Below, in pieces: positions 1 to 47,513 of a stretch of 47,513 nt of DNA. Numbering within the stretch: the first letter of the stretch is position 1; each line of letters opens with the position of its first letter. The DNA lies in assembly GCA_002863145.1 (NCBI GenBank), contig PKDW01000006.1, positions 1 through 47,513 of the forward strand, written 5' to 3'. The notes below the pieces were generated by a model. The model was not told the DNA's origin. It searched no databases and saw only the letters and a program-made list of their open reading frames with translations. The stretch is from Flavobacteriales bacterium. GTDB lineage: Bacteria; Bacteroidota; Bacteroidia; Flavobacteriales_D; Sanyastnellaceae. A program made the translations under genes and the position numbers.

Positions 1-216
1 TTCCGACACGCGCTGCTCGATGGCCTGCTTCAGGGTGTTGAGCATGGGGCCGATTTCGCGCTTTTGGTCTCCAGGGACCTCTTTGAACGCCGCCATTAAA
101 TCCTTCACCTTCCCCTTACGTCCCAAATAGGCGACGCGGAAATTCTCCACGGCCTCGGGGCTGACCAACTCCACGCCGGCCACCTCGGCCAGCATCTGTT
201 GAATGCGTTCTTTCAT
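1..216 (-). CDS. pheS: Phenylalanyl-tRNA synthetase alpha subunit, N-terminal part (cut by window edge)
   Basis: Seventy-two codons are visible from the ATG to the window edge, without a stop. The peptide has the N-terminal coiled-coil pattern of PheS, with LGRKGKVKDLM (residues 31-41) and the GPMLNTLK motif near residue 60. The family charges tRNA-Phe as an alpha2beta2 enzyme with PheT, and the catalytic domain lies outside the window. The gene sits 13 bp after a cyclophilin gene on the same strand and is probably cotranscribed with it. The partner pheT is about 1.8 kb away on the opposite strand, so this is not a pheST operon. Confidence 0.85.
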   Translation of the reverse strand, partial: MKERIQQMLAEVAGVELVSPEAVENFRVAYLGRKGKVKDLMAAFKEVPGDQKREIGPMLNTLKQAIEQRVSE

Positions 217-229
217 GGCTGGACGTGGC

Positions 230-1012
230 TCAGTTGAGGCGCTTCATGCTCATCACGACGTCTTCCAGCGGTCGATCGCCCCGGCGACGGTCAGTGGGCA
301 CTGCAGCGATGCTGTCGATGATGTCCAAACCTTCCACGACGTATCCAAACACGGTGTACTGCATGTCCAAGAAAGGGGTTCCGCCGACCGTCTTGTACAT
401 CTCTCGCGCTTCGTCCGAATACACGAATTGTCCGTTTTCAACGTTCGCCAATCCATTGCCGTATTCCATGGAGAAATTGGCAATTCGACCCTCGATGCCC
501 GACATTTCATTGTCGCTGAAGGGACGGCCCTGCACCAAATAGAACTGGCTGCCTGAGCTGCGACGTTCGGGGTTCACGTTGTCGCCCTGGCGCGCCGCCG
601 AAAGGGCTCCCTTAAAGTGCAACAAGTCTGGACGAATCTCAGCTTCCACAGTGTAACCTGGGCCACCGCTTCCGAGGCGCGCGTTGGCATCCGCACCCTT
701 GCTTTGTGGGTCGCCGCCTTGCACCATGAACTCGCGGATGACGCGGTGAAAAAGCAAACTGTCGTAAAACTGCTCGTTCACGAGCTTGAGGAAGTTGTCG
801 CGGTGTTGTGGCGTGGAGTCGCTGAGTTGGACAATCATGGAACCAAACTTGGTTTCGATTTCCACACGCGCACGTTGGCTGGAGGTCATGCCTTGTTTGG
901 CCTTGTCCGATTCACATCCACTCGCGGACATCAACAAAATGGACAGAGACGCCACGAATAAGCTGGCGAAGGTGGAGGAACCCAGAAGGCGCATTTGCAG
1001 TTTTTTCATCAT
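230..1012 (-). CDS. Cyclophilin-type peptidyl-prolyl cis-trans isomerase, lipoprotein
   Basis: A 260-residue protein that catalyses cis-trans isomerisation of prolyl bonds, probably on periplasmic or outer-membrane proteins. Residues 1-32 form a lipoprotein signal with Cys33 (SASGC) as the likely lipidated residue. The cyclophilin core begins near residue 50 and contains FHRVIREFMVQGGDP, with the catalytic Arg, and SGSQFYLVQG. A family-typical insertion separates these from the final strand (YTVFGYVVEGLDIID). A good -7 box (TATTTTTG, 1029-1036) lies 16 nt upstream. pheS follows after 13 bp. The ATGATG start leaves a second possible Met one codon later. Confidence 0.88.
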   Translation of the reverse strand: MMKKLQMRLLGSSTFASLFVASLSILLMSASGCESDKAKQGMTSSQRARVEIETKFGSMIVQLSDSTPQHRDNFLKLVNEQFYDSLLFHRVIREFMVQGGDPQSKGADANARLGSGGPGYTVEAEIRPDLLHFKGALSAARQGDNVNPERRSSGSQFYLVQGRPFSDNEMSGIEGRIANFSMEYGNGLANVENGQFVYSDEAREMYKTVGGTPFLDMQYTVFGYVVEGLDIIDSIAAVPTDRRRGDRPLEDVVMSMKRLN

Positions 1013-1028
1013 CTTTGAAGTCTGACGT

Positions 1029-1036
1029 CAAAAATA
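1029..1036 (-). promoter_or_regulatory. Putative -7 box of the cyclophilin-pheS operon
   Basis: Reading TATTTTTG on the minus strand, a full match to the Bacteroidota -7 consensus TAnnTTTG, 16 nt before the start codon. No convincing -33 TTG is seen. Confidence 0.55.
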
Positions 1037-1062
1037 GACGCCAGTGCAGACACGACACGCTC

Positions 1063-1443
1063 ATGAATCGCTTTTTCTCCCTTGCCTTGACCGCCGCTGC
1101 CGGATTGCTCCTCGCCGGATGTTACGAAATGGATGAAACCGTCGCCAACGTTTATGTGGTGCGGATGGAAGCCGGAGAAGAAATTCCTGTTTCGGATGCC
1201 GAAGTGCGCCTCTACGCCCTCGGTTCCTTGGACGACGACTTCGTAGGCGAGCCGCGGTTTGACACCACCCAAGTGACGACCAACGAAGGCTTCACCTCCT
1301 TCAACTTTTCCAGCTACTACGTGGCGGGACAAGCGGGGTTTGCCGTGCTTGATGTCGAATGCACCAAGGGTTCGCTCGAAGGCAAAGGCCTTATCAAGAT
1401 TGAAGAGATGATGACCAACGAAGTCACCATCACCATGGAGTAA
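1063..1443 (+). CDS. Small putative lipoprotein of unknown function
   Basis: A 126-residue protein whose first 19 residues form a signal peptide ending in a canonical lipobox (LLAGC, Cys20). The ATG at 1063 is preferred to one at 1015 because it places the signal peptide at the N-terminus and keeps the start clear of the divergent cyclophilin gene. The mature part, about 106 residues, is acidic and strand-rich, with an early VANVYVVRME stretch and a late GFAVLDVEC stretch, compatible with a single beta-sandwich domain. No family was recognised. It is divergent from the cyclophilin gene and convergent with the next gene. Confidence 0.75.
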   Translation: MNRFFSLALTAAAGLLLAGCYEMDETVANVYVVRMEAGEEIPVSDAEVRLYALGSLDDDFVGEPRFDTTQVTTNEGFTSFNFSSYYVAGQAGFAVLDVECTKGSLEGKGLIKIEEMMTNEVTITME

Positions 1444-1476
1444 GCCTGCGCGCGACGCTCCCGCCCACTTGTCAGA

Positions 1477-1836
1477 TCACTCGTTTTCGGCGCCTTCGCG
1501 TCCGATCCATGCTGCGAAATAGTCGACAAGCGCGCGCTTCATCATGACCTCTTGTTCGTCTGAGGTCAACGGAGGAAGGGGTTCGCCAGACGAAAAATGC
1601 GGCCACCCGTCCTCGTCGACCCCTTCGCGCACGTAGTAGCCCAAGGGCTCGAGCAAGGTGCACACCCCCACGTGCATGAGGTCCATCTTCTCGTCCTTTT
1701 TGAAGCGCTTGGCGCCTTGTCCCGCTTCCTGCAACCCCACAGCGAACACCATGGACGTCACGTCCGGCTCTTCTCCGAACCGGTCCATCATGCGCTTCAC
1801 CAGCGTCTGCCAATCTCGCTCAAATGCGTAATCCAT
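1477..1836 (-). CDS. Conserved hypothetical small cytoplasmic protein
   Basis: A 119-residue soluble protein without signal peptide or membrane segment. The longer reading frame runs back through the terminator and into the tRNA-Pro gene, so the Met at 1836 (MDYAFERDW) is chosen. A box-like GAACTTTG (1843-1850) lies 6 nt upstream and resembles the promoter boxes seen elsewhere here, except that its first base is G. Notable stretches are MVFAVGLQEAGQG and MHVGVCTLLEPLGYY. The family was not recognised. It seems independent of the tRNA gene because a strong terminator lies between them. Confidence 0.7.
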   Translation of the reverse strand: MDYAFERDWQTLVKRMMDRFGEEPDVTSMVFAVGLQEAGQGAKRFKKDEKMDLMHVGVCTLLEPLGYYVREGVDEDGWPHFSSGEPLPPLTSDEQEVMMKRALVDYFAAWIGREGAENE

Positions 1837-1861
1837 GGAGGCCAAAGTTCTGAATGGGGAC

Positions 1862-1889
1862 AAAAAAAAGCCACGATTTTCGTGGCTTT
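1862..1889 (-). terminator. Rho-independent terminator of tRNA-Pro
   Basis: On the minus strand a 10-bp stem (AAAGCCACGA with TCGTGGCTTT) closes a 3-nt loop and runs into eight T residues. It starts about 5 nt beyond the tRNA 3' end. Confidence 0.85.
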
Positions 1890-1893
1890 CTTG

Positions 1894-1966
1894 TCGGGAT
1901 GACTGGACTTGAACCAGCGACCACACGTCCCCCAGACGCGTACTCTACCAACTGAGCTACATCCCG
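1894..1966 (-). tRNA. tRNA-Pro(GGG)
   Basis: The minus strand folds as a full cloverleaf. The acceptor is CGGGATG/CATCCCG, the D arm has GCTC and AGTTGGTA, and the T arm has TTCAAGT closed by GCTGG/CCAGT. The anticodon stem CGCGT/ACGTG holds the loop CTGGGGG, giving anticodon GGG and therefore proline. The discriminator base is A. The next bases read CAA, so the CCA tail is not encoded and must be added by tRNA nucleotidyltransferase. It has its own promoter and terminator. Confidence 0.95.
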
Positions 1967-1977
1967 ATGGAGGGGTG

Positions 1978-1985
1978 CAAATGTA
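1978..1985 (-). promoter_or_regulatory. -7 box of tRNA-Pro
   Basis: TACATTTG on the minus strand, an exact TAnnTTTG match, ends 11 nt before the mature tRNA 5' end. A T-rich run lies about 19-23 nt further upstream where the -33 element belongs. Confidence 0.7.
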
Positions 1986-2022
1986 GGTGATTTTCTTCCA
2001 CAGAAAAAGCCACAGAACAAAG

Positions 2023-2030
2023 TAGATTTG
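2023..2030 (+). promoter_or_regulatory. -7 box of pheT
   Basis: TAGATTTG matches TAnnTTTG exactly. It lies 34 nt before the ATG at 2065 and only 1 nt before the alternative ATG at 2032, which supports the later start. It is divergent from the tRNA-Pro promoter. Confidence 0.65.
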
Positions 2031-2064
2031 CATGAGCGCATTTGGCCATCAACCCACAACTCCC

Positions 2065-4545
2065 ATGAAGATTTCAGCCCGTTGGATCCAGCAGTTGTTT
2101 CCGTTTGACGTTTCCGTCGAACAGGCGGCCCAAGTCTTGACGGCCACAGGCCTCGAAGTGGAAGGCGTGGAACACGTCGAGGACGTTCCTGGCGGCCTCG
2201 CAGGGGTCGTGGTGGGCCACGTGACCTCGGTCGCACCTCACCCCAATGCGGACCGGCTTCGGTGTTGCAAGGTGGACGTCGGAACCGACGTGCTCGACAT
2301 CGTCTGTGGTGCGAGCAACGTGGCAGAAGGACAAAAGGTCCCCGTCGCCACGGTGGGATGCTCCCTTCACCCTGCCGAAGGCGAGCCGTTCAAAATCAAG
2401 AAAGGGAAAATCCGAGGCGAGGTGTCTCTGGGCATGATCTGTGCCGAAGACGAATTGGGCCTCGGCGCGAACCACGACGGCATTCTCGTGCTCGATGACG
2501 CAGCAGAGGTGGGACAACCCCTGGCTGAATTCATCGGCTTGGAAGGAGACGACGTCATCGAAATTGGGTTGACACCCAACCGCAACGATGCCATGGGGCA
2601 TTGGGGGGTGGCCCGCGACTTGCGGTCCGGACTGATGCACGGCACCATCGACGGAGTCGGCCCCATGGAAGTGGGACCGTTGACCCTCCCCGAAACCACC
2701 TCGCTGGACGAGGCCTTGGCCCACGGCTGCAGCGTTGCCCTCGACGTGCAAGCCCCAGAAGACTGCCCGCATTACCTGGCCGTGGAGTTGCACAACGTCA
2801 CGGTGGCGCCAAGCCCGGACTGGGCCCAAAAGCAATTGCGCGCCATTGGCGTGCAGCCCATCAACAACGTGGTGGACGCCACCAACCTGGTGCTGCATGA
2901 GTTTGGCAATCCGCTTCACGCATTTGACCTCGCCAAGATTGAGGGGGGGCAGGTGGTTGTTCGGAAGGCCACGGCGAACGAGCTGTTCGTGACGTTGGAT
3001 GACCAGGCCCGGGAACTGGATGCGAAAGACTTGGTGATCGCCGACCACAAGGCCCCCATGTGCCTCGCAGGAGTGTACGGTGGCATGCACAGCGGCGTCA
3101 GTGAAGGCACGGCCTCCGTGTTGCTTGAGGCCGCCTGGTTCCACCCGGTGACTGTGCGAAAGACCGCCAAACGTCACACCCTCAGCACCGACGCCAGCTT
3201 CCGCTTTGAGCGTGGCGTCGATCCAGCCTCCGTCCGGTTGGCCGCTGAACGCTGCGTCCGTTTGTTGCAAGAATGGGCCGGCGCGGAGGTCCAAGGCGCC
3301 GTCGAGTTTAAGGGGACACCACGGGTGGAAAATGCCACCGTGGAATTGAAGTTGTCTTGGCTCTTTGGGTTCCTCGGCACGACCATCGATGAGGCGCGTC
3401 TGACGTCCATCCTGATGTCGCTTGACATCGAGGTGTCGACACGCACCGAAGACCTTTGGACCCTCCACGTGCCAGCGTACCGAAGCGACGTCACCCGCCC
3501 GGCAGACGTTGCCGAGGAGGTGCTGCGCATTCATGGCTTTGACCACGTGCCTCTTCCCGAGCGCATGACCGGCACCCTCGAGATTCCAGCCAAGCCCAAC
3601 CGCGAGGATGTGCTGTTTGGCTGGCGAGAGCTGCTGGTCAGTTTGGGGTTCACCGAAATCATGTCCAATTCGTTGACGAAGGCTTCGTACGCGGAGCTCG
3701 TGGTGGACCGCGATTTGGACCCTGCCGCAAGCGTGCACATGCTCAACCCCCTGAGCAATGACCTGGGCACGATGCGTCAAAGCTTGGTGTTTCAGGGATT
3801 GGAAGCCATCGCTCGGAACACCAACCACAAGCAACCCGACTTGCGCTTGTTCGAATTTGGTCGGACGTACACGAAGGGAAGTCAGGAGGACGGAAGCGAC
3901 CGCTACATCGAAAAGGAGCACCTCAGCATGTGGGTGACGGGGCGTTCTTTCCCCGAGTCTTGGAACCGCCCCAAGGGCAAAGAGGGCCAGTCCGATCTGT
4001 TCACCCTGAAGCATGCGGTGGAAACGCTCCTCGAACGCGTGGGGCTGACCGTTGTGGCCGACGTTGAACCCTCGGCCGATGGGCTGCTGGCGGAAGGCGT
4101 CTTGTTGCGTCACCGCAACGGCAACGAAGTCGGACGTTGGGGCATGGTTCAACCTTCTGTGGCCTCGGCCTGTGGGGTGGACGAGCCAGTGTTTTGGGCC
4201 GACTTCGATGTCGCTCAACTGTGGAAAGCCGTGAAAAAGCGGAAAGTCAAGGCCAAGGATTTGCCGAAGTTCCCCTCGGTGCGACGCGATTTGGCCTTGG
4301 TGGTCGACCGCAACATGACTTACGAGACGCTTCAACAAGCAGCGCTGGGCGCCGAGAAGAAGTTGCTTAAAAGCGTCACCTTGTTTGACGTGTACCAAGG
4401 CAAGGGCTTGGAGGAACATGAAAAGAGTTACGCGATGGCCTTCACGCTTCAGCATCCGGACGCGACGCTGAATGACAAACAAATTGAATCGGCCATGAGC
4501 CGCATCTTGGACTCACTTCAATCGGCCGGTGCACGCCTTCGCTAA
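2065..4545 (+). CDS. pheT: Phenylalanyl-tRNA synthetase beta subunit
   Basis: An 826-residue subunit of the alpha2beta2 enzyme that aminoacylates tRNA-Phe; the beta subunit binds tRNA and edits mischarged Tyr. The start MKISARWIQ is the family norm (MKIS.NWL), so the upstream ATG at 2032 was rejected. Domains in order: an OB-fold tRNA-binding domain near residues 40-150 (VGHVTSVAPHPNADRLRCCKV), B3/B4 and B5 regions in the middle, a catalytic-like core with SNSLTKASYAEL near 535, and a C-terminal ferredoxin-fold anticodon-binding domain beginning at PSVRRDLALVVDR. The length is normal for bacteria. pheS lies on the other strand. The next gene starts 3 bp downstream, so it is probably cotranscribed. 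Confidence 0.96.
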   Translation: MKISARWIQQLFPFDVSVEQAAQVLTATGLEVEGVEHVEDVPGGLAGVVVGHVTSVAPHPNADRLRCCKVDVGTDVLDIVCGASNVAEGQKVPVATVGCSLHPAEGEPFKIKKGKIRGEVSLGMICAEDELGLGANHDGILVLDDAAEVGQPLAEFIGLEGDDVIEIGLTPNRNDAMGHWGVARDLRSGLMHGTIDGVGPMEVGPLTLPETTSLDEALAHGCSVALDVQAPEDCPHYLAVELHNVTVAPSPDWAQKQLRAIGVQPINNVVDATNLVLHEFGNPLHAFDLAKIEGGQVVVRKATANELFVTLDDQARELDAKDLVIADHKAPMCLAGVYGGMHSGVSEGTASVLLEAAWFHPVTVRKTAKRHTLSTDASFRFERGVDPASVRLAAERCVRLLQEWAGAEVQGAVEFKGTPRVENATVELKLSWLFGFLGTTIDEARLTSILMSLDIEVSTRTEDLWTLHVPAYRSDVTRPADVAEEVLRIHGFDHVPLPERMTGTLEIPAKPNREDVLFGWRELLVSLGFTEIMSNSLTKASYAELVVDRDLDPAASVHMLNPLSNDLGTMRQSLVFQGLEAIARNTNHKQPDLRLFEFGRTYTKGSQEDGSDRYIEKEHLSMWVTGRSFPESWNRPKGKEGQSDLFTLKHAVETLLERVGLTVVADVEPSADGLLAEGVLLRHRNGNEVGRWGMVQPSVASACGVDEPVFWADFDVAQLWKAVKKRKVKAKDLPKFPSVRRDLALVVDRNMTYETLQQAALGAEKKLLKSVTLFDVYQGKGLEEHEKSYAMAFTLQHPDATLNDKQIESAMSRILDSLQSAGARLR

Positions 4546-4548
4546 ATC

Positions 4549-5877
4549 ATGAGATCACGTCCTATCCTCCATCCGCCCATTCAGGTTTCCCACCTGTATT
4601 ACCGCTTGACACGCATCTTGGTCTGGGGAGGCATCACCCGTTATTTCAGCATCAGCGGGGTGGATGACTTCGAGGGCTTGCCGGCTCCAGGAACCCCTGC
4701 CATTTTCATCGGCAATCACCAAAATGGACTGATGGACCCGATGCCGTTTTCCGGCTTTGTGCCGCAACAAATTCATTGGCTGACAAGGGCAGACGTGTTT
4801 TGGAATCCCGTGGCGAGGCACATCCTCTGGGGGTACAACCAAATGCCGGTGTACCGTCAGCGCGACCGCGTCGACCAACTTCGAGAACGCAACGACGTCA
4901 TTTTCGATGCGTGTGTGGACCGCATGCATGCGGGGGCGGCGATGGGCATTTTCCCCGAAGGCAATCACAACCCCTTTCCCTCGCTTCGCGCGTTGAAAGG
5001 GGGATTGGCGGAGATGTTGGCCCGGGCCGCGCGACGCCATCCAGAATTGAAGTCCATTCAATTGGTGCCCATCGGATTGGACTACGAACACTATTTGGAT
5101 TGGCGACGTCGGTTCCGTGTTCGCGCCGGCCAAGCCATTCCATTCGCAGATTTGCTGAATGAGGACGGCACCATCGACAAGCCCGCCATGAACGTACGCG
5201 TTCGTGAGGCCTTCAGGCGCATCATGGTGGATTTGCAACCCGAGGATGCACAACCCCATTTGCATCCCGCCCTGCGTGCACACCGCACCACCGAAATGTC
5301 CCAAGAAGTTTGGAAACCATTCACAGCAAAACTCGCGGCTTGGGAGAAGCGATGGACGGAGGACGAAAATTGGAGCCAGCGTGTCAAAGACACGCATGCC
5401 CAATGGCAAGAAGCGTGGACAGAGGCTGGATCGCCTGGACGACCTGAAGCATGGGGCACAAGCACAGAAGGCATCCGGAAGTCCAAACCTTGGGCTGCGT
5501 GGTTGCACCCGCTCGCCATGTTGGCCAACCTGCCCACCTATCCGGCGCAGTGGTTCGTCACGCGCTACGTGGACAAGGCGGTCAAGAACGTCGAGTTTGT
5601 GCCCACGATGCGACTGGGCATGGGCATTGTGCTGTTTCCCCTTTGGTGGTTCCTGCTGTCCATCGTCGCGGGGCTGATTGCGCCCGCGGGATGGGGATGG
5701 CTGACCGCGGGGGTGGTCTGGTTCTGGGGACAGGCGGGGTCACGCTTCCTTGCCTGGTCCATCACGCAAAAGCATGAACGTGCAGACGCCTTGGATGGTA
5801 AAGTATTCTGGCATGACTCCAGGCTGGCGAAGGTTCGTGATGCCTGGACAGCCTACTTGAAGGCGGTGAACAACTGA
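4549..5877 (+). CDS. PlsC-like 1-acyl-glycerol-3-phosphate acyltransferase family protein with C-terminal membrane segments
   Basis: A 442-residue protein with the glycerolipid acyltransferase fold in its first half. Motif I is NHQNGLMD (Asn56, His57, Asp63) and motif III is FPEGNHN (residues 135-141). In family enzymes the His/Asp pair activates the glycerophosphate hydroxyl for transfer of an acyl chain from acyl-ACP or acyl-CoA. The His-Asp spacing is five residues rather than the classical four. Two hydrophobic segments near 356-375 and 378-397 probably anchor the protein in the inner membrane. The substrate cannot be told from sequence. It follows pheT after 3 bp and ends at a terminator. 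Confidence 0.85.
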   Translation: MRSRPILHPPIQVSHLYYRLTRILVWGGITRYFSISGVDDFEGLPAPGTPAIFIGNHQNGLMDPMPFSGFVPQQIHWLTRADVFWNPVARHILWGYNQMPVYRQRDRVDQLRERNDVIFDACVDRMHAGAAMGIFPEGNHNPFPSLRALKGGLAEMLARAARRHPELKSIQLVPIGLDYEHYLDWRRRFRVRAGQAIPFADLLNEDGTIDKPAMNVRVREAFRRIMVDLQPEDAQPHLHPALRAHRTTEMSQEVWKPFTAKLAAWEKRWTEDENWSQRVKDTHAQWQEAWTEAGSPGRPEAWGTSTEGIRKSKPWAAWLHPLAMLANLPTYPAQWFVTRYVDKAVKNVEFVPTMRLGMGIVLFPLWWFLLSIVAGLIAPAGWGWLTAGVVWFWGQAGSRFLAWSITQKHERADALDGKVFWHDSRLAKVRDAWTAYLKAVNN

Positions 5878-5879
5878 GG

Positions 5880-5909
5880 GGCGACAGCCTCCCCGAGGTC
5901 GCCTTTTTT
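5880..5909 (+). terminator. Rho-independent terminator after the acyltransferase gene
   Basis: The stem GGCGAC/GTCGCC, with further internal pairing CTC/GAG, is followed by six T residues. It begins 3 nt after the stop codon and separates the pheT transcript from the two-component genes. Confidence 0.8.
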
Positions 5910-5984
5910 GTCTCATCTTCGTATTAAGACAGGCTTCACATGTCCTTTACCTCCGATGAACATATCCGTGATGAACTTCGAGCC

Positions 5985-6662
5985 ATGGGCAAGCAACGCA
6001 TTCTGCTCGTTGACGACGAGCCAGACATCCTCGAATTCATCGAATACAACCTCGTCAAAGAAGGGTATGACGTTCACACGGCCGGCAACGGACGCGACGG
6101 CGTGGCCTTGGCCAAAAAGCTCCTTCCCGACTTGATTCTCCTCGACGTCATGATGCCCGAAATGGACGGTGTCGAAGCGTGCACGGAGATTCGTGAAGAC
6201 AAGTCCTTGGGACAGACCATTGTGGCCTTTTTGACCGCCCGCGGGGAAGACTACAGTCAAATCGCAGGTTTTGAGGCCGGTGCCGACGACTACATCCTCA
6301 AGCCGGTGAAACCGCGCGTTCTCTTGTCCCGAGTGCAGGCCCTGCTGCGCCGAAAGAAATCTGCAAGCTACGTGGGGGGCGATTACGACGGAACGGGACT
6401 GATGATTGACCCCGAACGCTACGTGGTCATTCACGACGGCAAGGAGATGTCCCTTCCCAAGAAAGAATTCGAGTTGCTCAGTTTGCTGGCGTCCCAGCCC
6501 GGTCGGGTGTTCAGCCGCGAAAACATCCTCGCGAGTGTGTGGGGCACCGATGTGGTGGTGGGCGACCGCACCATCGACGTGCACATCCGCAAGCTTCGGG
6601 AAAAGTTGGGCGAGCATTATTTCAAAACCGTCAAAGGTGTCGGGTACAAATTTGTCGGTTGA
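5985..6662 (+). CDS. OmpR/PhoB-type two-component response regulator
   Basis: A 225-residue DNA-binding response regulator. The receiver domain shows the acidic pair Asp10/Asp11 (LLVDDEPDI), the phosphoacceptor Asp54 in LILLDVMMPEMDG, Thr84 and Lys106 (YILKPVKP). The C-terminal winged helix carries KKEFELLSLLASQPGRVFSR, TIDVHIRKLREKL and the final KTVKGVGYKFV. An in-frame ATG at 5940 would add 15 residues. The ATG at 5985 is preferred because it gives the usual short lead before the first strand. A weak box (TACCTCCG, 5948-5955) lies between the two candidates. The kinase gene overlaps its stop codon by one base. The phosphate-type (PhoB) assignment is by resemblance only. Confidence 0.92.
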   Translation: MGKQRILLVDDEPDILEFIEYNLVKEGYDVHTAGNGRDGVALAKKLLPDLILLDVMMPEMDGVEACTEIREDKSLGQTIVAFLTARGEDYSQIAGFEAGADDYILKPVKPRVLLSRVQALLRRKKSASYVGGDYDGTGLMIDPERYVVIHDGKEMSLPKKEFELLSLLASQPGRVFSRENILASVWGTDVVVGDRTIDVHIRKLREKLGEHYFKTVKGVGYKFVG

Positions 6663-7705
6663 TGGCGGGTCAAAGTCCGCGCTCTGTCTCAATCCAAGCA
6701 GGTACAGCCGTAGGCTTGCTGACCTTGTTCGCCGTGGGAATTGCCCTGCGGACGGACAATGTAAGTGACCAGTGGTGGCTTCCGCCCCTCTCTGGACTTG
6801 TGGTCGGCGGGGTCTGCTACATGCTCGTCTACCGACAAGTGGGCGTCTACATCCAGGAACGCGTTCGCATCATCTACAAGACCATTCGTCGTTTCAAAGG
6901 ATCGAGCAGCAACCTGAACCTCGACATGAGCAGCGACATCGTGGAGCAGGTCAACCAAGATGTCATGGCTTGGGCCGAATCTCAAATTGACGAAATCACC
7001 AACCTCCGGGAGACGGACACGTTTCGGAAAGAATTCATCGGCAACCTGGCCCATGAATTGAAAACGCCCATCTTCAACATCCAAGGCTTCATCCTCACCC
7101 TGTTGGAAGGGGGCATGGAAGACCCCGAAATCAACCGGAAATTTCTGTTGAAGGCGGCCAAAAATGTCGATCGCATGTCGGGTCTTCTCGAAGACCTTGA
7201 CGTCATCACGAAAATGGAAGCCGGCAACCTCGACATCGAGTTGGTGCCTTTTGACTTGCTCGACATTTTGCGTGAAACCATCGAGAGTCTCGAACCCAAA
7301 GCCAAGCGCAACAACATCGAGTTGCGCATCACCAAAGGCATGGATGGCTCCAAAGTGATGGTCCTCGGCGATGCCGCCAAACTCGTTCAGGTCTTGACCA
7401 ACCTCATCGTCAACAGCATCAACTACGGCAACGAAGGGGGACAGACAGTGGTGCGCTACTACGACGCCGAAGACAGCATTTTGGTGGAAGTCGCAGACAC
7501 AGGCATTGGCATTCGGGAAGAACACTTGCCGCGGGTGTTCGAGCGATTCTATCGGGTGGACAAATCGCGTTCTCGCCATGCAGGCGGCTCGGGCTTGGGG
7601 TTGGCCATTTGCAAGCACATCATTGAGACGCACGGCCAAACCATCAACGTGCGCAGCACTTACGGCGAGGGATCAACGTTCAGCTTCACGCTGGAGAAGG
7701 CCTGA
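6662..7705 (+). CDS. PhoR-like sensor histidine kinase
   Basis: A 347-residue membrane kinase paired with the preceding regulator; the TGATG junction overlaps by one base, which favours translational coupling. Two transmembrane segments lie near residues 12-30 and 39-57 with almost no periplasmic loop, so the signal is probably sensed in the membrane or by a partner. The phosphoacceptor is His131 in LAHELKTPIFNIQGF. The ATP-binding domain has the N box (NLIVNSINYG), G1 (DTGIGI), the F box (FERFYRVDKSRSR) and G2 (GSGLGLAIC). There is no PAS domain. The last 33 bases overlap the 3' end of the opposite-strand hydrolase gene. Confidence 0.92.
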   Translation: MAGQSPRSVSIQAGTAVGLLTLFAVGIALRTDNVSDQWWLPPLSGLVVGGVCYMLVYRQVGVYIQERVRIIYKTIRRFKGSSSNLNLDMSSDIVEQVNQDVMAWAESQIDEITNLRETDTFRKEFIGNLAHELKTPIFNIQGFILTLLEGGMEDPEINRKFLLKAAKNVDRMSGLLEDLDVITKMEAGNLDIELVPFDLLDILRETIESLEPKAKRNNIELRITKGMDGSKVMVLGDAAKLVQVLTNLIVNSINYGNEGGQTVVRYYDAEDSILVEVADTGIGIREEHLPRVFERFYRVDKSRSRHAGGSGLGLAICKHIIETHGQTINVRSTYGEGSTFSFTLEKA

Positions 7706-8344
7706 CCCCGCCGCATTCACAAAGGGATTGCCTTGTTTCTCCGCGCCCACTGTGGTGGCCCCTCCGTGACCAGGCCACACCACCATGTCGTCGGGCAACG
7801 TGTAGAATTGAGTCAGGATGCTTGTCACCAAATCCGGGGCGTGGCTGCCGGGCAGGTCAGTTCGGCCGATGCTTCCCTCAAACAACACGTCGCCACCGAT
7901 CGTCCACCCGTGCTCGTGGCACACAAAGGCCACATGGCCCGGCGCATGACCCGGGACAAACCGCACCTCAAGCTGCGCTTGGCCACAGTCGATGACCTCC
8001 CCCGGCACCAAATCCATCACCACGTCCGGCAGAGGATCCATGGAAACCCCATACATCTGGGCCGCAATGGGGCCGCGACGGTACGTCTCTTCATCAAGGG
8101 GATGCATGCGCGGAGGCAGTCCGTACGTGTCCTTCATCCACTGGCATCCCATGACGTGGTCGAGGTGGCCGTGCGTCAACAACACCTGGGCCGGTTGCCC
8201 GCCCAAGGAGTCGCAGATGCGTTGAAATGCCTCTCTTTCCTGCGGTGAGGCCATGCCCGGATCGACCACCGTCAATGAACCATTTCCGTGATCCACAACA
8301 TAGGTTTGCTCTCCAAACACGTTGCATGTAAGTGGTTGCACCAT
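7673..8344 (-). CDS. Metallo-beta-lactamase-fold hydrolase (glyoxalase II-like)
   Basis: A 223-residue cytoplasmic hydrolase. The metal site motif THGHLDH is complete (His58, His60, Asp62, His63), followed by VPGHAPGH (His133), GGDVLF (Asp152) and VWPGHG (His193). The family hydrolyses thioesters such as hydroxyacylglutathione or related substrates; the natural substrate is unknown. Met at 8344 is used because the longer frame runs into the divergent gene. The terminal GNPFV motif is typical of the family. The gene's 3' end overlaps the histidine kinase gene convergently by 33 bp. Confidence 0.88.
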   Translation of the reverse strand: MVQPLTCNVFGEQTYVVDHGNGSLTVVDPGMASPQEREAFQRICDSLGGQPAQVLLTHGHLDHVMGCQWMKDTYGLPPRMHPLDEETYRRGPIAAQMYGVSMDPLPDVVMDLVPGEVIDCGQAQLEVRFVPGHAPGHVAFVCHEHGWTIGGDVLFEGSIGRTDLPGSHAPDLVTSILTQFYTLPDDMVVWPGHGGATTVGAEKQGNPFVNAAGSGLLQREAER

Positions 8345-8397
8345 GGGGCGTAATTTCGGGAAGAATGTTTGGCCTCCTCCATCTTCTCCCTCTTGAA

Positions 8398-11300
8398 ATG
8401 CGCCGTGTTGGCGTGGCGCTCGCATGGCTGTGCATGTGCATGACCGGAGGGGCGGCTTGGGGACAATTCACCGACGGCATCAACGTCGAGTTTGGCAAAA
8501 ACCGGGTTCAATACCGCACCTTCGAGTGGCAGTATTTCGAACAAGGTCTGTTCGAGGTGTATCACTACCGAGAGGTGGACCAAATCGCCGGGCAAGTCGC
8601 ACGCATTTTGGAGGAGGAAGCCAAGGATTTGGGAGCGGTGTTTGGGCGGACGTTGGAAGGGCCGGTTCAGGTGTTGGTCTTCAAATCGCAAGAGGAATTC
8701 CGCCAGAGCAATGTAGGCATCATGACGTCCCAGGATTCGGAAACCAACATCGGTGGAACGGCACGACTCGTGGGAAGCAAGATGTTTCTATACGGCACAG
8801 GCGACCGGCTCAGGTTGGAACGCGACGTCCGAGAAGGTCTCGCCCGCATTCTGTTCAACCAGACGATGTACGACAGCCAGTGGACGGAGAGTTTGCGAAG
8901 TGGCAACCTGGTTCAAGTGCCGGAGTGGATGTCGGAGGGTGCCGCCCGCTACGCCGCGCGAGGCCTCGATGCCGAGAGCGAAAACCGCATCCTCGACGCC
9001 TGCCAAACAGGGGCGTTCCAGCGGTTGGACCAAAGTTCGGGGTTGGAAGCGGCAGTGCTTGGACAGGCGGTTTGGTCCTATGTGGCAGAAATCTACGGCA
9101 TGCCCACGATCGCCAACGTCCTGTACATGACCCGGATCACCCGAAGTGTGGAGAGTGGGTTCCGCCTGGCCACCGGGTTTTATCTGGACGATTTGGCTGC
9201 GGAAGTGCGGGGCTATCACTTGCGGCACGCCCCGCGAGGGCACGCAGCGTCCCTGCCTCCGCTGGAAAGCCCCAAGGCCAGGCGAATGGCTGAACGCTCT
9301 GCGGGCGACGCCATTCCCATGCGCCTGCGACGTCGATTCGAATACACCCAGTTCGTGCCTTCGCCAGACGGCAAACACGTGGCCTTCACCACCAACGAGC
9401 GCGGACAATTGCGGGTGGGCACCCTCGAACTGGAAAGCGGCAAACACACCTGGCATGCCACCCTCGGTCACCGCCTGGCGCGACTCGAGAACGATCTGCA
9501 TCCACGCGTGGCGTGGCACCCCGAGGGACGCACCTTGGCCTTCGCCACCGAATTGCAGGGTGCTCCACACCTCGGTTTGGTGAGCATGCGAACAGGCGAG
9601 GTGCAACTCCGAGAACTGTTCAAAATCGACCAGGTTCTGGACATGAGTTACTCGCCCAACGGAGCGTTCCTGCTCATGTCTGCCCTTGAAGACGGGCAAT
9701 CCGACTTGTACCGGTACGACGTGGTGGCCAACAACCAACGGCCCCTGTGGCGGGATCGATTCGACGACTTGCATCCGGCGTTTTGGGGCGAGGGCGCAGA
9801 CTTCATTTTTGCCTCCAACCGGCCCGACGACACCCTGCGCAACGACCGGCTGGACCACCCCTTCCCCGCCAACCTCGATTTGTACGTCGGCAACTTGAAC
9901 GATGACCCGATCACCCTGGAGCGCTGGACCCACACCCCCGAGGTGGACGAGCGTCATCCTCAGCCCCTGTCGCAAGAAGAATTCACCTACCTCCGAAATG
10001 AAGAGGGCTTGAACACCCGACTGGGGTTGGGCTGGCGCGACAGCAGCATTGTGGCCATCGACACGGTGGTGCGCTACCGGACCTTCACCCAGCTCCGCGA
10101 CGCCTTGGTCCTTCCGGTGCCTGCAACAAATGCGACCGTCCACGGTGACACCCTGTGGGTGGCCACAGAGCGGGCAGGCCAAACCAACGTGCTGCCTCTC
10201 CCAATGCCGGAGGTGTCTCAAATTCACTTGCAACCCTCCGTGGTCCCAAAAGCTGCGACCGAGACCCTTCCCTACCCCATCGAATTGCCCGATTGGTCTC
10301 GGTCCTGGAACGACCGGCAGATCGACTACCGGAACTACGTGTTCGAACGCGAAAAGAACACCGTTGCTCCGGACACGGTTGCGGGTGCGGATCTTGAAGA
10401 ACAGGTGAAAGAGTGGGGGCGTCTTACCCCTAGGAATTACCGTTTGAACTACGCGTTGGACAAACTCCAAACGCAACTGAACAACACCTTTGGCACGTCC
10501 TTCTATCAGCCGTACAACGGCCAGGTGAATGCACAGCCGGGATTGGGAAATGCCACAGAAATCCGAATCAGCGACGTGATGGACGACCGCCACATTGTCG
10601 GCGGCTACACCATTCCTGTGAACCTGTCGAACACCTTCTTTGGGCTGGCGTTCTTGAATTTGGAGGGACAGGTGGACAAAGAAATCTCGTTCCAACGCCA
10701 ATCAAGCGCGCGCCTGGATGCCGGCACCGGCCAACTCGTGGAAACGGCCACGCATCTGTTGCGACGGGAGTGGCGTTGGGCTTTTGATGAGGTTCGCAGC
10801 CTGCGATGGGGACTGGCCGCCCGCTTCAACCGGGATGTCATTCAGGGGACGGATTTGTTCTCCTTGACCGCCGACAACAACACCGGTGAGCAACTCGGCC
10901 TTCAGGTCGCCTGGGTGCACGACGACACCCGAAGTCCACGGCTCAACATCCACCATGGATTCCGTGCCCGTGTGTGGGCCGAGTATTTTGTCGATGGCGT
11001 GGGCACGGCCTCTACGAATGCCAACGGGCTGACCACCCCGGAACAGGGATGGTCGTTTGGCACGGTCGGCTTCGACGCCCGCAGGTACATTCCCTTGGTC
11101 GGGCCCAGCATCCTCGCGTTGCGCATGGCCGGAGACTGGTCCATTGGCCAAAAGAAGTTGCTCCACATGCTGGGCGGCACGGACAACAGCTTGTCCATCG
11201 CGGGCAATGCCAACACGCCTGTGGACCCTGACATTCCCTACACCTACCAGGCGCGCATCACCCCGTTGCGGGGATTCCAAAACAACGTGCGCAACGGCGC

Positions 11301-11649
11301 CAACGTCGCCGTGGCCAACGCCGAAATCCGCTTTCCCTTCTTCTTCAACAGTGCGGGCAAGTCGGACTTCTTGAAACACCTGCAAGCGGTGGCCTTTGCT
11401 GATGTCGGTGCCGCTTGGACAGGGCTGCACCCCTACACCGACGACAACACATTCAACGTCGTCACCGTGGAAGCCAACCCCATCACGGTCACCGTGAACA
11501 ACAACCGCGAACCGATTTTGTATGACCTTGGATTTGGCCTGAGGTCCCGTTTCTTGGGCTATTGGCTCGCGGCCGATTGGGCCTACGGCGTGGACGATGG
11601 CATCACCTTGCCCCGCCGTTTTACCTTGTCCCTGAACTTCGATTTCTGA
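8398..11649 (+). CDS. Large exported protein: protease-like domain, TolB-like propeller, outer-membrane barrel
   Basis: A 1083-residue protein with a signal peptide ending near AAWG|Q (residues 1-22). Residues 24-290 resemble the non-catalytic frame of a gluzincin-type peptidase (VPEWMSEGAARYAARG, then a helical repeat), but no HExxH is present. Residues 310-600 carry propeller repeats of the TolB/WD40 type, such as FVPSPDGKHVAFTTNERG, WHPEGRTLAFATEL and SYSPNGAFLLMSAL. From about 670 the sequence turns into alternating amphipathic strands ending RFTLSLNFDF, as in a BamA/Omp85-like barrel. It is probably in the outer membrane with the propeller in the periplasm. The ATG at 8398 was chosen because it begins the signal peptide. 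Function unknown. Confidence 0.82.
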   Translation: MRRVGVALAWLCMCMTGGAAWGQFTDGINVEFGKNRVQYRTFEWQYFEQGLFEVYHYREVDQIAGQVARILEEEAKDLGAVFGRTLEGPVQVLVFKSQEEFRQSNVGIMTSQDSETNIGGTARLVGSKMFLYGTGDRLRLERDVREGLARILFNQTMYDSQWTESLRSGNLVQVPEWMSEGAARYAARGLDAESENRILDACQTGAFQRLDQSSGLEAAVLGQAVWSYVAEIYGMPTIANVLYMTRITRSVESGFRLATGFYLDDLAAEVRGYHLRHAPRGHAASLPPLESPKARRMAERSAGDAIPMRLRRRFEYTQFVPSPDGKHVAFTTNERGQLRVGTLELESGKHTWHATLGHRLARLENDLHPRVAWHPEGRTLAFATELQGAPHLGLVSMRTGEVQLRELFKIDQVLDMSYSPNGAFLLMSALEDGQSDLYRYDVVANNQRPLWRDRFDDLHPAFWGEGADFIFASNRPDDTLRNDRLDHPFPANLDLYVGNLNDDPITLERWTHTPEVDERHPQPLSQEEFTYLRNEEGLNTRLGLGWRDSSIVAIDTVVRYRTFTQLRDALVLPVPATNATVHGDTLWVATERAGQTNVLPLPMPEVSQIHLQPSVVPKAATETLPYPIELPDWSRSWNDRQIDYRNYVFEREKNTVAPDTVAGADLEEQVKEWGRLTPRNYRLNYALDKLQTQLNNTFGTSFYQPYNGQVNAQPGLGNATEIRISDVMDDRHIVGGYTIPVNLSNTFFGLAFLNLEGQVDKEISFQRQSSARLDAGTGQLVETATHLLRREWRWAFDEVRSLRWGLAARFNRDVIQGTDLFSLTADNNTGEQLGLQVAWVHDDTRSPRLNIHHGFRARVWAEYFVDGVGTASTNANGLTTPEQGWSFGTVGFDARRYIPLVGPSILALRMAGDWSIGQKKLLHMLGGTDNSLSIAGNANTPVDPDIPYTYQARITPLRGFQNNVRNGANVAVANAEIRFPFFFNSAGKSDFLKHLQAVAFADVGAAWTGLHPYTDDNTFNVVTVEANPITVTVNNNREPILYDLGFGLRSRFLGYWLAADWAYGVDDGITLPRRFTLSLNFDF

Positions 11650-11652
11650 TCC

Positions 11653-12057
11653 ATGCCACTCGACCCCCTCACCCTGATCTCCCTCTTGGCCATCGGCCTG
11701 TTTGCCGGCATTGCATCGGGCTTGGTCGGTGTGGGAGGCGGCCTCATTCTCGTGCCTGCCATGATGGCGTTTCTCGGGTTGGGTCAACACGCCGCGCAGG
11801 GCACGAGCCTGGCCATGATGCTTCCCCCTGTGGGCATCCTCGCCGTGATGCAGTACCACCGTGCCGGCGAGGTGCATTGGTCCTTTGCGGCAGTCCTTTG
11901 CGTGACGTTTGTCGCAGGCGCGTGGGCCGGGTCCAAATGGAGTCTGAAACTCTCCGAAGCGTGGGTCAAGCTCGCGTTTGGCGCTGTCATGCTGTACGCC
12001 TCCTGCCGGATGCTCTGCACCGCCTGGTCCCAACTCAAACCCACCCTGTTTCCATGA
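11653..12057 (+). CDS. Half-size TauE/SafE-family membrane protein
   Basis: A 134-residue protein with about four transmembrane segments. It carries the TauE/SafE signature GVGGGLILVPAMM near residues 26-38, repeated in family members as the core of each half. Full-length members (about 250 residues) have two such halves and export sulfite, sulfonates or similar anions. This one has only the first half and would need to dimerise. It starts 3 bp after the large outer-membrane gene, and its stop overlaps the start of the M20 gene (ATGA), which indicates one operon. The transported compound is unknown. Confidence 0.78.
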   Translation: MPLDPLTLISLLAIGLFAGIASGLVGVGGGLILVPAMMAFLGLGQHAAQGTSLAMMLPPVGILAVMQYHRAGEVHWSFAAVLCVTFVAGAWAGSKWSLKLSEAWVKLAFGAVMLYASCRMLCTAWSQLKPTLFP

Positions 12058-13250
12058 CCCTTCAATCGCGCATCCAATCGTTGTCGGAGACGTTTCATCC
12101 GGAATGGGTTGCCCTCCGCCGCCACCTTCATGCCCATCCTGAACTTTCGTTCCAAGAGCATGAAACCATGGCCTTTGTCTCCAAGCAACTTACCGCGTGG
12201 GGTGTGGAACACCAAACCCACGTGACAGACACCGGCATTGTGGCCCACGTGAAAGGAACGGATCCCGAGTCGCGTCTGGTCGCGCTTCGGGCCGACATGG
12301 ATGCCTTGCCCATTCAGGAGGCCAATGATGTGCCGTATGCGTCCACGCGACCAGGGGTCATGCACGCATGCGGACACGACGTGCACACCACGTCCCTTCT
12401 TGGCGCGATTCAATTGCTCCAAGCGACGCGCGAAGCATGGAAGGGCACGGTACGCTGCATCTTCCAGCCTGGAGAAGAGCGCATTCCCGGAGGCGCCAAG
12501 GGCATGGTAGCGGCAGGCGTGCTGGCCAGTCCCGCGCCGGCCCACATTTTGGGCCAACACGTGTACCCGCAATTGCCCGCCGGACACGTCGGCGTTCGCG
12601 AAGGGGCCTACATGGCCGCAGCGGATGAAATTCACTTGACCGTTCGCGGCCAAGGGGGGCACGCCGCCCTGCCCCATTTGTGCAAGGACGCGGTCCTCGC
12701 CTCCTCCGCAATCATCGTGGCTGCCCAACAGGCCATTTCCAGAATGTGCCCTCCGGGTGTGGCATCGGTGCTCTCGTTTGGCCGCGTGGAAGCCTTGGGC
12801 GCCACGAACGTGCTCCCGCACAGCGTCGACATCCAAGGCACCTTCCGCTCCATGGATGAAACATGGCGAAAACGCGCACATGACCTCATCACCACCTTGG
12901 TCCACAGCACCGCGCAAGCGCACGGATGTGTGGCCGATTTGGACATCCGTCACGGCTATCCGCACGTGCACAACGATGTGCATTTGGCCGCGGAATTCAA
13001 ACAAGCCGCCATCGCATACCTCGGGGCCGACCGCGTCCACGACCTCGGCATTCGGATGACCGCCGAAGACTTCAGCTACTTCGCCAACGAAGTTCCAGGA
13101 TGCTTCTATCGTTTGGGGACAGCCTCCCCAGAAGAAGGGAACGACCTCGGCACCCAAGGGCTTCACACCCCCACCTTCGATGTGGACGAGAACGCTTTGA
13201 AGATCGGGGCGGGACTCATGGCCTATGCAGCCGCCACCGTGGAGCGGTAG
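12054..13250 (+). CDS. M20-family amidohydrolase (N-acyl-amino-acid / hippurate hydrolase type)
   Basis: A 398-residue metallopeptidase-fold amidohydrolase. Family members remove acyl groups from N-acyl amino acids. The di-metal site is visible: MHACGHDVH (Cys106, His108), FQPGEER (Glu141/Glu142), GQHVYP (His169) and a late LHTPTFDVDE. The lid domain lies between, with GQGGHAALPH near residues 205-214. The ATG at 12054 overlaps the TauE/SafE stop codon by 4 nt; the longer frame upstream lies inside the previous gene and is discarded. No signal peptide, so cytoplasmic. A weak hairpin follows before the convergent recQ. Confidence 0.9.
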   Translation: MTLQSRIQSLSETFHPEWVALRRHLHAHPELSFQEHETMAFVSKQLTAWGVEHQTHVTDTGIVAHVKGTDPESRLVALRADMDALPIQEANDVPYASTRPGVMHACGHDVHTTSLLGAIQLLQATREAWKGTVRCIFQPGEERIPGGAKGMVAAGVLASPAPAHILGQHVYPQLPAGHVGVREGAYMAAADEIHLTVRGQGGHAALPHLCKDAVLASSAIIVAAQQAISRMCPPGVASVLSFGRVEALGATNVLPHSVDIQGTFRSMDETWRKRAHDLITTLVHSTAQAHGCVADLDIRHGYPHVHNDVHLAAEFKQAAIAYLGADRVHDLGIRMTAEDFSYFANEVPGCFYRLGTASPEEGNDLGTQGLHTPTFDVDENALKIGAGLMAYAAATVER

Positions 13251-13262
13251 AGTAGCTCCATG

Positions 13263-13288
13263 AAAACCTCAATAATAACGGGGGTTTT
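13263..13288. terminator. Possible bidirectional terminator between the M20 gene and recQ
   Basis: The stem AAAACCTC/GGGGTTTT (one G-T pair) has a 10-nt A-rich loop. Neither strand has a long T run, so the call is weak, but the site lies in the only 43-bp gap between two convergent genes. Confidence 0.45.
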
Positions 13289-13293
13289 CGGGG

Positions 13294-15492
<2,199 letters not shown>

Positions 15493-15502
15493 TGGAAGGC
15501 AG

Positions 15503-15510
15503 TAACTTTG
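15503..15510 (+). promoter_or_regulatory. -7 box of the kdsD-tatC-DUF5686-lptB operon
   Basis: TAACTTTG matches TAnnTTTG exactly. It sits 28 nt before the GTG at 15539 and 1 nt before the alternative TTG at 15512, so the GTG is favoured. Confidence 0.6.
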
Positions 15511-15538
15511 CTTGATTAAATATACGCAAAACCGTCAC

Positions 15539-16540
15539 GTGAACACCCCTTCTTCCTCCAGAAAATCCCGAGCCAACGCATCCTCTTCCTTGGAGGTGGG
15601 TCGAAGGGCCCTCACTCTGGCGTCACAAGCGCTCCAAGGGGCTGCTTCCACGCTGGGTGATTCTTTCGAAGAAGCCCTTGGCGCCCTTGCCGGCGCAAAA
15701 GGGAATGTGGTCGTGACAGGGGTGGGCAAGAGTGCGCACATTGCGGCCAAGATCGCTGCGACCCTCAACTCCACCGGCACCCGGTCGCTGTTCCTGCATG
15801 CGGGAGAGGCCTTGCATGGCGATGTCGGCGCAGTCAACGCCGAGGACGTCATTCTGTGCTTGTCGAAAAGCGGCGGAAGCGAAGAGGTGATCCAATTGCT
15901 TCCCACATTGACCAACCGGGGTTGCCGCATCGTGGCGATGACCGCGCGTCCGGACTCGTCCCTCGGGAAGGCTGCCGACGTGGTGCTGGATGTGACGGTG
16001 GAAGAAGAGGCGTGTCCGTTTGATTTGGCGCCCACCACCAGCACCTCCCTGCAACTTGCCCTCGGGGACGCCTTGGCGATGGCCCTGATGGCGCGCAACG
16101 GTTTTCAACCTGACGATTTTGCCAAAAACCACCCCGCCGGAACCCTCGGCAAGGCCCTGACTTGGACACTGGCACAATTGGTGGATTCGGACCGAATGCC
16201 TGCGGTGCGTGAAGACGACGACGTGCCCACCTTGCTGAAAGTGATGTCAGAAGGCCGTTACGGAGCCACCTTGGTGTGGCACGCCGGAACGGACCACCAA
16301 CTTGCCGGCATCGTCACCGATGGCGACTTGCGTCGGGCCATGGTGAAAGGCAGCTTGGAAGGGAAGTGTGCAGGAGAGTTGGCCTGCCCTTCTCCCAAAG
16401 TGCTGCCTTCGACCACCCTTGCCACGGAAGCCGCCCAATGGATGCAGGCCCAAGGCATCAGCCAAGTGATTGTCATGGATGGGGAAACTTACCTCGGCAT
16501 GGTACACATTCACGATTGCCTGCGCGAAGGGTTGATTTAA
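15539..16540 (+). CDS. kdsD: Arabinose-5-phosphate isomerase
   Basis: A 333-residue enzyme that converts ribulose 5-phosphate to arabinose 5-phosphate, the first step to KDO for lipopolysaccharide. The N-terminal SIS domain has VVTGVGKSAHIAAKIAATLNS with the sugar-binding Ser/Lys, GDVGAVNAEDVILCLSKSGGSEE, and the family signature FAKNHPAGTLGK. Two CBS domains follow (about 205-333: MSEGRYGATLVW...GIVTDGDLRR, and QGISQVIVMDGETYLGMVHIHDCL). A GTG start at 15539 is chosen over a TTG at 15512, which is too close to the -7 box. Its TAA stop forms the first three bases of the tatC promoter box. Confidence 0.92.
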   Translation: MNTPSSSRKSRANASSSLEVGRRALTLASQALQGAASTLGDSFEEALGALAGAKGNVVVTGVGKSAHIAAKIAATLNSTGTRSLFLHAGEALHGDVGAVNAEDVILCLSKSGGSEEVIQLLPTLTNRGCRIVAMTARPDSSLGKAADVVLDVTVEEEACPFDLAPTTSTSLQLALGDALAMALMARNGFQPDDFAKNHPAGTLGKALTWTLAQLVDSDRMPAVREDDDVPTLLKVMSEGRYGATLVWHAGTDHQLAGIVTDGDLRRAMVKGSLEGKCAGELACPSPKVLPSTTLATEAAQWMQAQGISQVIVMDGETYLGMVHIHDCLREGLI

Positions 16541-16545
16541 CTTCG
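16516..16545 (+). promoter_or_regulatory. Putative internal promoter of tatC, embedded in the kdsD stop codon
   Basis: TTG (16516-16518), a 19-bp spacer and TAACTTCG (16538-16545) fit the Bacteroidota -33/-7 arrangement. The kdsD TAA is the start of the box. Only 4 nt separate the box from the tatC ATG. Confidence 0.55.
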
Positions 16546-16549
16546 CACC

Positions 16550-17362
16550 ATGGCGATGGACCAGGCCCACGACGATGCCCAAATGGGGTTTCTCGACCAC
16601 CTCGAAGAGCTTCGACGTCGGTTGTTCGTCTCGGTCGTGGCCATTCTTGTGGCGGCCATCGTCCTCTTTGTCAAAAAAGACTGGGTGTTTGATGCGATCC
16701 TGTTTGGGCCGCGTGACACCGATTTCATCAGCTACCGCGCGTGGTGCGCCCTGTCGCATGCCATCGGCTCGGGAGACGCGCTCTGCGTGGAGAAGATCTC
16801 CTATGAATTGATCAACACGACCATGCTCGGCAACTTCTCGGCGCACATCATTGTGAGCGTGGTGGGTGGGCTGATTTTGGCCTTTCCAGTGCTGATTCAT
16901 CAGGGATGGGCCTTTGTGCGTCCCGCCCTCAAATCGGGGGAACGCACCGCGGCGCGCGGCGCGGGCTTGGCCTCCTCCGTGCTGTTTGCGATGGGCGTGG
17001 CTTTTGGGTACTACCTCATCGCCCCGTTGAGCCTGCAGTTCTTGGGGAACTACGAACTCGGGGATGTGGCCTCGCGCATCGCCGTCATGAGCTACGTGAA
17101 GACGGTGGCGAGCATCACCCTGGCCGCGGGTCTGGTGTTTCAACTTCCCGTCTTGGTGTTCTTCCTAAGCAAGGCGGGCTTGGTCACGGCGCCCATGCTC
17201 AAATCCTACCGTCGACACGCGTTGGTGGGCATTCTCGCGCTGTCTGCGGTCATCACCCCTCCCGATGTGACCAGCCAAATCCTGGTCTCCATGCCGGTGC
17301 TGCTGTTGTACGAAATGGGCATTTGGATTGCCCGCCGTCAAGACAAACGACGGGCCCGCTGA
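16550..17362 (+). CDS. tatC: Twin-arginine translocase subunit TatC
   Basis: A 270-residue integral membrane protein, the signal-peptide receptor of the Tat pathway that exports folded proteins. The conserved N-terminal motif MGFLDHLEELRRRL is present (residues 12-25), followed by about six transmembrane segments, a periplasmic loop with LINTTMLGNFSAHI, and the late LSAVITPPDVTSQ motif. Length is normal. TatA/B are not in the window. It is placed between kdsD and a DUF5686 gene, a gene order common in Bacteroidota, and its stop overlaps the next start (TGATG). Confidence 0.94.
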   Translation: MAMDQAHDDAQMGFLDHLEELRRRLFVSVVAILVAAIVLFVKKDWVFDAILFGPRDTDFISYRAWCALSHAIGSGDALCVEKISYELINTTMLGNFSAHIIVSVVGGLILAFPVLIHQGWAFVRPALKSGERTAARGAGLASSVLFAMGVAFGYYLIAPLSLQFLGNYELGDVASRIAVMSYVKTVASITLAAGLVFQLPVLVFFLSKAGLVTAPMLKSYRRHALVGILALSAVITPPDVTSQILVSMPVLLLYEMGIWIARRQDKRRAR

Positions 17363-19794
17363 TGCTTCGCATCCTCACGCTCTTTGCCTGGGCCCTCGCC
17401 TTGACAGGACACGCCCAAACTGCCGTGTCCGGCCGCGTGTTTGACGGCGCCACCGGGATGCCCCTTCCCTTTGTGAATGTCAGCTTCGCAGGGACGAGCA
17501 TCGGCACCATGACCGATGCAAAAGGCATGTATGCCCTCGAAGCAGGAGACCGGCGCGTCACACGGGCGCACTACTCGTGTTTGGGCTACCAAAGCCAAAC
17601 CATCTCCCTGCAACGCGACGTGCCGCAGGTCATCAACGTGGCGCTCGAGACCCGCAGCGTGGACCTCGAGGCCGCGGTGGTCCGGCCGGACAAAAAGGCC
17701 GTCAACCCCGCCAAGCCCTTGATGCAGCGGGTCACCGAAGCCAAGGACACCAACGACCCTTCGCGCATTCCAGCCTTGAACCACGATTTCTATGAGGTGC
17801 AGGAAGTTGCCTTCAATGACTACCCCGAAAAGCTTCCGGAGCGGCGATTTTGGGGGCCATTTTCCTGGGTTTGGGACCACCGTGATTCCTCGGAAAGCCG
17901 GGTGGCACTCCCGCTGTTTGTGACCGAAGTCGCCGGCACGATGCGCACTGAAAAGCGACGCCGTGAGAAGCGCGTCGAGGCCGCGCGCGCCACTTGGATG
18001 CAAAACGGAGAAAACACTTCGAGTGTGCAATCCGAATTCCTCAAGATCAACCTGTACGAGAACCAAATGTTGCTGCTGGACAAGGCCTTCACGAGTCCCT
18101 TGCACGACCGTGGCAACGTCCACTACCGATACTACATCCTCGACACCCTCGACCACGGCAACCGCCCGTGCTTCCAACTCGCGTTTGTACCCCGCCGCCG
18201 CGGCGAGCTCACCTTCGAGGGGGAGATGTGGATTGACACGTTGACGCTTGGCCTTCGCCATGTGGAGGCCAAAATCAGCGAAGGCGCCAACGTCAACTTC
18301 GTGCGCAACTACGCCTGGAGTCAGACCTACGACCGTCACGACGAACGCTGGGTGCTGGCGAGAGAAGAAAACCTGGCCGACGTCAGCCTGCGCGAAGGGG
18401 GCATGGGCATCTACAGCCACCAAACCATCGTCAACACCAACTTCACCGTGGCGGAAGCTTGGCCCGATTCGGTGTGGACGAGCCCCCGCGACATGAGCTT
18501 CGCCAAGGGCTCGAACGATGTGCTTGAAGAGGAATGGCGTGATTTGCGGCCCGACCCATTGACAGAGCGTGCGACCACGACCTACTGGATGGTGGACACC
18601 ATTCAAAACATGCCCCAGTACAAGTTTCTCGAAGGCTTTGCGATGCTGGCCGGAACGGGCTACGTCATCCAAGGCCCCATCGAAATCGGCCCCTACTTCG
18701 ATGCCTTCAGCCGGAACGCCATTGAGGGGAACCGATTCAGTTTGGGCATTCAAACGAGCAATGACTTCTCGCGCAAGGTGTGGCTGAGGTCCTTCGCGGC
18801 GTATGGCACCGTGGACCAACGTTGGAAATACGGCGCGTCCGCCGAATGGATTCTTCGCAAGTCCCCCCGCACCGAGTTGTTTTTTGAACACTCCCGAGAC
18901 ATTGACCAACTCGGCATGATGGGCTTCTTTGACCAAGGGAATGGTCTCAACAGCGCCCTGTCGCTCGACACCTTGGACCGCTTGAGTGAGGTCGCCCGCA
19001 CAGAGGTGAGCTTCCTGCACGAGTTTGGGTCCGGCTGGGGGCAATCGATGGAATTCCGTCACCGCAGCGTGGCGCCTCGCGGCGAGGTGTTGTTTGTGCG
19101 AGAGAGTGATCCCACGGGCACCTCCCCCCTCGTCACTGCAGAGTTGACCCTCCATACGCGTTATGCCCGAAATGAAAAATTCGTCTCCGGCGCCTTCGAA
19201 AGGGTCAGCTTGGGGTCCAATTGGCCCATCCTGACGGGCACGATCACCTTGGGCATCCCTGGCATCGTGGGCAGCGAATTCAATTACCAACGCTGGAGTC
19301 TCGATGCGGAAGGAACGCGGCGCCTCGGCCCGTTGGGCCGCATCGAATGGTGGGTGCAAAGCGGGATGTACACCGGACGGGCGCCTGTGGTGCTGACCGA
19401 ATTGCAGCCTGCCAACGAAACGCTGCTGAGCATCAACGAAGCCTTCAACCTGCTTCGCTTCATGGAATTTGCCAGCGACCGATGGACCCGAGGGTGTGCA
19501 GAGTGGCATGGCGAGGGACTGGTGTTGGGACGTCTTCCGGGCATCAAGCGCCTTCGCCTTCGCGAAGTCGTGGGCATCAAAGGCGTGCGCAGTGCTTGGG
19601 ATCCCCGACATGAAACCATCACGGAAATGCCCTCCACCACTTCGGGCCTTGACGGCTGGTACGCCGAGGCGGTGTTTGGGTTGGAGAACATCCTGAATGT
19701 GCTCAGGGTGGATGTCCATCGTCGCGTCACGCCCTCGACAGAAGGCATGCGCGAGGCATGGGGATTGCGTGTGGGTTTGAGATTGGAACTTTGA
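17362..19794 (+). CDS. Carboxypeptidase-like regulatory domain plus DUF5686 outer-membrane protein
   Basis: An 810-residue exported protein with a signal peptide (residues 1-18, cleavage near GHA). Residues 20-100 form a CarboxypepD_reg-like domain ([19 protein letters not shown], then [16 protein letters not shown]), the plug-like repeat frequent in Bacteroidota outer-membrane proteins. The rest fits DUF5686: a middle part with [19 protein letters not shown] and a C-terminal run of amphipathic strands ending [10 protein letters not shown], probably a beta barrel. Function is unknown in the family. Start overlaps the tatC stop by one base and lptB follows 14 bp later, which suggests a role in envelope assembly. 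Confidence 0.82.
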
Positions 19795-19808
19795 ACGACC
19801 TTTGTGGC

Positions 19809-20546
19809 ATGGATCTCGTGGCCTCCAACCTCGTCAAAGCCTACGGCAAGCGCACGGTCGTGGACCATGTGTCCTTCCGCGTGGCCCCCGGCGAAGTGGT
19901 GGGCCTGCTCGGTCCCAATGGGGCGGGCAAAACGACCAGCTTTTATGCGGTGGTCGGCCTGGTCGAACCCGACGGGGGGCAAGTGCATTTGGGACCGGAG
20001 GAGGTGACCAAAGACCCCATGTACGTGCGTGCCCAAAAAGGGATTGGCTACCTGCCCCAAGAGCCGAGCGTGTTTCGCAAGTTGAGTGTGGAAGACAACA
20101 TTGCCGCCATTTTGGAATTGCAGGACATGTCCAAATCGGAAGCCGCGGCGCGCCTCGAACAACTGCTCGACGAATTCAGCCTCCAAACCGTCCGCAAAAG
20201 CCCCGGAGACGTGTTGTCAGGCGGCGAACGCCGGCGGACTGAAATTGCCCGCGCCCTCGCTTCGAACCCCTCGTTCATCCTGCTTGACGAACCCTTTGCC
20301 GGAGTCGACCCCATTGCCGTGGAGGACATCCAGCACATCGTCGATCAACTGCGTCACAAAGGCATCGGGGTGCTCATCACTGACCACAACGTGCAAGAGA
20401 CTTTGCACATCACCGACCGGGCGTACCTCCTGTTCGAAGGCAAGATTTTGAAAGAAGGCACGGCCGAGGAGTTGGCCAACGACGAGACCGTCAGAAGGGT
20501 GTATCTCGGCCAAAACTTCACGCTCCGCCAACGCCCCTCGCGTTGA
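19809..20546 (+). CDS. lptB: Lipopolysaccharide export ABC transporter ATP-binding protein
   Basis: A 245-residue ATPase that powers LPS extraction from the inner membrane with LptFG and LptC. Walker A is [11 protein letters not shown], the Q loop includes [13 protein letters not shown], the signature is [15 protein letters not shown], Walker B is [16 protein letters not shown] and the switch His is in [10 protein letters not shown], all close to the LptB pattern. The ATG at 19809 gives the standard N-terminus. GACCTTTG (19797-19804), 4 nt before the start, resembles the -7 boxes seen elsewhere but lacks the leading T. The 3' end overlaps convergent ribE by 29 bp. kdsD upstream supports the LPS role. 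Confidence 0.93.
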
Positions 20547-21132
20547 GTTGGGCTTCGAGCAGACGGGCCACGTATTTGCCCATCACGTCAAACTCCAAAT
20601 TCATGGGTGCCCCCACGGGCGTGCGATGCAGGTTGGTGTGCTCCCAAGTGTAGGGAATGATGGCCACGGTGAAGCGTCCCGGGGCGCTGTCGACCACCGT
20701 GAGGCTGATGCCACTCAGCGCAATGCTGCCCTTGGGCACCGTCATCCACTCCATGGAATGCGGATGTTCAATGGTCAAAATCCAGCTGCCGTCTCGCGTT
20801 TCGACGGACGCCAGCGTTCCCGTGGTGTCCACGTGGCCCTGCACCACATGGCCATCGATGCGGTCTCCCACAACGGCGCAACGCTCGAGGTTGAACGCAT
20901 GACCGACCGCACAGGACCCGAGGTGGGTTTTGGCCAAGGTCTCTTCAATGGCCGTCACCGTGTACACGTCCCCCTCGATCGCAACCACCGTCAAGCACAC
21001 GCCGTCGTGGGCCACACTTTGGTCGATCTGCAACGACGAGGTGAACGGGGCTCGCACGTCCAAGTGCACGTTGGTTCCCTCATGCCGCAACGCGACCAAG
21101 GTGCCTTGGGCTTCAATGATTCCAGTGAACAT
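20518..21132 (-). CDS. ribE: Riboflavin synthase alpha chain
   Basis: A 204-residue enzyme that dismutates two 6,7-dimethyl-8-ribityllumazines into riboflavin. It has the typical duplicated lumazine-binding barrels: [12 protein letters not shown] with [10 protein letters not shown] in the first half, and VDTTGTL...[13 protein letters not shown] in the second. Length matches the family. A TACTTTTG box lies 4 nt before the ATG. No FMN riboswitch fold was apparent in the short upstream sequence. The gene overlaps lptB tail to tail by 29 bp. Confidence 0.95.
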
Positions 21133-21136
21133 GGGT

Positions 21137-21144
21137 CAAAAGTA
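21137..21144 (-). promoter_or_regulatory. -7 box of ribE, 4 nt from the start codon
   Basis: TACTTTTG matches TAnnTTTG exactly and is followed by ACCC and the ATG. Transcription starting at the usual distance would give a leaderless mRNA. Confidence 0.6.
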
Positions 21145-21184
21145 CGCTGCGTTGGGGCGAGGCTTCTCGGAGACGGTCTGCCGG

Positions 21185-23905
21185 TCAGTCTGAGGTGCCT
21201 GACGGGCCACGGACCATGTGGATTTGTCCACTGAAGCGCTCGGGAACGATGCCCACCAAACGACGTGTGTACACCGTCGCCGCATAGAAATACACCCCTT
21301 CGGGCAAGGCTTCACCCGTGTCCAGGTACGTGCCGTCCCACCCGATTTCGGGGTCGTTGGTGTGGAACACGACCTCCCCCCAACGGTTGTGGATGGCCAC
21401 ATTCACACTGTCCACGAACTTCCACGGGAAGGCCCGAAACGCGTCATTGGGCCCATCTCTGTTGGGCGAAAAAACATTGGGGAGGAAATAGTAAGGGCAG
21501 TTGTCTACACACGCGGTGTCCAAACCGACACTTTCGTTTCGGCGCAGGTTTCCGTCGGGGCCGGGCAACAAACTGTCGAGGGCAGTGACCACGAAACAGC
21601 CCGCAATCGTGCCCAACACGTCGTCCTCATTGAACACGGCCACCGTGTCATCTGGGTTGTCCACGGCACGCCAAAGCGTCAGCGAATCTCCCAAAAAGGG
21701 GGCCCAGTAAATGTTGTAGCCCACGATGTCGTCGGAATCACATCCCGGGACGGGCGACCACCGCAGCGTGTCGCGCTCTACTTCGCAGTCGGCCGCGACC
21801 TCCAGTGCCATGGCACAGGGTGCCGTGTAATCGAAGGGCCTTGCGCACGCCTCTTGACTCAGGTTGACCAAGGGCGACTCGGTCGTCGGGTCGTCGTAGG
21901 CCCCGAGGGTCGTCACCCGGTAACAATACGTGGCGCCATTGACAAGGTTGGAATCCACGTACATGGGCACTTCGACCGTGTCGAGGACCACATAGGGTCC
22001 GCCGGTTGGGATTTGTCTTTCCACCACATAGGAAGCGACACGCCAAGGCACGTCTTGCTGCACGTCCAACCGCAACCGGTTGTCGTCTGGGGTGAAGGTC
22101 AACCACGGGGTGGTCGCGGCGGGTGGAAGGCCCACAAGCACCGTATCACTCCGCAAATGGATGGCCAAGGACCAAGCGTGGCTTTCCGTGTTCAATGCGG
22201 TCAGGACCGTCGTCGTATCCAAGCCCGAGAGCGCATCTGCAGTGGACGAGGTCCAAAGCTGGGCGGGCGCCAGGCCCGATCCGTCCATCGGTTGCCCCCA
22301 GAGCTCGTACCGATAAGGCCCAGGGAAGGCCACGGTGTCCAATTCCGTGGGAGGAGACCAGCCCGCCAACACAGACCCTGACTCCGACGTGGTCAACACC
22401 GAAGCGCGCGTCATGACAGGCACGTCCTTGCGGATGCGGCCACACACCTCCTCGCTGGCCAAGGAAAGTGCGCCGTCTCCGTAGCGTGTCACCACGCGGT
22501 AACAGTAGGTCACCCCAAAACTCAAACCCGTGTCGTCCACCCACCCCACTTCGTCCAGCGATTCAACGGACCCCACCAAGGTGTATCCGGCGTCGGCCGG
22601 AATGCCCGTCTCGCAAAGGACCGGCTCCCAATCGATTTCCTGATCAGCCGTTCGGCGATGCACCTCGTACCCGCCCAACACTTGGATTGGATTGGTCAAG
22701 TCGTCCGCGCATTCGTTGGGCTGCCAAGTCACCGACATGTCGTAGCCCACAGGGTCCACGACCAATTGCGTCACAGGGGGCGAGATGACCGTGATTTGAC
22801 GGGTTTCCAAATCCACCAAAGGAATGGCGTTGCCCACATCTTGGGCCTTGAACACCACTTGGTACGGTTGGGCGCGCACCTCCGCGCATTCGGGCGACCA
22901 CGAGAACACGCCGTTGCCTGCCCCCACCGAGGCAAACGTCGCCGGATGCGCCACTTCACTCAAGGCCCCGCCCACGGCAGACAGCGTCACGCCATCGCCA
23001 TCCGGATCGGAGGCAAACACGTTGAACGTGAGTGATTCGCCGGCAAGCACGCAGGTGTCACCCATGGCTGCGATCTCCGGGGGTTGGTTGTCGCACAATT
23101 GGACGTCGATTTGGAGGTCGCGCGTCACCTCGCCCACCTTGCGCAGCATGCCGCCCACTTCTCTCCACTCTTCGATGCGAATGGCCACGTTGTATTCCCC
23201 GGCGATTTGTGGGGTGTTCCATGTGACATCGCCGGTGGCTTCATCGATGCTGAACACATCTGACGCCGCGCTGACTTCGTCAGGATAGATGTACGTCGGG
23301 ATGAACTCGCCCCCAAAACCGCGGCTGGGTACAAGGCTGTACGTCAACACATCGCCGTCGGGGTCGTGGGCAGCTGGGTTGTGAATCCACGTCTGATTCA
23401 AGCACGCATTTTCTGTGGCGGGATTCAGCAACTGCACGCTGTTGTTGTTCCCCGCTTGGGGGTCGATGATGAGCAGAGACTGGATGGCAAAGGGCGTGTC
23501 GACCGACCCCGTCATGTTCAGCACCCCTTCGTTGCGGTTGGGGTCTTCTACGGTCAACGGGTAAATGCCTGGACCTCCGTATGTGTGCGTGCCGCGGTAG
23601 ACGTTTTTTTGGATGTCTCCGGGCATTACGACAATGGGCAACTCCCGGGACAAACTGTCGAGCTGGTTCCCCACTTCATCCCCCCACGTCAAAAACAGCC
23701 ACGGCCGGTCCGCCAAGGCACTGGCCTTGGTGTAGGTGGTGATGACCACCTCGTAGGTCAAACCCTGAACGTGGGTGTAGGTGATTTCGCCGGCGCGATT
23801 GTGCGTGGCTTGGGCGAATTTGGGGAGCACAAGGAAGATCAACAACATGCAAAACCCTGCGAGAACGCAACGGCGAGGCATGAAAGGAAAGATGACCTTG
23901 CACAT
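21185..23905 (-). CDS. Secreted multidomain protein with C-terminal gliding-motility-associated (CHU_C) domain
   Basis: A 906-residue exported protein, probably a type IX secretion substrate. The signal peptide covers residues 1-33 (cleavage near FAQA|T). The middle has Ig/fibronectin-like and cadherin-like stretches, such as DPDGDVLTYSLVPSRGFGG, ASDPDGDGVTLSAVGG, and repeated GxTYCYRV segments near 480 and 680. The last ~100 residues are a CHU_C domain: FLPNVFSPNRDGPNDAF, HNRWGEVVFHTN, IGWDGTYLDTGE and LPEGVYFYAATV. In the phylum this domain directs cargo through the type IX pathway to the cell surface. The start at 23905 is supported by a TACCTTGG box 7 nt upstream. It is divergent from pdxA. 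Confidence 0.88.
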   Translation of the reverse strand: MCKVIFPFMPRRCVLAGFCMLLIFLVLPKFAQATHNRAGEITYTHVQGLTYEVVITTYTKASALADRPWLFLTWGDEVGNQLDSLSRELPIVVMPGDIQKNVYRGTHTYGGPGIYPLTVEDPNRNEGVLNMTGSVDTPFAIQSLLIIDPQAGNNNSVQLLNPATENACLNQTWIHNPAAHDPDGDVLTYSLVPSRGFGGEFIPTYIYPDEVSAASDVFSIDEATGDVTWNTPQIAGEYNVAIRIEEWREVGGMLRKVGEVTRDLQIDVQLCDNQPPEIAAMGDTCVLAGESLTFNVFASDPDGDGVTLSAVGGALSEVAHPATFASVGAGNGVFSWSPECAEVRAQPYQVVFKAQDVGNAIPLVDLETRQITVISPPVTQLVVDPVGYDMSVTWQPNECADDLTNPIQVLGGYEVHRRTADQEIDWEPVLCETGIPADAGYTLVGSVESLDEVGWVDDTGLSFGVTYCYRVVTRYGDGALSLASEEVCGRIRKDVPVMTRASVLTTSESGSVLAGWSPPTELDTVAFPGPYRYELWGQPMDGSGLAPAQLWTSSTADALSGLDTTTVLTALNTESHAWSLAIHLRSDTVLVGLPPAATTPWLTFTPDDNRLRLDVQQDVPWRVASYVVERQIPTGGPYVVLDTVEVPMYVDSNLVNGATYCYRVTTLGAYDDPTTESPLVNLSQEACARPFDYTAPCAMALEVAADCEVERDTLRWSPVPGCDSDDIVGYNIYWAPFLGDSLTLWRAVDNPDDTVAVFNEDDVLGTIAGCFVVTALDSLLPGPDGNLRRNESVGLDTACVDNCPYYFLPNVFSPNRDGPNDAFRAFPWKFVDSVNVAIHNRWGEVVFHTNDPEIGWDGTYLDTGEALPEGVYFYAATVYTRRLVGIVPERFSGQIHMVRGPSGTSD

Positions 23906-23912
23906 GGGAAGA

Positions 23913-23920
23913 CCAAGGTA
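23913..23920 (-). promoter_or_regulatory. -7 box of the CHU_C gene (divergent module)
   Basis: TACCTTGG on the minus strand, one mismatch to TAnnTTTG, 7 nt before the ATG and 8 bp from the opposite box of pdxA. Confidence 0.5.
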
Positions 23921-23928
23921 CTCGTCGC

Positions 23929-23936
23929 TACCTTTG
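23929..23936 (+). promoter_or_regulatory. -7 box of pdxA (divergent module)
   Basis: TACCTTTG, exact consensus, 10 nt before the ATG at 23947, back to back with the CHU_C gene box. Confidence 0.6.
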
Positions 23937-23946
23937 ACCTCACCCC

Positions 23947-25005
23947 ATGAGCCCTAAGAATTCCAAAATCAAGGTCGGCATTTCCTGCGGCGACCCCAAC
24001 GGCATCGGATTGGAAGCCCTTGCCGACGCGTTGTCTGACGAACGCAGCTTGTCGAGCATGGTCCCCGTGGTGTTTGCGCCTCGTCCGCTCGCTGAAGCGG
24101 CATTTGAAAACGTGCCTTGGGGAGAAGTGGAGGATGCGGGAGCTGCGCGTTCAGGCCAAATCAACCTCGTGACCTTTGAAGCCGACGACTTCGAGCACAA
24201 GCCCGGCGAGGCCTCCAAAGAGGCGGGTGCCGTGGCCATGCAGAGCTTAGAAATGGCCGTGGGGCACCTCGCAAAAACCGCGGTGGACGTGCTTGTCACC
24301 GCGCCCATCAACAAAGACACCATCGGCCAAGCGGGCTTTTCGTTCCCAGGCCACACCGAGTACTTGGCCAGTGAAGCTGGCGTGGATGAGGTGCTGATGT
24401 TGCTCTGCTGCGACGGATTGCGGATCGGCATGGTCACCGGCCATGTCGCCCTGAAAGACGTGGCTGCGGGCCTGAGCGGCGACCGCATTGGCACCAAGCT
24501 CCAACTCATGAATGACAGCCTCATTCGTGATTTTGGCCTGCCCTCCCCCCGCATTGCGGTGTTGGGATTGAATCCCCACGCCGGCGACAACGGCATGATG
24601 GGCGACGAAGAGAAGCGCGTCATTGCCCCCGCCATTCAGCAAGCGCAGGCCAGCGGCATCCAAGCCCACGGACCCTTCGCCGCCGATGGTTTCTTCGGCT
24701 CGGGCGCGTTCAAGAACTTCGATGGGGTCCTGGCCATGTACCACGATCAAGGTCTGGCTCCATTCAAAGCCTTGAGCTTTGGGCGAGGCGTGAACTTCAC
24801 TGCGGGGCTGCCCGTGGTTCGAACCAGCCCAGACCACGGCACCGGATTTGACATCGCCGGACAAGGCACCGCGAACGGGGACTCTTTCCGAGAAGCCCTT
24901 CGTTTGGCCTGCGATGTCCGCCACCACCGACTCGAGCATCGGGACTTTGCCTCCAACCCGTTGGAGGTTGCCCCACCCAAGCCCGAATACCGCTCGCGCC
25001 GCTGA
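23947..25005 (+). CDS. pdxA: 4-hydroxythreonine-4-phosphate dehydrogenase
   Basis: A 352-residue NAD-dependent enzyme of the DXP-dependent pyridoxal phosphate route, oxidising 4-phosphohydroxy-threonine before condensation by PdxJ. The family motifs are present: ISCGDPNGIGLEAL at the N-terminus, TAPINKDTIGQAGFSFPGHTEYLA, LGLNPHAGDNGMMG, the metal-binding MYHDQGLAPFK, and TSPDHGTGFDIAGQGTAN. PdxJ is not in the window. A box lies 10 nt upstream. The order pdxA, DUF177, rpmF, fabH, accB, accC is widespread in Bacteroidota. Confidence 0.95.
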   Translation: MSPKNSKIKVGISCGDPNGIGLEALADALSDERSLSSMVPVVFAPRPLAEAAFENVPWGEVEDAGAARSGQINLVTFEADDFEHKPGEASKEAGAVAMQSLEMAVGHLAKTAVDVLVTAPINKDTIGQAGFSFPGHTEYLASEAGVDEVLMLLCCDGLRIGMVTGHVALKDVAAGLSGDRIGTKLQLMNDSLIRDFGLPSPRIAVLGLNPHAGDNGMMGDEEKRVIAPAIQQAQASGIQAHGPFAADGFFGSGAFKNFDGVLAMYHDQGLAPFKALSFGRGVNFTAGLPVVRTSPDHGTGFDIAGQGTANGDSFREALRLACDVRHHRLEHRDFASNPLEVAPPKPEYRSRR

Positions 25006-25041
25006 CCTGCAACGCGCCTTGCGCGAAATCGCAGCCTGAGG

Positions 25042-25072
25042 TTGGCAATTCCAACCTGATTCGCTACCTTTG
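25042..25072 (+). promoter_or_regulatory. Promoter of the DUF177-rpmF operon
   Basis: TTG (25042-25044), a 20-bp spacer and TACCTTTG (25065-25072) make the best -33/-7 match in the window. The box is 21 nt before the ATG at 25094. Confidence 0.7.
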
Positions 25073-25079
25073 CACTCCC

Positions 25080-25087
25080 TAAATTTG
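25080..25087 (+). promoter_or_regulatory. Second -7 box before DUF177
   Basis: TAAATTTG, exact consensus, 6 nt before the ATG. It could start a leaderless transcript alongside the longer one from the upstream box. Confidence 0.4.
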
Positions 25088-25093
25088 GCGGAC

Positions 25094-25606
25094 ATGGATT
25101 TGTTGGCAGATTACCGCATCCCCTTTGTGGGTTTGAAGCCTGGAAAACATGAATTCCAATTGCGTGTGGACCCGGAGTTCTTTGCTTGTTTCCCCCATTC
25201 AGACGTGGATCAGGTCCATGGTGAAGTCCTTGTGGAGTTGGACAAACTCGACACCACAATGACCCTTCGCATGACCTTGGCAGCAACAATGACGGCGCCT
25301 TGCGACCGTTGTTTGGAAGACGTCAGCGTTTCCCTCGAGGGAAGCGATCGGGTGTCGATTCGCTTTGGCGACGAGACATCCTGCGACGACGAGCTGTGGA
25401 TCTTGGGTTCAAATGAATACCAATTGGACTTGGCCGACGCCATTTTCCAGCTGGTTCATTTGGCCAAACCCAACCGAACCATCCATGAAAACGAAGACGA
25501 TTGCGATTTGGACATGACCGAGTGGCAAGACCCTTCCTCGAATGATGGAGACAATGCAGATGACATCGACCCACGCTGGGCAGCATTGAAAGGACTCGAC
25601 AACTAA
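25094..25606 (+). CDS. YceD/DUF177 family protein
   Basis: A 170-residue acidic cytoplasmic protein of the DUF177 family, which is encoded next to rpmF in many bacteria and has been linked to 23S rRNA or large-subunit maturation. Diagnostic are APCDRCLEDV near residue 75 (the paired Cys motif) and the C-terminal IDPRWAALKGLDN. The ATG at 25094 follows two promoter boxes; an ATG at 25070 lies inside the first box and was rejected. The Asp/Asn-rich loop near residues 140-155 is not conserved in general. rpmF follows after 6 bp. Confidence 0.85.
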   Translation: MDLLADYRIPFVGLKPGKHEFQLRVDPEFFACFPHSDVDQVHGEVLVELDKLDTTMTLRMTLAATMTAPCDRCLEDVSVSLEGSDRVSIRFGDETSCDDELWILGSNEYQLDLADAIFQLVHLAKPNRTIHENEDDCDLDMTEWQDPSSNDGDNADDIDPRWAALKGLDN

Positions 25607-25612
25607 CGCACT

Positions 25613-25801
25613 ATGGCACATCCCAAAAGACGGCAAAGCAAAACGCGCACGCGGAAGCGCCGCACCCACGACTCGCTGACACCAGCCAACGTGAGCACAT
25701 GCCCCACAACCGGCCAGCCTCACATGTTCCATCGCGCCCACTGGCACGAAGGAAAGCTCTACTACAAGGGCAAAGTGGTGATGGAGCGCGAAGAAGCGTA
25801 A
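25613..25801 (+). CDS. rpmF: 50S ribosomal protein L32
   Basis: A 62-residue basic ribosomal protein. The N-terminus AHPKRRQSKTRTRKRRTH is the L32 signature. It has a single Cys (CPTTGQPHMFHRAHW) and therefore no CxxC zinc ribbon. It lies 6 bp after DUF177 and is followed by a strong terminator. Confidence 0.97.
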   Translation: MAHPKRRQSKTRTRKRRTHDSLTPANVSTCPTTGQPHMFHRAHWHEGKLYYKGKVVMEREEA

Positions 25802-25837
25802 CATCGAGACACTTCATGTCGACCTGTCGGTCGATTG

Positions 25838-25863
25838 AAAAAGGACCCGCCGGGTCCTTTTTT
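25838..25863 (+). terminator. Rho-independent terminator after rpmF
   Basis: An 11-bp stem (AAAAAGGACCC/GGGTCCTTTTT) with loop GCC ends in a T run. It separates the DUF177-rpmF transcript from fabH. The remaining sequence up to the fabH box (25864-25936) holds nothing else recognisable. Confidence 0.85.
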
Positions 25864-25936
25864 CTTGCCTCAACTTTTCCACGGATGGCGTTGAAGACTC
25901 CCGCATTTCTGAGGCATCGCGCCTGAATGTGGCTTC

Positions 25937-25944
25937 TACCTTTG
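25937..25944 (+). promoter_or_regulatory. -7 box of fabH
   Basis: TACCTTTG, exact consensus, 13 nt before the ATG at 25958, downstream of the rpmF terminator. Confidence 0.6.
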
Positions 25945-25957
25945 GCGCTTCACCTCT

Positions 25958-26956
25958 ATGCAAATGGCAGCTGCAATCACATGTGTCGCCGGGTATTTGC
26001 CCGAACACAAACTCACCAACGCGGACCTCGAAAAGATGGTCGACACCTCCGATGAATGGATCCGTACTCGGACAGGCATCGAAGAGCGTCGCATCCTGAA
26101 GGACCCCAACAAGGCCACGTCCGACATGGGTGCAGAGGCTGTAAAGTCCCTGTGTGCCAAGTCGGGCCTCGCCCCCACTGACATTGACCTCATCATTTGC
26201 GCCACGGTAACCCCCGACATGCTGTTCCCCTCCACGGCCAACCTCATTGGCCACAAGGCGGGTGCCACCAAAGCATGGGGGTTTGACCTGAGTGCGGCTT
26301 GCAGCGGCTTTTTGTTTGCCCTGAAAACCGGCGCACAATTCGTGGAAAACGGCTCGGCCAAGAACGTGGTCGTCGTGGGTGCCGACAAGATGAGCTCCAT
26401 CGTCGACTACACGAACCGCACCACCTGTGTGCTCTTTGGGGATGCAGCTGCCGCGGTGCTTCTGCAACAAGACGAAGGCGATTGTGGCATCATCGACAGC
26501 CAGTTGTACTCCGACGGTTCTGGAGGTGATTACCTCTGCATGCCCGCAGGGGGCTCTTTGCGTCCCGCCAGCCATGAGACCGTAGATGCCAAGCAACACT
26601 TCATTTATCAGGACGGACAGCCCGTGTTCAAGTCGGCCGTGACCAAAATGGCCGACGTGAGTTACGAGGTCATGCAGCGCAACAACTTGACCGCGGACGA
26701 CGTGGCTTGGCTGGTGCCGCACCAAGCGAACCTCCGCATCATTGACGCCACACAGCGTCGCGCCGGTCTTCCCCACGAGAAGGTCATGATCAACATTCAC
26801 AAATACGGCAACACCACAGCCGCCACCATCCCACTCTGCCTTCACGACTGGGAGTCGCAATTGAAGCGAGGTGACAACCTCATTTTGGCTGCCTTCGGCG
26901 GTGGCTTCACTTGGGGGTCGGTGTACGTCAAATGGGCCTACGACGGGAACAAATGA
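25958..26956 (+). CDS. fabH: 3-oxoacyl-ACP synthase III
   Basis: A 332-residue condensing enzyme that starts fatty acid synthesis by joining acetyl-CoA (or a branched acyl-CoA) to malonyl-ACP. The catalytic triad is visible: Cys115 in SAACSGFLFAL, His255 in VPHQANLRI and Asn285 in KYGNTTAATIP. Also TSDEWIRTRTGI near the N-terminus and FGDAAAAVLL. ATG at 25958 is used; another lies two codons later. It is followed by accB and accC, which supply malonyl-CoA, so the cluster covers the committed steps. Confidence 0.95.
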   Translation: MQMAAAITCVAGYLPEHKLTNADLEKMVDTSDEWIRTRTGIEERRILKDPNKATSDMGAEAVKSLCAKSGLAPTDIDLIICATVTPDMLFPSTANLIGHKAGATKAWGFDLSAACSGFLFALKTGAQFVENGSAKNVVVVGADKMSSIVDYTNRTTCVLFGDAAAAVLLQQDEGDCGIIDSQLYSDGSGGDYLCMPAGGSLRPASHETVDAKQHFIYQDGQPVFKSAVTKMADVSYEVMQRNNLTADDVAWLVPHQANLRIIDATQRRAGLPHEKVMINIHKYGNTTAATIPLCLHDWESQLKRGDNLILAAFGGGFTWGSVYVKWAYDGNK

Positions 26957-26978
26957 TGCCCGTTCATACCGCCTGAAC

Positions 26979-26986
26979 TACCTTTC
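26979..26986 (+). promoter_or_regulatory. Possible -7 box of accB
   Basis: TACCTTTC, one mismatch to the consensus, 21 nt before the accB ATG. Confidence 0.4.
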
Positions 26987-27007
26987 CCCCGCAAAAAACC
27001 CTCCGAC

Positions 27008-27541
27008 ATGAAACTGACGGAAATCCAAGACCTCATCAAGTTTGTCGCCCGTGCCGGCGTCACTGAAGTGGAAATCGAACAAAAAGACTTCAAGCTGACC
27101 ATCAAGTCAGAGATGCCCAAGGGCCGCGGCAAAAAAGAGGAGCAGGTCGTCCAAACCATTCAAGTGCCCGCCGCCATGCCTCAAATGGTTCAAGCTGCCC
27201 CCGTGGCCGCTGCACCTGTGGCTGCTCCGGCACCCGCTTCCCCTGCGGCCCCTGCCGCCCTCGCGGCTCCTGCAGCGCCCGCGGCTGAAGACACAAGCAA
27301 CCTCATCGAGATCAAGTCACCCATGATTGGCACATTCTACCGCCGTCCTTCCCCGGATAAGGACGTGTTTGCCGAAGTGGGAGACGTCATCAAGCCAGGC
27401 GACACCGTCTGCGTCATTGAAGCCATGAAACTCTTCAATGAAATCGAATCCGAGGTGCAGGGAAAGATTGTCAAGGTCCTCGTGGACGACAACTCTCCTG
27501 TCGAGTACGACCAGCCATTGTTCTTGGTCGACCCCTCTTGA
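27008..27541 (+). CDS. accB: Biotin carboxyl carrier protein of acetyl-CoA carboxylase
   Basis: A 177-residue carrier of the biotin arm. The biotinyl lysine is Lys141 in [11 protein letters not shown]. The N-terminal part ([13 protein letters not shown]) is typical of AccB, and an Ala/Pro-rich flexible linker covers about residues 54-93, longer than in E. coli. The biotinyl domain starts near [11 protein letters not shown]. accC follows 22 bp later. The carboxyltransferase subunits are not in the window. Confidence 0.96.
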
Positions 27542-27563
27542 ACCGCGAACCCAAATTGATCCC

Positions 27564-28898
27564 ATGTTCAAGAAAATCTTGATCGCCAACCGCGGCGAGA
27601 TTGCGCTTCGCGTGATTCGCACCTGCCGCGAAATGGGCATTTCGACGGTGGCCGTGTACTCGACTGCAGACCGCGACAGCTTGCACGTTCGCTTTGCGGA
27701 CGAAGCCGTATGCATCGGTCCTGCACCAAGCGCCCAGAGCTACCTCAACATCCCCAACATCATTGCCGCTGCGGAGATCACCAACGCAGACGCCATCCAT
27801 CCGGGATATGGCTTTTTGTCCGAAAACGCCAACTTTTCTCGCATTTGCGGAGAAAACGACATCAAATTCATCGGCGCCAGCCCTGAGATGATTGATGCCA
27901 TGGGCGACAAGGCATCCGCCAAGGCCACCATGAAGGCTGCCGGCGTGCCGACCATCCCAGGAAGCGAAGGCATCCTTGCAGATTTCGAAGAAGCCAAAGC
28001 CTGCGCCCACGACATCGGCTACCCCATCATGTTGAAAGCCACGGCCGGCGGCGGCGGCAAGGGCATGCAGGTGTGCAAAGACGACGAAGAACTTGCGGAG
28101 GGGTGGGAATCCACCCGCCGTGAAGCAGGTGCCGCTTTCGGCAACGACGGCATGTACATGGAGAAGTTTGTGGTGGAACCCCGCCACATCGAAATCCAAA
28201 TCGCCTCGGACTACCGAGGCAAGGCGTGTCACCTCAGCGAGCGCGACTGCTCCATCCAGCGTCGCCACCAAAAGCTCGTGGAAGAAACCCCATCTCCCTA
28301 CATGACGGACAAGCTCCGTGAAGCCATGGGGGAAGCGGCCATCAAGGCTGCGGAGGCGGTGAAGTACGAAGGGGTCGGCACCGTGGAATTCTTGGTGGAC
28401 GCCAACCGCGACTTCTACTTCATGGAGATGAACACCCGGATCCAGGTGGAGCACACCATCACGGAGGAGGTCATCGACTACGATTTGATCAAAGAACAAA
28501 TCAAGTTGGCTGCGGGCGAAAAAATCAGCGGCCGCAACCACTTCCCCAAGCTCCACAGCATCCAATGCCGCATCAACGCGGAAGATCCCGACCGCAACTG
28601 GGCGCCAAGCCCAGGCCGCATCACGGACTACCACGCACCGGGCGGACACGGGGTTCGCGTGGACACCCACGCCTACGCCGGGTACATGATCCCCCCGCAC
28701 TACGACAGCATGATCAGCAAGCTGATTGTGGTGGCCCAAACCCGCGAGGAGGCCATCACCAAGATGCAGCGCGCCTTGGATGAGTACATCATCGAAGGCG
28801 TCAAGACGACCATCCCTTTCCACCAGCGGTTGATGAAGAACCAGCGCTTCCGCGACGGCGACTTCACCACCAAGTTCTTGGAAGAGGAGAACGTCTGA
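27564..28898 (+). CDS. accC: Biotin carboxylase subunit of acetyl-CoA carboxylase
   Basis: A 444-residue ATP-grasp enzyme that carboxylates biotin on AccB using bicarbonate and ATP. Clear motifs are [17 protein letters not shown] at the N-terminus, [13 protein letters not shown], the glycine-rich ATP loop [26 protein letters not shown] and the catalytic [15 protein letters not shown]. The ATG at 27564 is the family start; a longer frame runs back into accB. The gene ends at a stable hairpin. Confidence 0.97.
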
Positions 28899-28918
28899 TC
28901 AATCCTCCTTACGACAAC

Positions 28919-28946
28919 CAAACGCCTGACTTCGGTCGGGCGTTTG
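28919..28946. terminator. Bidirectional hairpin terminator between accC and hldE
   Basis: A 12-bp stem (CAAACGCCTGAC paired with GTCGGGCGTTTG, one T-G pair) carries the extra-stable TTCG tetraloop. It sits in the 53-bp gap between two convergent genes. The T tract is short on both sides. Confidence 0.7.
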
Positions 28947-28951
28947 TGTGT

Positions 28952-29455
28952 TCAGGAAGTTCGAATCTTCTTTATCGTGGCCGTGGTGCTCTGTCCTGGC
29001 ACCAGGGGCACCGCCACAGCGTGCCCGCCCCAAGCCTTCAATTCGGCACTGCCCACCATGTAGCGAGGGTCATTCTCGTCGGTGCATGCCGCGTCGTAAT
29101 CGCCCCCCTTGACAAGCACATCAGGTTGGAGGCTGTTCACCAGGGCTAGCGGCGTGTCGTCCTCAAACACCACCACGGCGTCCACACTGCGCAATGCAGC
29201 CAACACACGGGCGCGGTTGCCTTCTTCGTGGATGGGACGATCGGGGCCCTTCCTCAATCGCCGGACGCTGGCGTCGGAATTGACGCCCACGACCAGTTTT
29301 TGGCCATGGGAAGCGGCCACTTCCAGCACTTCGACATGCCCCACGTGAAGCACGTCAAACACCCCGTTGGTGAACACCACTTTCAAGCCTTGGGCCTTCC
29401 AAGACCGCACCTGTTGCGCCACAGTGTCCAGGGTGTATGCTGCCTTCTCAGCCAC
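28952..29455 (-). CDS. D-glycero-beta-D-manno-heptose 1-phosphate adenylyltransferase
   Basis: A 167-residue nucleotidyltransferase equivalent to the C-terminal half of E. coli HldE (RfaE domain II). It makes ADP-heptose for the LPS inner core. Motifs: FTNGVFDVLHVGHVEVL with the HxGH pair, VVGVNSDASVRRL, DDTPLALVNSLQPDVLVKGGDY and GQSTTATIKKI. No ATG fits. The GTG at 29455 overlaps the upstream gene's stop by 8 nt and gives the expected length; the longer frame lies inside the neighbour. The kinase half is not in the window. Confidence 0.9.
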   Translation of the reverse strand: MAEKAAYTLDTVAQQVRSWKAQGLKVVFTNGVFDVLHVGHVEVLEVAASHGQKLVVGVNSDASVRRLRKGPDRPIHEEGNRARVLAALRSVDAVVVFEDDTPLALVNSLQPDVLVKGGDYDAACTDENDPRYMVGSAELKAWGGHAVAVPLVPGQSTTATIKKIRTS

Positions 29456-30413
29456 GTTGCATGCGGTGAAGGAACAACATGAGGTAACCCAAGCCACCCG
29501 TGAGGACAATCATCGCGGTTTGGGTCAACCATACCACATTGGCCACGGCAAACCCCACGTCGCCAGAGAATCCGACGGCCGCGAAGCCAAGAGAAACCGC
29601 CCAGTGGTAAGATCCGATGCCCCCAGGCGCGGGCAACACCATGCCAAATCCACCCGCCACCATGACGAGCACGGCGTCGGTGAATCCCAGCGCACTCACG
29701 GCAGGGATGGCCTTGAACAGCACATAGGACATCAGGAAATACATCACCCAAATGAACAAGGTGTGGAACAAAAACAATCCGCGCTTCTCCATGGCGAGCA
29801 CACTTCGGATGCCCGTGCCGATGCCTTGAAGGAAGCCCGCCACTTTGCCCAACAGCCCTGATCGTCCCTGCTGTTGCGAGATCCACCACAGGGTGCCGCA
29901 ACCCGCGACGCCGGCAACACCCGCACCGATCAAGGTGGGCATCGCGGGCAGCTGGGCCTCTTGCATCAACGCCAAAAAGGCGTCGAGGTTGGTCAAGAGG
30001 GCGAAGGCCACAAGCCCAAACAGCATCAGGAAATCCACCACGCGTTCCGTGATGACCGTGCCGAGCAGTTGATCGACGGGGATGTCGTCGGTTTGGTTCA
30101 AGGCTGCACACCTCGCCACCTCGCCTGATCGGGGGACAAACGCATTGGCGAAATAGGAGAAGGCCACGGCGTGAACGCTTCGTGCTGGTGACGGATGGTG
30201 GCCCATGGGGGTGAGCAAGAGGTTCCAGCGCAGACCACGCGAGACAATGGCGAGATAGCCCATGACAAACGACGCCCCGATGCCCCACCATTGGGCGGAG
30301 CGCATGTCGCGCTTCAACGCTTCAGGATCTTCGACACCTTGCATGGCCAGCCAAAACAAGCCAAGGCCAATGCCAAAGAACACCAGTGTGGTTAACCCCT
30401 TGCGCAATGTCAT
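29448..30413 (-). CDS. UPF0104 / LPG-synthase-TM-like integral membrane protein
   Basis: A 321-residue protein with about eight hydrophobic segments. It matches the UPF0104 (AglD-like, DUF340-type LPG synthase transmembrane) family through [23 protein letters not shown] and [13 protein letters not shown]. Relatives are thought to move or modify lipid-linked substrates, but the role here is unknown. Its start overlaps the panD stop (ATGA) and its end overlaps the heptose enzyme gene, so the three are translated from one message. A second member of the family is encoded at 33.8 kb. Confidence 0.82.
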
Positions 30414-30760
30414 GTCAAACGGTTGGTCTGCGTGTCAGGGAACAGGACAGTGGGCGTGAACGTGTGGGCTTCTTCCACGGTCATCATGGCGTAAGCGATG
30501 ACGATGACCACGTCGCCAGGCTGAACGCGACGCGCCGCAGGACCGTTCAAGCATACCTGACCGGTGCCACGCTCACCCTTGATGACATACGTCTCGATGC
30601 GTTCGCCGTTGTTGATGTTGACGATTTGGACACGTTCTCCCTCCGCAAGACCGGCAGCCTCGATGAGATCGGGATCGAGAGAAATGCTGCCGATGTAATT
30701 CAAATCCGCCTGAGTGACCGTGAGACGGTGTAGCTTGGCGCGCATGACGGTGATGAGCAT
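30410..30760 (-). CDS. panD: Aspartate 1-decarboxylase
   Basis: A 116-residue pyruvoyl enzyme that makes beta-alanine for pantothenate. Self-cleavage occurs at Gly24-Ser25 in NYIGSISLD; this spacing agrees with E. coli PanD and fixes the start at 30760. Other family positions: [12 protein letters not shown] and [29 protein letters not shown] box lies 4 nt upstream and overlaps the end of the preceding OmpA-type gene. Confidence 0.95.
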
Positions 30761-30764
30761 GGCG

Positions 30765-30772
30765 TGAAATTA
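30765..30772 (-). promoter_or_regulatory. Possible -7 box of panD
   Basis: TAATTTCA differs from TAnnTTTG at two positions. It lies 4 nt before the ATG, like several better boxes in the window. Confidence 0.35.
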
Positions 30773-32143
30773 CTGCAAGGAACGGACCCAACGCACCTCG
30801 ACGCGGCGGTTTTGGGCCGGGTCGTTGCCAAGCGGCTCCGCGCTTCCCAACGCCTCAACCTCCACGCGTTCTTTGGGCCATTTCACGAGGGATTGCAATT
30901 GGGTCGCCACATATTCCGCGCGGGCCAAGCTCAGCGCAGCGTTCAAATCATCCGTGCCGGACGCGTCGGTGTGACCCGTCACGCGAAGGATGCCCCGCTC
31001 TGACTGTCCTTGAAGTCCTTGGGCCCAACCCTGAAAGACCCGCCAAGAGTCCGACGTTGGCGTCGGCAAACCGCGCTCGTAGCTCAGGATCGCCAGGGTC
31101 GATTTGGGCCAATCGCTCCCATCCAGAGACCCCATGTTTTCTAGAGCGGCCACTACATCCAAGGGCAACAACACAAAGGCAAAGCCATTCTCTGGGCTCA
31201 AGGCGTACCGTCGAACCACCCGCCCCTCGGGAGAGGTGATCTCAGCCATCGCAGTGATGCCGGCACCGCCGCCTTCCCACTCAAATGTCCAGGCTTGACC
31301 CGAGGGCAGGCCTCGAAGGGAAACACAACCATGCTCGTCGAGCGTCATGGTGCGAATCTGCGCACGCGACTCCACCTCCCGCACCGTCACGTGCCCAACG
31401 ACTCCATCCATGCACAAGGTCCAACCTTCTGCCAAGGGACGCTCAGGTTCGGGCCAAGACACGCGGACCACCTCCATCGCTTGGTCTTCGGAGAGTCGGC
31501 GAGCCACCCATGTGAACCCCGGTCCTACCGTCACTGCGGAAAGAACTTCGCCTGGCACCTCAAGCGGATGGGGCGCGGCCCTCAAATACTGAAGCGCGGC
31601 GCGGGCTTGGAACAGCTGGAAGGTGCCGCCTCGGTTGGACGCGAATGAAATGTCTTGGCCTTGCCATTGCGGGAACACGTCATCAGCTTCTGAATTCAAG
31701 CCGTCAAGGGGAAGCGGGGAAGACCACACGTCGCGGCCGCCGGGCACACGGCTTGGGGTTCGGTGGGACAAAAAGACATCGAAATCTCCGCCGTTCCTCC
31801 GGGCCGAAATGAGCGCCTTCCGGCCGCGGGGATGCATGGCCACGTGCTGGATGTCCTGCAGTTCTTCCCAGGCTTGGACATTGCGCGGGCGCAACTGCTC
31901 TCGAGACCTCTCCCCGCCGGTGCGCGGCGCCGAATGCACCGTCCACGATTCGCGCAAGGCCTGGTCCAACGTCACCCTAGGCTGCGACACCCCGAGGTAG
32001 ACGCGGTCTGAATCCAATCCGAGGACCACCACGTGGCCTTCGCACGACCACCCTGTCTCCAAGACAGCCTGAGCGTCCACCCGCATCGTGATGACAAGCG
32101 CCAAGGCCGTTGTGAGCCACGTCAAGACTGAGCCTCGCGCCAT
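30770..32143 (-). CDS. Exported OmpA-family protein with PD40/TolB-like repeats
   Basis: A 457-residue protein with a signal peptide (MARGSVLTWLTTALALVI, cleavage near VDAQA). The middle has propeller-like repeats (HVAMHPRGRKALISARRNGG, then FPQWQGQDISFASNRGG), as in TolB/PD40 proteins. The last ~110 residues are an OmpA-like peptidoglycan-binding domain: ILRVTGHTDASGTDDLN, LSLARAEYVATQL and NRRVEVRW. It is probably anchored between the outer membrane and cell wall. The Met at 32143 was selected because it begins the signal sequence. Its first 22 bases overlap the upstream DUF3109 gene. Confidence 0.83.
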   Translation of the reverse strand: MARGSVLTWLTTALALVITMRVDAQAVLETGWSCEGHVVVLGLDSDRVYLGVSQPRVTLDQALRESWTVHSAPRTGGERSREQLRPRNVQAWEELQDIQHVAMHPRGRKALISARRNGGDFDVFLSHRTPSRVPGGRDVWSSPLPLDGLNSEADDVFPQWQGQDISFASNRGGTFQLFQARAALQYLRAAPHPLEVPGEVLSAVTVGPGFTWVARRLSEDQAMEVVRVSWPEPERPLAEGWTLCMDGVVGHVTVREVESRAQIRTMTLDEHGCVSLRGLPSGQAWTFEWEGGGAGITAMAEITSPEGRVVRRYALSPENGFAFVLLPLDVVAALENMGSLDGSDWPKSTLAILSYERGLPTPTSDSWRVFQGWAQGLQGQSERGILRVTGHTDASGTDDLNAALSLARAEYVATQLQSLVKWPKERVEVEALGSAEPLGNDPAQNRRVEVRWVRSLQ

Positions 32144-32700
32144 AGGGTTTGGGCTTGTTGTGCCTCCTCGTACCACGAATCACCGAACTTGCGAATGAGG
32201 GCATCTTTGCAGAAATCCAACACGGACACCTTGCCGGCTTTGCCGCACAGCCTCGCCGCCTCACAAATGGGCCAACGGTGGTAGTTCAGGGCTGTGAAGT
32301 CGATCAGTTCCTTGGCGCGGATGGGATACAGATGGCAGCTCAGGGGCTTTCTCCATTGCGTTTTGCCTTCGAAATGGGCCTTTTCCAGCCCACATTTGGC
32401 GGTGCCGTCGGCGTCAAAGACGGTGTAAGCGCATTCCTTGCCATTCACGAGCGGCGTCACCAAATCGCCATCCGCGTCGGTGAGTGCGAGCCCTTGCGCC
32501 TCCACGGCCTGGCGGCCCGCCTCCGGCAAGAGGTGCGCGACGTGCTCCCACGCCAATTCCAACTGGCCCACTTCCGCTTGTGTCAGCGGCGCACCGCTGT
32601 CGCCTTCCACACAACACGCGCCTTTGCACGCGCCCAAATCGCACGCGAAATGCTCGTCAAACAAATCTTCGCTCAGCAGCGTGTCCCCAATCCGGATCAT
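32122..32700 (-). CDS. DUF3109 family cysteine-rich protein
   Basis: A 192-residue soluble protein. The N-terminus has CDLGACKGACC (Cys20, 25, 29, 30), and further Cys occur in ECAYT, KCGLEKAHF, LSCHLYPIR, ICEAARLC and DFCKD. Such clusters suggest bound Fe-S or zinc, as in the CxxxCCxxxC (YkgJ/FliB) group, but no activity is established for DUF3109. The start MIRIGDTLLSEDLF is family-like and lies 5 nt after a TACCTTCG box; a longer frame crosses that box. It is divergent from a radical SAM gene with only 34 bp between them. Confidence 0.85.
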   Translation of the reverse strand: MIRIGDTLLSEDLFDEHFACDLGACKGACCVEGDSGAPLTQAEVGQLELAWEHVAHLLPEAGRQAVEAQGLALTDADGDLVTPLVNGKECAYTVFDADGTAKCGLEKAHFEGKTQWRKPLSCHLYPIRAKELIDFTALNYHRWPICEAARLCGKAGKVSVLDFCKDALIRKFGDSWYEEAQQAQTLWREAQS

Positions 32701-32705
32701 CCCGA

Positions 32706-32713
32706 CGAAGGTA
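32706..32713 (-). promoter_or_regulatory. -7 box of DUF3109 (divergent module)
   Basis: TACCTTCG on the minus strand, 5 nt before the ATG and 9 bp from the opposite box. Confidence 0.55.
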
Positions 32714-32722
32714 GCGCGAATG

Positions 32723-32730
32723 TACCTTTC
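32723..32730 (+). promoter_or_regulatory. -7 box of the radical SAM gene (divergent module)
   Basis: TACCTTTC, followed by GGGA and the ATG at 32735 (4 nt). Confidence 0.5.
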
Positions 32731-32734
32731 GGGA

Positions 32735-33769
32735 ATGGGAAGGTGGGCCAAGGTCATGGACAGATGGGCGCGGGTGAGTGTGTTGACGCCTCGAAGGGCG
32801 GTCAACCTCCTTCAACTCTCCGTGAGTTACCGCACGGCGAAGCGGTCGGGCCAGCCCCAGATGCCACCCAACGTCATGCCCACGTCGCTGTCGATCGAGC
32901 CCACCACCTCGTGCAACCTCAGGTGCCCCGAATGCCCCAGTGGACTGCGTTCCTTCACACGTCCAATCGGCATGCTGAACGTGGACCACGCGTGCCGCTG
33001 GATCGACGAACTCGCGCCGTGGTTGACCTATGTGAACCTGTACTTCCAGGGCGAACCCTTGCTCCACCCCAAGCTCGACCAGCTCATTGCCCAATGCCAT
33101 AGGCACGGCATCTACAGCTCCACGTCCACCAATGCCCATCACCTGACCGAAGCCAAATGCCACGCCCTCATCGACGCCGGGCTCAGCCGCCTCATCGTCT
33201 CCATCGACGGTTTGACGCAGGAGACCTACGCGTCCTACCGCGTCGGTGGTACGTTGACCAAAGTGATGGAGGGCACCCGCAACATGGTGGAGGCCAAACG
33301 TCAAAAGAGTCGGGGACCTCATTTGGTCTGGCAGTTCCTCGTTGTGGGACCCAACGAACGCGAGCTCCCCGATTTGCTGGAGGCCGCCTCGGAGTGCGGG
33401 GTGGACGAAGTGGAAATCAAAACCGCCCAACTCGACGACCCCCGAGACGGCCACCCCCTGCTCACCGAATCTGCCGCACACCGACGGTACGATCGCGACC
33501 CGCTCACGGGGGGATGGACGTTGCGCAATGCCTTGGAAGACGCGTGTTGGCGCATGTGGCAAGGTGCCGTCCTCACATGGGACGGCCGCGTGGTGCCCTG
33601 CTGCTTTGACAAAGACGCCCACCACGTCATGGGTCAACTGGGGGACCAAAGCATGGCCGAGATTTGGCACAACGCCGAATACGCAGCGTTCAGGCGCACC
33701 CTGTTTGCAGACCGTTCCGGCATTCCGATGTGCACCAATTGCAGCGAGGGCTCCCACGTCTACGCCTGA
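32735..33769 (+). CDS. Radical SAM / SPASM domain protein
   Basis: A 344-residue protein. The [4Fe-4S] cluster binding CxxxCxxC is TTSCNLRCPECPSG (Cys60, 64, 67). The barrel continues with YVNLYFQGEPLLHPKL and LIVSIDGLTQETYASYRVGG. The C-terminal SPASM region has WDGRVVPCCFDKD and a final MCTNCSEG, which would bind an auxiliary cluster. Family members act on peptides, sugars or cofactors, and no substrate can be named. The long frame upstream lies over the DUF3109 gene; the ATG at 32735, 4 nt after a promoter box, is the best start. It is followed by a UPF0104 gene 33 bp later. Confidence 0.85.
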   Translation: MGRWAKVMDRWARVSVLTPRRAVNLLQLSVSYRTAKRSGQPQMPPNVMPTSLSIEPTTSCNLRCPECPSGLRSFTRPIGMLNVDHACRWIDELAPWLTYVNLYFQGEPLLHPKLDQLIAQCHRHGIYSSTSTNAHHLTEAKCHALIDAGLSRLIVSIDGLTQETYASYRVGGTLTKVMEGTRNMVEAKRQKSRGPHLVWQFLVVGPNERELPDLLEAASECGVDEVEIKTAQLDDPRDGHPLLTESAAHRRYDRDPLTGGWTLRNALEDACWRMWQGAVLTWDGRVVPCCFDKDAHHVMGQLGDQSMAEIWHNAEYAAFRRTLFADRSGIPMCTNCSEGSHVYA

Positions 33770-33789
33770 CCCGCGCACCTGGTCCGGCG

Positions 33790-33797
33790 TACCTTCG
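33790..33797 (+). promoter_or_regulatory. -7 box of the second UPF0104 gene
   Basis: TACCTTCG, 5 nt before the GTG at 33803. Confidence 0.45.
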
Positions 33798-33802
33798 ACC
33801 GC

Positions 33803-34912
33803 GTGAGCACCACTCCCTCCTCCCGTTCCCAGTCTGCGCAACAGTGGCTCACCCCGCAACGGGTGTGGATCGCCCTCACTGCGGCCGTGCTCGGCTCCGC
33901 GGCCGTCGTGGCATGGTCGATCTGGAAAGGTGCTTCGTGGGAAAGCTTGATGGACGTGCAGATTGACTGGAGGTGGGTCTGGGTGGCCTTGGGTTGTGTG
34001 GCGCTCCGAGACGCCGGCTACGTGGCAAGGCTCCTGATTTTGGCCCGGGGTGAATTGACGCTCAAGCGGGCCACCTCCAGCATCGTCCTGTGGGAACTGG
34101 CCTCGGCCTTGACCCCTTCTGTGGTCGGCGGCAGTGCAGTGGCCTCGTTCATCCTCCACCGCAACGGCTTGAGCTGGGGGCGAAGCTTGGCCACCGTCAT
34201 GTCCACGGCCTTGCTCGACGAACTCTATTTCCTGCTGGCCGTCCCTGTCGTCGCATTGGCGGTCGGTCTGGCTGCGTTTTTGCCCGAATCGGCGCCCTGG
34301 CTTGAAGGCTCGGTGGCCACCATTTTCGCCGTCGGGTACGCCTTCATGGCGACGTTGGCCGCGCTTTTGAGCACCGCGCTTTTCTTCGCCCCAGATCGAA
34401 TGCAAGCCCTCTTGACAGCGCTTGTGCAAGGCCGACGGCTGCGCCAATGGCGCGAATCGGTCGTGCAGCTGGCCGCCGACTTGCGGCAGGCATCCAAGGA
34501 CCTCCGCACGATGTCTTGGACACGATGGACGGCCGCGGCGGGGGCCACCGGGGTCAGCTGGACCGCGCGGTTCCTCACCCTGAACGCCCTGTTGATGGCC
34601 TTTGTGGTCCCACTGGCGACAACGCCTGTGGGGCAATTTGGCATTTGGGCGCGGCAATTGTCCCTGTGGACCGTGTTGATGATCAGCCCCACGCCTGGCT
34701 CCTCCGGTCTGGCCGAGCTCGCCCTGCCCACCTTCATGGACGACGCGCTGCCCCTCGCCCTCTCTGCAACAGTGTGGGCGGCTGCCGTTTTGATGTGGCG
34801 CTACCTCACCTACCACCTCTATGTCTTGGTTGGAGGGGTTTTGATGCCCATTTGGCTGGCACAAACCACCGCCCAACATGGCCCGTCGTGGCGTAACTTT
34901 CGACGACCATGA
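33803..34912 (+). CDS. UPF0104 / LPG-synthase-TM-like integral membrane protein (second copy)
   Basis: A 369-residue protein with about eight transmembrane segments. Family marks are LWELASALTPSVVGGSAVA, LLDELYFLLAVPVV and SPTPGSSGLAELALP. It is only distantly similar to the copy at 29.4 kb and lacks its PRSGE motif, so it probably handles another substrate. Starts with GTG, which follows a TACCTTCG box by 5 nt. The end overlaps the next start (ATGA). The radical SAM gene upstream may be functionally linked. Confidence 0.78.
   Translation: MSTTPSSRSQSAQQWLTPQRVWIALTAAVLGSAAVVAWSIWKGASWESLMDVQIDWRWVWVALGCVALRDAGYVARLLILARGELTLKRATSSIVLWELASALTPSVVGGSAVASFILHRNGLSWGRSLATVMSTALLDELYFLLAVPVVALAVGLAAFLPESAPWLEGSVATIFAVGYAFMATLAALLSTALFFAPDRMQALLTALVQGRRLRQWRESVVQLAADLRQASKDLRTMSWTRWTAAAGATGVSWTARFLTLNALLMAFVVPLATTPVGQFGIWARQLSLWTVLMISPTPGSSGLAELALPTFMDDALPLALSATVWAAAVLMWRYLTYHLYVLVGGVLMPIWLAQTTAQHGPSWRNFRRP
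34894..34901 (+). promoter_or_regulatory. Possible -7 box of the trans-sulfuration gene
   Basis: TAACTTTC inside the last codons of the preceding gene, 7 nt before the ATG. Confidence 0.4.
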
Positions 34913-36081
34913 GTGACATGTCCCCCCACCACGGCCGCGGCACCCTCGCAGTGCACGCCGGCGTTGAACCCGACCCCACCACAGGAGCCATCATGACTCC
35001 GGTTTACTTGACGTCCACCTACGTCCAAGATGGTGTGGGCAACCACAAAGGGTTTGAGTACTCGCGCACACACAATCCCACGCGCTCGGCACTCGAAGCC
35101 GCCTTTGCGGCCCTCGAGCACGGCAGCCATGGGCTCGCTTTTGCCTCTGGCCTGGCGGCCATGGACACCGTCCTCAAGACCCTGCAACCCGGGGATGAGG
35201 TCATCTCCACCAACGACCTGTACGGCGGGAGCTACCGCCTGTTCACGACGGTCTTTGCGCACTACGGCATCACGTTTCACTTCGTGGATTTGGGCGACCT
35301 CGAGTCCTTGAAGGCCAAACTCAACGAGCACACGCGCCTCATTTGGGTGGAAACCCCCACCAACCCCATGATGCAGATCACGGACATCTCGGCGGTGGCG
35401 GAGGCGGTGAAAGAGGCCGAAGCCCGCGTCGTGGTCGACAACACGTTCGCCTCTCCCATGCTTCAAAACCCGCTCGACCTAGGCGCAGACATGGTGATGC
35501 ACAGCGTGACCAAATACCTCGGAGGCCACTCTGATGTGGTGATGGGGTGCCTCATGACGTCGGACGACGCGTGGGAGGAAGAGCTGCGGACCTTGCAAAA
35601 CTCCTGCGGCGCCGTTCCAGGTCCGATGGATTGCTTCCTCGTGTTGCGCGGATTGAAAACGCTGCACCTTCGCATGCAGCGCCACTGCGAAAACGGCGAG
35701 GCCATTGCCCATCACTTGGCCCAACACCCTGCCGTCGCCAAAGTCCACTGGCCTGGGTTTGAAACGCATCCGGGACACCAAGTCGCCGCTCGCCAAATGC
35801 ACGGATTTGGGGGTATGGTCGCATTTACATTGGCCGACGACAACCTCGACACCGCCAAAGCGGTGGTCGCCAAGACCAATCTGTTCACGTTGGCCGAGTC
35901 GCTCGGTGGCGTGGAAAGTTTGATTGGTCACCCTGCCACGATGACACACGCAAGCATCCCCAAAGAAGTGCGCGAAAAAACAGGCGTGACGGACGGATTG
36001 ATTCGCCTGAGCGTGGGCATCGAAGACGTCCAAGACCTGATTGCCGACCTCGACCAAGCTCTGGCCCAAGCCCATGGGTAA
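34909..36081 (+). CDS. Cys/Met-metabolism PLP enzyme (cystathionine gamma-synthase/lyase family)
   Basis: A 390-residue PLP enzyme of the trans-sulfuration group. Lys202 in MHSVTKYLGGHSDVVMG holds the cofactor; Asp177 in VVVDNTFASP binds the pyridine nitrogen. Also YSRTHNPTRSALE, GLAFASGLAAM and LGGVESLIGHPATMTH, all typical. Members make or cleave cystathionine, or act as methionine gamma-lyase or O-acetylhomoserine sulfhydrylase; sequence alone does not decide which. It overlaps both neighbours (4 nt with UPF0104, 8 nt with the kynurenine monooxygenase gene). Confidence 0.9.
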   Translation: MSDMSPHHGRGTLAVHAGVEPDPTTGAIMTPVYLTSTYVQDGVGNHKGFEYSRTHNPTRSALEAAFAALEHGSHGLAFASGLAAMDTVLKTLQPGDEVISTNDLYGGSYRLFTTVFAHYGITFHFVDLGDLESLKAKLNEHTRLIWVETPTNPMMQITDISAVAEAVKEAEARVVVDNTFASPMLQNPLDLGADMVMHSVTKYLGGHSDVVMGCLMTSDDAWEEELRTLQNSCGAVPGPMDCFLVLRGLKTLHLRMQRHCENGEAIAHHLAQHPAVAKVHWPGFETHPGHQVAARQMHGFGGMVAFTLADDNLDTAKAVVAKTNLFTLAESLGGVESLIGHPATMTHASIPKEVREKTGVTDGLIRLSVGIEDVQDLIADLDQALAQAHG

Positions 36082-37429
36082 GGTGGCCATCGTCGGTGCG
36101 GGACTGGTGGGCAGCCTGTGGGCCCGCATGCTCGGCAACCGAGGTCATGAGGTCGTCGTGTACGAGCGACGTCCTGACCCGAGAAAAGGACCGCTTCACG
36201 GCGGACGAAGCATCAACCTCGCCCTGAGCGACCGCGGCTGGAAAGCGCTGGAACGCGCAGGAGTCGCGGAACGGGTGCGAGACATCGCCCTGCCCATTCG
36301 CGGTCGGCGGATGCACGCGGTGGACGGCACCCGCACGTTTCAGCCTTACGGTATGGAGGGGCAATGCATCTACTCGGTGGCCCGTGCAGGGCTCAACCGC
36401 ATCCTTGTGGAAGCCGCTGAAAGCCTGCCCAATGTCTCGTTTGAATTTGACCACTGTTGCCATGGGTACACGCTGGCGGAGGACCATGTTGTCCTGCATC
36501 TCGAACATCAAGGCGAAGCCCTGAATTTGGAAGTGGACAGAATTTTTGGAACGGACGGGGCGTTCAGTGCCGTCCGTGGCCGCATGATGCGGAACGACCG
36601 GTTTGACTTCGAGCAACGTTACCTGCCCCATGGGTACAAGGAAGTGCCCATGATGCCTGGGGCCGACGGGGACTTCCAAATGGAAGCCGACGGCCTCCAC
36701 ATTTGGCCACGCGGCACCTTCATGTTGATGGCCTTGCCCAACCCCGACAAGACGTTCACATGCACGTTGTTTGGGCCGTATGAAGGTCCCGAAGGGTTGA
36801 ATCACCTCACCAACGATGCTGCGGTGCAGGCGTTTTTTGAGAAGCACTTCCCCGACGTGATGCCCCTGTTGCCCAACTTGTTGGACGATTGGAATGCGCA
36901 TCCTGTGTCCTCCCTGGTGATGACCCGTTGCTTCCCTTGGAACGACGGGTCGCGCGTGGCCCTCATGGGGGATTCCGCGCACGCCATCGTCCCCTTCTAC
37001 GGCCAAGGCATGAACAGCGGCATGGAAGATTGCACCGTGTTGGACGCCTTGCTTGAAGCGGACGACAGCTGGGATCAAATCATGGCCCGCTACACCGAAC
37101 TGAGGAAACCTGCGGGGGATGCCATTTTGGAATTGGCACTGCAGAACTACATCGAAATGCGTGACCTGACGGGAGATCCCGGTTTCTTGCAACAAAAGAA
37201 GCTCGAGGCGCGTTTGCAACAAAAGCACCCCGACCGCTGGCTCCCGCTGTACTCGCAGGTGACGTTCAGCCACACACCGTACCACGAAGCCCTGGCACGT
37301 GGACGGCAACAGCAGAAGGCCATGGAAACCATCATGGAGGCACCTGAACAATGGAATCACTTCGAAGACGACCTCTGGATGGACGCTGTGCTCCGGGAAC
37401 TCGAATCCCTGCACGCCGCCGACGCGTGA
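36074..37429 (+). CDS. kmo: Kynurenine 3-monooxygenase
   Basis: A 451-residue FAD monooxygenase that hydroxylates kynurenine with NADPH and O2, a step of tryptophan breakdown and, in some bacteria, of NAD synthesis. The FAD-binding start is KVAIVGAGLVGSLWARML, followed by the KMO-specific GRSINLALSDRGWKAL, then ALMGDSAHAIVPFYGQGMN and the downstream NSGMEDC. A hydrophobic C-terminal membrane segment as in eukaryotic KMO is not evident. ATG at 36074 is used; it overlaps the PLP gene by 8 nt. Other kynurenine-pathway genes are not in the window. Confidence 0.92.
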   Translation: MGKVAIVGAGLVGSLWARMLGNRGHEVVVYERRPDPRKGPLHGGRSINLALSDRGWKALERAGVAERVRDIALPIRGRRMHAVDGTRTFQPYGMEGQCIYSVARAGLNRILVEAAESLPNVSFEFDHCCHGYTLAEDHVVLHLEHQGEALNLEVDRIFGTDGAFSAVRGRMMRNDRFDFEQRYLPHGYKEVPMMPGADGDFQMEADGLHIWPRGTFMLMALPNPDKTFTCTLFGPYEGPEGLNHLTNDAAVQAFFEKHFPDVMPLLPNLLDDWNAHPVSSLVMTRCFPWNDGSRVALMGDSAHAIVPFYGQGMNSGMEDCTVLDALLEADDSWDQIMARYTELRKPAGDAILELALQNYIEMRDLTGDPGFLQQKKLEARLQQKHPDRWLPLYSQVTFSHTPYHEALARGRQQQKAMETIMEAPEQWNHFEDDLWMDAVLRELESLHAADA

Positions 37430-38379
37430 CGCGATTTGCACAAGCCTCGCTCACATGGGCTTTGGTGGCCTCGAGCCTTACCGCGTGGGGACAAGGCGTG
37501 TTGGACAGCCCCTTTGAGTCAACGTTGCGCACCTACGAACGCAAAGCGTGGACGTGGTCTGGCGGCGCCAGCATGCTCATGAGCATGCCTTCTGAAGTTC
37601 AAAGTGCGTGGGTCCTCAACCACGGAACCTTGGAAGCGCCGGAAATGGACACCTTGCATCAGGGCATCTGGCGGGCGGAACCGCTTGCCGGGTGGCAGAT
37701 GGGACTGGGTCACCTTTGGTTGCGGGAGGACGCCCTGTGGGCAGACCGACTGTCCGCAGGAATCCACGTCAGCCAAACGCGAAACACAGAATCGTTTTTG
37801 GGTGTGGTGAAGGGAACGGAGCCCGACACCTCCGTGGCCTTTGTCGACAGCCAAATGCGCACCCAAGCCTCTGCCTTGGCCGTGGAGTTGCGGCTGCAGA
37901 GCATGCGCGCCGTGGCCACAGGACCTGACGGGTTTGTGGAAATCCGGACGGGCATGCGCGCGGCGTACACCCTGTCCCAGACCGCCCTCGAAAACCGTCC
38001 CCACTTCTTCAAACCCATGGCTTTGCCCGAATGGCATGTCGCTTGGACGGCAGGCATCGGTTGTGGACTGAAAATCTATCGGGGACGGATGGTCCGATTG
38101 GGCGTGGATGTAGACGTGCTTCAACTTGCCCAAGCCCCTCAAGACATGACCTTTCGAGCCGTGAATTCCGACGTCCGCGGCTTGGATTGGATGCAAAGCG
38201 GGTACCGACCGTGGCGCGCCATTTTGAATGTCGACTTGTACCGACGCAAGCCGGAGGAAGGATGCGCCGCGCCGACGCGGAGCCCGGTGTCCAAAACGCT
38301 GTTTGACCCCAAGATGAAAGGCGTCGGCAAGGCCAAGAACAAAGGCCTCAAAAAAGCGCTGAAAAAGCGCGACTCCTAG
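37426..38379 (+). CDS. Exported protein of unknown function with lysine-rich tail
   Basis: A 317-residue protein starting at a GTG that overlaps the kmo stop (GTGA). Residues 1-23 form a signal peptide (cleavage near TAWG|Q). The body has amphipathic strand patterns, including a TRNTESFLGVV stretch and a FVEIRTGMRAAYTLS stretch, and may be a small outer-membrane barrel. The C-terminus is unusual: about 28 residues rich in Lys (LFDPKMKGVGKAKNKGLKKALKKR). No family recognised. Its end lies 1 bp from the convergent epimerase gene. Confidence 0.72.
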   Translation: MTRFAQASLTWALVASSLTAWGQGVLDSPFESTLRTYERKAWTWSGGASMLMSMPSEVQSAWVLNHGTLEAPEMDTLHQGIWRAEPLAGWQMGLGHLWLREDALWADRLSAGIHVSQTRNTESFLGVVKGTEPDTSVAFVDSQMRTQASALAVELRLQSMRAVATGPDGFVEIRTGMRAAYTLSQTALENRPHFFKPMALPEWHVAWTAGIGCGLKIYRGRMVRLGVDVDVLQLAQAPQDMTFRAVNSDVRGLDWMQSGYRPWRAILNVDLYRRKPEEGCAAPTRSPVSKTLFDPKMKGVGKAKNKGLKKALKKRDS

Positions 38380-38380
38380 G

Positions 38381-38776
38381 TCAGATGTCCTCGCAGAGTT
38401 CGACGAGGACCTTGGCGGTGTCAGAGGGATGCAGGAAGGCAATGCGCTTTTGGTCGGCCCCTGGCTTCGGCCCGGAGATGACGCGGTAACCCTCGGCTTC
38501 CAACCGCGCCATTTCCCCTTCGAGGTCGTCGACCAAAAAGGCGATGTGATGCAAGCCTGGACCACGTTTGTCGATATGGCGCGCAATGGGGCCATCAGGG
38601 GTGGTGGATTCCAGCAACTCGACTTTGGAGTCCCCTGTTTGGAAAAAAGAAGTCATCACCCCCTCGTCCTTGACTTCCTCTCGCTTGTAGGGTTTTACCC
38701 CAAGGACATCGGTGAAAATGCGCTCTGCTTCCGCCAAGTCTGCCACGGCAATGCCCAGGTGATCCAATCGCTTCAT
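38381..38776 (-). CDS. mce: Methylmalonyl-CoA epimerase
   Basis: A 131-residue vicinal-oxygen-chelate enzyme that interconverts the methylmalonyl-CoA epimers, linking propionyl-CoA to succinyl-CoA. Family motifs: the N-terminal LDHLGIAVADLAEAE with metal His, the ESTTPDGPIARHIDKRGPGLHHIAF segment in two blocks, and LHPSDTAKVLVELCED with a Glu ligand near the end. Length is normal. A much longer frame upstream is antisense to the SDR gene and was rejected. A TATTTTGG box lies 4 nt upstream. Mutase genes are not in the window. Confidence 0.94.
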   Translation of the reverse strand: MKRLDHLGIAVADLAEAERIFTDVLGVKPYKREEVKDEGVMTSFFQTGDSKVELLESTTPDGPIARHIDKRGPGLHHIAFLVDDLEGEMARLEAEGYRVISGPKPGADQKRIAFLHPSDTAKVLVELCEDI

Positions 38777-38780
38777 GGGA

Positions 38781-38788
38781 CCAAAATA
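38781..38788 (-). promoter_or_regulatory. -7 box of mce (divergent module)
   Basis: TATTTTGG on the minus strand, one mismatch, 4 nt before the ATG and 8 bp from the opposite box. Confidence 0.5.
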
Positions 38789-38796
38789 GGCCTGCC

Positions 38797-38804
38797 TACC
38801 TTTG
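38797..38804 (+). promoter_or_regulatory. -7 box of the SDR gene (divergent module)
   Basis: TACCTTTG, exact consensus, 5 nt before the ATG at 38810. Confidence 0.6.
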
Positions 38805-38809
38805 GCCGC

Positions 38810-39604
38810 ATGAGTGAACAGCATGTTCTGCCTTTGGATTTGAGCGGCAAGCGCGCCCTGGTGTGCGGCGCCTCGCAGGGGATTGGTCTCGCCGCTGCAC
38901 AGCAGCTCGCGGGACTGGGTGCGCAAGTGACCTTGCTCGCACGCAACCTTGAACGCCTCGAGGCCGCCTTGGCCACGTTGCCTGGGAACGGTCACATCGT
39001 TGCCGTGGCGGACTTTCAAGATACCGCCGACGTCTCGCGGGCCGCAGCCGAAGTGCTGGCGGCCGGGGACGTGCACATCCTGGTGAACAACAGTGGCGGT
39101 CCCGCGGGCGGACCCATCACGGAAGCGCAAGAAGACGCTTTTCGCGCCACGTTCAACCAGCACTTGATCAACAACCAAAACTTGGCCAAGGCCGTCCTGC
39201 CCGGCATGCAACGCGCGGGCTGGGGACGGATTGTCAATGTGATCAGCACGTCGGTGAAGGCCCCGCTCGCGGGATTGGGCGTGTCCAACACCATTCGCGG
39301 TGCCGTGGCCAACTGGGCCAAAACCTGGGCCACCGAAGTTGCCATTCACGGCATCACGGTCAACAACGTCTTGCCCGGCGCCACCCAAACGGCGCGTTTG
39401 ACAAGCCTCGCAGAAGCCAAGGCAAAGGCCGGGGGCACCACGCCTGAAGCGGTGCTGGCCGGAATGGCCGCCAAAGTGCCTGCGGGACGCGTGGGACAAC
39501 CCGAGGAAATCGGACACGCCATCGCCTTCCTTTGTTCACCGGCTGCTGGGTATATCTCTGGCATCAATTTGCCGGTCGACGGGGGTCGAACGCCTTCCCT
39601 CTGA
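38810..39604 (+). CDS. Short-chain dehydrogenase/reductase-family protein with altered catalytic motif
   Basis: A 264-residue Rossmann-fold protein. The cofactor loop ALVCGASQGIG is a variant of TGxxxGIG (Thr replaced by Cys), and VNNSGGPAGGP replaces the usual NNAG. The strand NVISTS holds the catalytic Ser, but the position of YxxxK reads SNTIR, so Tyr and Lys are Ser and Arg. This fits the BKR-like group of SDRs described as lacking a perfect tetrad. The C-terminus PVDGGRTPSL is ordinary. The substrate is unknown. Divergent from mce across 33 bp. Confidence 0.85.
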   Translation: MSEQHVLPLDLSGKRALVCGASQGIGLAAAQQLAGLGAQVTLLARNLERLEAALATLPGNGHIVAVADFQDTADVSRAAAEVLAAGDVHILVNNSGGPAGGPITEAQEDAFRATFNQHLINNQNLAKAVLPGMQRAGWGRIVNVISTSVKAPLAGLGVSNTIRGAVANWAKTWATEVAIHGITVNNVLPGATQTARLTSLAEAKAKAGGTTPEAVLAGMAAKVPAGRVGQPEEIGHAIAFLCSPAAGYISGINLPVDGGRTPSL

Positions 39605-40993
<1,389 letters not shown>

Positions 40994-40996
<3 letters not shown>

Positions 40997-41001
40997 CTTC
41001 G
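40994..41001 (+). promoter_or_regulatory. -7 box of the small membrane protein gene, built on the gdhA stop
   Basis: TAACTTCG, whose TAA is the gdhA stop, is followed by CTGC and the ATG at 41006. The arrangement is the same as at tatC. Confidence 0.5.
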
Positions 41002-41005
41002 CTGC

Positions 41006-41356
41006 ATGAAAGCTCACATCGTCAGCCTCATCCACGCCGTTGCCCTCATCGGATTAGGCGGTTATGGATACCTCAGTTCAGACACCCCATCTGTCACAGC
41101 CTTGATTCCTGTGGTCTTTGGGGTGCTCTTACTCGCCATGAACAATGGTGTCAAGAAGGAAAACAAAGTGATTGCACACATTGCCGTCCTGTTGACCTTG
41201 CTCATCATCATCGGGCTCATCAAACCCCTAACGGGGGCCATGGGACGCGGAGACTCTGCCGCCGTCGCACGGGTGGCCACCATGCTCGTGCTAGGTGTGC
41301 TTGCCATGGTGTCTTTTGTTCGCAGCTTCATCGCCGCGCGCAAAGCACGAGGCTGA
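41006..41356 (+). CDS. Small integral membrane protein of unknown function
   Basis: A 116-residue protein made of four predicted membrane helices (about residues 4-22, 28-46, 56-75 and 86-108), ending in a basic tail (SFIAARKARG). No signal peptidase site or catalytic motif was seen. It is placed between gdhA and a cytochrome c gene, 9 bp from each. Relatives are known to me only as uncharacterised small membrane proteins. Confidence 0.75.
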   Translation: MKAHIVSLIHAVALIGLGGYGYLSSDTPSVTALIPVVFGVLLLAMNNGVKKENKVIAHIAVLLTLLIIIGLIKPLTGAMGRGDSAAVARVATMLVLGVLAMVSFVRSFIAARKARG

Positions 41357-41365
41357 TTGGGTTCA

Positions 41366-41740
41366 ATGCGACATTTTGAAGGCCTCACTGGCCCCAAGGG
41401 ACTTGTGTTTCTGGGGGCGGTGTGCCTCGTTTTTTTGCTCGCGCAATGTGGGTCCTCAAGTGACGAGGATACACCCCACCCTGCCAAAGACATGGGCGAA
41501 ATGGGAGTCGATTTGGCCAACGCTTCCCGGCAATACATCTTGAAATGCTCGGTGTGTCATGGCGAAGACGGCGCCCCAGTCCTCGCCTCTGCCCCCGATT
41601 TGCAGACAAGCACACTGTCGGTGGAAGAACGCGTCGCCATCATTGCGTACGGCAAGGGCACCATGCCCCCTCACCGCGACATGTTGGACATGGCCACCAT
41701 ACGCGGTATCGCCGTGTACATCGAGAAATTCCGGAACTGA
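41366..41740 (+). CDS. Small membrane-anchored class I cytochrome c
   Basis: A 124-residue protein with one c-type haem site, CSVCHG (Cys61, Cys64, His65), and the distal ligand Met100 in GKGTMPPH. The N-terminus has a hydrophobic segment ending LLAQCGSSS. Cys28 could be lipidated, but Gln at -1 is atypical, so it may instead be an uncleaved anchor. It is probably a periplasmic electron carrier. The frame can be extended to a TTG at 41357; the ATG at 41366 is preferred. hflX follows after 9 bp. Confidence 0.88.
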   Translation: MRHFEGLTGPKGLVFLGAVCLVFLLAQCGSSSDEDTPHPAKDMGEMGVDLANASRQYILKCSVCHGEDGAPVLASAPDLQTSTLSVEERVAIIAYGKGTMPPHRDMLDMATIRGIAVYIEKFRN

Positions 41741-41749
41741 GACCGCGCC

Positions 41750-42931
41750 ATGGCCAAGAAACGCGAACCCCTCTCCACGGCCAAGCCCGCCGAAACGTGC
41801 GTCCTCATCGGACTCGCCACCCGGCACCAGCGTCGCGAACAACTCGAAGAGTACTTGGAGGAGTTGGCCTTTTTGGCAGAAACGGCCAAAGCGGAACGGC
41901 AACGCACCTTCATTCAAAGCCTGGACAAGCCCGACGTACGCACGTTTGTCGGTTCGGGTAAGCTTCAGGAGATCAAGGAATACGTAGAGGAAGAGGACAT
42001 CGACATCATCATCTTCGACGATGAACTGAGTCCCATCCAGCTGCGCAACATCGAGAAGGAAATTCCCGAACGCAAAGTCCTCGACCGGACCAACCTCATT
42101 CTGGACATTTTTGCCCAACGGGCCGCAACCGCCCATGCGAAAACTCAGGTGGAACTCGCCCAGTACCAGTACCTGTTGCCTCGCCTCACCAACATGTGGA
42201 CCCACCTTCAGAAGCAGAAGGGAGGCATCGGCATGAAGGGTCCTGGGGAGAAAGAGATTGAAACGGACCGCCGGGTCATCCGCGACCGCATTGCACTCTT
42301 GCGGAAGCAATTGGCAGGCATCGACAAGCAAATGGCCACCCAGCGAAAGAACCGGGGCCAGATGATTCGGGTGGCCCTCGTGGGCTACACCAACGTGGGC
42401 AAAAGCACGCTCATGACCCTGATGTCCAAGAGCGACGTGTTTGCCGAGAACAAGCTGTTCGCCACCCTCGACACCACCGTCCGAAAGGTGGTCATCGACA
42501 ACCTTCCTTTCCTGTTGAGCGACACAGTAGGCTTCATCCGCAAACTGCCCACCCAACTGATTGAGAGCTTCAAGAGCACGTTGGACGAGACGCGTGAAAG
42601 CGACATGCTTCTCCACGTGATTGACGTGAGTCACCCTCAATTCGAGGACCACATGGCCGTGGTGGAACGTACTTTGGCGGACATCGGCAGCGACAGCAAG
42701 CCCACGATGGTGCTGTTCAACAAAATCGACCTCCTGAAAAATCCGGATGGCGAACGCACGCCTGCGGACTTGGAGCGCGGCATTCGCGAGCGTTTCGGGG
42801 CGCTCGGATACGATGTGATGTTCCTGTCAGCCAAGACCAAGGTGGGGTACGACGCCTTCCGCAGCACCCTGTACGAGCGGGTGAAGGAGCTGCACATCAA
42901 ACGCTACCCCTACAACCAATTCCTTTACTGA
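41750..42931 (+). CDS. hflX: Ribosome-associated GTPase HflX
   Basis: A 393-residue GTPase that binds the 50S subunit and splits stalled or heat-damaged ribosomes. The N-terminal HflX domain has VGSGKLQEIKEY and DDELSPIQLRNIE, then a helical linker with GPGEKEIETDRR. The G domain shows G1 VGYTNVGKSTLM, G3 DTVGFIRKLP and G4 NKIDLL. Length is typical. With rbfA downstream this forms a ribosome-quality pair. Confidence 0.95.
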   Translation: MAKKREPLSTAKPAETCVLIGLATRHQRREQLEEYLEELAFLAETAKAERQRTFIQSLDKPDVRTFVGSGKLQEIKEYVEEEDIDIIIFDDELSPIQLRNIEKEIPERKVLDRTNLILDIFAQRAATAHAKTQVELAQYQYLLPRLTNMWTHLQKQKGGIGMKGPGEKEIETDRRVIRDRIALLRKQLAGIDKQMATQRKNRGQMIRVALVGYTNVGKSTLMTLMSKSDVFAENKLFATLDTTVRKVVIDNLPFLLSDTVGFIRKLPTQLIESFKSTLDETRESDMLLHVIDVSHPQFEDHMAVVERTLADIGSDSKPTMVLFNKIDLLKNPDGERTPADLERGIRERFGALGYDVMFLSAKTKVGYDAFRSTLYERVKELHIKRYPYNQFLY

Positions 42932-42955
42932 ACGCGCCCTTCCGCCCGACATCCC

Positions 42956-42963
42956 TACCTTCG
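42956..42963 (+). promoter_or_regulatory. -7 box of rbfA
   Basis: TACCTTCG, followed by AGAC and the ATG at 42968 (4 nt). Confidence 0.5.
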
Positions 42964-42967
42964 AGAC

Positions 42968-43306
42968 ATGGCGAGCATCCGACAAGAACGCGTGGCAGAA
43001 CTTCTCAAGCGCGAGTTGAGCATCCTGTTCCAACGCGAATCCAACACGTGGTTTGGGGGGCTGTTCATCACGGTGACCCAAGTCCGCATCGGACCCGACC
43101 TCGGTCTGGCCAAAGTGTACCTCAGCTTCATGGCCACCCCGGACAAAGAGAAGGCGTTGAAGGAAGTCGAAGCCGAAGGATGGCGCGTGCGAAAGGCACT
43201 GGGTGCCAAAGTCGGCAAGCAATTGCGCCGCGTTCCCGAATTGAATTTTTACCTGGACGACAGCCTCGACTTCGTGGATGAAGTCCAGCGGGCCCTCCAT
43301 TCATGA
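42968..43306 (+). CDS. rbfA: 30S ribosome-binding factor A
   Basis: A 112-residue KH-fold factor for 16S rRNA 5'-end maturation and cold adaptation. The N-terminus IRQERVAELLKRELS and the strand-helix stretch VTQVRIGPDLGLAKVYLSF are typical, with RRVPELNFYLDDSLD at the end. Overlaps the next gene by 4 nt (ATGA), which is a common neighbour order in Bacteroidota. Confidence 0.93.
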   Translation: MASIRQERVAELLKRELSILFQRESNTWFGGLFITVTQVRIGPDLGLAKVYLSFMATPDKEKALKEVEAEGWRVRKALGAKVGKQLRRVPELNFYLDDSLDFVDEVQRALHS

Positions 43307-44538
43307 GGCTCCCCGTCCGACTGGCCTCGAGGTACATCGTCAAGCGACGGTCGGGCACTTTGGTGCACGTCATTTCTGGCATTTCCGTGACCGTCATTGC
43401 CGCCGTGGCCACCGCCATGGTGTGCATCTTGAGTGCCTTCAATGGCATAGAAGACTTGGTGAAGGATCTGTTTGGCACCCTCGATGCCGATCTGGCGGTG
43501 ATGCCGCAATCGGGGGCCGTGATTCCACAAACTTGGGGCGATCACCTCGCTGACATTCCTGGCGTGGCCACATGGGCGCCAGTCCTGGAAGACGAGGTGG
43601 TGGTCCGGGCAGACGAGGCCGCCAGGGTCGCGACCGTCTTGGGGGTCGATGCCCGTTACCGCGTGGTGTCCCAAATTGACCGCGCCATCGTAGAAGGGGC
43701 TTATGCCGTGGAAGACAGCTCCAAGACGTGCGGATGCCTCGGCTTGGGGGTTCGGTCGGAATTGGCCCTGAAAAGCGACAACCTCGACCCGCCCCTGTTC
43801 TCGGTGAGTGCCCCGATTCGGGGCCGAAAACTCTCCCGTCATCGGGAGCGGGCCTTCCGTACGGAAGCCGTCCATGCATGCGGTACGTTTTCCATCAACG
43901 CCGACCTCGACACCCGCTACCTGCTCCTGCCCCTGAGTGATGCGCAAAACCTGTTGGACCGAGAAGGGCACGTGTCGCGGATCGAAATCAAGGCCCTGCC
44001 TGGATGGACCCAAACCGAGGTAGCCGAGGAGGTGGAGCGTGCCTTGACCGAACGACTCGGCGAAGAGGCCACCGGCATGACCACCCTCACCCGAGACGAC
44101 AAGCACAAATTCATCACCCAAACCAACCGTGCTGAAAAATGGGCCACCTTCGCCATTTTGAGCTTCATCCTCATCGTGGCCGCGTTCAACATCATGGCTT
44201 CCTTGACCATGCTTTTGCTCGACAAGAAAAAAGATTTGGAGGCCCTAGACGCCTTGGGGATGCCCGTGCACATGATGGAACAGGCGTTTGGGCTTCAAGG
44301 GCTGACAATCAACGTGATTGGCGGGTTGGTCGGCGTGGGGCTCGGTTCTTTGCTCGTGATGGGACAAGCCGCCTTTGGGTGGTTGCAGTTGCAAGGCTCG
44401 GTGGTGCCGGCGTATCCCGTTCGACTCGATGCGCTCGATGTGCTTGGAACCCTTGCCGTGGTGGTCTTTGTCGGGGGTCTGGGCTCCTCGGCCATGGTGC
44501 GGCACTTGATTCGCCGCCAAACGTCACGCGTCCCCTGA
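43303..44538 (+). CDS. LolC/LolE-type ABC transporter permease (FtsX family)
   Basis: A 411-residue inner-membrane protein with one N-terminal helix (about residues 20-45: VISGISVTVIAAVATAMV), a large periplasmic domain (46-275), and three C-terminal helices in the FtsX fold. RYIVKRRSGTLVHVISGIS and LLLDKKKDLEALDALGM match the LolC/E pattern. In proteobacteria such proteins extract lipoproteins from the inner membrane with the LolD ATPase. No ATPase gene lies nearby. Confidence 0.87.
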   Translation: MRLPVRLASRYIVKRRSGTLVHVISGISVTVIAAVATAMVCILSAFNGIEDLVKDLFGTLDADLAVMPQSGAVIPQTWGDHLADIPGVATWAPVLEDEVVVRADEAARVATVLGVDARYRVVSQIDRAIVEGAYAVEDSSKTCGCLGLGVRSELALKSDNLDPPLFSVSAPIRGRKLSRHRERAFRTEAVHACGTFSINADLDTRYLLLPLSDAQNLLDREGHVSRIEIKALPGWTQTEVAEEVERALTERLGEEATGMTTLTRDDKHKFITQTNRAEKWATFAILSFILIVAAFNIMASLTMLLLDKKKDLEALDALGMPVHMMEQAFGLQGLTINVIGGLVGVGLGSLLVMGQAAFGWLQLQGSVVPAYPVRLDALDVLGTLAVVVFVGGLGSSAMVRHLIRRQTSRVP

Positions 44539-44547
44539 CCCCTTCGC

Positions 44548-45540
44548 TCAGGCAAACACATGCTCGCCAAAGCGCTCCGCAATCTCGGAGAGTTTGGCTT
44601 CCAACGCCTCGGGGTTGTCGAGCGTGACCAAGGCGAGCCGGTGCTCCTTGAAGTGGGGCAATCCACGGAAGTAATTCGCGTAGTGACGACGCATCTCCAC
44701 AATGCCGAGGCGTTCGCCCTTCCACTCGATGCTGTGCCGCAGGTGGGTCCGGACCGCCTTGATGCGCTCGGACATGTCGGGAGGACTTCCCGCATCGCCT
44801 GTGGCGAAGTAGTTCTTCACCTGTCTGAAAAACCAAGGGGCACCGATGGCGCCACGGCCAATCATGATTCCATCCACCCCATAGCGGTTCTTGTATTCCA
44901 AGGCCTTTTCTGGACTGTCAATGTCCCCATTCCCAAACACCGGAATCGTCACCCGAGGGTTGTTCTTGACCGCAGCGATCAAGGACCAGTCCGCTTCGCC
45001 TTTGTACATCTGAGCGCGGGTCCGACCGTGGATGCTGATGGCCTTGATGCCCACGTCCTGCAAACGCTCGGCGACCTCGACGATGTACTTGGTGTTGTCG
45101 TCCCAGCCCAAACGCGTCTTGACGGTCACCGGCAACGAGCACGTGTCCACAATTTCCTTGGTCATGGACACCATCTTGGGAATGTCCTGAAGGATGCCGG
45201 CACCTGCGCCGCGACACGCCACCTTCTTGACGGGGCAACCGTAGTTGATGTCTACCAAGTCCGGACCGGCCGCCTCCGAAATCCGCGCGGCTTCCCTCAT
45301 CGACTCGATTTCCGAGCCAAAAATCTGGATGCCAATGGGTCGCTCGTAATCGAAGATGTCAAGCTTGGCCACACTTTTGGCCGCATCCCGGATGAGACCC
45401 TCCGACGAAATAAACTCCGTGTACATCATGTCCGCCCCGTATTCCTTGCACAAGGCGCGGAACGGCGGGTCGCTCACATCCTCCATGGGGGCGAGCAGCA
45501 GCGGGAATTCTCCCAAATCGATGTCTCCAATGCGGACCAC
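44548..45540 (-). CDS. dusB: tRNA-dihydrouridine synthase (DusB-type)
   Basis: A 330-residue FMN enzyme that reduces uridines in the tRNA D loop. Motifs are LLLAPMEDVSDPPFRAL, DINYGCPVKKV with the catalytic Cys, GAGAGIL, TVKTRLGWDD, SIHGRTRAQMYKG, and the FMN-phosphate site VFGNGDIDSPE and IMIGRGAIGAPW. A GTG at 45540 is chosen; the ATG at 45579 lies upstream of a TAAATTTG box and would add residues unlike the family. Convergent with the permease gene. Confidence 0.93.
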   Translation of the reverse strand: MVRIGDIDLGEFPLLLAPMEDVSDPPFRALCKEYGADMMYTEFISSEGLIRDAAKSVAKLDIFDYERPIGIQIFGSEIESMREAARISEAAGPDLVDINYGCPVKKVACRGAGAGILQDIPKMVSMTKEIVDTCSLPVTVKTRLGWDDNTKYIVEVAERLQDVGIKAISIHGRTRAQMYKGEADWSLIAAVKNNPRVTIPVFGNGDIDSPEKALEYKNRYGVDGIMIGRGAIGAPWFFRQVKNYFATGDAGSPPDMSERIKAVRTHLRHSIEWKGERLGIVEMRRHYANYFRGLPHFKEHRLALVTLDNPEALEAKLSEIAERFGEHVFA

Positions 45541-45557
45541 GTTCGTCAAAGTTTCCG

Positions 45558-45565
45558 CAAATTTA
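45558..45565 (-). promoter_or_regulatory. -7 box of dusB
   Basis: TAAATTTG, exact consensus, 17 nt before the GTG start. It decides between the two possible starts. Confidence 0.6.
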
Positions 45566-45599
45566 CAGCGCGACTCCACGTCCCCTTCAACCTCTGCCC

Positions 45600-46547
45600 A
45601 TGAGCTTCATTCGCAACGCCTTCCAAACCATGCACCCGGCCGCCCAGGTCGTCATGCTAGGTTGCATCGTTATGACCTTCATGGCGCTCGCGGCGGGCGT
45701 GGGCGTGTTGTGGGCCTCTGGGGGCGATGCCGCCAAAATGCAGACCCTCATGCAACAAGGGGCCACAGGCGAACTCGACCGCAGTGCTGTGCTGGCCATG
45801 AACAACGCCAACCAAATCATGGCGTTCCTGGGCGCCTCCTTGGCCTTTGCCGCGTTGGTGGGCAAGTCTTTCTTGGGTCGGTTCTTTCTTCATGCACCCG
45901 CCCTCCAGATGTTGGGCCTCGCGGTCGTCATTGCCTTGGGCATGAGCCCGGTTCTCGACTTCACCTACCGCCTCAACGAATGGGCCCTCGTTCCGGGATC
46001 CGATCTTCACCAGTGGGCTGGGGCCCTCGAAGCCCAAGCCATGGTGCTCACCAAGGCGCTCCTCGCCTTTTCAGGCGCCTCCGAAGTATGGGCAGTGCTG
46101 TTCTCGGTCGCAGTATTGCCTGCGCTGTGTGAGGAGTGGCTGTTCCGCGGCACGTTGCAACCCATCTTGATTCGCGCCGCGGGCAACATCCATGTTGGCA
46201 TTTGGGTTTCTGCGGCCCTGTTCAGCGCCATCCACATGCAATTCTTTGGCTTCGTCCCACGGATGCTCCTCGGCGCAGGTTTTGGCTACCTCGTCGTGTA
46301 CAGCGGAAGCCTCTGGCCCGCCGTCTTGGGTCATTTCGTGAACAACGCCGGCGTGGTCATTGCGGCGTGGTGGATGGGGAGCACGTGGTTGGAGGAAGGC
46401 CTCGAACCACAACCCCTCAGTTCATGGGCTTGGAGCGATTGGGGCACGGCTTTGGTCGCATTGATGGCCCTGGTCTGGGCGCTGGGCAAGCTTCGAAGAG
46501 ACGGCAGCCCCGCTGGGTATTTGGACGCGCTGTCCAAGGAGGGCTGA
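45600..46547 (+). CDS. CPBP-family (CAAX-like) intramembrane metalloprotease
   Basis: A 315-residue protein with about eight membrane helices. The three CPBP motifs are clear: CEEWLFRG (EExxxR), FSAIHMQFF (FxxxH) and HFVNNAG (HxxxN), which hold the metal and the catalytic Glu. Members cleave or process membrane-bound peptides or prenylated proteins; in bacteria the substrates are mostly unknown. It is divergent from dusB, with 59 bp between, and convergent with ispD. A small CCCT/AGGG hairpin lies in the 20-bp gap after it. Confidence 0.9.
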   Translation: MSFIRNAFQTMHPAAQVVMLGCIVMTFMALAAGVGVLWASGGDAAKMQTLMQQGATGELDRSAVLAMNNANQIMAFLGASLAFAALVGKSFLGRFFLHAPALQMLGLAVVIALGMSPVLDFTYRLNEWALVPGSDLHQWAGALEAQAMVLTKALLAFSGASEVWAVLFSVAVLPALCEEWLFRGTLQPILIRAAGNIHVGIWVSAALFSAIHMQFFGFVPRMLLGAGFGYLVVYSGSLWPAVLGHFVNNAGVVIAAWWMGSTWLEEGLEPQPLSSWAWSDWGTALVALMALVWALGKLRRDGSPAGYLDALSKEG

Positions 46548-46567
46548 CCCTTCGCATAGGGCCTGAA

Positions 46568-47254
46568 TCAGGAGTTGGGCCAAGCGGCCTGCACAAACGC
46601 CTTGGCGATGATCAGGTCCTCAGGCGTGGTGACTTTTACATTCCATGGATCGCCTTCGCACAGTTGGACTTCGTGTCCGGCGGCTTCCATCACACTCGCG
46701 TCGTCCGTGAATTCCGGCCGGTAGTCGGTCTCAAATGCCGCCTTCAACGTGGCAAGGTCAAAACACTGAGGCGTCTGCACGGCCCTGAGGACGCTGCGGT
46801 CCACCGCTTGACTCGACGCCCCTTCGCGGTCCATCTTTCGGATGCTGTCTTTCACAGGCACCACGGGCACTGCACTTCCCTGCGCCTCGGCCTGAGCGAA
46901 GCAGCGTTGGATGGTTTCCACCGAGGGAAAGGGGCGCACCGCATCATGAATGCCGACCACGCCGGTGTCGGGCAAGGTGGCCAGGCCGGCCAAGACGGAA
47001 TGGAACCGTTCTGCCCCACCTGGAACGACGTGGGTGGCGCCAGCGCTGCCGTGTTTGGCCTCGAGCACCGCGAACTCTTCAAACAAACTCTCGTGCAAGA
47101 CCAAGGTGACCTCGGCATCGGGCAGGGCTTCCCTGAAACGGCGAAGGGTCCACCACATCAATGGCAGACCCTCCACATTCAAAAATTGCTTCGCCGTCGC
47201 CAGACGCATGCGGGTGCCAGTGCCCCCGGCCACCATGACGACGTAGTCCTTCAT
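46568..47254 (-). CDS. ispD: 2-C-methyl-D-erythritol 4-phosphate cytidylyltransferase
   Basis: A 228-residue enzyme of the MEP isoprenoid pathway, joining CTP to methylerythritol phosphate. The CTP-binding loop is MVAGGTGTRMRLATAKQF, close to the GxGxR(x)nPKQ pattern although Pro is Ala. Other motifs: GGAERFHSVLAGL, VGIHDAVRPFPS, VVPVKDSIRK, RAVQTPQCFDLATL, TDDASVMEAAGHEVQL and GDPWNVKVTTPEDL. The superoxide dismutase gene ends 15 bp upstream on the same strand. Confidence 0.94.
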   Translation of the reverse strand: MKDYVVMVAGGTGTRMRLATAKQFLNVEGLPLMWWTLRRFREALPDAEVTLVLHESLFEEFAVLEAKHGSAGATHVVPGGAERFHSVLAGLATLPDTGVVGIHDAVRPFPSVETIQRCFAQAEAQGSAVPVVPVKDSIRKMDREGASSQAVDRSVLRAVQTPQCFDLATLKAAFETDYRPEFTDDASVMEAAGHEVQLCEGDPWNVKVTTPEDLIIAKAFVQAAWPNS

Positions 47255-47269
47255 GAGGTGCGCGACGAA

Positions 47270-47513
47270 TCAGCCGTTGAAACGCGCACCCACCGCGTTC
47301 CAATCCACCACGTTGAAGAACGCGTTGATGTAGTCTGGACGACGGTTTTGGTAGTTCAAGTAGTAGGCGTGCTCCCACACGTCCAAGCCCAAAATGGGGT
47401 TGCCTCCGCATCCCACACCGGGCATGAGGGGGTTGTCTTGGTTCGCGCTGCTGCAGACCTCGAGCTTCCCGTCTTTCTCACAGAGCCAAGCCCATCCTGA
47501 TCCGAAGCGCGTG
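47270..47513 (-). CDS. Fe/Mn superoxide dismutase, C-terminal part (cut by window edge)
   Basis: The last 80 codons are visible. They show [30 protein letters not shown] with the metal ligands Asp and His of the DVWEHAYY motif, [15 protein letters not shown] and a normal end. The enzyme disproportionates superoxide. Metal preference (Fe or Mn) cannot be told from the visible part. The N-terminal half is outside the window. ispD follows 15 bp downstream. Confidence 0.92.

Follow-up and report, generated by a model that had tools for sequence, protein, structure and literature searches.

The window, by which we mean the whole 47,513-nucleotide stretch of DNA that was analyzed, belongs to a genome of 2.14 Mb in 187 contigs. 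At positions 8398 to 11,649 of its plus strand it carries an ORF for a protein of 1083 aa that is open in translation table 11. In-frame starts upstream of 8398 are possible at 8332 (GTG) and 8365 (ATG); a start at 8398 yields a signal peptide that ends before Gln23. This probable Sec signal peptide (residues 1–22; positions 8398–8463) is bounded by Q23 and F24, which are nearly invariant in 23 relatives, and we take its cleavage before Gln23 to follow the "Q-rule." From models and fold searches, the coding sequence is predicted to join a pseudo-peptidase, a TolB-type propeller, and an Omp85 barrel, all on the same strand. When the window protein was compared alone with Pfam, each of these parts gave a match below threshold: Peptidase_MA_2 at residues 172–268 (E 0.056, 13.7 bits versus a cut-off of 32.4), PD40 at 319–337 (18.6 bits versus 20.9), and Omp85 at 825–1018 (E 8.4e-5, 22.7 bits versus 24). 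The three-part reading therefore needed structures. A full-length AlphaFold2 model built from 23 sequences had a mean pLDDT of 74.9 and a pTM of 0.57.

Three base pairs past the stop codon lies a gene for a half-size TauE/SafE protein of 134 aa (positions 11,653–12,057, plus strand), which matches PF01925 over positions 1–111 of 237 (E 7e-23), is the only copy found in this genome, and may work as a dimer. It is followed by a gene for an M20-type amidohydrolase of 390 aa (12,078–13,250, plus strand; TIGR01891 E 4.9e-98, above cut-off). On the other side, a divergent gene for an MBL-fold hydrolase (7673–8425, minus strand) is conserved at position −1. As listed, this last ORF overlaps the start of the 1083-residue ORF by 28 bp, and an internal ATG near 8344 is probably its true start. 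An earlier note on this DNA had placed the gene in an operon with the TauE half and the amidohydrolase, and the adjacency is indeed common to most relatives from this order whose loci allowed a check. Where a Bacteroidia locus extends at least 2.2 kb downstream, the TauE half comes next in 45 of 63 cases, an amidohydrolase gene lies nearby in 43, and the two occur together in 33, and the divergent MBL-fold gene occurs at 40 of 61 Bacteroidia loci with enough upstream sequence; these counts are lower bounds owing to mechanical ORF calling, and the loci are not independent. The gap to the TauE gene is −1 to +12 bp in 38 of the 52 loci in which it was measured. The TauE/amidohydrolase pair was not found beside the gene in deeper families of the class (20 loci, two of them from another class), the one exception being a longer TauE-like frame 620 bp away at locus L214.

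The N-terminal domain (residues 40–290; positions 8515–9267) is predicted to be a gluzincin-type peptidase domain that is catalytically dead. Modeled alone (residues 24–302, 91 sequences), it reached a pLDDT of 87 and a pTM of 0.84, and in a fold search of the PDB its best matches were zinc gluzincins. These comprised Vibrio-type collagenase units (Z 15.8, rmsd 4.1, 233 residues), lugdulysin (Z 14.6), and aminopeptidases N (Z about 13), which we take to represent families M9, M30, and M1, respectively. All five Foldseek matches at E ≤ 0.001 were clostridial collagenase peptidase domains. Profile searches of the domain against PDB sequences returned no match. Alignment with relatives confirmed the absence of an HExxH motif, which had been noticed at the outset: the site (positions 8833–8847) reads E146 G147 L148 A149 R150, so that E146, G147, and R150 stand at the homologous positions. 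In the region of the third zinc ligand (positions 8935–8949), E180 is retained and an arginine takes the place of E184 of active relatives. The window protein thus has the predicted gluzincin fold and lacks the combination of HExxH and downstream Glu that marks an active enzyme. Residues 119–132 (positions 8752–8793) form a putative edge strand in which G119 and G120 are conserved. We take this strand, by analogy with other gluzincins, to be the one that binds substrate, a role that we infer from that analogy.

Residues 300–605 (positions 9295–10,212) are predicted to form a TolB-type β-propeller. TolB was matched at residues 322–492 by phmmer against PDB sequences (E 3e-8), and residues of about 295–606 matched its structure with a Z of 21.4 over about 240 residues, in agreement with Foldseek. 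The score against the TolB family TIGR02800, 49 bits, lies below the curated cut-off of 343. A linker of about 110 residues follows (606–717; positions 10,213–10,548), which in the full-length model is mostly of low confidence and has almost no regular structure. No POTRA family was found by Pfam at E ≤ 1, nor were POTRA-like elements seen in the modeled linker, and none of the matches listed by the fold searches was a POTRA domain. The remainder of the chain (718–1083; positions 10,549–11,646) is a predicted Omp85 barrel with RGF at 958–960, FxDxG at 1000–1004, and a C-terminal Phe. Residues 710–1083 matched the BamA barrel of Deinococcus (Z 21.5, rmsd 4.1, 309 residues) and the BamA proteins of F. 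johnsoniae and P. gingivalis (Z 19–20.5), again in agreement with Foldseek. The peptidase fold at one end and the barrel at the other, on which the reading of a three-part chain in the earlier note depended, were thus both recovered by structure models and fold searches.

The L6 (V/I)RG(F/Y) and FxDxG sequences, which we take to be motifs of the Omp85 superfamily, are both present, together with a barrel homologous to that of BamA. Across 46 Bacteroidia family members that lack HExxH (hereafter dead rows), the signature residues are conserved at 1.00 for R958, 1.00 for G959, 0.89 for F960, 0.98 for F1000, 1.00 for D1002, and 1.00 for G1004. Profiles of the barrels from active and dead members matched BamA barrels with probabilities of 98.9% and 97.1%. 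The same comparison, in which the reference groups of BamA, TamL, and TamA-like barrels were labeled by gene length and place, indicated Omp85 kinship and did not put the family nearer to any one of these groups. The protein shares its Omp85 barrel with BamA, TamA, and TamL, but it has a propeller and a pseudo-peptidase where those proteins have periplasmic POTRA domains, none being seen here by Pfam or in the model. It likewise resembles TolB in the fold of its propeller but differs in being fused to a barrel and in scoring far below the cut-off of the TolB family.

A match to the protein was present in 57 of 60 sampled relatives, up to the level of order, which rules out that the gene is an oddity of its clade. 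Across the phylum, 359 of 395 genomes match at E ≤ 0.001, a count that includes weak TolB-type and paralogue matches. Within the same class, matches occur in 69 genomes. Those stronger than 1e-80 number 33 and fall entirely within families f1, f15, f18, f19, f20, and f21; the 36 weaker ones are confined to f14, f16, f17, f22, and f23.

The state of the zinc site follows the class. Of 137 aligned rows from Bacteroidia, some of whose genomes are present twice, 127 lack HExxH (L196 still being included), five do not cover the motif, and five have it. Among 71 rows from other classes, 67 have HExxH and the downstream Glu, and four lack the motif. The five Bacteroidia rows with HExxH form a second, paralogous clade (L164, L166, L169, L201, and L208) in which the motif is intact as HELVH or HEMVH. 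This version is present in family f14 of the class, in which no dead-type protein was seen. Two of the four other-class rows without the motif, L199 and L202, are non-members; L158 and L159 make up a separate small clade. These last two sequences, from family f59 of another class, record a second, independent loss of HExxH (RELAL and RELTR) with the downstream Glu retained. L196, L199, L200, L202, and L209, which proved to be other propeller proteins or misaligned, were rejected as family members and removed before tree counts, as were the truncated rows L010, L025, and L095. Once non-members and truncated rows, and then near-copies, had been taken out, the set shrank from 208 to 200 and then to 152 rows, and 116 of these were used, the rows of the order being randomly sampled.

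In the 116-row set, 46 Bacteroidia rows lack HExxH and three have it, and in other classes 65 have it and two lack it. A tree computed from this set without the active-site columns places the 46 dead Bacteroidia rows on one side of a branch with an SH-aLRT of 100 and calls for two state changes. A 60-row tree, from which the long branches L197, L198, L203, L205, and L030 were left out, again gives two state changes, and its dead clade has a bootstrap of 100 and an SH-aLRT of 100. The trees are unrooted, and we read the direction of change as loss because the full motif belongs to the peptidase superfamily and a match to Peptidase_MA_2 (PF13485; best E 8.4e-17) was obtained for each of 31 active N-domains. 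Local decay or sequencing error is ruled out as the origin of the missing motif, since the 46 dead rows come from many families and form one clade. As judged from these alignments and trees, the zinc site was lost once, anciently, in the class to which the window belongs.

Loss of the site has not left the domain free to drift. The 45 active rows of clade A, all from other classes, show no variation at H146, E147, H150, E180, or E184. When the 251 N-domain columns are ranked by conservation in the 46 dead rows, columns 146, 147, 150, and 180 come 195th, 91st, 135th, and 155th, and G33, R36, W44, S104, N105, P175, W177, G181, and W226 are invariant. The glycines of the putative edge strand, G119 and G120, are conserved at 0.83 and 0.89 in the dead rows versus 0.98 and 1.00 in the 45 active rows. 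Mean conservation of the N-domain is 0.49 in dead versus 0.67 in active rows, so some relaxation is likely as well. The barrel is the least variable part of the protein, and nonsynonymous divergence is lower in the N-domain than in the propeller in all eight same-genus pairs. The dN/dS of the N-domain was 0.05 to 0.18 in the eight same-genus comparisons, ratios that are rough, with synonymous sites near saturation. On this pattern of substitution, the dead N-domain is evidently still under purifying selection.

In other classes, the gene lies in a different setting. Of 20 other-class loci with long flanks, 12 have an RNase R gene immediately upstream in the same orientation, as do seven further loci with short flanks. 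Wherever RNase R is at −1 and enough sequence lies upstream, TamB is at −2 (11 of 11 loci). In these loci (L170, L171, L174, L175, L176, L178, L180, L181, L184, L185, and L187), TamB, RNase R, and the active-type gene share one orientation. PF04357 itself supports the TamB assignment for most of the 11; L175, L187, and L181 have no Pfam match, and their assignment comes from a cluster profile that contained L175 and L187. The same genomes also hold further Omp85 proteins. In the window's genome, TamB is on another contig and there are two other Omp85 genes, so the association with TamB may not extend to this genome. In five genomes of Bacteroidia (G121, G137, G207, G428, and G444), a TamB match lies beside another Omp85 gene, of 760–835 aa.

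Part of this architecture has been described before. Heinz and Lithgow (2014; PMC4104836) reported a fusion of propeller and Omp85 barrel as the WD40-Omp85 subfamily, for which function is given as unknown and a part in protein assembly is suggested. Matched by description, our family agrees with theirs in having a TolB-like propeller N-terminal to a non-POTRA Omp85 barrel; the passages of the 2014 text that we consulted name no peptidase domain in it, and the "Metallo" subfamily there is a different one, with PF00149. No published description of the peptidase domain of this family was found in open-licence PMC papers, nor did term searches of papers on TamL and Bacteroidota BAM, in the portions available, return a passage on such a protein. 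The new elements are the recognition of a pseudo-peptidase domain, the evidence that it arose once, and the conserved order of genes with TamB. The self-contained periplasm-to-outer-membrane module proposed in the earlier note is not borne out: the protein is one of several Omp85 proteins in its genome, the fusion type was already known in 2014, and in other classes TamB is co-encoded, which suggests a partner rather than self-sufficiency.

Among known systems, gluzincins of the Peptidase_MA_2 type (PF13485) share the fold, and relatives from other classes have their full HExxH...E motif, but in the window protein HExxH is missing and the Pfam score falls short of the cut-off. BepA, an M48 protein of E. 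coli that acts on the BAM complex, is comparable in tying a zinc-peptidase-type fold to barrel assembly; its edge strand is reported to be needed both for proteolysis and for promoting LptD assembly (PMC8423444), and by analogy the strand of our domain could serve assembly in the same way. BepA differs in that it belongs to another peptidase family, is separate from the barrel, and is catalytically active.

The best reading of the dead peptidase part is that it became a binding domain, as the earlier note had surmised, because one ancient loss was followed by purifying selection and a conserved GG strand. For the whole protein, we favor, at a little under an even chance, an outer-membrane biogenesis factor whose dead protease domain has come to bind clients, in a manner comparable to BepA acting as a chaperone. 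It would be the pseudoenzyme form, spread through much of the class, of a phylum-wide outer-membrane family, with the barrel in the outer membrane and, if we have the membrane side right, the propeller and pseudo-peptidase in the periplasm. The metalloprotease domain of the ancestral active type would act on clients at the barrel by cutting or trimming them. The form in the window's class would have lost this cutting, and its peptidase groove and edge strand may still hold client polypeptide. Propeller and groove would take over from POTRA domains (and BamB) the task of bringing clients to the Omp85 barrel, to be inserted or passed through, in a chaperone-like way of the kind that E. coli BepA has in addition to its proteolysis. 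Client holding would be the simplest use of the domain that explains one ancient loss and then conservation, and the presence of TamB next to active-type genes likewise suggests a role in outer-membrane biogenesis. Weighing against this reading are the failure of sequence searches to find a solved relative of the N-domain, the place of TamB on another contig and the two other Omp85 genes in the window's genome, the silence on such a protein of the Bacteroidota BAM paper in term searches, and the lower conservation of G119, G120, and the whole N-domain in dead than in active rows. A more specific scenario, which we regard as doubtful, is that the family is a fused quality-control machine, an Omp85 barrel in which a built-in metalloprotease and a propeller stand where POTRA domains would be and which, in other classes, cooperates with TamB. 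Its protease would have been turned off once, early in the window's class, to leave a nonproteolytic outer-membrane chaperone that is near-universal there, and the family would then represent a pseudoenzyme transition, placed on a tree, inside an outer-membrane assembly factor.

Other uses of such a chain were weighed against client binding. The barrel might be an export device that passes its own propeller and pseudo-peptidase to the surface, where they would bind something outside, much as the Omp85 protein PlpD, whose N-terminal part is an enzyme domain, is described in the 2014 text (PMC4104836) as bringing that patatin domain to the surface. The apparent lack of POTRA would suit this arrangement, but TolB is periplasmic (PMC4104836) and the adjacency of TamB in active-type genomes suggests a periplasmic partner, and we consider export unlikely. 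Alternatively, the N-domain and propeller could merely anchor a passive barrel to some other complex of the envelope, such as Pal-like lipoproteins, and handle no clients. The zinc site is lost, the invariant residues are partly of a structural kind (W, G, and P), and TolB, which the propeller resembles, binds Pal according to PDB titles; the near-invariance of RG and FxDxG in the dead clade and the low variability of the barrel argue against a passive barrel, and such a scaffold, too, has in our estimate a low probability. The TamB gene order raises a further option: that TamB, in transporting lipid or protein, has this family as its partner in the outer membrane, and that the dead form has kept this partnership at a genomic distance. 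The order held in every locus where it could be assessed, and a second TamB was found by PF04357 in two of the 11 genomes (G081 and G126) and in none of the other nine, a weak point in favor given that PF04357 misses some TamB proteins. Against it stand the further Omp85 proteins of the same genomes and the TamB matches beside another Omp85 gene in the five Bacteroidia genomes, and we hold this option to be distinctly improbable.

An unstudied outer-membrane protein that is nearly universal in a large group of bacteria thus gains a concrete domain map and a testable role. With active and dead forms in one phylum, it offers a natural experiment on what use a protease domain is to a barrel once cutting is lost, and the gene order makes TamB a candidate partner to look for. 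In two other-class genomes (L245 and L246; G181 and G078), the family gene has an Omp85 gene of BamA size about 15 kb away.
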